Of a DNA stretch of 42,474 nt, positions 1-42,474 are shown piece by piece (positions within the stretch are counted from its first letter, which is position 1; each line of letters starts with the position of its first letter). A program made the translations under genes and the position numbers. The notes beneath the pieces are model-generated. The model made no database searches. It was not told the origin of the DNA and saw only the letters and a program-made list of their open reading frames with translations. The stretch is from an uncultured Clostridia bacterium (lineage in GTDB: Bacteria; Bacillota; Clostridia; UBA1381), in NCBI GenBank assembly GCA_947624165.1, contig CANQJC010000017.1, positions 1 to 42,474 on the forward strand, written 5' to 3'.

Positions 1-47
1 ATTGCCGTTCCTTTTTTTATTGTTATACAATTTTCTCTGTTGTGGAA

Positions 48-3000
48 TTATTCAGTCGGCGTCTTATAAATCTTGACGTTATCAACAGCAAGTATCGGAT
101 AATTTCTTCCGCCGCTGTACTTAAGACCGAACGGTGTTACGCTGTCACCCGTGAACTTGATCGTCTTTGTAACATCCGCCGCCTGTCCGTCTGTGTGGAT
201 CGTAAGCTCAGCCGTCTTTGCAGCAACATTTGTCACCATCTTTATATGCGACCATGCCGATGCGGAAGGATTGCTGCTGCCTGTACGTCTTGTACCAGCC
301 GCAATCTTCGTGGTAACAGCTTCGTCGGGTTGAACCGTCGAGATAGTCCAATCGCCATTTGCTGCCGCTGCACTGAGCTTAAACGCATACGCCGCAGGAG
401 CATTAGCATTGTTCAGAGCTACGGAGCCTGTCGCGAGGTAGAAATCTCCGCCGCTTCCGTCACCCGTCGTAAGAGACAAATCCATTTCGAGCGTATAGTT
501 ATCGGTGATAGTATCAAGGTTGTTGAAGCTTATACCCATACCGCGGCCGCCTGAGCCGTTGGGCGACATAAGCGCATAATTGTCGCCATCAGACTTCTCG
601 CTGATAAAGACGCCGCCGTCCTGTGAATCAAGCGTGAAATTCGGGCCGGTAACCGTGAAGGGAGCAGCCACCTTCTCTGTTACTTCTTCATCGTCAAAAT
701 CCTGCTCGTAATATACGCCGTCCCATTCGCCAAATTCAGCCGAAACGGTTACATTGTGTTCAGGCATATTAAACGATTTTATACCGAGAATATCATTATC
801 CGCCGCTTCCGCCTCGTCTGTCTTATACGTCAGCTTCGTCAGCGTATAACCATAGCCCGCGCTTCCGCCTGTTGTTGTAACCTCAGGCTCGATGGTTACT
901 TTCGCGTTCCACGGAACATGAATCGTTTCTGCATCGCTTGCAGCGTCATCGTTAACCTTGATCTTGATCTTGTTACCGTATGTGTCGGCACTGTGTGCAC
1001 TGTTTGTCAGCGTGAACTCATCGATCGCAAATACAACTGTGATTGTTACGTTGTTTGCAGCGTCTTTTGCCGAAACGGCACTTCCATCGAGCGTAAACAC
1101 TGTCTGCTTGTCGGAAACCGCAATGGACGTACCCGCCGAATCCGAGGGATCGTCTGTCTTCCATGTTACTGATTCAACATGATAGTGTGCTTCGGGAGTT
1201 GCGGTAATTGTAAGTGTCTTATCCGCTCTCAACGCTGTTGCAGCCTTGTCGTCTACCGTAAGCTTAAACGAACCGTGCTGCGTTTCAGCAGGCTCAAGAC
1301 CAAAGACTTTCTGATTCGTAAGCTCAACCGTATAGGTTGCGGAAATCTTATTTGTATCAGCTGTTTCATCGCTTGCAGCGTCTTTCTTGACCTTTGCAAC
1401 AACATTGAAGGTACCTTCTGCTTCCTGTGTGGTTTGAACAGTCAGCGTACCGTTGGAAGCGTCGATCGAAACACCTGTTATATTTGTTGCGCCGCCTTCG
1501 GAAATCGGCTCAACGCTCCACTCGATCTTTTCATTGTCCTGATCGAGTTCATTGCCGTTCTTATCCTTAACAACAGCCGTATATGTCGCAGTCGTTGTAT
1601 CGGAATCAGGAATCTTTACTGCCGTCGGACCGTCAATTGTGATCGATGCGGCGTCGTCACGAACGTATTCAACCGTTACGGCGAGAGCTTCCTCGTTGCC
1701 CACCGTTGTGTACGTATATGCCTCGTCTTGATAGGGAACAACAGTATCGCCGACCTTAACGGTCTTAACCTTCTTGCCTTCTACGGCTTTCGGTGTGATA
1801 ACGATTTTCTGACCCGCTTTTACTTTGCCGTCCTCAATTTTAGCTTCGTTCGGAACACAAGTAGCGTCATCGCCTGTTATAGCCATAGGTGCCACATAAG
1901 TCGTGTCGTTTACACCAAAGTTATCTACGTAGGATTTACCGTTGTAGCCAAAGTCAATACCCGAAACGCCGGTAACCGTATCATCACGGAAGCCCTTGTC
2001 TGTGAATTCGCCGAGCGGTGCTTCATACTTGTAATTGTTGTTTGCCTTATAGTTGTAGAGTTTAACTGTCGTTTTCTTTGTCTGTGCATTTACCGTAGCT
2101 TCAACGTGATACCACTTATTCAAGTTGTCATCACTTGCAGCAACAACGGTTGAAGCTCCGTCACCTGTCCAAACCTGGATGGAGGTATTGCCGATCATAC
2201 CGACGGTGAAAATTTTGCCGGTAGCCGCATTATTTGTATCTTTTACAGGCTCTTTACCCATCAGGCTGAACAACGCGTTTCTTGCTTCTATTCTGAAGTC
2301 GAATACAACATCTATATTCTCACCGTCTGCGGGGAAATTCGTGCTGTACGGCAGGTAAGCCGCACCGCCGTCCGCTGACTTCACAAGATATTCAACCGGG
2401 GTTGAAGGCTTAGCGGTTACGCCTTCAGCACTATCATTAACAACTGTTATAGTAAATGAATTGTTCGAATAAGCCTTAAAGTTTGCTGCTTCCTCCGTGC
2501 CGGTATGTTTCTTTGTGAAGTTCGGATAAGTCACATCGTTCTCCTTGAACGTCATAGCCGATGTGTCAACCGTGTATGTCGTCTCGCCGTACTCTTCTTC
2601 GTCGCCGTCCTGGTCATAGATAACGGTGAACGCAGCCGCGCCCGACGCAAAGCCCGCAGCAGAAGCGGGAGCCGTCGCCGGCTTGATCATAGTTACGAGA
2701 TAGAACGCCGTCTGATCCGTCGCGCCCGATTCGGGAGCAAACGCGATCTTCTTATAATACTTGCTGTTCTTTTCAACGTAATTATCGTTGTTCTCGCCGT
2801 CGTTAGCGTCGTAAACATCCTTCGAGCACTCTACATAGAATACCGAGCCGGTAGCCGCGCCAGTGAATACCAGCGGAACATAGAACGATGCGTCCGTACC
2901 CGGGAAGAGCTTCGCCGACAGATCCGACTGCTGAGCTTCGCCCGTAACGGTGATCTTGCCTTGAGCAAGAGTAACCGTTTCAGTCTTTACGATATTTGCT

Positions 3001-3122
3001 GTTCCGTCCGCAGCAGCCACAGGATCTGTAGCTTCGAGTGCCTTAACGTCCGTTAAGGACGACGGCGTAGCCGCAACAGCACCTGTTTCTGCCGTAACTG
3101 AGCCGAGAGGGGAGAAGGGCAA
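48..3122 (-). CDS. 5'-truncated large surface protein with LamG-like and Ig-like modules
   Basis: About 1024 codons remain open, but the first available start is a TTG at 3122 with no Shine-Dalgarno site, and the frame is closed by a stop at 3150-3152. The first residues (PFSPLGSVTAETG) look like the end of a signal peptide with a cleavage site after VTA, so I infer that the promoter, start and most of the signal peptide are missing. The body is acidic, Thr/Asp/Ala-rich and secreted in style: a concanavalin-like module around residues 230-405 (WYHVEATVN, VDNFGVND), an Ig/Big-like stretch near 490-600, two repeat-like segments of the form TITATPEAHYHVESV and KIVITPKAVEGKKVK, and a second concanavalin-like module to the C-terminus (YYEQDFD to AVDNVKIYK). 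I see no catalytic domain. Role is probably adhesion or carbohydrate binding at the cell surface. It lies directly behind the recombinase gene and may be a silent or pseudogenised copy. Positions 1-47 hold only its AT-rich 3' flank. Confidence 0.7.
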   Translation of the reverse strand: MPFSPLGSVTAETGAVAATPSSLTDVKALEATDPVAAADGTANIVKTETVTLAQGKITVTGEAQQSDLSAKLFPGTDASFYVPLVFTGAATGSVFYVECSKDVYDANDGENNDNYVEKNSKYYKKIAFAPESGATDQTAFYLVTMIKPATAPASAAGFASGAAAFTVIYDQDGDEEEYGETTYTVDTSAMTFKENDVTYPNFTKKHTGTEEAANFKAYSNNSFTITVVNDSAEGVTAKPSTPVEYLVKSADGGAAYLPYSTNFPADGENIDVVFDFRIEARNALFSLMGKEPVKDTNNAATGKIFTVGMIGNTSIQVWTGDGASTVVAASDDNLNKWYHVEATVNAQTKKTTVKLYNYKANNNYKYEAPLGEFTDKGFRDDTVTGVSGIDFGYNGKSYVDNFGVNDTTYVAPMAITGDDATCVPNEAKIEDGKVKAGQKIVITPKAVEGKKVKTVKVGDTVVPYQDEAYTYTTVGNEEALAVTVEYVRDDAASITIDGPTAVKIPDSDTTTATYTAVVKDKNGNELDQDNEKIEWSVEPISEGGATNITGVSIDASNGTLTVQTTQEAEGTFNVVAKVKKDAASDETADTNKISATYTVELTNQKVFGLEPAETQHGSFKLTVDDKAATALRADKTLTITATPEAHYHVESVTWKTDDPSDSAGTSIAVSDKQTVFTLDGSAVSAKDAANNVTITVVFAIDEFTLTNSAHSADTYGNKIKIKVNDDAASDAETIHVPWNAKVTIEPEVTTTGGSAGYGYTLTKLTYKTDEAEAADNDILGIKSFNMPEHNVTVSAEFGEWDGVYYEQDFDDEEVTEKVAAPFTVTGPNFTLDSQDGGVFISEKSDGDNYALMSPNGSGGRGMGISFNNLDTITDNYTLEMDLSLTTGDGSGGDFYLATGSVALNNANAPAAYAFKLSAAAANGDWTISTVQPDEAVTTKIAAGTRRTGSSNPSASAWSHIKMVTNVAAKTAELTIHTDGQAADVTKTIKFTGDSVTPFGLKYSGGRNYPILAVDNVKIYKTPTE

Positions 3123-3150
3123 GCTTTTATGCGTGTTTGCGCCATACCTT

Positions 3151-3168
3151 TACACGTTCCTTACACGA
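3151..3168. repeat. 18-bp repeat at the 3' end of the recombinase gene (copy 1)
   Basis: TACACGTTCCTTACACGA; contains two TACACG hexamers 11 bp apart and overlaps the recombinase stop codon. It matches 16 of 18 positions with 4397-4414, upstream of the same gene. Paired short direct repeats next to an integrase are typical of recombinase arm-binding sites; that role is inferred. Confidence 0.5.
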
Positions 3169-4321
3169 ACGGAAACAGTTTATTCATAAGCGTGACGGCA
3201 CGCTCCTCCTCGCGCGGATAAAGGTGCGCATAGACCTTCCATGTCACCTCGATATCGGCGTGTCCGAGCCTGCGCGCGATCTCTTGTATGTTTATGCCGT
3301 TGTTCGCAAGCAGCGACGCGTGCGAGTGCCTGAAGTCATGGACGCGTATGCGCTCCAGCCCCGCACCCTGCGAGTATTTCTTGTTGCGGAAATCGGTCGT
3401 CGTCGTGCGGACGCACCGCGTACCGCCGCATATGCGGAAGTCCTCGCTGAATCCTTCCATTTTCTCGTGCCGCGCGCGGTGCTCTTTCAGTATTTTTATC
3501 AGCGGCTGCGGCATCTGAAGGTCGCGCATGGACGTTGTGCTCTTTGTCGGCGTTTCCATGTCGCCGCCGTTGATTTTCTGCACAAGGTTGCGCCGCACGT
3601 GAATAATGTCGCCGTCTATGTCCGACCATTTCAGTGCGCATATCTCGCCGCGCCGCATACCCGTGAAAAAAGCTATATTGAAAAAAACGTAATATTCCCA
3701 TTCCTTTTTGCTGCCCTCCGCTTCGACGCGTTCCGCTTCCTCGCGCGCGAACGTTATGAACTTCGTGAACTGCTCCGGCGTATAGTATTTCATCTCCTTC
3801 TTCATTTCATATGGATTTTTGAAATTCCCGACGCTCGTCAGCGGATTTTTCGGGATATATTCCATTCGTACCGCGTAGTTAAGCAGCGTGCGGAATTCGC
3901 CGTATATGTCCTGTTTGAGCATGAGCGATATCTTGCAGTCGGGACGCCGCTCGCGCGTGCGTTCGCTGAAATGCGATTTCCATCTTTGCAGAAGCGGTAC
4001 GGTCAGCTCGCGCAGCGTATAAAACCCAAGCTCCGGCAGTATGTAAGGCTCTATGCGCGTGCGTATGGCGCGCAGCGTGTTTTCCCGAATCTCGTGTCTG
4101 CGCGTTTCGATGTATTCCTCGTAAAGCGCGGTCAAGGTCATGTCCGGCGCGCCCATCGGCTTTACCTCGCGGTTTAAACGTTCCTCAAGCTGCTTTGCCG
4201 CTTCCTTTCCGTATGCCACCCTGTCAAGCTGGCGCGCTTTGCCCGTTTTGTCCGTGTAGTTGATTCGGACGCGGTAACGCTGCAATCCGTCCCGCTTTCC
4301 TTCCATTTTGTATATAGGCAT
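3161..4321 (-). CDS. Tyrosine recombinase / phage-type integrase
   Basis: A complete 386-residue site-specific recombinase of the phage/Tn916 integrase family. Layout: an N-terminal arm-binding-like domain (about 1-55, YRVRINYTDKTGKA), a SAM-like core-binding domain (about 60-160) and a catalytic domain (about 175-386). Catalytic residues are all visible: Arg223 in TGMRRGE, Lys260 in the beta-hairpin (TPTKST), His328 and Arg331 in HDFRH, His354 in LGHAD and the nucleophile Tyr364 in WKVYAHL. The ATG at 4319-4321 has a good ribosome site (GAGAGGAGG) and a promoter just upstream. No excisionase, relaxase or phage structural gene is present, so it is either the remnant of an integrated element or a stand-alone recombinase acting locally. 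Its stop codon is only 38 bp from the start of the decapitated surface-protein frame on the same strand, and it is flanked by near-identical 18-bp repeats. Confidence 0.95.
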   Translation of the reverse strand: MPIYKMEGKRDGLQRYRVRINYTDKTGKARQLDRVAYGKEAAKQLEERLNREVKPMGAPDMTLTALYEEYIETRRHEIRENTLRAIRTRIEPYILPELGFYTLRELTVPLLQRWKSHFSERTRERRPDCKISLMLKQDIYGEFRTLLNYAVRMEYIPKNPLTSVGNFKNPYEMKKEMKYYTPEQFTKFITFAREEAERVEAEGSKKEWEYYVFFNIAFFTGMRRGEICALKWSDIDGDIIHVRRNLVQKINGGDMETPTKSTTSMRDLQMPQPLIKILKEHRARHEKMEGFSEDFRICGGTRCVRTTTTDFRNKKYSQGAGLERIRVHDFRHSHASLLANNGINIQEIARRLGHADIEVTWKVYAHLYPREEERAVTLMNKLFPFV

Positions 4322-4353
4322 ATGACCTGCCTCCTCTCTTAATTTATACCTAA

Positions 4354-4382
4354 ATTATACACAAAAAATTGGTAAGCCGCAA
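4354..4382 (-). promoter_or_regulatory. Sigma-A type promoter of the recombinase
   Basis: On the minus strand TTGCGG (4382-4377), 17-nt spacer, TATAAT (4359-4354), followed by a strong ribosome site before the ATG at 4321. The remaining part of 4322-4618 is AT-rich, contains the repeat at 4397 and the start region of the PL11 gene, and shows no further gene. Confidence 0.55.
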
Positions 4383-4396
4383 TATTCTCGTTTTTA

Positions 4397-4414
4397 TACA
4401 CGATTCTTACACGA
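4397..4414. repeat. 18-bp repeat upstream of the recombinase gene (copy 2)
   Basis: TACACGATTCTTACACGA, differing from 3151-3168 at two positions and in the same orientation. It lies just behind the recombinase promoter. The two copies enclose about 1.25 kb containing only the recombinase gene. Confidence 0.5.
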
Positions 4415-4522
4415 TTAAAAAACAAATTACCCGAAATCGCGTTTTACGCGCTTGTCAAAATCGCATTTTAAACAAAAAACACTGTAATTTATACATTGAA
4501 TTTATTAAAAACTCTTTAAAAA

Positions 4523-4552
4523 TTGTTAAAATTGTGTTATCATATAGATAAT
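4523..4552 (+). promoter_or_regulatory. Probable promoter and palindrome of the first PL11 gene
   Basis: TTGTTA (4523-4528), 18-nt spacer, GATAAT (4547-4552). The 15-bp inverted repeat TTATC-ATATA-GATAA (4537-4551) overlaps the -10 element and could be an operator. A strong ribosome site AAGGGAGG (4603-4610) precedes the ATG at 4619. Confidence 0.35.
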
Positions 4553-4618
4553 AATCACTATGCTTAAATGCTTATAGTACAAAATGTGATGTGAAAAATC
4601 ATAAGGGAGGATAACGAA

Positions 4619-7396
4619 ATGTTCAAAAATTCAAAGAAGAGCTTGAAGAAGTTAGGCATTTTCTCTTTGGTTCTTGCACAGGTCGCAGCGGTCGGACTTG
4701 TTGCTCCGACGAGCGCGGGCGCATTCGCCGGCAGCGCGATAACAAGAAACATGGAGAAGCTTGACAGAGGCGTTGTCGCTACGAAAACAAGCGACGGCGT
4801 GCTTGTGTCGTGGAGACGTCTTGGTACGGAGCCTGCCGACACACAGTTCACCCTTTACAAAAACAAGGAAAAGATCGCCGAAGGCGCGATTACAAACTTT
4901 GTTGACGCTCAGGGTACGGTAAACGATAAGTATACGGTAGTGGCAAACGGCGAAATGTCGGCTCCCGCTCCTGTTTGGGAGAACGGATATCTTGACATTA
5001 AGCTTGGCGAAACGCCCGAAAGCGACGTTATTCAGTACGACAGAAACGGTGTTTACATCGGTGCTTACGCCCCCGGCGACTCGTCATACGGCGACCTCGA
5101 CGGCGACGGTCAGTATGAAATAGTAATGATGTGGAACCCGTCGAACGCTCTCGACGCGGCGACGACAGGTAAGACAAGTAAGGTATTCGTAGACGCTTAC
5201 AAGCTCGACGGTACTCAGCTTTGGAGAATCGACATGGGCTTCAATATCCGTGCCGGTCAGCATGACACGATGCTCAACGTTGCCGACTTCAACGGCGACG
5301 GTAAAGCAGAGGTAATGCTCAGAACAGCCGACGGTACGATCGACGGTACGGGCAAGATGATAGGTGACGCTTCGAGAGGTACGACATATGAGGAAAGCTG
5401 GGCTGCTCTGAACGCCGGTAAAAACCTTCAGGGTCCCCTGTACGTAACCTGCTTCGACGGTGAAACGGGTGCGGCTCTCGACACGATCGACTATTTCCCG
5501 AACAACCAGGTTGGTTCGATGGCTACATGTTACAGCTTCGGCGACGACTTCGGTAACCGCTGCGAAAGATATAACGGTACGGTAGCTTATCTCGACGGTA
5601 AAACTCCTTCGGCTATATTTGCAAGAGGTTATTACTTCGGTAAGAACATCTCCTCGCCGAACGGACGTGCGGCTTGTGCGGCGTACAGCTTCAAGAACAA
5701 TAAGCTGACATTGGAGTGGTCGTTCGATACTGCGGACAGCAAGAACAACGGCTTCATCGGTCAGGGTAACCACCAGATCGAAGCCGGCGACGTCGACGGC
5801 GACGGTAAAGACGAGATCATCTCCGGCGCGCTCGTATGGGACGACGACGGTAAGGTTTTATGGTGTACATATCAGGAGCATGGCGACGCTATGCACCTTG
5901 GCGACTTTGACCCGACTAAGGAAGGTCTCGAGTTCATGAAGGTTTACGAGGACTACACCAGCGACGGCGAAGTATTTGACCTCGCAGGCAAGCAGCTTTC
6001 TCCGTTCATTACGAGCGAAACAAAGTTCCAGAACTCGCAGGCAGCCGCTGAAGGCGGCGCGGCAACGGATCGTCATATGTGGGGCGGTACCGTTCAGAAC
6101 GCCAAGACGGGTGAATTCTATCAGATGCATAACGGCGTTAAGGATACAGGCCGTGGTATGATTGCTAACATCGGTTACGGCGACAGCTACTACGTAATGT
6201 GGGGCGCAGGTTCAATGGGTTACTGGGATAACGAAGGTAACGAGCTTCCCGATCTCGGCGCGTCAATGAACGGCAGAATTTATTGGGACGGCGACCTTCA
6301 GGACGAACTTCAGGACCACAACGGAACAGAAGTTACGCTCGCTAAGTGGAACGATTCGTCGAAGAAGTTTGACGAAATCTTCAAGGGCGAAGGCTCGCAC
6401 TCGATCAACGGAACAAAGGGTAACATGAACCTCCAGGCAGACCTCTTCGGCGACTGGAGAGAAGAAGTTGTTTCCTATGCTATAACAGGCTCCAACACGG
6501 AGAAGGAAAAGATGACGCTCAAGGGCGACTGGGATAAGGACGTCGAAGTTGAAATGGATAAGACGGTTTATCAGTATTCGCTGAGAATATATGAGACGCC
6601 GTATCCGACGGACTATAACTTCTATACGCTCGCTCATGACGATATTTACAGAAACTCTTCGGGATGTTATTCGAACTGCTACAACCAGCCGCCTCATATC
6701 AGCTGGTACATGAACGACAAGATCGCAGGTTCGACATACACGACGCAGCCTGATGCAAACATCAGTCTTGTAAACAATAAGTACGTTCCGACGAAGTTTG
6801 ACGAGAGCCTTCTTCCCGAAGGCGGCTCCGGCACAACGGTTACTACGCCTGTCGGCGACTTCCCGTTTGTTGACGCGGTAAGCCACTGGGGTAAGGAATA
6901 CATCGAGAAGATGTATAAGGCCGGCGTTATAAACGGTATGGACGACACGCACTTCGAGCCGGAAGGCACTGTAACGAAGGGTCAGTTCGCTACGCTTATA
7001 GTAAACGCTTTGAAGCTTGACGTTGATTCGTCGCTCGCAAGCGAGCATTGGGCTATGCCTTATGTGAAGGCTGCTCAGAACGCTAACCTTATCGCTTCGG
7101 ATATTCCGTTCACTGTTGACCAGTTTGACGTTAATATCACGAGAGAAGAAATGGCTTCGATGGTAGCAAAGGCTGCTGCTTATAAGCAGATTACGGCTGA
7201 GCCTGCCGCTGAGAATGCGTTTATAGACGCTGACCAGATAGCAGACTGGGCAGTTGCAGACGTTAAGAACACTGTTGCTCTCGGTATCATCAACGGTATC
7301 GACACAGACGCAGGTCTTACATTCGCTCCGAAGGCAAACGCCAAGAGAGCTGAAGCTGCAACAATGCTTTCAAAGCTCTGGGATTTGATCCAGTAA
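4619..7396 (+). CDS. SLH-anchored PL11 rhamnogalacturonan lyase
   Basis: 925 residues. A signal peptide (lysine-rich start, hydrophobic core, cleavage near AGAFA at about 35-37) leads into a polysaccharide lyase family 11 domain to about residue 735. PL11 enzymes cut the rhamnose-galacturonate bonds of rhamnogalacturonan-I by beta-elimination on a calcium-rich beta-propeller; the family hallmarks visible are GDLDGDGQYEIV (about 157), DFNGDGKAEVMLRTADGT (about 223), GNHQIEAGDVDGDGKDE (about 388) and GHGDAMHLGDFDP. Three SLH modules (from about 745: HWGKEYIEKMYKAGVING; HWAMPYVKAA; WAVADVKNTVALGIINGI) should hold it on the cell wall, so it probably acts as a cell-tethered depolymerase feeding the importer at 22819-26293. 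Start chosen for the strong ribosome site. It is monocistronic, with its own terminator. Whether it is endo- or exo-acting (YesW or YesX type) cannot be told. Confidence 0.93.
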   Translation: MFKNSKKSLKKLGIFSLVLAQVAAVGLVAPTSAGAFAGSAITRNMEKLDRGVVATKTSDGVLVSWRRLGTEPADTQFTLYKNKEKIAEGAITNFVDAQGTVNDKYTVVANGEMSAPAPVWENGYLDIKLGETPESDVIQYDRNGVYIGAYAPGDSSYGDLDGDGQYEIVMMWNPSNALDAATTGKTSKVFVDAYKLDGTQLWRIDMGFNIRAGQHDTMLNVADFNGDGKAEVMLRTADGTIDGTGKMIGDASRGTTYEESWAALNAGKNLQGPLYVTCFDGETGAALDTIDYFPNNQVGSMATCYSFGDDFGNRCERYNGTVAYLDGKTPSAIFARGYYFGKNISSPNGRAACAAYSFKNNKLTLEWSFDTADSKNNGFIGQGNHQIEAGDVDGDGKDEIISGALVWDDDGKVLWCTYQEHGDAMHLGDFDPTKEGLEFMKVYEDYTSDGEVFDLAGKQLSPFITSETKFQNSQAAAEGGAATDRHMWGGTVQNAKTGEFYQMHNGVKDTGRGMIANIGYGDSYYVMWGAGSMGYWDNEGNELPDLGASMNGRIYWDGDLQDELQDHNGTEVTLAKWNDSSKKFDEIFKGEGSHSINGTKGNMNLQADLFGDWREEVVSYAITGSNTEKEKMTLKGDWDKDVEVEMDKTVYQYSLRIYETPYPTDYNFYTLAHDDIYRNSSGCYSNCYNQPPHISWYMNDKIAGSTYTTQPDANISLVNNKYVPTKFDESLLPEGGSGTTVTTPVGDFPFVDAVSHWGKEYIEKMYKAGVINGMDDTHFEPEGTVTKGQFATLIVNALKLDVDSSLASEHWAMPYVKAAQNANLIASDIPFTVDQFDVNITREEMASMVAKAAAYKQITAEPAAENAFIDADQIADWAVADVKNTVALGIINGIDTDAGLTFAPKANAKRAEAATMLSKLWDLIQ

Positions 7397-7410
7397 TATG
7401 ATACTTTAAA

Positions 7411-7438
7411 GAGGACGCGTAAAGCGTCCTCTTTTTTT
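7411..7438 (+). terminator. Intrinsic terminator of the first PL11 gene
   Basis: Perfect 8-bp stem GAGGACGC / GCGTCCTC with loop GTAAA, followed by seven T, 15 bp after the stop codon. Confidence 0.92.
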
Positions 7439-7488
7439 GCCGTGCTGAGGTTAAACGCCGCCGCGCGGACGCTAAGCGCAGCCGAGTC

Positions 7489-7517
7489 TTGACAAGGCGG
7501 CGTTTTTGGTATAATAT
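7489..7517 (+). promoter_or_regulatory. Promoter of the Y-family polymerase with overlapping inverted repeat
   Basis: Consensus TTGACA (7489-7494) is followed by TATAAT at 7510-7515 (15-nt spacer) or TAATAT at 7512-7517 (17 nt). A 10-bp inverted repeat AAACGCCGCC (7453-7462) / GGCGGCGTTT (7497-7506) places its right arm in the promoter spacer. I see no GAAC-N4-GTTC LexA box. Confidence 0.6.
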
Positions 7518-7576
7518 TTTTATAACGTATAACGAAGCGGCAAAGACTGCCGCGAAACGGAAGGACGGCGGAGACA

Positions 7577-9091
7577 GTGAAGGAAAGATCATATATCGCG
7601 ATAGATTTAAAGAGCTTTTACGCGTCTGTCGAATGTGTCGAACGCGGGCTTAATCCGCTTACGACAAACCTTGTCGTGGCGGATGAAAGCCGTACCGAAA
7701 AAACGATATGTCTCGCCGTGTCTCCGTCGCTCAAATCATACGGAATACCGGGACGCGCGCGCTTGTTTGAGGTGATACGCCGCGTCAGGGAGGTAAACGC
7801 CGAACGCGGCCGCCGGATCGGCGCGGGAGGTTTTTCGGGAGCGTCGTTTGACGACAGCTTACTGAAAACCGACGATACGCTGAAGCTCGACTACATAATC
7901 GCGCCGCCGCGTATGGCGCATTATATGGATTACAGCACAAGGATATACAATATTTATCTGCGCTATTTCGCGCCCGAGGACATACATGTTTATTCGATAG
8001 ACGAGGTGTTTATCGACATAACCGATTACCTCACCGCATACGCGCTCACTCCGCGCGCGCTCGTTATGAAAATAATTCGGGAGATCCTGTCCGAAACGGG
8101 GATAACGGCGACGGCGGGTATCGGAACAAATCTGTATTTGTGCAAAATCGCGATGGACATAGTCGCGAAGCGCGTCGAGCCAGACGCGGACGGAGTACGT
8201 ATCGCGGAGCTTGACGAGACGACCTACCGCCGTATGCTGTGGACGCACAGACCGATAACCGATTTTTGGCGCGTCGGCAGAGGTTACGCGCGTAAGCTTG
8301 AAGCGCACGGAATGTATACGATGGGCGATGTGGCGCGATGCTCTCTGGGCGGCTCGGAGCAATTTTATAACGAGGAGCTTCTGTATAAGCTCTTCGGCAT
8401 GAATGCCGAATTACTCATAGACCACGCGTGGGGCTTTGAATCATGCACGATAGCCGACATAAAGGCGTATAAGCCGAAGTCCAACAGTATCGGCTCCGGT
8501 CAGGTTTTAAAATGTCCGTACAGCTTCGAAAAGGCGCGGCTCGTGATTCGTGAAATGGCGGATCTGCTGTCGCTCGACCTTGTCGATAAGGGGCTTATCA
8601 CGGATCGCATAGTTATGACCGTCGGATATGACGTTGAAAATCTCGGTGCGGGAAACTCCTATAAAGGGGCAACGACGACGGATTTTTACGGACGCAGAAT
8701 ACCAAAGAACGCGCACGGCACAATAAATCTTCCGCGCGCAACGTCGTCAACAAAAGCGATAGTCGACGCCGCGTCGGAGCTTTTCGATAAAATCGTAGAT
8801 CCCAAGCTTACCGTGAGAAGAATGTACATTACCGCCGAACGCGTCAAGGACGAGAAAAACGCGGACAAGAAAAAGCGTTATGAGCAGCTCGATCTGTTTA
8901 CCGATTATGACGCGCTCGAAAGGCAGCGCGCGAAGGAAAAGACGGAGCGCGACAAAGAAAAAAATGTGCAGAAGGCGTTGATAGACATAAAAAAGAAATT
9001 CGGCAAGAACGCCGTAATGAAGGGTATGAATCTGAACGAGGGCGCGACCTCGATCGAACGCAACGGTCAGATAGGAGGACACAAGGCTTAA
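7577..9091 (+). CDS. Y-family DNA polymerase (UmuC/UvrX-like)
   Basis: 504 residues, GTG start. A translesion DNA polymerase of the Firmicute UmuC/YqjW branch: the palm begins with IAIDLKSFYASVEC (metal ligand Asp9), the second acidic pair is in YSIDEVFIDI, and AGIGTNLYLCKIAMD is the conserved segment after it. A QLDLF sequence near the C-terminus is a beta sliding-clamp binding motif, followed by a basic helix and the C-terminal segment KGMNLNEGATSIERNGQIGGHKA-type that is common in Firmicute homologues. It has a little-finger domain at about 300-410. The next gene, a YolD-like protein two bases downstream, is the usual partner of this polymerase branch. Inferred role: error-prone bypass of DNA damage. 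The overlapping inverted repeat at the promoter may be an operator. Confidence 0.93.
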   Translation: MKERSYIAIDLKSFYASVECVERGLNPLTTNLVVADESRTEKTICLAVSPSLKSYGIPGRARLFEVIRRVREVNAERGRRIGAGGFSGASFDDSLLKTDDTLKLDYIIAPPRMAHYMDYSTRIYNIYLRYFAPEDIHVYSIDEVFIDITDYLTAYALTPRALVMKIIREILSETGITATAGIGTNLYLCKIAMDIVAKRVEPDADGVRIAELDETTYRRMLWTHRPITDFWRVGRGYARKLEAHGMYTMGDVARCSLGGSEQFYNEELLYKLFGMNAELLIDHAWGFESCTIADIKAYKPKSNSIGSGQVLKCPYSFEKARLVIREMADLLSLDLVDKGLITDRIVMTVGYDVENLGAGNSYKGATTTDFYGRRIPKNAHGTINLPRATSSTKAIVDAASELFDKIVDPKLTVRRMYITAERVKDEKNADKKKRYEQLDLFTDYDALERQRAKEKTERDKEKNVQKALIDIKKKFGKNAVMKGMNLNEGATSIERNGQIGGHKA

Positions 9092-9093
9092 AA

Positions 9094-9501
9094 ATGGACA
9101 ATTACGATGATATAATAAATTTGCCGCGTCACGTTTCCAAAAAGCATCCGCGCATGAGCGCGGAGGAGCGTGCGGCGCAATTCAGTCCCTTCGCCGCGCT
9201 CACGGGCTACGGAGACGCGGTAAAGGAGGCGGCGCGTCTTACCGACGAAAGGATAGAGCTTGACGAAGAAAGCAAAGCCTTGATCGACGCAAGACTGCGG
9301 GTAATAGCCGAGCATATAAAAGAACGCCCCGCCGTTTCGATAACGTATTTCAAACCCGACGAGAAAAAGTCGGGCGGCAAGTACGTCACGCACGTCGGCG
9401 CGGTACGGCGTATCGACGAGTACGCGCTCGCCGTAATAACGGTCGATAAAACGGCTATCCCGATAGAGGATATCGCCTCGATAGACGGAGAAATATTTTA
9501 A
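9094..9501 (+). CDS. YolD-like protein
   Basis: 135 residues. It matches the YolD-like family that accompanies UmuC-type polymerases in Bacillus and Clostridia (YqjW-YqjX, UvrX-YolD): N-terminal IINLPRHVSKKHPRMSAEERAAQFSPFAAL, then a helix, then a small beta domain ending in IPIEDIASIDGEIF. It begins two bases after the polymerase stop, with its ribosome site (GGAGG at 9075-9079) inside the upstream gene, so the two are surely co-transcribed. Biochemical function is unknown in the family; a role as polymerase cofactor or regulator is inferred. Confidence 0.88.
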   Translation: MDNYDDIINLPRHVSKKHPRMSAEERAAQFSPFAALTGYGDAVKEAARLTDERIELDEESKALIDARLRVIAEHIKERPAVSITYFKPDEKKSGGKYVTHVGAVRRIDEYALAVITVDKTAIPIEDIASIDGEIF

Positions 9502-9506
9502 TAAAA

Positions 9507-9551
9507 AAACGCCCGAAGGACGGGCGTTTCGCCCCTCGCAGGGGCGTTTTT
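9507..9551. terminator. Convergent terminator pair between yolD-like and GTPase-nuclease genes
   Basis: Two adjacent hairpins: AAACGCCCG / CGGGCGTTT (9507-9529) preceded by A-tract and followed by TTT, serving both strands, and CGCCCCT / AGGGGCG (about 9530-9546) followed by TTTTT. They separate the plus-strand polymerase operon from the minus-strand gene that ends at 9550. Confidence 0.85.
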
Positions 9552-12117
9552 ATTTGCGCGATATCACATCGAGAATAGCCTTTTCGGCATTTTTTATTTC
9601 ACTCAAAAACTCGGACGCGGAAACTCTGACCGCCCCGCCGCCCAGAATTATGATTTGCTCCAGACTGTCAGACGTGGCGACGCGCACCCGATGCTTCGGC
9701 GCGAGCCGCCGCGTCGTTTTTTCGATGTACATGTCGGCGGTTTCGGCTTCTTTTGTGTATACGACGTTTATATTGTGTATTTTTTCCACGCTGCCGACAT
9801 TACCCTTTACCTTGTACGCGTCGAAAACAACAATGACCTCGCACTGAGTAAAGCCTTGATAATTGCATAGAATATCTATCAACGCGTCGCGCGCCGCGTC
9901 GAGACTTGCGCGCGCTTTTTCGCGCAGATCCTCCCACGCGAAAATAATGTTGTACCCGTCTACGAGCAGATAGTCGGAGCCGGACGGCGCGCGTTTCGCT
10001 TTGACGCGCTTCTGCGGCTTTGGCGCGGCGGCTCTGACTTCGGTATACGACGACTTCTTCCTGACGATCGGTCCGTACGTCCGCTCAAAAATACGCATAA
10101 GCTCGTTGTCGTCGGCGACCATGGACAAGTAATTTTCCGCGCGGTCCTCGTCGCTCTCGTCCGCGCTTTCGTCGCCGATACCGAGCGGCGGTATGTGCAT
10201 ATGCTCATAAACCTTGTCCCACTTCACGACAAATCCCGCTCCGTGCGAACAAAACACCGAATCCGACGGATTGTCCAAATCGGCGTCCGCGTCGTAGCCT
10301 ATGCTTTCTATAACTTTCTCGCTGTCGGCGCACGGTCTGTACCCGCCGAGAATACAGCCGAGCCTACCCTTGCCGCCGGTATATGAAACGACCTCGCTCC
10401 CGTAGCCGCGCATCGCCGCGACGCTCGCGCTGCCCGTGATAACCGTGGTATCGCCGTATGTCTCAGGCTCGCCGAACGTGCCGCCCATATTTTGTATATC
10501 GGTCATGGCTCGTCCGACTGACGAGGACGGAAGCTCGAGACGGAAATCATAGTACGGCTCAAGGAGTATGCACCGCGCCGATCTGAGCCCCTGACGCACC
10601 GCGCGGTACGTCGCCTGACGGAAATCGCCGCCCTCGGTGTGCTTCTGATGCGCGCGTCCCGCGACGAGCGTTATTTTCATATCGGTTATCGGCGAACCCG
10701 TAAGCACGCCTATATGCTGCTTCTCCTTTAAGTGCGTAAGAATGAGCCGCTGCCAGTTTTTATCGAGCGAATCCTCCGAACAGTCCGCTTCGAACGTCAG
10801 CCCGCTGCCGCGCTGCGTCGGTTCCATGAGCAGATGTACCTCCGCGTAATGCCGAAGCGGCTCGTAATGTCCGACGCCCTCGACGCTCTCCGCTATGGTT
10901 TCCTTGTACGCGATAGAGCCGTGCGTGAAATGCACGCCGAACCCGAATCTTTCACGAATCACGCGCGCGAGCACCTCAAGCTGTACTTCGCCCATGACTT
11001 GTACCTGGATTTCCTTGAGCTGCTCGTTCCATATGATATGAAGCTGCGGATCCTCCTGTTCGAGACGGCGAAGCTTTACGAGAGCGTCGTGAACGCTTAC
11101 GCCGTCTGCGATCTCCGCTTTGTATGTGAGGACGCTTTCCATAAGCGCGGGCTGCGCGTCCGGCGCGACGCCCAGTCCCTCTCCCGGATACGTTTGCGTA
11201 AGCCCCGTGACGGCGCATACCATTCCTGGAAACGCTTCGTCCGCTGTTTGATATTTCGCGCCCGAATAAATTCGTATTTGATTTACTTTTTCATTCCATT
11301 CGTTTCTTTTGCTGCCCGACAGCGTGTCTCTGACCCTGAGAATTCCTCCCGTTATCTTCATATACGTCAGTCTGACGCCCTGCTCGTCCTCCGCGATTTT
11401 AAACACGCGCGCTCCGAAACGATCGTCGTATATCATCCGCCGTGTGTAACGCTCCAATCCCGCGAGGAACTCCTTTATTCCCTCCAGCTTCAGCGCGCTG
11501 CCGAAAAAACACGGAAATATCCTGCGCTGAACTATCGCGTTGCGTATATCCTCCGTTCGAACCGAACCGTTTTCGAGATAGTAATTCATAATATTTTCGT
11601 CGCGCATGGAAAGCTCGTCGGCAAGATCCGCGTCGTCCGTTTCGCGGCTGAAATCTATACACCCGTCGCCGAAACGGTATTTCAGCTCGCGCATGAGAGC
11701 GTCTTTGTCGGCGTGCAGATCCATTTTATTCACAAACAAAAACACAGGAACGCCGTAACGTTCAAGAAGACGCATAAGCGTTTGGGTGTGCGTCTGTACG
11801 CCGTCCGCGCCGCTCACGACAAGTATCGCGTAGTCAAGCACGCTCAGCGTGCGTTCCGTCTCCGTGGAAAAATCTATATGTCCCGGCGTGTCGAGAAGAG
11901 TAAACACGGTGTCGCCGTATTTCATGACCGCCTGTTTGGAAAAAATCGTGATACCCCTGTCGCGCTCTATCTCGTTTGTATCGAGGAAAGCGTCGCCGTG
12001 GTCTACTCTGCCGATTTTTCTTATCTCTCCCGCCGTATAAAGCATCGCTTCGGAAAGCGTCGTTTTGCCCGAATCCACATGCGCCAATATTCCGACCGCA
12101 AGTCTGTTCATAATCAT
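9550..12117 (-). CDS. Tet(M)-like translational GTPase fused to a YacP/Rae1-type NYN ribonuclease domain
   Basis: About 855 residues against about 640 for Tet(M). The first ~640 residues are an EF-G-like ribosomal-protection GTPase: P-loop AHVDSGKTT, switch I DRGITI, DTPGH, NKMD and GSAL are intact, followed by the later EF-G domains (EPYYDFRLELPSSSVGRA aligns with the domain IV region of Tet(M)). A hydrophilic linker (about 640-715) leads to a NYN/PIN-like domain (about 716-856) resembling Bacillus YacP/Rae1, the ribosome-associated nuclease that cuts mRNA in the A site: LLVDGYNIIFAW, VIVVFDAYKVKG, YTKEAETADMYIEK and VATSDSLEQ carry the acidic active-site residues (about 721, 767, 796, 818). 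Starts TTG 12120, ATG 12117 and ATG 12111 are possible; ATG 12117 best fits the GGGAACGG ribosome site. Own promoter, divergent from the RNA unit. I infer a stalled- or drug-bound-ribosome rescue role; tetracycline resistance itself is unproven. Confidence 0.92.
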   Translation of the reverse strand: MIMNRLAVGILAHVDSGKTTLSEAMLYTAGEIRKIGRVDHGDAFLDTNEIERDRGITIFSKQAVMKYGDTVFTLLDTPGHIDFSTETERTLSVLDYAILVVSGADGVQTHTQTLMRLLERYGVPVFLFVNKMDLHADKDALMRELKYRFGDGCIDFSRETDDADLADELSMRDENIMNYYLENGSVRTEDIRNAIVQRRIFPCFFGSALKLEGIKEFLAGLERYTRRMIYDDRFGARVFKIAEDEQGVRLTYMKITGGILRVRDTLSGSKRNEWNEKVNQIRIYSGAKYQTADEAFPGMVCAVTGLTQTYPGEGLGVAPDAQPALMESVLTYKAEIADGVSVHDALVKLRRLEQEDPQLHIIWNEQLKEIQVQVMGEVQLEVLARVIRERFGFGVHFTHGSIAYKETIAESVEGVGHYEPLRHYAEVHLLMEPTQRGSGLTFEADCSEDSLDKNWQRLILTHLKEKQHIGVLTGSPITDMKITLVAGRAHQKHTEGGDFRQATYRAVRQGLRSARCILLEPYYDFRLELPSSSVGRAMTDIQNMGGTFGEPETYGDTTVITGSASVAAMRGYGSEVVSYTGGKGRLGCILGGYRPCADSEKVIESIGYDADADLDNPSDSVFCSHGAGFVVKWDKVYEHMHIPPLGIGDESADESDEDRAENYLSMVADDNELMRIFERTYGPIVRKKSSYTEVRAAAPKPQKRVKAKRAPSGSDYLLVDGYNIIFAWEDLREKARASLDAARDALIDILCNYQGFTQCEVIVVFDAYKVKGNVGSVEKIHNINVVYTKEAETADMYIEKTTRRLAPKHRVRVATSDSLEQIIILGGGAVRVSASEFLSEIKNAEKAILDVISRK

Positions 12118-12145
12118 CAACCGTTCCCATATAATAATTATATAT

Positions 12146-12174
12146 ATAATATCATACAGAAATTTATTTGTCCA
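12146..12174 (-). promoter_or_regulatory. Promoter of the GTPase-nuclease gene
   Basis: Minus strand: TGGACA (12174-12169), 17-nt spacer, TATTAT (12151-12146). Its -35 element lies only 12 bp from that of the divergent promoter at 12187-12215, so one regulator bound between them could affect both. Confidence 0.6.
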
Positions 12175-12186
12175 ATAAAATATCTA

Positions 12187-12215
12187 TTTACAAAACAAAA
12201 AAGATGTGATATAAT
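12187..12215 (+). promoter_or_regulatory. Promoter of the structured RNA / XRE leader
   Basis: TTTACA (12187-12192), exactly 17 nt, TATAAT (12210-12215). The expected start of transcription (about 12221-12223) coincides with the first base of the long inverted repeat at 12221. Confidence 0.75.
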
Positions 12216-12288
12216 GACTGTGCAACACATTTGAATATTTTCACCAAGCTCGGCGTACGTTAGAATAAAACGTATGCTTTAATCCAAT

Positions 12289-12342
12289 ATGCTGAGCTTT
12301 TGGCATTCAGATGTGTTGCAACATACAAAAGCTGCGTTTTAG
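12289..12342 (+). other. Possible 17-codon leader peptide abutting the terminator
   Basis: ATG at 12289 opens MLSFWHSDVLQHTKAAF and stops with TAG at 12340-12342, directly before the first base of the terminator stem at 12343. A ribosome at the stop codon would cover the terminator's 5' arm. There is no clear Shine-Dalgarno site, and so short a frame can occur by chance. Confidence 0.25.
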
Positions 12343-12369
12343 GTGCGCGGTTTATATCGCGCACTTTTT
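12343..12369 (+). terminator. Intrinsic terminator within the XRE leader
   Basis: 7-bp GC-rich stem GTGCGCG / CGCGCAC, 8-nt loop, TTTTT tail, 64 bp upstream of the XRE start codon. Either ends the structured RNA or acts as an attenuator. Confidence 0.8.
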
Positions 12370-12432
12370 AGAATAAATTTTAAAATCATAAGATAAATTG
12401 CGCGGGCAAAACGGCATGAAGGAGAACATAGT

Positions 12433-12765
12433 ATGAAGAATTTAAAATTGTTACGCGAAAAGCACGGAATGAGTCAGGAGAAGCTTGCTTCTCGCGTAGG
12501 AGTGAGCCAGCAGTCGCTGAGCACTTACGAAATGGGGAAAGCCGAGCCTGACATAAAAACACTGAAGCGAATCGCAAAAGTTTTTAACACGTCCGTGGAT
12601 TTTATCATCGGTGAAACCGATTTGGAATTAAAGACAAGAAAAACGGCTCCGCGCCGCTTGAACAAGCGCGAGCTTAAATGTCTTGATAATTTCCGCGCGC
12701 TCAGCGCGCAGGATAAAAAGAAAATCGAGCAGCAAATGAAGGCGATGCTTGAGGACGATATATAA
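12433..12765 (+). CDS. XRE-family HTH transcriptional regulator
   Basis: 110 residues. Residues 1-60 form a Cro/C1-type helix-turn-helix (LKLLREKHGMSQEKLASRVGVSQQSLSTYEMGKAEPDIKTL-type layout, then IAKVFNTSVDFIIGETD). The tail (about 70-110) is basic and helical and may mediate dimerisation. Ribosome site AAGGAG at 12418-12423. It is the first coding gene downstream of the structured leader and promoter at 12187-12369, and it may regulate the divergent GTPase-nuclease gene or itself; this is inferred from position only. A flavodoxin-like reductase follows 53 bp later with its own ribosome site, perhaps in the same transcript. Confidence 0.9.
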   Translation: MKNLKLLREKHGMSQEKLASRVGVSQQSLSTYEMGKAEPDIKTLKRIAKVFNTSVDFIIGETDLELKTRKTAPRRLNKRELKCLDNFRALSAQDKKKIEQQMKAMLEDDI

Positions 12766-12818
12766 CTCCGAAGCAGCCGTGTCTTTGCGTCGGTCATCAG
12801 TGAAAGGAGTAAATGTAA

Positions 12819-13439
12819 ATGAAAGTCATTCTTGTCAACGGAAGCCCGAGGAAAAACGGCTGTACATACACCGCGCTTTGCGAGGTCAAGGAAACTCTTG
12901 AAAAAAACGGTATCGACGCCGAGATATTTCAAGTGGGCGCAAAGCCTTTGATAGGCTGTACCGCCTGCGGCGGCTGCGCGGGAAAAGGCAAATGTATATA
13001 TGAAGATACGGTAAACGAGTTTATTGAAAAGGCGTCGGACGCGGACGGATTCGTGTTCGCTTCACCCGTACATTATGCGGCGGCGTCGGGCGCGCTCACA
13101 TCGTTTCTGGACAGAGCGTTTTATGCGGGCGGTGCGGTACTGCGCGGAAAACCCGCCGCGTCTGTCGTAAGCTGCCGCCGCGGCGGCGCGAGCGCGGCTT
13201 TTGACCAGATAAACAAATACATGACAATAAGCTCCATGCCGATCGTTTCTTCTCAATATTGGAACCAGGTACACGGCAACACGCCCGAAGAGGTGAAAAG
13301 GGACGAAGAGGGCATGCAGACCATGAGAACTCTCGCCGCCAATATGGCGTGGATTTTGAAATGTATCGACGCGGGAAAGAAAGCGGGTATCGAGCGTCCC
13401 GCGCCCGAAAAACCGATAAAGACTAATTTTATAAGATGA
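12819..13439 (+). CDS. Flavodoxin-fold NAD(P)H-dependent oxidoreductase (FMN reductase family)
   Basis: 206 residues of the NADPH-dependent FMN reductase / iron-sulfur flavoprotein superfamily. The FMN phosphate loop is NGSPRKNGCTYTAL at residues 7-20; ASPVHYAAASGALTSFLDRAF is the second conserved flavin-binding segment; VVSCRRGGASAAFDQ the third. A Cys-rich loop GCTACGGCAGKGKC (about 47-60) resembles the cysteine cluster of iron-sulfur flavoproteins or of the reductases that carry CxxCxxC at this place; a metal cofactor is possible, not shown. AAAGGAG precedes the ATG. It ends at a bidirectional terminator facing the ArsR-type gene. Likely a cytoplasmic quinone, azo or flavin reductase; substrate unknown. 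Confidence 0.88.
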   Translation: MKVILVNGSPRKNGCTYTALCEVKETLEKNGIDAEIFQVGAKPLIGCTACGGCAGKGKCIYEDTVNEFIEKASDADGFVFASPVHYAAASGALTSFLDRAFYAGGAVLRGKPAASVVSCRRGGASAAFDQINKYMTISSMPIVSSQYWNQVHGNTPEEVKRDEEGMQTMRTLAANMAWILKCIDAGKKAGIERPAPEKPIKTNFIR

Positions 13440-13450
13440 CAGTAAAAATA

Positions 13451-13488
13451 AATACGACGGCACTGTTGATATGCCGCCGTATTTTTAT
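13451..13488. terminator. Bidirectional terminator between reductase and ArsR-type gene
   Basis: Imperfect 12-bp stem AATACGACGGCA (13451-13462) / TGCCGCCGTATT (13472-13483) with A-tract before and T-tract after, serving both convergent genes. Confidence 0.85.
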
Positions 13489-13832
13489 TGTTCCTCAACA
13501 TGTATGAGCATCTGTTCGATAATTCTTTTTACGTGGTCGTCGTCAATGGAGTAGAACGCGTTTTTACCGTCGCGGCGCGATTTGATAAGACGCGCCTGCT
13601 TGAGCGTTTTGAGCTGATGGCTTATCGCCGACTGGCTCATTTTGAGCGCGTCCGCTATGTCATAGACGCAAAGCTCCTTGTCAAAAAGCGTCCATAAAAT
13701 TCGTATCCTCGTGTTATCGCCGAACACCTTGAACATCTCCGCAAGCTGCAAAGTCGTCTCATCGTCGGGAAGCTGATTTTTCAGCCTTGCGACGATCTGC
13801 GGATTATACTTGCACGATTCGCACATATCCAT
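13485..13832 (-). CDS. ArsR/SmtB-family metal-sensing repressor (zinc-type alpha-5 site)
   Basis: 115 residues with the winged-helix of the family: ELCVYDIADALKMSQSAISHQLKTLKQARLIKSRRDGKNAFYSI. Near the C-terminus, DDDHVKRIIEQMLIHVEE places Asp-x-His, then His eleven residues on, then Glu three further: the spacing of the alpha-5 site of SmtB/CzrA zinc and cobalt sensors. The alpha-3 box has one Cys (ELCVYD) rather than the two of CadC, and an N-terminal CESC pair is an extra possible ligand. It therefore probably releases DNA on binding zinc. No efflux ATPase or cation diffusion facilitator gene is next to it, so its regulon lies elsewhere or is only itself. Confidence 0.92.
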   Translation of the reverse strand: MDMCESCKYNPQIVARLKNQLPDDETTLQLAEMFKVFGDNTRIRILWTLFDKELCVYDIADALKMSQSAISHQLKTLKQARLIKSRRDGKNAFYSIDDDHVKRIIEQMLIHVEEQ

Positions 13833-13851
13833 CTTAATCCACTCCTATATT

Positions 13852-13904
13852 ATATGTTCATATATTCATAATTACAGTATACCCGATTTTTGCGAGTTTG
13901 TCAA
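13852..13904 (-). promoter_or_regulatory. Promoter and possible operator of the ArsR-type gene
   Basis: Minus strand TTGACA (13904-13899), 17-nt spacer, TATACT (13881-13876): near-consensus. Between the -10 and the ribosome site lies ATGTTCATATATTCATAAT (plus strand, about 13854-13872), with two TTCATA hexamers 8 bp apart, a plausible autoregulatory site resembling half-sites of SmtB/CzrA operators. Confidence 0.6.
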
Positions 13905-14022
13905 ATCGGCTTAAAAAACAGATAAAAATTTATAAAAATCCGAAGTTATATTAAAAAGAAACCCACTTTCTGTAACATATATGATACAATACTGTAAAGT
14001 AATGTACATGAAAGGAAGTAAA

Positions 14023-17000
14023 ATGATGAGGAAAAACAGAATTATATCCGCGGCGGTATCGGTCGTGATGCTTCTGTCGGCGGTATCGGCTTCGGCTGCC
14101 GAAGCGGGCGAGAGCCTTAAGGTAAAGGATTATCCCGAATCCGCGGCGGCTACGCAAAAGCTTATCGACGCGCGTCCCGATACGCTGCGGCCGATGGAAA
14201 AGCTCGGACGCGGCGCGGTTGCCGTAAAGATGGACGGATATGTTTATCTGTCGTGGCGTTGGCTCGGCACGGAGAGCGCGGACACGAAATACAATGTATA
14301 CGCGTCGGTGGGAAGCGACTGGACGAAGCTCAATCCCGAACCGCTCAATGCCACGAATTATACGGCGTTGTCGGATTCGTACACCGTTTTTAAAGTCGTT
14401 CCCGTCCTGAACGGAAGCGAGGATGAAACGTCGGCGGAGACAGTCACGGTATGGGATAAGAATTACATAGATATTCCGATAAAACGTCCCGAGAATAACA
14501 CGGTGCAGGGCGAGGAATATACGTATTCACCCTCGGACGCGTCTATCGGCGACCTTGACGGCGACGGCGAATACGAGATAGTTTTAAAATGGGATCCGTC
14601 GAACGCGAAGGACGCGGCACAGTTTGGATTTACCGGCGAGTGTATCATCGACGCGTATGAAATGGACGGCACGCAGATGTGGCGCGTGAATATGGGACCG
14701 AATATCCGCGCGGGCGCGCACGACACGCAGTTCATGGTATACGACTATGACGGCGACGGCAAGGCTGAAATGGCTTGCCGTACTTCTGACGGAACGATAG
14801 CGGGCGACGGTACCGTTATCGGCGACGCGGAAAAGAATTGGGCTGCCTTAAACGGCGGCAAAAACCTTATGGGTCCGCTCTACCTTACCGTATTCAAGGG
14901 TGAGGACGGAAGCGTTATAGACACGGTCGACTACGACCCGCAGACACAGGGTACCACGGAAAGCGGTCAGAAATGGGACGTTGTGACGTGGGGCGACGCG
15001 GGCGGAAACCGCTCGGAAAGATATCTCGCGGCTGTCGCGTATCTTGACGGCGAAAGACCGAGCATGGTATTTGCGAGAGGTTACTACACAGGTCCCGAAG
15101 GCGACGTGGGCGGCAGGACCGTTATCGCGGCATTTGACCTGAAGGACGGTAAAATAGTGAAAAAATGGCGTTTTGATACGCTCGATTACGAAAACAAGTA
15201 CATCGGACAGGGCAACCACTCAATGAGCGCGGCTGACGTCGATTATGACGGCTGCGACGAGCTTATTTACGGCAGCCTTGCCGTTGACAACGACGGAACG
15301 CCGATGTATTCGACAGGCTTGGGTCATGGCGACGCGCAGCACGTCGGCGATCTCGACCCGTCGAGACCCGGTCTTGAGGTTTACTCCTGTCATGAGGACA
15401 GCGGCTCGGCTTACGGCTATGAAATGCGCGATGCGCGCACGGGCGAGATACTTTACGGCGAAAGAACGAGCAACGACAACGGACGCGGCACGTCGGACGA
15501 TATCGACCCCGCATACCCGGGAGCCGAGGGCTGGTCGGCGGCAGGCGTTCTTACGGCAGCCGACGGCACTGTCATTTCGACCGCGTACACGATGAGCGCG
15601 AACTTCCTCGCTTACTGGGATTCGGATCTGGGACGCGAGGTGCAGGACGGTATTTATATAAGTAAGTGGAACGGCGAGACGCAGAAAGCCGAGACTATCT
15701 TTACGGCGTCTGGCTGTACCGCCGTTAACGGCACAAAAGCCAATCCTTCGCTTACCGCCGACATGTTCGGAGACTGGCGCGAGGAGGTAATGTACCCGTT
15801 AAAGGACGGCAGCGCGCTTCGTATTTACACAACGACAACGCCGACGCCGTACAGAATACCGACGCTTATGCACGACATTCAGTACAGAATGCATGTCGCG
15901 TATCAGAACGATTGCTACAATCAGCCGACGCACACAAGCTATTACTTGGGCTTTGACACAAACACGGTACCCGTTCCGATGATCTATACGGTGGGCGACA
16001 ACGCGAAGAACCCCGACCTTTCAAAGAAGTCGTGGAACGTAAACGACCTGTACACCGGCGAAAAAGTGGAGCTTGTTGTCGGTACGCCGACGGCGGTAAC
16101 GGACGGTCAGCCTATAAGAATAGATAACGACAGCACCGACGTCGTTCCCGTTGTGGACGAAAACGACCGCACGCTTGTTCCGCTTCGCTTCATTGCCGAA
16201 GCGTTCGGCGCGACGGTAAATTGGAACGCCGACGCCCAGTGGCAGATAACGGTATTTACGAACGACGGCAAGTACGTTGGTATGAAGGTCGGTGAAACGA
16301 CGTATGAAACCGGCAGCTATCAGGGTCAGACTGCGGGAACGCCCGGCAGCGGCGCGGTCAGCGTTGTTTCCGATAAGCAGAGCCTTACGATGGACACCGC
16401 TCCCGTGATTCGCGACGACAGAACTCTCGTGCCTTTGCGCGCGCTTGTCGAATCGCTTGGCAAGAAGGTTTACTGGAACAACGGACTTATCGTTATCTCG
16501 GACGTTGACGTTGACATGACGGACGAGGCGGCTGCGGAAAGAAAGTCTATAATAGAGAAGGCTCCCGTTCCCAAGAAGATAGAGAAGGTAGCCATTAACG
16601 GCGTTGGCGAGAAATATTACGACAATCAGCTCGACGTTTACGATGTAACGGCAAGCGATAATGACGGTAACGTTGAAGCCGGCGCGGTAGATCTTGACAT
16701 AACAACGCGCTGGTCCGGCTTCGGACCCAATACGCTCACGGTCGACCTGGGCAGCGAACAGGAGGTTTCGGGCGTAGCCATAGCCATGTGGAAGGGCAGC
16801 GAGAGAATATATCCGTTCATAATCGAATACAGCGCGGACGGAGAGAACTGGAAGACGGCTTTGCCCAAGACACAGAACACCGGCGAAAGCGAGGAATTTG
16901 AAAAGTACATGTTCCCCGAAACCGTTAAAGCGCGTTATATCCGCTACAACGGCGACGGCGCGACAGACCCGCAGAAAAATTACTGTCACATCAGTGAAAT

Positions 17001-17031
17001 AGCGGTACTTGGCGCGGCGGTATCAAACTGA
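14023..17031 (+). CDS. Secreted PL11 rhamnogalacturonan lyase with CuAO-N-type and F5/8C (discoidin) domains
   Basis: 1002 residues from ATG 14023 (AAAGGAAG at 14011-14018); an upstream in-frame ATG at 13981 lies in the probable -10 and is less likely. Signal peptide about 1-25 (cleavage near ASA-AEA). The PL11 domain (about 45-660) has GDLDGDGEYEIV, DYDGDGKAEMACRTSDGT, GNHSMSAADVDYDGCDE and GHGDAQHVGDLDP. Two copper-amine-oxidase-N-like repeats follow (TLVPLRFIAEAFGATVNW about 716, TLVPLRALVESLGKKVYW about 801); these occur widely in secreted Firmicute proteins and probably bind the wall. The C-terminal discoidin-type domain (about 854-1002; ITTRWSGFG, LTVDLGSEQEVSGVAIAMW, ARYIRYNGDG) is likely a carbohydrate-binding module. 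It thus shares the catalytic fold of the lyase at 4619 but not its SLH anchor, and the two may act on different substrates or layers. Confidence 0.93.
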   Translation: MMRKNRIISAAVSVVMLLSAVSASAAEAGESLKVKDYPESAAATQKLIDARPDTLRPMEKLGRGAVAVKMDGYVYLSWRWLGTESADTKYNVYASVGSDWTKLNPEPLNATNYTALSDSYTVFKVVPVLNGSEDETSAETVTVWDKNYIDIPIKRPENNTVQGEEYTYSPSDASIGDLDGDGEYEIVLKWDPSNAKDAAQFGFTGECIIDAYEMDGTQMWRVNMGPNIRAGAHDTQFMVYDYDGDGKAEMACRTSDGTIAGDGTVIGDAEKNWAALNGGKNLMGPLYLTVFKGEDGSVIDTVDYDPQTQGTTESGQKWDVVTWGDAGGNRSERYLAAVAYLDGERPSMVFARGYYTGPEGDVGGRTVIAAFDLKDGKIVKKWRFDTLDYENKYIGQGNHSMSAADVDYDGCDELIYGSLAVDNDGTPMYSTGLGHGDAQHVGDLDPSRPGLEVYSCHEDSGSAYGYEMRDARTGEILYGERTSNDNGRGTSDDIDPAYPGAEGWSAAGVLTAADGTVISTAYTMSANFLAYWDSDLGREVQDGIYISKWNGETQKAETIFTASGCTAVNGTKANPSLTADMFGDWREEVMYPLKDGSALRIYTTTTPTPYRIPTLMHDIQYRMHVAYQNDCYNQPTHTSYYLGFDTNTVPVPMIYTVGDNAKNPDLSKKSWNVNDLYTGEKVELVVGTPTAVTDGQPIRIDNDSTDVVPVVDENDRTLVPLRFIAEAFGATVNWNADAQWQITVFTNDGKYVGMKVGETTYETGSYQGQTAGTPGSGAVSVVSDKQSLTMDTAPVIRDDRTLVPLRALVESLGKKVYWNNGLIVISDVDVDMTDEAAAERKSIIEKAPVPKKIEKVAINGVGEKYYDNQLDVYDVTASDNDGNVEAGAVDLDITTRWSGFGPNTLTVDLGSEQEVSGVAIAMWKGSERIYPFIIEYSADGENWKTALPKTQNTGESEEFEKYMFPETVKARYIRYNGDGATDPQKNYCHISEIAVLGAAVSN

Positions 17032-17035
17032 TATT

Positions 17036-17070
17036 AAAAAAGGAGCGTTCTTTTGCGAACGCTCCTTTTT
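17036..17070 (+). terminator. Intrinsic terminator of the second PL11 gene
   Basis: AAAAAGGAGCGTTC paired with GAACGCTCCTTTTT across a short loop, directly after the stop codon at 17029-17031. Confidence 0.92.
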
Positions 17071-17111
17071 GAGCTTTTATTTCCGCTCGTTCAATAAAAT
17101 GTATAAAAGTG

Positions 17112-17140
17112 TTGAAATTCACATAAAAACGTTATATAAT
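17112..17140 (+). promoter_or_regulatory. Promoter of purF
   Basis: TTGAAA (17112-17117), 17-nt spacer, TATAAT (17135-17140). The short leader to ATG 17205 carries AGGAAAGG and no visible riboswitch. Confidence 0.7.
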
Positions 17141-17204
17141 AATAGAGCGTAAAAAACTTATACAAAGCAAAGGCGTTTTGTTGTTAAAGGAAAGGTGTGG
17201 GATT

Positions 17205-18587
17205 ATGCCCTATAACAGTAAAATCGGCGAGGAATGCGGCGTATTTGCAATTTACGACCCTGAAGGAGACTGCGCGCGCAGCGCGTATTACGGCTTGTAC
17301 GCCCTCCAGCACAGGGGACAGGAAAGCTGCGGTATCGCGGTCAACAATAACCGCGACATAACGCATTACAAGGACATGGGACTTGTAAGCGACGTGTTTA
17401 ACGATGAAATACTCACAAAGCTCGACGGTAAAATGGCTGTCGGACACGTCCGTTATTCGACTACCGGCGAGAGCATGCGCGAAAACGCGCAGCCGCTCGT
17501 TTTGAGATATGTAAAGGGAAATATCGCGCTCGCGCACAACGGAAACCTTGTCAACAAGGACGCGCTTTCGGACGAGCTGAGCGTGACGGGAGCGATATTC
17601 CAGACTACCACCGACACCGAGATGATCGCGTATACGATAGCTAAGGAAAGACTTAAATCAAAGACGGTTGAGGAAGCCGTCGAAAAAACTATAAACCATC
17701 TCAAAGGCGCGTTTTCTCTGATAGTGATGAGCCCGCAGAAGCTCATCGCGGCGCGCGACCCGTGGGGGTTCAGACCGCTTTGTATGGGACGGCGCGGCGA
17801 CGCCGTCATCTTCGCGTCCGAGACGTGTGCTCTCGACAGCGTCGGAGCGGAATTTGTACGCGACATAGAACCGGGCGAAATCGTGGTCGTTAAAGACGGA
17901 GATATAAAAAGTATAAAAACGCACGTAGGGAAGAAGCCGCATACGATGTGCATATTCGAATACCTCTACTTCGCGCGTCCCGACAGCGTGATAGAAGGAC
18001 AGTCTGTGCACGATTCGCGTCTGCTCGCGGGAAAATATCTCGCAAGGGAACATCCCGCCGACGCGGACGTTGTGATAGGCGTTCCCGATTCGGGCTTGAG
18101 CGCGGCAATGGGATACGCGGCTGAATCGGGCATACCGTATGCGACCGGCTTTGTCAAGAATAAATACATAGGAAGAACATTTATCCAGCCGTCGCAGGCT
18201 ATGCGCGAAAACGCCGTAAGGATAAAGCTGAACGTGCTGAAAAGCACCGTCGAGGGCAAAAGAGTCGTCATGGTCGACGATACGATAGTCCGCGGCACGA
18301 CGTCAAAGCGCATAGTTTCGCTTCTGCGTAAATATGGCGCGAAGGAAGTCCACGTCCGTTCATCCGCGCCGCCGTTTAAATGGCCCTGCTATTTCGGGAC
18401 GGACATACCTTCACGTGATCAGCTTTTGGCGTGCCGCTACGACATGGACGGTATAAAAGAGCTTATAGGCGCGGACAGCATCGGATTCTTGAGCATCGAA
18501 TCGCTCAAAAAAATCATACCCGACGCGCACTGTCATTATTGCGACGGGTGCATCAGCGGGAAATATCCCGTTGAGGTCGATATATAA
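17205..18587 (+). CDS. purF: Amidophosphoribosyltransferase
   Basis: 460 residues from ATG 17205; an in-frame TTG at 17178 has a poorer site. First committed step of purine synthesis: PRPP plus glutamine to phosphoribosylamine. As in the Bacillus-type enzyme, a short propeptide (MPYNSKIGEE) precedes the nucleophile Cys11 in CGVFAIYD, freed by self-processing. Glutamine-site residues LQHRGQESCG, LAHNGNLVN and TTTDTEM are intact, as is the PRPP loop VVMVDDTIVRGTTSK. Cysteines in CIFEYLYF, WPCYF and HCHYCDGC fit the structural [4Fe-4S] cluster of this subclass. It stands in front of a PurF-like paralogue instead of the usual purL/purM genes, with no terminator seen between them. Confidence 0.96.
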   Translation: MPYNSKIGEECGVFAIYDPEGDCARSAYYGLYALQHRGQESCGIAVNNNRDITHYKDMGLVSDVFNDEILTKLDGKMAVGHVRYSTTGESMRENAQPLVLRYVKGNIALAHNGNLVNKDALSDELSVTGAIFQTTTDTEMIAYTIAKERLKSKTVEEAVEKTINHLKGAFSLIVMSPQKLIAARDPWGFRPLCMGRRGDAVIFASETCALDSVGAEFVRDIEPGEIVVVKDGDIKSIKTHVGKKPHTMCIFEYLYFARPDSVIEGQSVHDSRLLAGKYLAREHPADADVVIGVPDSGLSAAMGYAAESGIPYATGFVKNKYIGRTFIQPSQAMRENAVRIKLNVLKSTVEGKRVVMVDDTIVRGTTSKRIVSLLRKYGAKEVHVRSSAPPFKWPCYFGTDIPSRDQLLACRYDMDGIKELIGADSIGFLSIESLKKIIPDAHCHYCDGCISGKYPVEVDI

Positions 18588-18749
18588 AAACACAAGGCAC
18601 AAGCCGCGCTCGGAAATTCGCCGAGACAAGGAAAGCAGAACGCATACGTATTTTCTATACTTCAAGTTCTGTTTGACGCAGCAAGCGAAATTCAGAATAA
18701 ATTTCGCGGTCGGCAAATTTATTGGCGCGGCAAAACGAAAGGAGTTTTT

Positions 18750-20156
18750 ATGGGAGGAATCTTCGGAGTAATTTCTAAGAAGAACTGTGTGTATGATTTG
18801 TTTTTCGGCATAGACTATCATTCACACCTCGGCACAAAAAGAGGAGGTATGGTCGTATACGGCGAACACGGTTTCAACCGCGCGATACATAATATTGAAA
18901 ATTCGCCGTTCCGCACCAAATTCGAGCGTGACGTCGATGAAATGGAGGGCTTTTCCGGCATCGGCTGCATTTCCGATAACGAACCGCAGCCGCTTATCGT
19001 GCGTTCGCACCACGGCAGCTTCGCGCTGACGACGGTCGGCAGAATAAACAATATGGACGAGCTTGTGGAGCGCGCATACAAAAAGGGCGTGCCGCATTTC
19101 CTTGAAATGAGCGGCGGCAGCGTGAACCAGACGGAGCTTGTGGCGGCGATAATAAACCAGGAGGAAAATATTGTCGACGGTATCCGTCTCGCGCAGGAGC
19201 TTATAGAAGGCTCGATGTCTATGCTTATTCTTACGCCCGACGGTATTTACGCCGCGCGCGACAGACTTGGCAGGACCCCGATCATTATCGGCAAAAAAAA
19301 GGACGCGATGTGCGCGTCGTTTGAAAGCTTCGCGTTTTTGAATCTCGGTTACACGGGCTGCAAGGAGCTTGGACCGGGCGAGATCGTGCTTGTCACGCCG
19401 GAGGAAGCGAGAACCGTATCGCCCGCGCGTGAGGAAACGAAAATATGCTCCTTCCTGTGGGTATATTATGGATACCCGCCTTCGAGCTACGAGGGCGTAA
19501 ACGTTGAAGAAATGCGCTATAACTGCGGAAAAAAGATAGCCGGACGCGACAGCGTAAAGCCCGACATGGTAGCGGGCGTTCCCGATTCGGGTACGGCTCA
19601 CGCGATAGGCTACGCGAACGAATCGGGCATACCGTTTTCAAGACCGTTTATCAAATATACTCCGACGTGGCCGCGCTCGTTCATGCCGCAGAAGCAGACG
19701 CAGAGAAACTTTATCGCCAAGATGAAGCTTATTCCCGTGAAGGAGCTTATCCACGACAAGAGCCTGCTGCTCATAGACGACTCCATCGTGCGCGGTACGC
19801 AGCTCAGAGAAACGACTGAATTTCTCTATGCCAGCGGAGCGAAGGAGGTACATATACGTCCGGCTTGCCCGCCGATAATGTTCGGCTGCAAGTACCTGAA
19901 CTTTTCACGTTCGAAATCCGATTTGGATTTGATAGCCAGACGCACGATACGCGCGCGCGAGGGCGACGATGTTTCCGAGGAGATCCTCAGAGACTACGCA
20001 GATCCCGAAAGCACAAACTACAAGGAGCTTGTGGACGAGATGTGCCGCGAGCAAAACTTCACGTCGCTCATGTATAACAGACTTGACGATATGATCGACG
20101 CGATAGGACTTCCCGAATGTAAGCTTTGCACGTATTGCTGGAACGGAAAGGAATAA
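18750..20156 (+). CDS. PurF paralogue with an inactive glutaminase site
   Basis: 468 residues, homologous to PurF along its whole length. The N-terminus reads MGGIFGV, so the nucleophile Cys of MCGIFG is Gly; the HNGN loop is replaced (TTVGRINN) and the glutamine-binding Asp of TTTDTE becomes Gln (VNQTE). The phosphoribosyltransferase half is kept: GVPDSGTAHAIGYANESGIPF, RSFMPQKQTQR and the PRPP loop LLLIDDSIVRGTQLRE. Cysteines corresponding to the Fe-S cluster remain (CSFLW, FGCKYL, CKLCTYC). Such paralogues are known from other Clostridia, but I know of no assigned function; ammonia-dependent synthesis, another PRPP reaction, or regulation of PurF are possible. The 162-bp gap from purF contains two small hairpins (CTCGG/CCGAG at 18609-18625; GCGAAATT/AATTTCGC at 18685-18707) without T-tracts. 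AAAGGAG precedes the ATG. Confidence 0.92.
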   Translation: MGGIFGVISKKNCVYDLFFGIDYHSHLGTKRGGMVVYGEHGFNRAIHNIENSPFRTKFERDVDEMEGFSGIGCISDNEPQPLIVRSHHGSFALTTVGRINNMDELVERAYKKGVPHFLEMSGGSVNQTELVAAIINQEENIVDGIRLAQELIEGSMSMLILTPDGIYAARDRLGRTPIIIGKKKDAMCASFESFAFLNLGYTGCKELGPGEIVLVTPEEARTVSPAREETKICSFLWVYYGYPPSSYEGVNVEEMRYNCGKKIAGRDSVKPDMVAGVPDSGTAHAIGYANESGIPFSRPFIKYTPTWPRSFMPQKQTQRNFIAKMKLIPVKELIHDKSLLLIDDSIVRGTQLRETTEFLYASGAKEVHIRPACPPIMFGCKYLNFSRSKSDLDLIARRTIRAREGDDVSEEILRDYADPESTNYKELVDEMCREQNFTSLMYNRLDDMIDAIGLPECKLCTYCWNGKE

Positions 20157-20158
20157 AC

Positions 20159-20191
20159 AAAAACGGGGACGGATTTTCCGCCCTCGTTTTT
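20159..20191 (+). terminator. Intrinsic terminator after the purF pair
   Basis: AAAACGGGGACGG / CCGCCCTCGTTTTT with one G-T pair and one mismatch, TTTT loop, directly after the stop codon. Confidence 0.8.
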
Positions 20192-20248
20192 CTTTTGACA
20201 TAGACATAATTTTGCCGCGCGAAAACGCCTTTTGCGCCAACATTTGCA

Positions 20249-20285
20249 TTGACAATACACACTGTATAATGTTATAATAATGTTA
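20249..20285 (+). promoter_or_regulatory. Promoter and possible operator of the GH105 gene
   Basis: TTGACA (20249-20254), 18-nt spacer, TATAAT (20273-20278). The octamer TAATGTTA occurs at 20267-20274 and 20278-20285, 11 bp (one helical turn) apart, across the -10 element, which suggests a regulator binding site. Ribosome site AAGGAGAGG precedes ATG 20313. Confidence 0.6.
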
Positions 20286-20312
20286 ACAATATAAAAAAAG
20301 GAGAGGAAAAAG

Positions 20313-22469
20313 ATGGGATACTATTTTGATGACAGCGTAAGCATAAACGCGTATGAAGGCGTCGAACCTAAGGCGATAATTTCATCTCTCGCCCATAGAT
20401 ACGTGGGACAGAATCTCAAGCACGGACTTTATTACCGCGCATATACCAACAACGGTATTGTCCGCACGACTGATTACAGATACCTTGTCGATTTCAACAA
20501 AATCTTTCCCGACGCGAAGGATAAGGACTGCGTATGGGCGTTCGCCTGCACGTACAGCGCGGGCAAAGCCAACTTCGGCTTCGATATCAACTGCTTCGGA
20601 CCGATGGTCATGTACGTAAACGGCGAAGTCGTCTACAAATCGGATATATTCAAGGAAAGATATTCGGAGACCTCGACGCGTATATTCTTCGACGTCGATC
20701 CCGGCTGGAACGATATCAGAATACAGTTCAAAAAAACGAAGGCGGGCTTCGGTGCGCAGTTCGGAACCTGGATAGGCAAGTGGGATTTCTACACCATTAT
20801 GCCCACCAAGGAGCGCATCGGACAGGAGGGCTTCGTGTTCACAGAGCTTGTGGGCGACGATTATGAGCCGGAATTTGAGATCGGTATGAGCGAGAAGGAT
20901 TTCGGAAAGAAGCTCTATCCCGACCGCGAATGGAGTCCCGAGGAAATGAAAAAGGGACAGCTCACCCGTATGTACGGCACTCCCGAGGGACGTTACGCCG
21001 TCGGATATACAAAGGCATTTTTCGACGATATAAAAGACACAAAGCATAAATTCACGCTCGAGACAAAGGGCGAGACGACCGTATATATAAATAAGAAGGA
21101 AGCGTTCACATCGAAGGGCGGCAGCGAAACGTTCGAAGCCGAGCTTCCGTTCGGAACGTACGACATTTACGTAAAGTGCTTATGCTCCGGCTCCGACTGG
21201 GGATTCACGCTGACCTGCCCCGACGCGAAATTCGAAAACGCGGCGAGGGTAAAGGGTACGGACGACGTATGGATGTATATAGGTACGTTCGACGCGGATT
21301 ACGATTTCCCGTTCGACAAAGCGTCGGATATGCTGCACGTTGTCGGCGAACCGAAAACGTACTGGAGACTTGACGCGCCCGACACGTTTGTGAGACCGTA
21401 TAACGAAAACTCACTTTTCGGAAAGTGGAATTACCCGCTGGGCGTAACGATGTACGGACTTCTTCATACGGCTATGCTTATCGGTTCTCAAGACATTCAG
21501 GATTACATAAAGGACCACGTTCAGCTCTGCATAGACACGCTTGAGTACGCGCTCTGGGATAAGGAGCAGTACGGCGGCGCGACGGGTATCCACAACCTTC
21601 TCACGAGTATCGACAGCCTTGACGACTGCGGCTCGTTCGCGTCGATGATGCTTGAGGTACATAAATATCTCGGACTTAAGGACGTGAAAAAGGTAGCCGA
21701 TTACGTCGGCGACTATATCTTCAATCATCAGGCGAGACTTGAGGACGGAACCTTCTACCGTAAGGAAATGATGCATCATTTCCATAATCAGACCATGTGG
21801 GCGGACGACCTTTACATGAGCGTGCCGTTCCTTACGAGATATTACGAGTTCACGGGCGACCAAAAATATATAGACGACGCCGCGAATCAATTCTTCGGTT
21901 TCAAGAAACGTCTTTTCATGCCCGAGGAAAAAATCATGTCCCACGTATATGATTTTAAGTACGACACAAAAACCAACGTGCCTTGGGGACGCGGCAACGG
22001 CTGGGTCGTTTTCTCCATGACCGAGCTTCTGGAAAAGCTTCCCGAAAATCATGCGAAGAAGGACGACCTCATTGAAATGCTCAACACCCTTTGCGAGGGA
22101 TATCTCGCTCTTCAGGACAAGGACGGTATGTGGCATCAGGTGCTCAACGATTGGGATTCCTATCCCGAAACGTCATGCACGTCCATGTTTATTTACGCGT
22201 TCTCACGCGGCGTGCGTTTCGGCTGGCTCAAAAACCCCGAAAAATACGTAAAGTCGATTTTTAAGGCGTGGGAAGCGATTTCAAGGACGAGCGTGGACAG
22301 AGACGGAAACGTTTACGGCGTTTGCCGCGGCAGCGAGTTCTCGTTCATACCCGATTATTACAAGTACGAGCTCGGCTGGAACCTCAACGACACGCACGGA
22401 ACGGGCATAGTAATGCTCGCCGGAATAGAGATAATAAGAATAAGCGAATTTCTTGCCGAAAAAAATTAG
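20313..22469 (+). CDS. GH105-type unsaturated rhamnogalacturonyl hydrolase, cytoplasmic, with N-terminal beta domain
   Basis: 718 residues, no signal peptide or membrane segment. The C-terminal half (about 365-718) is an alpha/alpha barrel of the GH88/GH105 group (YteR/YesR type): NQTMWADDLYMSVPFL carries the probable general acid/base Asp498, followed by VPWGRGNGWVVFSM, MWHQVLNDWDSYPETSCTSMFIYAFSRGV and DTHGTGIVMLAG. The N-terminal ~330 residues form beta-rich segments (NGEVVYKSDIF; TTVYINKKEAF; GTYDIYVKC) resembling beta-sandwich modules not present in the ~370-residue YteR. Family activity: hydration-driven release of the unsaturated galacturonyl end from rhamnogalacturonan oligosaccharides made by PL11 lyases. 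It precedes the importer genes but ends at its own terminator, so it is separately transcribed. Confidence 0.88.
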   Translation: MGYYFDDSVSINAYEGVEPKAIISSLAHRYVGQNLKHGLYYRAYTNNGIVRTTDYRYLVDFNKIFPDAKDKDCVWAFACTYSAGKANFGFDINCFGPMVMYVNGEVVYKSDIFKERYSETSTRIFFDVDPGWNDIRIQFKKTKAGFGAQFGTWIGKWDFYTIMPTKERIGQEGFVFTELVGDDYEPEFEIGMSEKDFGKKLYPDREWSPEEMKKGQLTRMYGTPEGRYAVGYTKAFFDDIKDTKHKFTLETKGETTVYINKKEAFTSKGGSETFEAELPFGTYDIYVKCLCSGSDWGFTLTCPDAKFENAARVKGTDDVWMYIGTFDADYDFPFDKASDMLHVVGEPKTYWRLDAPDTFVRPYNENSLFGKWNYPLGVTMYGLLHTAMLIGSQDIQDYIKDHVQLCIDTLEYALWDKEQYGGATGIHNLLTSIDSLDDCGSFASMMLEVHKYLGLKDVKKVADYVGDYIFNHQARLEDGTFYRKEMMHHFHNQTMWADDLYMSVPFLTRYYEFTGDQKYIDDAANQFFGFKKRLFMPEEKIMSHVYDFKYDTKTNVPWGRGNGWVVFSMTELLEKLPENHAKKDDLIEMLNTLCEGYLALQDKDGMWHQVLNDWDSYPETSCTSMFIYAFSRGVRFGWLKNPEKYVKSIFKAWEAISRTSVDRDGNVYGVCRGSEFSFIPDYYKYELGWNLNDTHGTGIVMLAGIEIIRISEFLAEKN

Positions 22470-22485
22470 TCAAATTGAACAAAGC

Positions 22486-22516
22486 AAAAATGACGAGCGA
22501 AGGCTCGTCATTTTTC
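22486..22516 (+). terminator. Intrinsic terminator of the GH105 gene
   Basis: AAAAATGACGAGC / GCTCGTCATTTTT, GAAG loop, 17 bp after the stop codon. Confidence 0.93.
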
Positions 22517-22570
22517 TATCGTTAAATTGAACAAAAAATCACTGTTTTTTTTATAGCTTTTGCAAGGATT

Positions 22571-22584
22571 TAATGATATCATTA
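22571..22584. promoter_or_regulatory. Perfect 14-bp palindrome upstream of the importer operon
   Basis: TAATGATATCATTA, fully self-complementary, about 95 bp upstream of the importer -35. It could bind an activator or repressor. The surrounding 22520-22818 gap is strongly AT-rich, holds the promoter at 22679 and shows no gene. Confidence 0.4.
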
Positions 22585-22678
22585 TTTATGACATTCTAAA
22601 TATATTTTGCTTTAATGGTTATTTTATATAAAAGAACAAAATTTTTTTATAGATTTTGCAATTTATTCACAAAAACTA

Positions 22679-22707
22679 TTGCAAATCTGACCCAAATAAG
22701 CTATAAT
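22679..22707 (+). promoter_or_regulatory. Promoter of the ABC importer operon
   Basis: TTGCAA (22679-22684), 17-nt spacer, TATAAT (22702-22707). A small hairpin AAGCC-TGC-GGCTT (about 22716-22728) opens the roughly 105-nt leader, which ends with GGGAGG before ATG 22819. Confidence 0.7.
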
Positions 22708-22818
22708 ATATTTATAAGCCTGCGGCTTTTGTGCAAATTGTGTATATATATCGCATATTTATATATTTTCTGCATAAACCGCGGCAAATTCAGTAAACTT
22801 TTTTAGGGAGGGTCAACT

Positions 22819-23805
22819 ATGGCTAAAGCTCAGAAGGTTGCGCTTTCACCGGAAGAGAAAGCGGAAATCTCAAGAAAGAGAAAGGCGCAGATTTTTAGAG
22901 ACAGATGGGTTTATCTGTTGCTGCTGCCCGGATTTTTGTATTTTATCATCTTCAAGATCGTGCCTATGTGGGGTATTTTGATAGCTTTTAAAGATTACTA
23001 TCCGACCACGCATTTCTTCGGCGCGGGTCTTACGAAAAACTGGATAGGTTTTGACAACTTCGTTCAGTTCCTGACCGACTCAAGCTTCTGGCAGCTTCTC
23101 AAAAACACGCTGATAATCTCGGGTATGAACATCTTGTTCTTCTTCCCGCTTCCGATTATCCTCGCGCTGCTTTTGAACGAAATGAAAGTACAGTGGTACA
23201 AGAAAGTCGCTCAGACGCTCGTATACGTACCTCACTTCGTATCAATGGTTGTCATCGCGTCTATCACGTTCATGCTTGTCAAGACTCCGTCTTCGGCTGC
23301 ACAGAGCGGCGGTGCTCTTTATGAGATCATAAAAAGGCTCACCGGCAAAGAAATGAACGCTCTCGGCGGCGGCTGGGCAATTTATTGGGTATTGCTTATT
23401 CAGAACATCTGGAAAGAGACAGGTTGGGGAACGATCATCTTCCTGGCGGCTCTCGCGGGTGTTGACGTTGAGCAGTACGAAGCGGCTATCGTTGACGGCG
23501 CGAATCGTTTCCAGCAGCTTATTTACATAACGTTGCCCGCGATCACCGGCACGATAGTTACGATGTTTATCCTGCGTATGGGCAGCGTGCTTGACACAGG
23601 TTTCGAGCAGATCATCCTTATGCAGAACACGCTGAACAGACAGAACTCGGAAACCTTCGATACATACGTTTATCAGTATGGTAGAGTTGAGGGTAACTAC
23701 GGTTACACGACGGCTATCAGCTTGTTCAAGTCGATAATCAGTATCATATGTATTCAGACGGCTAACAGACTTGCCAAAAAAGCGGGTCAGACAGGCTTGT
23801 TCTAA
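22819..23805 (+). CDS. Sugar ABC transporter permease, LplB/YteP type
   Basis: 328 residues, carbohydrate-type (CUT1) inner-membrane permease of the LplB family. A basic N-terminal tail (RKRKAQIFRDRW) precedes six predicted membrane segments beginning VYLLLLPGFLYFIIFKIVP; the conserved cytoplasmic EAA loop is EQYEAAIVDGANRFQQLIYITLP. It pairs with the permease starting 19 bp downstream and the lipoprotein after that. In Bacillus the YteP-YtcP-YtcQ set imports rhamnogalacturonan oligosaccharides and borrows the shared ATPase MsmX; the neighbouring PL11 and GH105 genes support the same substrate here. No ATPase is encoded in this operon. Confidence 0.94.
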   Translation: MAKAQKVALSPEEKAEISRKRKAQIFRDRWVYLLLLPGFLYFIIFKIVPMWGILIAFKDYYPTTHFFGAGLTKNWIGFDNFVQFLTDSSFWQLLKNTLIISGMNILFFFPLPIILALLLNEMKVQWYKKVAQTLVYVPHFVSMVVIASITFMLVKTPSSAAQSGGALYEIIKRLTGKEMNALGGGWAIYWVLLIQNIWKETGWGTIIFLAALAGVDVEQYEAAIVDGANRFQQLIYITLPAITGTIVTMFILRMGSVLDTGFEQIILMQNTLNRQNSETFDTYVYQYGRVEGNYGYTTAISLFKSIISIICIQTANRLAKKAGQTGLF

Positions 23806-23824
23806 GAAGGGAGGAAGAGTAATT

Positions 23825-24706
23825 ATGATAAGTATAAAAAGAAGAAGTATCGGCGACATTATCGGCGATATCGTGATTTATGCGATAGTTACTTTGCTCG
23901 CTATATTGATGGTAATACCGTTCATATACGTTATAGCGGCGTCTTTCGCAAAGGAAAGTGAAATTCAGACAAGACCTATATTCTTCATTCCCGAAAACCC
24001 GACGCTCGACGCTTACAAGGAAGTGTTCGACCCGAGGGGAATGGGTGCGACGGTTCTTCGTTCGCTGTTGATTTCACTCGGCGTAACGCTCATAGGTACG
24101 CTTATAAATCTGTTCTGTACGACAACGATGGCTTACGGACTTTCAAGACCGAAGCTTATCGGTAAAAAGCCGCTCCTTAACATGGTACTGCTTACGATGG
24201 TATTCGGCGGCGGCATGATCCCCCTGTTCCTCGTTGTTAAGGGATTGGGATTGTACGATACATATGCGGCTCTCATTCTTCCGGGTGCGATAAGCGCGTA
24301 CAACATGCTTATAGTAAGAAACTTCTTTATAGAGCTTCCCGCGGAGCTTGAGGAAGCGGCGGCGATAGACGGCTGTACGGAAATCGGAATTTTCGCGAAG
24401 ATCGCTCTTCCGCTTTCGATGCCGGTGCTTGCCACATTCGGTCTGTTCTACGCGGTTGGACACTGGAACAACTACTTCGGTGCTCTTATGTATTTGAACG
24501 ACTCGAAGAAGTATCCGTTCCAGCTCGTTCTGAGAAACCTCGTAATGCAGACGCAGGACAATTCGACCAGTATGGACGAATTACCGCCGGAGGACACGCT
24601 GAAGATGGCGGTTATCGTTATCGGTACCGTTCCTATCCTCTGCGTATATCCGTTCCTGCAAAAGCACTTTGCTGCGGGCGTTATGGTCGGCGCGGTTAAG
24701 GGTTAA
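23825..24706 (+). CDS. Sugar ABC transporter permease, LplC/YtcP type
   Basis: 293 residues from ATG 23825 (ribosome site GGGAGG at about 23809-23814); an upstream in-frame start at 23771 would overlap the first permease and is unlikely. Second CUT1 permease: six predicted membrane segments starting IVIYAIVTLLAILMVIPFIYVIAASF; EAA loop ELEEAAAIDGCTEIGIFAKIALP; C-terminus FLQKHFAAGVMVGAVKG is typical of the LplC/YtcP group. Forms the translocation pore with the preceding gene product; the ATP-hydrolysing subunit must come from elsewhere in the genome. Confidence 0.94.
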   Translation: MISIKRRSIGDIIGDIVIYAIVTLLAILMVIPFIYVIAASFAKESEIQTRPIFFIPENPTLDAYKEVFDPRGMGATVLRSLLISLGVTLIGTLINLFCTTTMAYGLSRPKLIGKKPLLNMVLLTMVFGGGMIPLFLVVKGLGLYDTYAALILPGAISAYNMLIVRNFFIELPAELEEAAAIDGCTEIGIFAKIALPLSMPVLATFGLFYAVGHWNNYFGALMYLNDSKKYPFQLVLRNLVMQTQDNSTSMDELPPEDTLKMAVIVIGTVPILCVYPFLQKHFAAGVMVGAVKG

Positions 24707-24781
24707 TTATCAAAGTGAATTATTGCGGGTATCCGCTTAATTTAAGAAAAATACAAAATGTATTTTAAGGAGGAAAACAAA

Positions 24782-26293
24782 ATGACACAAACTTGGAAAA
24801 AGATTGCGGCTGTTTCCGTATCGGCTGTAATGCTTGCCGGCGTGCTTGCCGGTTGTGGTCCGGCGACTTCGTCGATCGACCACGAAAATCCTGTTCTGTC
24901 CGTACAGACAAAGGCGTTCAACGCCGATTCTGCTCAGAACGACAGCCCCGTTGTTCAGGCTCTTAACGATTATCTGGGCGCAACGCTCCAGTTTACGTGG
25001 GTTCCGAACACGAGCTATGACGAGAAGGTTACAACGGCGATGGCTGCGGGCGAGTATCCGCACATCATGCTTGTCGGCGCGAGAAGCTCCTCGGTTATCC
25101 AGGCTTCGAGAGACGATACCTTCTGGGATTTGACGGACATTCTGACGGATTCGTCGAAGTATCCGAATCTTGCTCAGACAAACCCCGTTGTTAACCACAA
25201 CATCTCGATCGACGGTCACGTATACGGCTTGTATCGTACAAGAGAATTGGGAAGAGCCGGCGTTACTATCAGAAAAGACTGGCTCGACAAACTCGGTCTT
25301 TCAATACCGACGACTATCGACGAGTTCTCGAACGTTCTTAAGCAGTTTACCGAAGGCGACCCCGACGGAAACGGCGTGAAGGATACATACGGCATGATAG
25401 TTACAGACTATCTTGACGGTCCGCTGAACAACCTTGCTATATGGATGGGTGCTCCCAACGGCTGGGGTCTCGACGAGAACGAGGAGCTTAAGCCCGCGTT
25501 CATGTTCCCCGAGTTCAAGGAAACATTGAAGCTCATGAAGGAGTGGTATGACGCCGGTTATATCAACGCCGACATGGCTACATATTCTTCGGATAAGTGG
25601 AACGAGCAGTTCCTCACGGGTCAGGCAGGCGTTATCATCGACGTTGCCGACAGAGCGCGCCGTGTTGCATCGAACATCGCGGATCTTAACCCGAACGCTG
25701 TTGTAGACGTATTCGGTTATGTTAAGAAGGACGCGTCCGCAGAACCCAAGACATTACCGACGACAGGTTACGACGGATACTTCGTATTCCCGAAGGCTTC
25801 CGTTGCCACAGAGGAGGATCTCGACCTTGTTCTTCGCGTAATGGATAAGGCTAACGACGCTGAAGCTGAGAACCTTATGAACTACGGTATCGAAGGTACT
25901 CACTACACGGTAGAGGACGGCTTCGCAGTAAAGAATACGGACGAAGCTCTCGTTAAGGAGTATAACGACCTTAACCAGTTCGCTACGAACATTGTTAACA
26001 ACGGTCTTACGACAAAGTACACTGTTGACGTTGCGGAGAAGATCGACCAGGTTTACGAGGAGAACAGAGAATATGTTGTTCCGAACCCCGTTGAGCCTTA
26101 CATCTCCGATACGTATTCAACAAAGGGTCCGCAGCTTGACGCTATAATGGCTGAAGCAAACACGAAGTTTATCGTTGGTCAGATGAGCGAAGCTGAGTGG
26201 GACGCTCAGGTTGAGAGATGGCTGTCGCAGGGCGGTCAGAACGTTATCGACGAGTATAACGAGTCCTACAAGAACGACGATTCAGTTAAATAA
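24782..26293 (+). CDS. Lipoprotein solute-binding protein of the ABC importer (LplA/YtcQ type)
   Basis: 503 residues from ATG 24782 with the strong site AAGGAGGAAAA just upstream; an in-frame ATG at 24758 lies before that site. Signal peptide with lipobox LAGC (mature Cys about 25), so it is anchored on the outer face of the membrane. The fold is family-1 extracellular solute-binding: YDEKVTTAMAAGEYPHIML, RKDWLDKLGLSIPTTIDEF, DPDGNGVKDTYGMI (a calcium-loop-like segment seen in LplA relatives), GYDGYFVFPKAS and the C-terminal EAEWDAQVERWLSQGGQNVIDEYN. It should capture rhamnogalacturonan-derived oligosaccharides for the two permeases. Last gene of the operon. Confidence 0.94.
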   Translation: MTQTWKKIAAVSVSAVMLAGVLAGCGPATSSIDHENPVLSVQTKAFNADSAQNDSPVVQALNDYLGATLQFTWVPNTSYDEKVTTAMAAGEYPHIMLVGARSSSVIQASRDDTFWDLTDILTDSSKYPNLAQTNPVVNHNISIDGHVYGLYRTRELGRAGVTIRKDWLDKLGLSIPTTIDEFSNVLKQFTEGDPDGNGVKDTYGMIVTDYLDGPLNNLAIWMGAPNGWGLDENEELKPAFMFPEFKETLKLMKEWYDAGYINADMATYSSDKWNEQFLTGQAGVIIDVADRARRVASNIADLNPNAVVDVFGYVKKDASAEPKTLPTTGYDGYFVFPKASVATEEDLDLVLRVMDKANDAEAENLMNYGIEGTHYTVEDGFAVKNTDEALVKEYNDLNQFATNIVNNGLTTKYTVDVAEKIDQVYEENREYVVPNPVEPYISDTYSTKGPQLDAIMAEANTKFIVGQMSEAEWDAQVERWLSQGGQNVIDEYNESYKNDDSVK

Positions 26294-26300
26294 TCGAAAT

Positions 26301-26331
26301 AAAAAAAGAGCGCGTACGCGCTCTTTTTTTT
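26301..26331 (+). terminator. Intrinsic terminator of the importer operon
   Basis: Self-complementary AAAAAAAGAGCGCG / CGCGCTCTTTTTTT around a central TA, 7 bp after the stop codon. Confidence 0.93.
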
Positions 26332-26453
26332 GTACGGCATTTCATGTTCCGATAAAAAATCAAGAAAAAAATAAAAAAGTCTGTCTTTTTATCGACGTAT
26401 GTTGTATAATATACATATATACCAAATTTACACATGAAAGGGAGATGAACAGT

Positions 26454-26957
26454 ATGTCGGTAAACAAGGTTACGATCACGATAAATTCGCGTCAGTATAC
26501 CGTTGTCGCGGAGGAGAGCAAGGAATACCTTGAAAAGCTGTGCGCGCACATTAACGAGAAGGTTGAGAGCGTGCTGCGCGGCGGACAAAATATAATGGGC
26601 GAAAGACCGATCGTACTTGCCGCGCTCAATATATGCGACGAGTATTACAAGCTTCTTGCGTCCGGCTCGAACGGCGGTAACAGGCTCATCGCAGCCGAGG
26701 ACGAGAACAGGAGACTGCGCCAAAAAATCAAGGAGCTTAACCGTGAGCTTGACGCAGCGGAAAGCGGTCAGATCTCGATAGACGAAACGGCTATGAAAGC
26801 CGAGGTAGATTCCGTAAAGAACGACCTTGAGGACGCCGAGAATAAAATAAAATTCCTCGAAAACCAGATCAAGGCTCTTGAAAATAAGCTTTCGGACGAG
26901 AAGAAAAAATATGACGAGCGCGAGAAGGAATTTCTCGACATGATAGATAAAAGCTGA
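26454..26957 (+). CDS. zapA: Cell division protein ZapA
   Basis: 167 residues from ATG 26454, 9 bp after AAAGGGAG; ATG 26445 sits too close to that site, and an open frame continuing upstream to 26211 overlaps the importer gene and its terminator. The N-terminal ZapA domain is clear (NKVTITINSRQYTVVAEESKEYLEKLCAHINEKVES), followed by a long charged coiled coil (about 85-165, DENRRLRQKIKELNREL and LENQIKALENKLSDEKKKYDERE), longer than the ~85-residue Bacillus protein but usual in Clostridia. It binds and bundles FtsZ at the division site. Stop and the U32 start overlap as TGATG, so the two genes are translationally coupled. A -10 TATAAT (26405-26410) lies 44 bp upstream. Confidence 0.9.
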   Translation: MSVNKVTITINSRQYTVVAEESKEYLEKLCAHINEKVESVLRGGQNIMGERPIVLAALNICDEYYKLLASGSNGGNRLIAAEDENRRLRQKIKELNRELDAAESGQISIDETAMKAEVDSVKNDLEDAENKIKFLENQIKALENKLSDEKKKYDEREKEFLDMIDKS

Positions 26958-29116
26958 TGAGCATGGAACTTTTGGCTCCGGCGGGCGGCGAGGACGCGCT
27001 CCGCGCGGCCGTGCAGTCGGGCGCGGACGCTGTGTATCTCGGCGGGGAACGCTTCGGCGCGCGTGCGGGCGCGGCTAACTTCACGATAGCCGATATGGAA
27101 AAATACGCGCGCTACTGTCACCTTTACGGCGTGGACGTGCATGCCGCCGTCAACACGCTGATAAAAGAAAAAGAAATTCCCGATTTTGCAGAATATATAG
27201 AACAGCTCGGCGGTACTGGCGTCGACGCGGTCATAGTCCAGGATATCGGCGCGGCGCGGATAATAAAAAGCATACTGCCGGATATGCCTTTGCACGCCAG
27301 CACCCAAATGACCGTGACAAGTCTCGACGGCGTGAAATACCTTGAGGATATGGGATTTTCGCGCGTGGTGCTTGCGCGCGAGCTTTCAAAAAAGGAAATA
27401 GAATATATCGCGCAGCGCGCAAAAGCGGAAATAGAGGTTTTTGTTCACGGCGCGATTTGTATGTGCTATTCGGGTCAGTGCCTGATGTCGAGCATACTCG
27501 GCGGGCGCAGCGGTAACCGCGGCAGATGCGCTCAGCCGTGCCGATTGATGTACGAGCTTCTTGAAAACGGCGGACGCGCCGCCAAAGGGTATCTGTTAAG
27601 TCCGAAGGATATGTCGCTTATCGCGCATCTGAACGAGCTTGAAAGCATAGGCGTAAGGTCGCTGAAAATAGAAGGACGTTTGAAGCGCGCCGAATACGTG
27701 TCGGCGGTCGTGGGAATATACCGCAAATATCTCGACTGCGGCGGCAGCGTCAGCGAAGAAGATATGCGCGAATTGACGGACGCCTTTTCTCGCTCCGGCT
27801 TTACCGACGGGTACTTTACGGCGCGTCTCGGCGCGGAAATGATGAGCGGTTCTTTACCCGGTAACAGCGGAGAAAATAAATTCGGCGAGGAAGCAAAAAG
27901 ACGCGCCGCGCCGGACGCGAATATAAGAAAAATTCCGATAACAATGACCGCGTCCGCAAAGCTTCATAAACCGCTCGGATTAACGATATCCGACCGAGAC
28001 GGCAACAGCGTCTCGGTAACGGGGACACTAAACGCGGAGAAAGCGTTAAAAACACCTCTTGACCGCGAGAGACTTAAAGAACAGCTTCTAAAGCTCGGTT
28101 CGACGCCGTTTAAATGCGTCAGAGCCGAAATCGAAGCAGACGACGGAATAACCGTTCCGATAAGGGAAATAAACGCGGTACGGCGCGAAACCGCCGAAAG
28201 ACTTACAGAGCTTCGCTCACGCGCGGACGTGAAACGAATCAACAAATTCAGCCGCGAAAAGCTGACCCATGGGGACACTAAATTAAATAATGTCGGGGAC
28301 ACTAAATTAAACAATTTCAGGGACACTAAAATGAGCGCGTCCGACGCGTGTGGGGACACTAAAATATCCGTCGAGGTTTTTGATACGCGCCAGCTCGAAG
28401 CGGCTTTGCTTCACAATGCGGACAGGATATACGTGCCGACGCGTATTTTAAAAATGTCAAGCGTCCGCGATATTTTAAAATCGGCGTCGGAGCGCGGTAT
28501 AGAGATCGCGGCAAAAATGCCGGACATACCCGACGGTACGAAACCGCCTACGGACAGCGTGCTCGTTTCGTCTCCCGCGGCGGCGCGCGCGTGCTCGGAG
28601 AAAAAGCTGTACGGCGATTTCAGACTGAACGTTTTTAATTCCGTGACGCTCAACTCCTTTTCGCAGTTTGACTCCGTGACGCTTTCGCCGGAGCTTAATC
28701 TGCGGGAAGCGGAGGACATTCTTTCCCGTTCGGACGTAAAAGCGGAAATTATAGTATACGGACGGCTGCCGCTTATGATAATGAAAAATTGTCCCGTGAA
28801 AGCGGCGGGGAAATGCGTCGGACAGACTGCGGCGCACGCGTTGAGGGACAGGAAAAACGAGATATTCCCAATCGTTTGTTCGGACGGCTGCCGCGCAGTC
28901 CTGCTGAATTCCAAGCCGATTTTTATGGCTGATAAAGCATCGGATCTAAAAAAATTAAAAATAAACAGCATGAGATTGATATTTACTGTTGAAAATTTTT
29001 CACAATGTGGTAAAATAATAGATGTATACAGACGCGCTCTGCTTGACGGGGAAAGCGTAAGTCCCATGGAGGAAAACACATATACGCGCGGTCATTTTTA
29101 CCGCGGAGTGCTGTAA
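26957..29116 (+). CDS. U32-family peptidase-like protein with C-terminal DUF3656-type region
   Basis: 719 residues. The N-terminal TIM-barrel U32 domain (1-about 300) is clear: ELLAPAGGEDALRAAVQSGADAVYLGG, LHASTQMTVTSLDGVKYLEDMGF, and the signature VFVHGAICMCYSGQCLMSS...GNRGRCAQPCR with the cysteines of a probable Fe-S site. Characterised relatives (RlhA, TrhP, UbiU/V) are hydroxylation factors for rRNA, tRNA or quinones rather than proteases; the true substrate here is unknown. The C-terminal part (about 330-719) matches the collagenase-like DUF3656 arrangement but is interrupted by a low-complexity stretch (about 439-470) made of GDTK repeats encoded by a repeated DNA motif. It overlaps zapA by one base (a conserved Firmicute pair) and is followed by maf after 14 bp. 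Confidence 0.9.
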   Translation: MSMELLAPAGGEDALRAAVQSGADAVYLGGERFGARAGAANFTIADMEKYARYCHLYGVDVHAAVNTLIKEKEIPDFAEYIEQLGGTGVDAVIVQDIGAARIIKSILPDMPLHASTQMTVTSLDGVKYLEDMGFSRVVLARELSKKEIEYIAQRAKAEIEVFVHGAICMCYSGQCLMSSILGGRSGNRGRCAQPCRLMYELLENGGRAAKGYLLSPKDMSLIAHLNELESIGVRSLKIEGRLKRAEYVSAVVGIYRKYLDCGGSVSEEDMRELTDAFSRSGFTDGYFTARLGAEMMSGSLPGNSGENKFGEEAKRRAAPDANIRKIPITMTASAKLHKPLGLTISDRDGNSVSVTGTLNAEKALKTPLDRERLKEQLLKLGSTPFKCVRAEIEADDGITVPIREINAVRRETAERLTELRSRADVKRINKFSREKLTHGDTKLNNVGDTKLNNFRDTKMSASDACGDTKISVEVFDTRQLEAALLHNADRIYVPTRILKMSSVRDILKSASERGIEIAAKMPDIPDGTKPPTDSVLVSSPAAARACSEKKLYGDFRLNVFNSVTLNSFSQFDSVTLSPELNLREAEDILSRSDVKAEIIVYGRLPLMIMKNCPVKAAGKCVGQTAAHALRDRKNEIFPIVCSDGCRAVLLNSKPIFMADKASDLKKLKINSMRLIFTVENFSQCGKIIDVYRRALLDGESVSPMEENTYTRGHFYRGVL
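28021..28363 (+). repeat. Five copies of GGGGACACTAAA inside the U32 gene
   Basis: Exact copies start at 28021, 28271, 28295 and 28352; a copy with A at the first base starts at 28319. Copies 2-4 are spaced exactly 24 bp, copy 5 a further 33 bp. Copies 2-5 are read as G/R-D-T-K; the copy at 28021 is in another frame (TGTLN). The DNA motif, not the peptide, is therefore what is conserved. Confidence 0.9.
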
Positions 29117-29130
29117 AGGAAAGTGATAGA

Positions 29131-29721
29131 ATGACGGAATTTATACTTGCTTCGTCCTCGCCCCGCCGCAGGGAGCTTTTGGAACAGATAGGGCTAAAAT
29201 TCAGCATACTTGCCGCAGACGCGGACGAGAGCGTGCCGGACAAGAAAACGCCGATAAGACTTTACGTTCAGGAGCTTGCCATGCTAAAGGCGGCGGCTTG
29301 CGCAAAAAAGATACTCAAGAACAAGAACGCGGTCATAATAGCCGCCGATACGGTCGTTACGCTCGACGGCGAGATATTCGGAAAGCCGCGCGACGAGGAG
29401 GACGCGGGACGTATGCTCCGCGCACTTTCGGACCGAACGCACGAGGTTTACACGGGCTACTGCGTAATGCGTATACGGGATGGCAAAACGGTCTGCTCGG
29501 CTGTGAAAACGGACGTGACCTTCAAAAACCTGACCGACGAAAAGATAAACCGCTATATCGCCTCCGGCGAGCCGATGGACAAGGCGGGCGCGTATGGCAT
29601 ACAGGGTATAGGTTCGATGATGGTAAGCAGGATCGAGGGGGATTATTTCAACGTCGTCGGCTTGCCGCTCAGCGCGCTTTGCGACACGCTTGAAAGAGAA
29701 TTTGACACGGAAATATTTTAA
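29131..29721 (+). CDS. maf: Maf family nucleotide pyrophosphatase
   Basis: 196 residues. House-cleaning NTP pyrophosphatase of the Maf/YhdE group, acting on dTTP/UTP or modified nucleotides. Visible hallmarks: N-terminal [13 protein letters not shown] phosphate-binding loop, [18 protein letters not shown] with the catalytic Asp and conserved Lys, the [14 protein letters not shown] motif, and [11 protein letters not shown] at the C-terminus. AAAGGA site; 14 bp after the U32 gene and 14 bp before mreB, so it belongs to the same run of genes. The maf-mreB-mreC-mreD order is widely conserved in Firmicutes. Confidence 0.95.
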
Positions 29722-29735
29722 AAGGAGAAAATAAA

Positions 29736-30737
29736 ATGGGAGTTTTATCAAAGGACATAGGAATAGATTTGGGTACGGCAAACACGCTCGTATATGTGCG
29801 CGGCAAGGGTATTGTCGTAAGAGAGCCGTCCGTCGTAGCGATCGACAAATATGAGGGAAAGGTTCTCGCCGTCGGCAGCGCGGCGAATGAAATGATAGGC
29901 AGAACGCCGGAAAACATAGTCGCCGTGCGTCCCATGAAGGACGGCGTGATCGCGGACTTTGACATAACTCAGGCGATGATCCGCTCATTTATAAAGGAAG
30001 CGAACGTCAGCAGTATTTTTAAACCCAGAGTGGTGGTATGTATTCCGTCGGGAATAACCGAGGTCGAACGCCGCGCGGTCGAGGAAGCCGTTATACAGGC
30101 GGGCGCGAAAGCCGCCGCTCTTATCGAGGAGCCTATGGCGGCGGCTATGGGCGCGGGACTTCCCGTGAACGACGCGACGGGTAACATGGTCGTCGATATC
30201 GGCGGCGGCACGACCGAGGTAGCCGTCATATCCCTCGGGGGAATAGTGGCTTCAAAGTCTATAAGGATAGCCGGAAACGCTCTTGACAGCGCGATCATAA
30301 ATTACCTGAAAAAAGAGCATCAAATCAACATAGGCGACAAAATGGCGGAGGAAATCAAAATTTCGATAGCGTCCGCTTATGAGGACGACGAAGAGGGCGT
30401 GTACGAAGTGAGAGGACGCGACGTGTCCACGGGACTTCCGAAAACCGCCCAGATAAAGGAAAGCGAGATAAGAGAAGCCATAAGCGAGAACGTGGACGAG
30501 ATGACGGAGGCTATAAAGCTCACGCTCGAGAACACGCCGCCGGAGCTTGCCGCCGATATTATGGAGCGCGGGATCGTCCTAACGGGCGGCGGCGCGCTTA
30601 TAAAAGGGCTGGACAAGCTTATCACCGAGGTTACGAAAATCCCGACGCACGTCGCGGAGTACCCGCTCGACTGCGTTGTTATCGGAACGGGTAAGGCACT
30701 CGATAACATAAAGGAACTGATCGAGGCGTCAAAGTAA
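29736..30737 (+). CDS. mreB: Rod-shape-determining protein MreB
   Basis: 333 residues, normal length. Actin-like ATPase that polymerises under the membrane and directs lateral wall synthesis. Nucleotide-site motifs: [30 protein letters not shown] (phosphate 1), [18 protein letters not shown] (phosphate 2), [13 protein letters not shown] and [15 protein letters not shown] (adenosine). Strong AAAGGAG site. First gene of the elongasome block and followed by mreC after 51 bp. Confidence 0.97.
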
Positions 30738-30788
30738 CGCGTCACAGCCTTCATACGCGCATGATAATTTTGTGAAAGGAATTGGAAT

Positions 30789-31619
30789 ATGTCATCGTTT
30801 TTCAAAAAGAAGGGCGTGCAGATCGCTGCGGTCGTAACGGCGGCGGTACTGATCCTCGCCGGCGTCGCGCATTTTTTCGGCGTGAATATAATTTCGGACG
30901 CGCTGCGTACCGTGCTGTCGCCGTTTCAGAGCGGCGCGGCGTATATAACCAACAAGGTCAAGGATACGACGGATTTTATCCGCGAGATGAAGAGCTATAA
31001 AGACGAAAACGAACGTCTTATAACCGAGATAAACGAGCTTAAGCGTCAAAACAGAGACGTGACAAACTACCGCGAGGAAAACGAAAGGCTTCGTGAGATC
31101 ATGGAACTGACGGATTCCATGGAGGGAAAATATTCGACCGTCACCGCGACGATAATCGCGTATTCCTCAAACAACAGCTACGACACTATCCAGCTCAGCA
31201 AGGGTTCCCTCGCGGGCATAGCTGTCGGCAACGCCGTCATAACTCCCGACGGCGTGGTCGGTAAGGTCGTCGAGACGGGTCCGACGTGGTCGGTCGTATC
31301 GACAATACTTAATCCCGATAACGCGATGGGCGTAAAAATCACAAGAACGGGCGACGTTGCCGTAGTCGAGGGCGACGACGAATTTTATAAGGATAACTAC
31401 TGCAAAATGACGTTCGTGGACCGAGGGACGAATCTCATAATAGGCGACCTTCTGGAAACGTCGGGTTCGGGCGGCGTGTATCCCGCCGGTCTGCCGGTCG
31501 GAGCGATACGCGAGATAAATTCGGACGCGATGGGCAACATGAATTACGCGACTATCGAGCCGCTCGTCGATTTCGCCAGGCTCTATGAAGTCGTGGTCAT
31601 AAACGGTATAAACTATTGA
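30789..31619 (+). CDS. mreC: Rod-shape-determining protein MreC
   Basis: 276 residues. One membrane segment (about 10-32, GVQIAAVVTAAVLILAGVAHFFG), then a coiled coil (about 58-105, SYKDENERLITEINELKRQNRDV), then the two beta-barrel MreC domain (YDTIQLSKGSLAGIAVGNAVITPDGVVGKVVETGPTWS and VYPAGLPVGAI). It links MreB and PBP2 outside the membrane and activates lateral peptidoglycan synthesis. Spacing of 13 bp to mreD. Confidence 0.95.
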   Translation: MSSFFKKKGVQIAAVVTAAVLILAGVAHFFGVNIISDALRTVLSPFQSGAAYITNKVKDTTDFIREMKSYKDENERLITEINELKRQNRDVTNYREENERLREIMELTDSMEGKYSTVTATIIAYSSNNSYDTIQLSKGSLAGIAVGNAVITPDGVVGKVVETGPTWSVVSTILNPDNAMGVKITRTGDVAVVEGDDEFYKDNYCKMTFVDRGTNLIIGDLLETSGSGGVYPAGLPVGAIREINSDAMGNMNYATIEPLVDFARLYEVVVINGINY

Positions 31620-31632
31620 TTGGAGAAACACA

Positions 31633-32130
31633 GTGAGAAATTTTAAGATAGGTCTTTGGATATTTGTCATTTTTCTCATACAGACGGTAATACTCTCGCA
31701 GGTCAGACTGTTCGGAGCCGTGCCGTCTCTTGCTCTGTCGTATATTATCTGCGTAACGATACTTGAAAACGAATTTCGTACCGCGGTGACGATAAGCATA
31801 ATATGCGCGGCGGCGATGGGCGCGCTCGGAGGACGCGGCTTCGCGCCCACAACGTTGTTCTATGTATACGCGTCGATAGCCGTATTCGCGCTGCGTAACA
31901 AGCCCGCTTATGTAAGCGATATCATAAAGACGCTTGCGTGGACGTTTATCGTGTCGTTTGCGGCGGAGGTCATGTACTTCGCGCTCGGCTCGTTCACGAT
32001 AACCGTTCCCGTACTCACGGACGTCGCGCTTCCCACGGCGGTCGCGAACACGGTGCTGTCGCTCGCGCTGTATCCGCTGCTTAAGCTGACGATGTATAGG
32101 GACGAGAAGAAGCGGCTGCTCATAGTCTAA
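31633..32130 (+). CDS. mreD: Rod-shape-determining protein MreD
   Basis: 165 residues, GTG start with GGAGAAAC upstream. Small, very hydrophobic membrane protein with about five predicted segments (IGLWIFVIFLIQTVILSQV; LALSYIICVTIL; AVTISIICAAAMGALGG; TLAWTFIVSFAAEVMYFAL; TVLSLALYPLLKL) and a basic C-terminal tail, as in MreD of Firmicutes. Sequence conservation is low in this family, so the call depends on position between mreC and the PBP2 gene. Confidence 0.9.
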   Translation: MRNFKIGLWIFVIFLIQTVILSQVRLFGAVPSLALSYIICVTILENEFRTAVTISIICAAAMGALGGRGFAPTTLFYVYASIAVFALRNKPAYVSDIIKTLAWTFIVSFAAEVMYFALGSFTITVPVLTDVALPTAVANTVLSLALYPLLKLTMYRDEKKRLLIV

Positions 32131-32144
32131 GGAGAGGGTGTAAG

Positions 32145-34256
32145 ATGCCAAACAGTAAAATCAGATTTGTCATACTTAAAATCATGATCGTCATTATGTT
32201 TGCGGCGATCGTATGGAAGCTTTTCGACCTCCAAATAATCAAGGGCGAGCAGTATGACGAAATCGCGAACGACCGTCTCACGACGAACGTCGCGGAGAAG
32301 GCACCGCGCGGCGAGATACTTGACCGTTACGGAACGCGTCTCGTTTCCAATAAAGTCGGATATTCGGTCATAATACAGAAGACCGATATGAAAAACGAAG
32401 AATTTAACAATGTGCTTAAGGAGCTTATAGGCATACTTTACGCGAACAACAGCGAGTATTACGACGACCTGCCGATATCGTTCGCGCCCTATTCATACGC
32501 GTTTGAGGATACGGACGGCGACGGCTCGGCGGAAAACGAGCGCGACGAGTGGTTTAAGCAGAGCGACGAGCACGACGTCGATATCGATCCGAGCATGAGC
32601 GCGCGCGACGTTATGGCTGTTTTGAAGGAACGGTATGAAATAGATCCCACGTACAGCGAAGACGAGCAACGCCGTATCGCCGGCATACGCTACGCGGCTG
32701 AAATAAGCGGACTTTCAAGCACGACATTGTTCACGCTTGCGGAGGACATACCCGTCGAAGCCGTAATGCAGATAAAGGAACGTCAGCAGGAGCTGAGAGG
32801 CGTTTCCGTCATAAACGATTATGTTCGTCAGTACGATATGCCGGGGCTTGCCACGCATATTTTGGGCAGAGTGGGACGAATAGACGCAGCGGAGTATGAA
32901 CGCAACAAGGATCTCGGTTACGGTTATAACGACATAATCGGAAAAGAGGGTATCGAACAGTGGGGAGAGCAGTACCTGCGCGGAGTTGAAGGAACCACAG
33001 GAACGACCAAGGACATAAACGGCAAGGAAGTGACCGTGCTTGAGGACACCGATCCCATACCAGGCGACTATCTTGTGCTTACGATAGATTCGGACCTTCA
33101 GAGAGTTGTCGAAAATTCGCTTGAAAAGACGATAAACAATATACGCAATTCAAGCGGCGTAAAGGCGAAGGACGGCGCGGACTGCAACGCCGGCGCGGCT
33201 GTCGTCATAGACGTGAAAACGGGCGACGCGCTCGCCATGGCGTCATATCCGACTTATGATATGACGCGTTATTACGATGATTATAACGAGCTTATCCAAA
33301 ACGACGCCAACCCGATGTGGAACAGAACGGTTAACGGACTTTACAGCCCGGGTTCCACGTTTAAGCCGCTCGTGGCTATCGCCGCGCTCGAAACGGGAAA
33401 TCTCTCGATAGACGAGACGATAGTGGACGAGGGCGTATACAAGGCGTACAAGGACTATCAGCCCGCCTGCTGGATCTGGAACGAGTATAGGCTTACGCAC
33501 GGCAGACAGAACGTCACAGCCGCGCTTGAGAACTCGTGCAACTATTTCTTCTACGAGGTGGGTAATCGCTTGGGTATAAACACTCTCGACAAGTACGCGG
33601 CAAAATTCGGACTGGGAGAAAGCACGGGTATAGAGCTTGCGGAACGTTCGGGAAACATGGCAAGTCCCGAGTATAAAAAGCAGGTCGAGACCAATATCAC
33701 GAGCCGAGACTGGTTTGACGGCGACACGCTTCAGGCGGCGATAGGTCAGTCGTACAGTCTGTTCACTCCCGTACAGCTCGCGAACTATGCCGCGACGATA
33801 GCCAACGGAGGAACGCGCTACAAGGTCAATCTTGTAAAAAGCGTCCGCTCGTCCGTCGACGGCAGCACGGTGAAGGAATTTAAGCCTGAAATAGTCGAAA
33901 ATATCAATATGGACGAGGACGTGTTGAACGCCGTAAAACAAGGCATGAAGCGAGTTGTCGACGAAGGAAGCGCGGCGGAAGCGTTCGCGAATTACGGCAT
34001 ACAGGTCGGAGGAAAAACGGGTACGGCTCAGGTCGGCGACGGCTCTAACAACGCCGTGTTTATCGCCTACGCGCCGTTTGAAGACCCACAGATAGCCGTT
34101 TCGGTAGTGCTTGAACACGGCGTGCGCGGAACAAACGCGGCTCAGGTCGCGCGCGACATCTTTGACGCGTATTTCAATCTCAACGCAACGCCGCAGCCGA
34201 CGGCGGAAGCGTCGCCGTCGCCGCAGCCGCAGAACGATACGGGACTTTTGAGATAA
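32145..34256 (+). CDS. mrdA: Penicillin-binding protein 2 (elongasome transpeptidase)
   Basis: 703 residues. Class B PBP: one membrane anchor (about 7-28), a dimerisation/pedestal region (GEILDRYGTRLVSNKVGYSV, VSVINDYVRQYDMPGLATHILGRVG, GKEGIEQWGEQYLRGVEG) and a transpeptidase domain with Ser404-x-x-Lys407 (STFK), Ser464-Cys-Asn466 and Lys624-Thr-Gly-Thr627. It cross-links lateral wall peptidoglycan with MreCD. The pedestal carries an acidic insertion near residue 125 with DTDGDGSAENE, which resembles an EF-hand calcium loop. The C-terminal 20 residues are Pro/Ser/Gln-rich and disordered. Its usual glycosyltransferase partner rodA is not in this block. Confidence 0.95.
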   Translation: MPNSKIRFVILKIMIVIMFAAIVWKLFDLQIIKGEQYDEIANDRLTTNVAEKAPRGEILDRYGTRLVSNKVGYSVIIQKTDMKNEEFNNVLKELIGILYANNSEYYDDLPISFAPYSYAFEDTDGDGSAENERDEWFKQSDEHDVDIDPSMSARDVMAVLKERYEIDPTYSEDEQRRIAGIRYAAEISGLSSTTLFTLAEDIPVEAVMQIKERQQELRGVSVINDYVRQYDMPGLATHILGRVGRIDAAEYERNKDLGYGYNDIIGKEGIEQWGEQYLRGVEGTTGTTKDINGKEVTVLEDTDPIPGDYLVLTIDSDLQRVVENSLEKTINNIRNSSGVKAKDGADCNAGAAVVIDVKTGDALAMASYPTYDMTRYYDDYNELIQNDANPMWNRTVNGLYSPGSTFKPLVAIAALETGNLSIDETIVDEGVYKAYKDYQPACWIWNEYRLTHGRQNVTAALENSCNYFFYEVGNRLGINTLDKYAAKFGLGESTGIELAERSGNMASPEYKKQVETNITSRDWFDGDTLQAAIGQSYSLFTPVQLANYAATIANGGTRYKVNLVKSVRSSVDGSTVKEFKPEIVENINMDEDVLNAVKQGMKRVVDEGSAAEAFANYGIQVGGKTGTAQVGDGSNNAVFIAYAPFEDPQIAVSVVLEHGVRGTNAAQVARDIFDAYFNLNATPQPTAEASPSPQPQNDTGLLR

Positions 34257-34279
34257 TTTTTATTTGAAACGAGGCGAGC

Positions 34280-35008
34280 GTGTTGGAAAAGGAAATAATA
34301 AAGCTTAAAGGCACGATAGACGGAGTTAAAATTTATCTGGACGCGGAATGTTCGATTTCGGACATAACCGCTTCTCTCTATGAGAAGCTGCGCCAATTCC
34401 GCACCTTTTTCGGAGACGGTCACTGTAATATATATTTTGTGGAACGCGCTCTCACGGCGAGCGATAAAATGCGCCTTGAGGCTATCGTGACGGCGATGCT
34501 TCCCGAATGTACGATAAATTACGGCGAAAGGAAGCGAATTTCCTCCGACTATAAAGAAAAAACGCTTCGTCTTCCCGAAGAACTTAAGGAGGAAAAACCG
34601 AACGAACCGAGCGAAAACGGCGAAAAGTCTCTTGAGGAGATAAAGGAAGTGGTCGCTTCGAATTTCAAATCGAGCCGCGCAAGGTTCTACGAAGGAACCG
34701 TGCGTTCGGGGAGAACTCTCGAGTCCGACGGACATCTTCTGCTTGTCGGAAACGTCGAGGAGGGCGCGAGGATCGCGGCTGTCGGAAACGTTATTGTGCT
34801 CGGAAGCGTGAAGGGCGAGGTCGAAGCGGGCTGTATGGGCAACGACGGAGCGTATATAATCGCGCTCGACTTTGAGCCGTCTCAAATACGTATCGCGAAA
34901 ACGCGCCGCGTCTTTGAAAAAAGCGACTTCACCAAAGAAAATAAACAGAAAAAGGCATATTTAATAGATAATGAGATTTATATTGAGGATTTTTTGGTGA
35001 AAATATAG
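34280..35008 (+). CDS. minC: Septum site-determining protein MinC
   Basis: 242 residues, GTG start at 34280 with GAGG five bases upstream. N-terminal MinC domain (about 1-105; IIKLKGTIDGVKIYLD, FRTFFGDGHCNIYFVERAL) and a C-terminal beta-helix domain (about 135-242) with FYEGTVRSGRTLESDGHLLLVGNVEEGARIAAVGNVIVLGSVKGEVEAG, the MinC signature used to bind MinD and FtsZ. Inhibits FtsZ assembly away from mid-cell. Joined to the mre/pbp2 block by 23 bp, with minD following after a separate promoter. Confidence 0.94.
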   Translation: MLEKEIIKLKGTIDGVKIYLDAECSISDITASLYEKLRQFRTFFGDGHCNIYFVERALTASDKMRLEAIVTAMLPECTINYGERKRISSDYKEKTLRLPEELKEEKPNEPSENGEKSLEEIKEVVASNFKSSRARFYEGTVRSGRTLESDGHLLLVGNVEEGARIAAVGNVIVLGSVKGEVEAGCMGNDGAYIIALDFEPSQIRIAKTRRVFEKSDFTKENKQKKAYLIDNEIYIEDFLVKI

Positions 35009-35034
35009 ACAACCGCGTAAATTTATGTTATAAT
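35006..35034 (+). promoter_or_regulatory. Promoter of minD with leader hairpin
   Basis: TAGACA (35006-35011), 17-nt spacer, TATAAT (35029-35034), overlapping the minC stop. The transcript would start near 35041 and carry a strong GC hairpin: GCCGCGCGTC (35063-35072) / GAC-G-GCGCGGC (35076-35086) with a TTT loop and one bulge, no T-tract, before the AAAGGA site of minD. Confidence 0.6.
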
Positions 35035-35122
35035 TGAAAATGCTTGGAAAGGCATACGCGCCGCCGCGCGTCTTTGACGGCGCGGCACGGCTGCGGGACG
35101 CCGCTGAAAGGACAATCTGAAA

Positions 35123-35914
35123 ATGGGAAAAATCATCGTAATAGCGTCGGGAAAGGGCGGTACCGGCAAAACTACCGCCGCCGCAAACATAGGCGCGGTG
35201 CTTGCCGAACGCGGAAAGCTTACGGCAGTTGTCGATATGGACATGGGACTAAGGAATCTCGACATCGTTCTCGGACTTGAAAGCGGCATAGCGTATGACG
35301 TGCGCGACGTTATAGAAGGCGCGTGTGAGATAGACGACGCGCTCATAAGAGACGCTCGTTATGAAAATCTTTATTTTCTGCCTTCGCCGCAGACACGCGG
35401 CGCGGCGGGTCTTGACGAGGACAGCGTCAGACGCTTGTGGGAGAGAATGAAGTCGCGCTTCGATTATTGTATCGCGGACGCTCCGGCGGGACTTAACGGA
35501 GGTTTTTCCTACGCGGCGATGTGCGCCGACAGCGCGGTGATAGTAACGCTGCCGTTTCTGACGGCACTCAGGGACGCGGACAGGACCGCTTCGGTCTTGG
35601 AGGACATGGGCGTGACCGATATAAAAGTGGTGATAAACCGTGTGCGTCCCGATATGATAGACAAGGGAATAATGATGAATATGGACGACTGCGTGGATAT
35701 GCTCCGCTTAAATCCGCTCGGACTTGTTCCCGACGACGAGGAGCTTATGGTTTCTTCGTTAAAGGGCGATCTTGCGGTATCGAACGAAAATTCCGCTGCG
35801 GGCGCGGCGTTCCGCAATATTGCGGCAAGGATAGACGGCGAGGAAACGCCGATCATGGATTTTGAGGAGAAGGAAGGTTTTCTCAAACGTCTGAAAAGGC
35901 TTTTCGGGAAATAA
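35123..35914 (+). CDS. minD: Septum site-determining ATPase MinD
   Basis: 263 residues. ParA/MinD-type ATPase with the deviant Walker [10 protein letters not shown] (about 11-19), switch [29 protein letters not shown] at switch II, and a C-terminal amphipathic membrane-targeting helix [12 protein letters not shown]. It recruits MinC to the membrane. The gene after it is mgsA rather than minE; no minE-sized frame lies in the gap or inside the block. It has its own promoter as well as probable read-through from minC. Confidence 0.95.
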
Positions 35915-35933
35915 AAATAAGGAGGTATTTTCA

Positions 35934-36338
35934 ATGAACATCGCATTGATAGCACACGACAAAAAGAAAGAGTTAATGGTTCAGTTCTGTATTGCGTATT
36001 CGGGCGTGCTTTCACATCACGCGCTGTACGCGACAGGCACTACGGGTAAGATGATTATTGAAAATACGGGACTTAACGTATACAGATTTTTATCCGGACC
36101 GCAGGGCGGCGATCAGCAGATAGGCGCGAGAATAGCATACAACGAAATAGACCTTGTGCTGTTTTTCCGCGACCCGCTGAACGCGGAAAATTACGAGCCG
36201 GACGTGTTCTCGCTTCTGAGACTTTGCGATATGCAGAATATTCCCATCGCGACAAATTCCGCGACCGCCGAGGTACTCATACACGGTCTTGAGCGCGGAG
36301 ACCTTGACTGGCGCGATATCGTAAACCCGAAAAACTGA
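35934..36338 (+). CDS. mgsA: Methylglyoxal synthase
   Basis: 134 residues, the usual length. Converts dihydroxyacetone phosphate to methylglyoxal and phosphate, a bypass of lower glycolysis that relieves sugar-phosphate stress. Conserved segments: [25 protein letters not shown] phosphate loop, [15 protein letters not shown] with the catalytic Asp, FFRDPLN and [17 protein letters not shown] site, 19 bp after minD, and terminator following. The min-mgsA neighbourhood is common in Clostridia. The link with methylpentose (rhamnose) use is plausible, as rhamnose breakdown yields dihydroxyacetone phosphate, but this is inference. Confidence 0.96.
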
Positions 36339-36376
36339 TTTTGTATGTTATCCGTGTGAATAATTTTTCATACGAC

Positions 36377-36404
36377 GAAGGACGCTTATATATAAGCGTC
36401 CTTT
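36377..36404 (+). terminator. Intrinsic terminator after mgsA
   Basis: AAGGACGCTTAT / ATAAGCGTCCTT, nearly perfect 12-bp stem, followed by TT; ends the long zapA-mgsA gene run. Confidence 0.85.
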
Positions 36405-36431
36405 TCATATTTAAAAAATTTGATTATACTG

Positions 36432-36471
36432 CCGTTTAACGGTTGAAATGTTCGGTAAAATATAGTATAAT
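36432..36471 (+). promoter_or_regulatory. Promoter of the DUF362-trmL-degV gene run
   Basis: TTGAAA (36443-36448), 17-nt spacer, TATAAT (36466-36471). An 11-bp palindrome CCGTT-T-AACGG (36432-36442) touches the -35 element and could be an operator. Confidence 0.65.
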
Positions 36472-36534
36472 GAAGTATAATGATAAAAACGGACGCGTGT
36501 CGCAGGCTTTTTAAGACGCGGAGAGGAGCAGCGT

Positions 36535-37674
36535 ATGCAAAATAAAGTTTCCGTTGTTAAGTGCGCCGACTATTCGCACGCGGCGAAGGCTGTGCGCGAA
36601 TCGCTCGATCTCATAGGCGGGATAGAGAAATATGTTAAAAAAGGCGATAGGGTTTTAATAAAACCGAATCTCGTTTCACGCAAAAAACCCGACGAAGCCG
36701 TAACGACGCACCCCGCGTTTCTGCGCGCAGTCATAGAAATCGTCGAGGAAGCGGGCGGTAAAGTAACCGTCGCGGAAAGCCCGGGGGGACCGTATAACGC
36801 CGCCGCGCTTAAAGCGGTGTACAGAATGTGCGGCGTATACGACGCCGCGGAGGGTACGAGCGCGAGCCTTAACCTCGACACGTCCTTTACGGAGGTGTCG
36901 TTCGACGAGGGCAAAACGGTCAAATCTCTGCCGATAATAAATCCCGTGCTCGACGCGGACGTGATAATTTCGCTTCCGAAGCTCAAAACTCACGCTATGA
37001 CAAGCTACACCGGCGCGGTAAAGAACTTGTTCGGAACGGTTCCCGGGACTTATAAAGCCGAGCTTCATTTCCGTCTTGACGACAGAAAGGCGTTTTGTTC
37101 CATGCTCGTGGATCTGTGCGAATGTGTCAAGCCGACGCTGAGCATCATGGACGGCGTATGGGGTATGGAGGGCAACGGACCCACGGCGGGGCAAAACAGA
37201 TATATAGGCATTGTCATGGCTTCCGCTTCCGCGCACGCGCTCGACAAGATCGCATGCGAAATCATAGACTATGCGCCCTACGAGGTGGATACCGTAAGAG
37301 AAGCCGAGGAACGCGGACTTATCGGCACGGTCGAGACGGTCGGCGAACCGATCGAGCCGCTCATCATACGCGATTTTGTGAAGCCGGAAAGTCACTTTAA
37401 TCTTTTGAAGCTCCTGTCGCTGCCGCCGGCGGTGAACGCGTGGGCAAAAGCCGCGCTTGCGTCGAGACCGAAAATAAATTACGACGCTTGCGTGGGCTGC
37501 GGCGAATGTGCGAGATGCTGCCCGCCGAAGGCGATAGATATGTCCGGCGGCAAGCCGGTCATAGATAAAAGAAAATGTATAAAATGCTTTTGCTGTCAGG
37601 AGCTTTGCCCGCAAAAAGCGGTCATGATACATCGTCCGTTTTTAAACAGATTTATGATTAAATTTTTGAAGTAA
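36535..37674 (+). CDS. DUF362 protein with C-terminal 2[4Fe-4S] ferredoxin domain
   Basis: 379 residues. The DUF362 region (about 1-300) shows VLIKPNLVSRKKPDEAVTTHP, VAESPGG, VIISLPKLKTHAMTSYTGAVKNLFG and IMDGVWGMEGNGPTAGQ, the conserved features of this widespread family. The C-terminus holds two ferredoxin clusters: CVGCGECARCCP and CIKCFCCQELCP. Cytoplasmic, no signal peptide. Function is unassigned in the family; electron transfer to a small-molecule or RNA target is a guess. First gene of a co-directional run with trmL 15 bp downstream. GAGGAG precedes the ATG. Confidence 0.92.
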   Translation: MQNKVSVVKCADYSHAAKAVRESLDLIGGIEKYVKKGDRVLIKPNLVSRKKPDEAVTTHPAFLRAVIEIVEEAGGKVTVAESPGGPYNAAALKAVYRMCGVYDAAEGTSASLNLDTSFTEVSFDEGKTVKSLPIINPVLDADVIISLPKLKTHAMTSYTGAVKNLFGTVPGTYKAELHFRLDDRKAFCSMLVDLCECVKPTLSIMDGVWGMEGNGPTAGQNRYIGIVMASASAHALDKIACEIIDYAPYEVDTVREAEERGLIGTVETVGEPIEPLIIRDFVKPESHFNLLKLLSLPPAVNAWAKAALASRPKINYDACVGCGECARCCPPKAIDMSGGKPVIDKRKCIKCFCCQELCPQKAVMIHRPFLNRFMIKFLK

Positions 37675-37689
37675 AGGATATGAAAAAGC

Positions 37690-38181
37690 TTGTTCAATAT
37701 AGTATTGGTGGAGCCGCGTATTCCGCAGAATACCGGCAATATAGCGCGTACCTGCGCGGCGACGGGGTGCGGTCTGCACATAGTCCGTCCTACGGCGTTC
37801 CAAATCACGGACAAGAATTTAAAGCGCGCGGGTCTCGATTACTGGCACCTGCTGAACGTCAGGTATTACGATAACTTGGCTGACTTTTTTGAAAAAACCG
37901 AGGGCGCGCGTTACTTCTACGCGACCACGAAAGCTCCGCACACATACGTCGACGTTGAGTATAAGGACAACGACTACTTGATGTTCGGACGCGAGGACGC
38001 GGGACTTCCCGAGGAGCTTCTTCACGAGCACGAGGAACGCTGTATAAGAATACCCATGATAGCCGACGCGCGCAGCTTGAATCTGTCAAACTCCGTCGCG
38101 GTAATAGTGTACGAAGCGTTACGGCAGCAGGGGTTCGATAATTTAAAGGAATTGGGGCAATTGACGAAATTTACGTGGTGA
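37690..38181 (+). CDS. trmL: tRNA (cytidine(34)-2'-O)-methyltransferase
   Basis: 163 residues, TTG start at 37690. An ATG at 37680 in another frame gives only a 64-residue shadow; the TTG frame has the family's N-terminus NIVLVEPRIPQNTGNIARTCAATG. SPOUT-fold motifs: that segment, LMFGREDAGLP with the knot Arg/Glu, and IRIPMIADARSLNLSNSVAVIVYEALRQQ at the SAM-binding knot. Methylates the wobble ribose of tRNA-Leu isoacceptors using SAM. Ribosome site AAAGGA at about 37673-37678. Confidence 0.94.
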   Translation: MFNIVLVEPRIPQNTGNIARTCAATGCGLHIVRPTAFQITDKNLKRAGLDYWHLLNVRYYDNLADFFEKTEGARYFYATTKAPHTYVDVEYKDNDYLMFGREDAGLPEELLHEHEERCIRIPMIADARSLNLSNSVAVIVYEALRQQGFDNLKELGQLTKFTW

Positions 38182-38194
38182 AAGGAGACAACCC

Positions 38195-39082
38195 ATGAGC
38201 GACATAAAAATCATCGTTGACACCGGCTCGGACATTCCCGATGAGGTGCTTGAAAAATACAATATCGGCATTATTCCGTTCATAACGCTGTTCGGCGAAA
38301 AGCAGTACGTGCAGCGGCGCGACATAACGAACGAGCAGTTTCTCGATATGCAGGAAAAGTTCGACGGCGTACCCAGAAGCTCCCAAACTCCTTACGCGGA
38401 TATGTACGATTATCTGAAAAAGGAAACGGACGAGCACGAGAGCGTAATATACTTCACGCTGTCGAGCGCGGCGAGCGGACAGTACAACACCGCTTGTCTT
38501 GTCAGAGAGGAAATACTCGAGGAGAACCCGAACGCCGATTTACATATTTTCGATTCCTACAAATTCTCGCTTTACATAGCGCAGACTGCGGTGCACGCGG
38601 CGCAAATGGCTGCGGAGGGAAAAAGCGTAGACGAGATAATAAAGGACTGCGAGCAGTACATAGTTTCGTGGCGGTGCTACCTTCTCGTTGACACGCTCGA
38701 ATATCTCCAGAAGGGCGGCAGACTGTCGAAAACGGCGGCGTTTGTCGGCACGCTTCTCGACATTAAGCCGGTGCTTACGATAGAGAACGGACTTGTGGAA
38801 AGTCTCGACAAGCTCCGCGGCAAAAAAAAGGTTATACGCAAGCTTATCGAACTCATAAAAGAGGACGCGGACGTGGATTTTGAGAATCCCGAATTTCTGA
38901 TAGTGGAATCGGATAAGAATAAGTACGACGAAGCTATGGAAGTCCTTAAAGAGGAGTTTGGCGACGATGTGAAAATAACGATGCACGGCGAATTCAGTCC
39001 GCTTATCGCGACGCACGTCGGACGCGACGCGCTGGCGGTCATACCGAGAATAAAGAGCGGATTCAAATATAAGCAAAATTAA
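38195..39082 (+). CDS. DegV family fatty-acid-binding protein
   Basis: 295 residues. DegV/FakB fold: N-terminal IIVDTGSDIPDEVLEKYNIGIIPF, RSSQTPYADMYDYL, VIYFTLSSAASGQYNTACL and the long EYLQKGGRLSKTAAFVGTLLDIKPVLTIENG, which line the lipid pocket; C-terminal THVGRDALAVI. FakB members hand fatty acids to the FakA kinase for incorporation into phospholipid; FakA is not in the window. AAAGGAG site, 13 bp after trmL. Which fatty acid it binds cannot be told. Confidence 0.94.
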   Translation: MSDIKIIVDTGSDIPDEVLEKYNIGIIPFITLFGEKQYVQRRDITNEQFLDMQEKFDGVPRSSQTPYADMYDYLKKETDEHESVIYFTLSSAASGQYNTACLVREEILEENPNADLHIFDSYKFSLYIAQTAVHAAQMAAEGKSVDEIIKDCEQYIVSWRCYLLVDTLEYLQKGGRLSKTAAFVGTLLDIKPVLTIENGLVESLDKLRGKKKVIRKLIELIKEDADVDFENPEFLIVESDKNKYDEAMEVLKEEFGDDVKITMHGEFSPLIATHVGRDALAVIPRIKSGFKYKQN

Positions 39083-39101
39083 GCAAAAGGAGACATTATC
39101 A

Positions 39102-40319
39102 ATGAAATACATTGTAATTTTAGGCGACGGAATGGCGGATTATCCCGTTGATTATTTTAACGGAAAAACGATACTCGAGGTTGCCGAAAAGCCCAATATG
39201 GATTATATGGCGCGTCACGGCGAAATGGGCGTTGTAAAGACCGTGCAGGACGGCATGAAGCCCGGCTCGGACGTTGCCAACCTTTCGGTCATGGGTTACG
39301 ACACGAAGAAAAGTTACAGCGGACGCTCGCCGCTCGAAGCCGCTTCGATAGGCGTTGAAATGAAGGACGACGACGTTACGTTCCGCACGAATCTCGTAAC
39401 GCTTTCCGACGAGGAAAATTACGAGGATAAAACCATGCTCGACTATTCCTCGGGCGAAATCACCACCGCCGAAGCGGCTGAGCTTATGAAAGCGGTCGCG
39501 GCTGAATTGAATACCGACGTTATAAAATTCTATCCCGGTATCAGCTACCGTCACCTTTGCGTGTGGAGCGGCGGCTCGACGAACGTGGAGCTGACCCCGC
39601 CGCACGATATTTCCGACAGGAGGATAGGCGAATACCTCCCGAAGGGCGACGGCGCGCAGACTTTTCTCGAAATGATGAAAAAAAGCGAGAAAATTTTAAA
39701 GGAGCACCCCGTAAACAAGGCGAGAGCGGCGGCGGGTAAAAATCCGGCGACCTCGATCTGGCCCTGGGGCGAGGGTACGAAACCGCAGCTTGACAATTTT
39801 GAAGCGAAATTCGGCGTTAAAGGCAGCGTCATTTCGGCTGTCGATTTGATCAAGGGTATAGCGAAATGCGCCGGAATGAACTCGATCGACGTGGAGGGCG
39901 CGACAGGTAACTGTGAAACGAACTGGGACGGCAAAGCGAGAGCCGCGCTCGACGCGCTCCTTTCCGGCAGCGATTTTGTGTACGTCCATATGGAAGCACC
40001 CGACGAAATGGGTCATCAGGGACTTCCCGAGAAGAAGAAGTACGCTGTCGAAACGATAGATAAAAAGGTCGTAAAGTTCTTAAAGGACGAGCTTGAGAAG
40101 CGCGGTATAGACTATAAGATGATGATACTGCCCGACCACCCGACGCCGATAAAGCTCAAAACCCACGTAAGCGATCCCGTGCCGTATATAATATACGACA
40201 GCACAAAGGAAACTGACGCGAACGCCGCGCTTTCGTATACGGAAAACGACGCGAAGAAAACGGGTATATTTATAGAAAAGGGCTACACGCTTATGGAGCG
40301 TTTTTTGGATAAAATATGA
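39102..40319 (+). CDS. apgM: Cofactor-independent phosphoglycerate mutase, archaeal-type
   Basis: 405 residues. ApgM-type 2,3-bisphosphoglycerate-independent mutase of glycolysis, alkaline-phosphatase superfamily. Visible: IVILGDGMADYP (metal-binding Asp), KPGSDVANLSVMGYD with the phosphoryl-accepting Ser, the insert domain (WSGGSTNVELTPPHDISDRRIGEYLP), VHMEAPDEMGHQG and MILPDHPTPIKLKTHVSDPVPY with metal-binding Asp and His. The family is shared between archaea and many Clostridia. Its product 2-phosphoglycerate feeds enolase. AAAGGAG site, 19 bp after the DegV gene. A GC hairpin GCGTGCG / CGCACGC (40329-40346) without T-tract follows the stop. Confidence 0.95.
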   Translation: MKYIVILGDGMADYPVDYFNGKTILEVAEKPNMDYMARHGEMGVVKTVQDGMKPGSDVANLSVMGYDTKKSYSGRSPLEAASIGVEMKDDDVTFRTNLVTLSDEENYEDKTMLDYSSGEITTAEAAELMKAVAAELNTDVIKFYPGISYRHLCVWSGGSTNVELTPPHDISDRRIGEYLPKGDGAQTFLEMMKKSEKILKEHPVNKARAAAGKNPATSIWPWGEGTKPQLDNFEAKFGVKGSVISAVDLIKGIAKCAGMNSIDVEGATGNCETNWDGKARAALDALLSGSDFVYVHMEAPDEMGHQGLPEKKKYAVETIDKKVVKFLKDELEKRGIDYKMMILPDHPTPIKLKTHVSDPVPYIIYDSTKETDANAALSYTENDAKKTGIFIEKGYTLMERFLDKI

Positions 40320-40392
40320 TTTATCCGCGCGTGCGGACGCGCACGCCCATAAATCATAAATTACCCACTACCCGTAATGGAGATGATAAAAT

Positions 40393-41586
40393 TTGAAATT
40401 TGAAAAAAAGCAAAATTGGATAAAAACGATATTGTTTTTGCTTGCGGCGGTACTGATAGGAGTGGTAATATATCTTTTCCTGCCGAAAATTCTGAAAGCC
40501 GCCGGATTTATTATACGGCTGTTCCTGCCGTTTATCCTCGGTTATCTTTTTTCCATGGCGGTCAATCCTCTTGCGGACCTTCTCCAGAAGAAGCTGAAGA
40601 TACCGCGCGGATTTTCGGCTGTGCTCGTAATCGTGCTTATAGTGGGTATACTCGGCGGTATACTGAGTTTCCTGATATGGAAGATAATAGACGAGGTACG
40701 AATGATTTACGTGCAATTCCCGTCTATATACGCGAATATGCGCACAAGCGCGCACGCGCTCGGCGAGAAATGGTCGGTGCTTTACGATAATCTTCCCGTG
40801 AACGTACAGCAGTCGCTTACGGCTCTCGGGGACAGTATCTCATTAAAAGCGTCGCAGCTTATCAACTCCATGTCCGCGCCCGTGGTGGACAACGCCGGAA
40901 ACTTCGCGAAGGCTCTTCCGAGCGTGTTCATCGCCGTTATAGTATTTGTGCTGTCGTCGTATTTCATGGTTTCCGACAATAAGGTCGTGAGCCGCGCGGT
41001 ACACAAAATTTTCAGCGAAAAATTTATGGAACGTCTTACAATGGTAAAGTCCGAGCTGAAAAAGTATCTGGGCGGGTATCTCAGGGCTCAGCTTATACTT
41101 ATGCTTATCGCTTTCGTGATAATCTTTATCGGACTGAGTGCGATAAACGCGGATTACGCGCTCCTCATCGCGCTCCTTATCGCCATTCTCGACGCGCTCC
41201 CGTTCTTCGGAAGCGGATTCGTGCTTTGGCCGTGGTCGGTGATAGCGTTCCTTAACGGAAACATAAAGACGGGTATCGGACTTATCATAATCTACTTCGC
41301 GGTGCTCGTTGTGCGCCGTATAACCGAGCCGAAGCTCGTCAGTACGGGAATGGGGATACACTCTATCCTCACGCTGATGTCGATGTACGTCGGATATAAA
41401 ACATTGAGCATCGGCGGTCTTATCGTGGGACCGATACTGCTTATGCTCATCATAAGCTTTTATAAGGCGGGTATATTCGACGCGCCGATACGCGCGGTAA
41501 AAAATCTCGGCTCACTTATAAAAAAGCAATTTGTGATGTTTAAAAACTTTTTAATAAATTTGTTGGAGAGTGATTGGAATGAATAA
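40393..41586 (+). CDS. AI-2E family (UPF0118, YtvI-like) membrane transporter
   Basis: 397 residues, TTG start at 40393 with GGAGATGA just before; an ATG at 40377 closes after six codons. About eight predicted membrane segments (WIKTILFLLAAVLIGVVIYLFLP; AVLVIVLIVGILGGILSFLIW; VFIAVIVFVLSSYFMV; LILMLIAFVIIFIGLSAI; ALLIALLIAILDALPFFGSGFVLWPWSVIAFL; IGLIIIYFAVLVVRRITEPKLV; SIGGLIVGPILLMLIISFY). The DALPFFGSG and EPKLVSTGMGIHSILTLMSMYVG segments are family signatures. Members include the AI-2 exporter TqsA and sodium/proton antiporters, so the substrate is open. It overlaps metG by 8 bp. Confidence 0.92.
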   Translation: MKFEKKQNWIKTILFLLAAVLIGVVIYLFLPKILKAAGFIIRLFLPFILGYLFSMAVNPLADLLQKKLKIPRGFSAVLVIVLIVGILGGILSFLIWKIIDEVRMIYVQFPSIYANMRTSAHALGEKWSVLYDNLPVNVQQSLTALGDSISLKASQLINSMSAPVVDNAGNFAKALPSVFIAVIVFVLSSYFMVSDNKVVSRAVHKIFSEKFMERLTMVKSELKKYLGGYLRAQLILMLIAFVIIFIGLSAINADYALLIALLIAILDALPFFGSGFVLWPWSVIAFLNGNIKTGIGLIIIYFAVLVVRRITEPKLVSTGMGIHSILTLMSMYVGYKTLSIGGLIVGPILLMLIISFYKAGIFDAPIRAVKNLGSLIKKQFVMFKNFLINLLESDWNE

Positions 41587-42474
41587 GGACAAATACTACA
41601 TTACCACGGCGATAGCGTACACGTCGAAAAAGCCGCATATAGGCAATACGTATGAAATCATACTGACCGACGCGATCGCGCGGTTTAATCGTTTTGCGGG
41701 AAAGGACGTGTTCTTCCTCACGGGTACGGACGAGCACGGTCAGAAGATACAGGAAATAGCCGAGACGGAGGGCATAACGCCAAAGGAACACGTCGATAAA
41801 ATCGCGGGTGAAATAAAGGATATAGCGGACATGCTCAACATAAGCTACGACAAATTTATCCGTACCACCGACGATTATCATGTTAAGGCGGTACAAAAGA
41901 TTTTCAGAAAGCTTTACGAGCAGGGCGATATATATAAAGGCGAATATGAGGGCTGGTACTGCACTCCGTGCGAGTCGTTCTGGACCCAGACGCAGCTCGT
42001 GGACGGAAAATGCCCCGACTGCGGACGCGAGGTAAAGAAGGCGAAGGAGGAGGCGTACTTCTTCAAAATGAGCAAGTATCAGGATAAGCTCATGGAGTAC
42101 ATCGAAGCTCATCCCGAATTTATACAGCCCGAATCGCGCAAAAATGAAATGGTAAACAATTTCCTAAAGCCCGGACTTCAGGACTTATGCGTGTCGCGCA
42201 CGAGCTTTTCGTGGGGAATACCCGTGGACTTCGACGAGGGACACGTCGTATACGTGTGGATAGACGCGCTCTCAAACTATATCACCGCGCTCGGCTACAC
42301 GCCCGACGAAAAGGGCGAGTTATACAAGAAATACTGGCCCGCGGACGTGCATATAATAGGCAAGGACATTCTGCGCTTCCACACGATTTACTGGCCCATA
42401 ATGCTCATGGCTCTCGGCGAGCCGCTGCCGAAACAGGTGTTCGGTCACCCGTGGATGCTCGTGGGCGAGGAAAA
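41579..42474 (+). CDS. metG: Methionyl-tRNA synthetase (5' part, cut by window edge)
   Basis: 298 codons are present; the frame stays open at the window end. ATG 41579 overlaps the upstream stop by 8 bp, with TTGGAGAG as ribosome site. Class I synthetase charging tRNA-Met: ITTAIAYTSKKPHIGNTYE includes the HIGH-type signature, FFLTGTDEHGQKIQEIA, the zinc knuckle CTPCESFWTQTQLVDGKCPDCGRE (CxxC...CxxC), RTSFSWGIPVDFDEGHVVYVWIDALSNYI and DVHIIGKDILRFHTIYWP. The KMSKS loop and anticodon-binding domain lie beyond the window. Confidence 0.95.
   Translation, partial: MNKDKYYITTAIAYTSKKPHIGNTYEIILTDAIARFNRFAGKDVFFLTGTDEHGQKIQEIAETEGITPKEHVDKIAGEIKDIADMLNISYDKFIRTTDDYHVKAVQKIFRKLYEQGDIYKGEYEGWYCTPCESFWTQTQLVDGKCPDCGREVKKAKEEAYFFKMSKYQDKLMEYIEAHPEFIQPESRKNEMVNNFLKPGLQDLCVSRTSFSWGIPVDFDEGHVVYVWIDALSNYITALGYTPDEKGELYKKYWPADVHIIGKDILRFHTIYWPIMLMALGEPLPKQVFGHPWMLVGEE

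Follow-up and report, generated by a model that had tools for sequence, protein, structure and literature searches.

A single gene in the window, the 42,474-nucleotide stretch of DNA from an uncultured Clostridia bacterium that was analyzed here, encodes an EF-G-like GTPase fused to a YacP/Rae1-type NYN nuclease. Related genomes hardly ever carry both this fusion and a stand-alone Rae1 (YacP). This pattern suggests that the fusion does the job of Rae1 and behaves as the Rae1 of its lineage. The features of the gene and its product are as follows:

9550..12117, minus strand: fusion coding sequence, a single unbroken frame of 855 aa plus stop, start ATG at 12117
11443..12102, minus strand: G domain (GTP_EFTU), residues 6–225, with DTPGH (Pfam 4.9e-49)
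11191..11418, minus strand: EF-G domain II (EF-G_D2), residues 234–309 (Pfam 1.4e-07)
10927..11073, minus strand: EF-G domain III (EFG_III), residues 349–397 (Pfam 9.6e-07)
10576..10920, minus strand: EF-G domain IV (EFG_IV), residues 400–514 (Pfam 7.2e-19)
10618..10659, minus strand: domain IV tip loop, residues 487–500, GRAHQKHTEGGDFR, the subfamily signature
10321..10566, minus strand: EF-G domain V (EFG_C), residues 518–599 (Pfam 7e-14)
10189..10320, minus strand: C-terminal extension, residues 600–643, with Y608, D613, S620, F622, C623, G626 and W633 invariant
9973..10188, minus strand: linker, residues 644–715, with DxELxxIFERTYG conserved near 671–683 and a basic second half
9553..9972, minus strand: YacP/Rae1-type NYN nuclease domain, residues 716–855 (Pfam NYN_YacP at 717–849, 1.2e-49)
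12146..12174, minus strand: promoter-like site (TGGACA-17-TATTAT; TG directly ahead of TATTAT), leaving a very short leader
9506..9530, minus strand: terminator-like hairpin 3' of the fusion gene

The preliminary description had read this frame as a complete EF-G/Tet-type GTPase joined to a YacP/Rae1 NYN domain, and this was borne out by the uninterrupted 855 aa and by colinear Pfam domains, the GTP_EFTU, EFG_C and NYN_YacP profiles all being matched. The same colinear fusion was found at 49–71% identity in 38 further genomes, including six assembled as a single contig. It also stands in 58 named public contigs, of which at least four, by their length, are also among the 38-genome set, and as NCBI protein WP_320690501.1 from Monoglobus pectinilyticus. 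This recurrence argues that the fusion is neither a chance product nor an assembly slip. Conservation was read from two overlapping fused sets of 39 and 59 rows. The 39 rows (alignment A1) came from 40 loci (L042–L081) after removal of the stand-alone gene at L078 and of L071 (genome G242), where the frame is broken near residue 348 and the two parts were searched separately; partial ORFs at loci L001–L041 were left aside. Four loci of the named set were dropped, two because the match was short and two for want of a 700-aa ORF; 58 of the remaining 76 are in alignment A3.

Checked for co-occurrence in 293 genomes of the class, as proposed in the preliminary description, the fusion and a separate yacP proved mutually exclusive, an outcome that speaks for the interpretation given there. 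The fusion was carried by 99 genomes, 98 of them with the fusion only and one with both forms, while 86 had a stand-alone YacP only, 101 had neither and seven were unclear; five of these seven (G225, G210, G102, G238 and G286) also matched the GTPase profile and probably represent truncated or disrupted fusions. NYN-bearing genomes numbered 192 in all. The single genome with both compares with 29.4 expected under independence among the 293 (P 3e-18 if genomes are taken as independent, common descent being ignored). In a phylum sample having at least 11 genomes in common with the class sample, 162 of 163 NYN-bearing genomes gave a single NYN match, the remaining genome having two stand-alone domains. 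Six of the 49 families included fused as well as stand-alone states, one of the six solely by way of the genome with both. An unfused GTPase without any NYN domain was found in six genomes, and at E 1e-25 a clear unfused sister GTPase was lacking from 73 of the 86 stand-alone-only genomes, so that neither module needs the other. Among these 73, G261 gave a weak, interrupted GTPase match; G261 and G040, which has a short frame, were counted as neither fused nor unfused in the GTPase survey. Absence of the domain from 101 of the 293 genomes further indicates that the NYN_YacP function is dispensable. SmpB and tmRNA were found in all ten fusion genomes checked, which says little since both are near-universal. 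Stand-alone yacP directly followed rlmB in 7 of the 12 loci examined (10 of the 12 upstream regions were scanned, two lacking a close same-strand upstream gene), an arrangement that corresponds to the yacO-rae1 gene order described in B. subtilis (PMC6613710).

The GTPase module belongs to the EF2 family, having a G domain with DTPGH followed by domains II–V, and G17, K18, T57, H80, K131 and D133 of the G domain were kept in 39/39 rows of A1. Its earlier assignment to the Tet(M) type did not hold: the score against NF012153 (tetracycline ribosomal protection) was 392.2 bits for a cut-off of 775, and the domain IV tip is different. At this tip nearly all members read HxKHTxGGDFR, including a His as in EF-G, as opposed to SPxSTPADFR in Tet(O) and TetB(P); in the window protein loop III reads AHQKHTEGGDF and the SPxSTPADF type is absent. 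Residue H490 aligned with H573 of EF-G chain 4m1k, presumably that of T. thermophilus. With Tet(M), Tet(O) and TetB(P) the protein shares five EF-G-like domains and an extension after domain V, but domain IV loops I and III and the extension differ and the scores lie far below the cut-offs; with EF-G it shares the domain order and the tip His but reaches only 280 bits against TIGR00484 (cut-off 659.4). Judged by its sequence, the GTPase forms a subfamily of its own, of which unfused members exist as well.

An alternative reading is that the protein protects against tetracycline or another A-site drug, with a GTPase that expels the drug in the manner of Tet(M) and a nuclease that contributes an additional resistance activity, as suggested by Atkinson 2015 (PMC4342817). 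Consistent with this, tet_protect was the best NCBIfam match of the fusion, some members are named TetM/TetW/TetO/TetS family by NCBI, and the 2015 survey placed such proteins under Tet. Loop III of the fusion also equals Tet loop III in length, and the tip argument is weakened by the report that a Tet(M) loop III triple mutant (S508A P509A V510A) can stay active, so that the tip sequence is not strictly required (PMC4750697). However, the NF012153 score is about half its cut-off, and loops I and III are unlike those of Tet(O) and TetB(P), two proteins that are almost alike in loop III. The presence of the fusion in 99 of 293 genomes without a conserved neighbor, its rarity on plasmids (1058 plasmid records match the protein, of which two cover at least 80%, both large and non-mobilizable) and the yacP exclusion, unexpected for a resistance gene, further speak against drug protection, which we consider unlikely.

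The unfused relatives of the GTPase comprise 20 clostridial sisters and one from Ligilactobacillus salivarius pMP118. These have the SVFC-type extension in common with the fusion but end after it, without a nuclease, the clostridial sisters stopping at most about 15 residues from the end of the extension, i.e. at about the linker start. The tip HxKHTxGGDFR was present in 20/20 clostridial sisters, the L. salivarius protein having VHTVGGDFR without the first His, and six of the 20 scanned with NF012153 gave 401–468 bits, again for a cut-off of 775. The extension is longer than that of Tet(O), with which it aligns loosely, and it lies beyond the reach of the profile matches. Of 51 matches to solved structures, 50 end by about residue 606 and the remaining one, an EF2 chain, by about residue 619. 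In a GTPase tree generated by a quick method, two changes rather than one are required to account for which proteins are fused and which are not. L. salivarius (unfused, on a long branch) is placed among the fused proteins, and locus L069 belongs to neither group, branching from an open fork. The linker that joins extension and nuclease ranged from 61 to 118 aa (median 76) over 59 fused rows.

The nuclease domain scored 169 bits against the NYN_YacP profile (PF05991; cut-off 24.6), and the B. subtilis YacP/Rae1 crystal chains 5mq8 and 5mq9 (PDB 5MQ8, 5MQ9) matched residues 715–848 (E 1.7e-26 for the Rae1 chain). By alignment, D720, D766, D795 and D817 correspond to Rae1 D7, D53, D81 and D104, which we take to be catalytic in both proteins; likeness to Rae1 extends to N10 and Q108, and in genomes the fusion takes the place of Rae1. 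The earlier statement that the acidic active-site positions are retained was confirmed, these four residues together with E799 being present in 39/39 and 59/59 fused rows, and the acidic positions are also conserved in 32/32 distinct stand-alone domains. The domain departs from B. subtilis Rae1, a stand-alone protein of about 170 aa encoded beside rlmB, in that it lies C-terminal to a GTPase and lacks the conserved tail. This tail was missing from 16/39 fused nuclease domains and kept in 39/39 stand-alone rows (32 distinct), with lengths of 19–59 aa in the fused and 47–51 aa in the stand-alone rows and 21 aa after A834 in the window protein. Similarly, R831 was kept in 25/39 fused vs 32/32 stand-alone domains and E836 in 23/39 vs 30/32, a lower conservation that could reflect weaker function of the fusions. 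Rae1 R166, which falls within the tail by alignment, is the site of the R166P suppressor mutation, classed by its authors as a loss of function (PMC6613710). In the NYN tree the fused/stand-alone split received 94% SH-aLRT, short of the starred level, and three stand-alone rows, including an identical pair, were placed among the fused ones. Both this tree and that of the GTPase speak against the reading favored below.

Taken with the genomic exclusion, we lean towards the view that the fusion is a self-delivered, ribosome-dependent mRNA endonuclease that replaces Rae1/YacP. The EF-G-like module would bind ribosomes with an idle or blocked A site, which its domain IV tip (H490, KHTxGGDFR) would probe or open. 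Domain IV and Rae1 would occupy the same ribosomal A site, so that domain IV and the NYN domain should not be there simultaneously, a point that the preliminary description did not take into account; a hand-off would be needed because the two would compete for the site. GTP hydrolysis might then release the GTPase module, upon which the NYN domain, spared docking unaided by its linker of about 75 residues, could enter the vacated A site or the adjacent mRNA entry channel and cut the mRNA there. The shortened message would then pass to rescue by tmRNA-SmpB. More tentatively, the proteins with the KHTxGGDFR tip may be an unrecognized subfamily of translational GTPases that inspects stalled ribosomes and passes a covalently attached Rae1 nuclease into the A site, GTP both driving the machine and timing the hand-off.

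A different arrangement would leave domain IV in the A site, with the NYN domain on its tether cutting mRNA in front of stalled ribosomes or between them. This would remove the clash of domain IV with an A-site nuclease and would suit the long linker, but a known disome-binding element was not found in the Pfam scan and Rae1 itself is described as a ribosomal A-site mRNA endonuclease (PMC12320835, PMC6613710), making such action at collisions or in the entry channel improbable. Trimming or cutting of rRNA or tRNA by the NYN domain, on ribosomes or subunits checked by the GTPase module, has been proposed for NYN domains (Anantharaman and Aravind 2006, as cited in PMC4342817) and would fit the frequent position of stand-alone yacP beside the 23S methylase gene rlmB, but it is quite unlikely given that the characterized YacP, Rae1, acts by description on A-site mRNA (PMC12320835, PMC6613710) and that the domain is absent from 101 of the 293 genomes.

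The architecture had been considered undescribed, but by its description the same combination of Tet and YacP-like NYN was already reported in ten clostridial species by Atkinson 2015, who guessed at RNase-based resistance; the accessible text of that paper offers this as a short hypothesis, with no distribution, yacP exclusion or tip signature (PMC4342817). The present analysis adds the distribution and exclusion with yacP, the tip signature, the ends of the sister GTPases and the NYN tail loss. Among the matches listed from the open-licence literature (titles and abstract openings), no account of the fusion later than that of 2015 was found. The view that similar architectures in other clostridial genomes carry tetracycline-resistance names holds for some records. 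A paper by Condon from 2018 reportedly deals with how Rae1 is distributed, and the fusion may be mentioned there.

The nucleases that cut mRNA on stalled bacterial ribosomes are incompletely known, Rae1 being among the few named (PMC12320835). The fusion points to an EF-G-type GTPase as a partner of Rae1, a question that can be tested with purified translation components and with rae1 mutants of B. subtilis. For resistance surveys, a gene found in about one-third of the sampled class genomes is recorded in some cases under a tetracycline-resistance name, on the strength of sequence matches below the cut-offs set by the models themselves. If the more tentative reading, with its GTP-timed hand-off, is true, a clostridia-wide bacterial quality-control factor would be partly hidden by such labels.

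The fusion gene looks monocistronic. Alternative starts are TTG 12120 and ATG 12111, the latter of which may be the real start since residue 3 is where many relatives start to align. A comparable promoter-like site, identified by eye, precedes the fusion gene of a congener (locus L043). In the window the gene is flanked by a 135-aa ORF without a family, itself adjoining a Y-family polymerase gene, and on the other side by an HTH gene, and is not beside rlmB. Across 119 fusion loci (115 with the fused ORF recognized by clustering, some being one contig taken twice) no recurrent gene neighbor was found; the next neighbor clusters covered 14 and 10 loci, with same-strand adjacency rare (5 and 2 cases), and judged by eye resemble large groups of paralogs (response regulators and ABC ATPases). 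Leader attenuation was rejected, as the strong hairpin at about 12205–12335 (fold z −4.65 over a 283-base stretch) stands upstream of the promoter-like site; a genome search with this hairpin matched only itself, none was seen by eye before the genes of 13 relatives, and Rfam at gathering scores gave nothing within the window. A defense system was likewise dropped, PADLOC giving one weak match (E 0.0069). The fusion is also present in two unannotated faecal records labeled "Bacteriophage sp.", which are probably bacterial DNA.

The preliminary description had placed a GTPase and a NYN nuclease in one continuous frame, and this was borne out by the single frame in the window and by full-length fusions in 38 other genomes (one per genome), which aligned over their full length with that of the window at 49–71% aa identity. 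The fusion is real and widespread. Among 61 genomes (60 relatives and the window's own), NYN_YacP was present in 44, and 35 of the 45 matches sat in frames of 820–924 aa. Fusions from 58 named public contigs, at least four of which are also in the 38-genome set, shared 50–70% identity with the window protein; together with it, these 58 of 76 usable named loci form the wider set of 59 fused proteins used below. Among the named carriers are Ruminococcus flavefaciens FD-1, Intestinimonas butyriciproducens, Anaerovorax odorimutans, Fusibacter sp. 3D3, Eubacterium xylanophilum, Monoglobus pectinilyticus and Agathobacter rectalis. The architecture is already known, as a YacP-like NYN domain acquired by Tet proteins of ten clostridial species was reported by Atkinson 2015 (PMC4342817), where a resistance mechanism with RNase activity is proposed; no later account was found among the open-licence literature matches listed. 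Rae1 itself has been described as an A-site endonuclease (PMC12320835, PMC6613710).

The fusion gene and its neighbors in the window are as follows:
3161–4321, minus strand: tyrosine recombinase of the phage integrase family, close to the polymerase and lyase genes
4619–7396: family 11 rhamnogalacturonan lyase
7577–9091: Y-family DNA polymerase (IMS domains)
9094–9501: 135-aa protein following the polymerase, with no match in Pfam or NCBIfam
9550–12117, minus strand: fusion gene, a single frame of 855 aa
13981–17031: family 11 rhamnogalacturonan lyase

The two lyases flank the fusion gene, one on each side; one carries S-layer homology domains and the other F5/8-type and copper amine oxidase N-terminal domains. 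The fusion gene has a promoter-like site about 30 bases 5' of it and a terminator-like hairpin just past its stop, an arrangement that suggests transcription on its own. Further 5' of the promoter-like site lies a long imperfect hairpin (12205–12335, minus strand), much more stable than shuffled sequences (z −4.65 over a 283-base stretch), which matched only itself in its own genome and nothing in Rfam at gathering scores.

The frame comprises the five EF-G/Tet domains followed by an extension, then a linker (61–118 aa among the fusions, with a conserved DxELxxIFERTYG stretch) and the YacP/Rae1 NYN domain. The nuclease half matched the B. subtilis YacP/Rae1 crystal structures 5mq8 and 5mq9 in sequence (E 1.7e-26 with the whole protein as query, 2.8e-27 with the NYN domain alone). 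The GTPase half was about equally close to EF-G (best chain 219.7 bits) and Tet(O)/Tet(M) (Tet(O) chain 216.6 bits). The extension had hardly any sequence counterpart in solved structures, with 50 of 51 matches ending by about residue 606 and the remaining one, an EF2 chain, reaching about residue 619.

In genomes, the fusion appears to take the place of Rae1. In a class sample of 293 genomes (≥90% complete, window's own genome left out), NYN_YacP was found in 192, which by frame length as a proxy for gene structure (fusion ≥600 aa, stand-alone ≤220 aa) comprised 98 with the fusion only, 86 with the stand-alone protein only, one with both (G332) and seven not classed, five of these also matching the GTPase profile. 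Independence would predict 29.4 genomes with both, although the corresponding P value (3e-18) overstates the exclusion because the genomes are related. Both states occurred within 6 of 49 families, in one of them solely via G332. In a phylum-wide sample sharing at least 11 genomes with the class sample, the NYN domain was found in 163 of 299 genomes, as a single match in 162, with at least 18 fused frames among the matches listed. At 7 of 12 stand-alone loci examined, including four families that also have fusions, rlmB lay directly 5' of yacP, the same order as yacO-rae1 in B. subtilis (PMC6613710).

Judged by sequence, the GTPase is a subfamily of its own. A profile spanning the domain IV tip through the extension matched 125 of the same 293 genomes, including unfused GTPases of 618–724 aa. 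Unfused GTPases occurred in 13 genomes with a stand-alone NYN protein and in six with no NYN_YacP match (G231, G336, G125, G087, G084 and G112; loci L115, L114, L098, L106, L108 and L110), and the GTPase is therefore useful without the nuclease. The 20 unfused GTPases that were read stopped no more than about 15 residues from where the extension ends and the linker of the fusion starts. Fused and unfused proteins had in common the loop I type GHFEPLRHYAEV and the loop III motif HxKHTxGGDFR (20/20 unfused; among the 59 fused, H490 in 57, K492 in 58, H493 in 59, G496 in 58 and G497–R500 in 59), whereas loop III reads SPxSTPADFR in TetB(P) and Tet(O), whose loop I sequences differ as well. H490 aligned with H573 of EF-G chain 4m1k, the same place being Tyr in Tet(O) and Phe in TetB(P). 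Extension residues Y608, D613, S620, F622, C623, G626 and W633 were present in 59/59. Tetracycline-model scores fell far under the cut-offs for the window protein and the six unfused proteins scanned, but since Tet(M) is reported to tolerate a triple substitution in loop III (PMC4750697), the tip by itself does not rule out a role in drug protection. A more distant unfused relative, named as a tetracycline-resistance protein, is encoded near rpsN (ribosomal protein S14) on the L. salivarius megaplasmid pMP118 (L198, 2986–4920); it has VHTVGGDFR, lacking the first His.

The NYN sequences indicate that the nuclease half was altered along with the fusion. The acidic residues, as well as D720–N723, E799 and Q821, did not vary among 39 fused and 32 distinct stand-alone domains (Q821 was kept in 57 of the wider 59), whereas the tail beyond the NYN core was 47–51 aa in 39/39 stand-alone rows (32 distinct) and 19–59 aa in the fused proteins, being ≤28 aa in 16 of 39 and 21 aa in the window protein. 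R166P, a suppressor in B. subtilis Rae1 that its authors class as loss of function (PMC6613710), maps 45 residues past the A834 equivalent and so lies in this tail. Docking given by the tail in Rae1 may have been taken over by the GTPase half. In trees built by a quick method with moderate supports, fused and unfused GTPases separated with two label changes, and the 39 fused NYN domains formed a group that also took in three stand-alone rows (one of G276, and that of G260 entered twice). Each of these two genomes has, at another site, an unfused GTPase as well, and they seem to represent a split state adjacent to the fusion.

Both modules have conserved active sites, and the domain IV tip is unlike that of Tet proteins. 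The GTPase module would enter a stalled ribosome at its A site, hydrolyze GTP and leave; the tethered nuclease would then move into the A site and cut, the truncated message passing to tmRNA. Such a hand-off would be needed, since published structures suggest that domain IV and Rae1 use the same space. The main mechanistic rival is a cut in the mRNA entry channel with domain IV still bound. SmpB and tmRNA were found in 10/10 fusion genomes checked.

In the single-contig genome G242 (L071, 4944–7655), the fusion gene is interrupted near residue 348, yet both parts are in one frame. Two unannotated faecal “Bacteriophage sp.” records, MT835563.1 and MT835514.1, code for almost all of the fusion (58% and 48% identity) and are probably bacterial DNA filed as phage.
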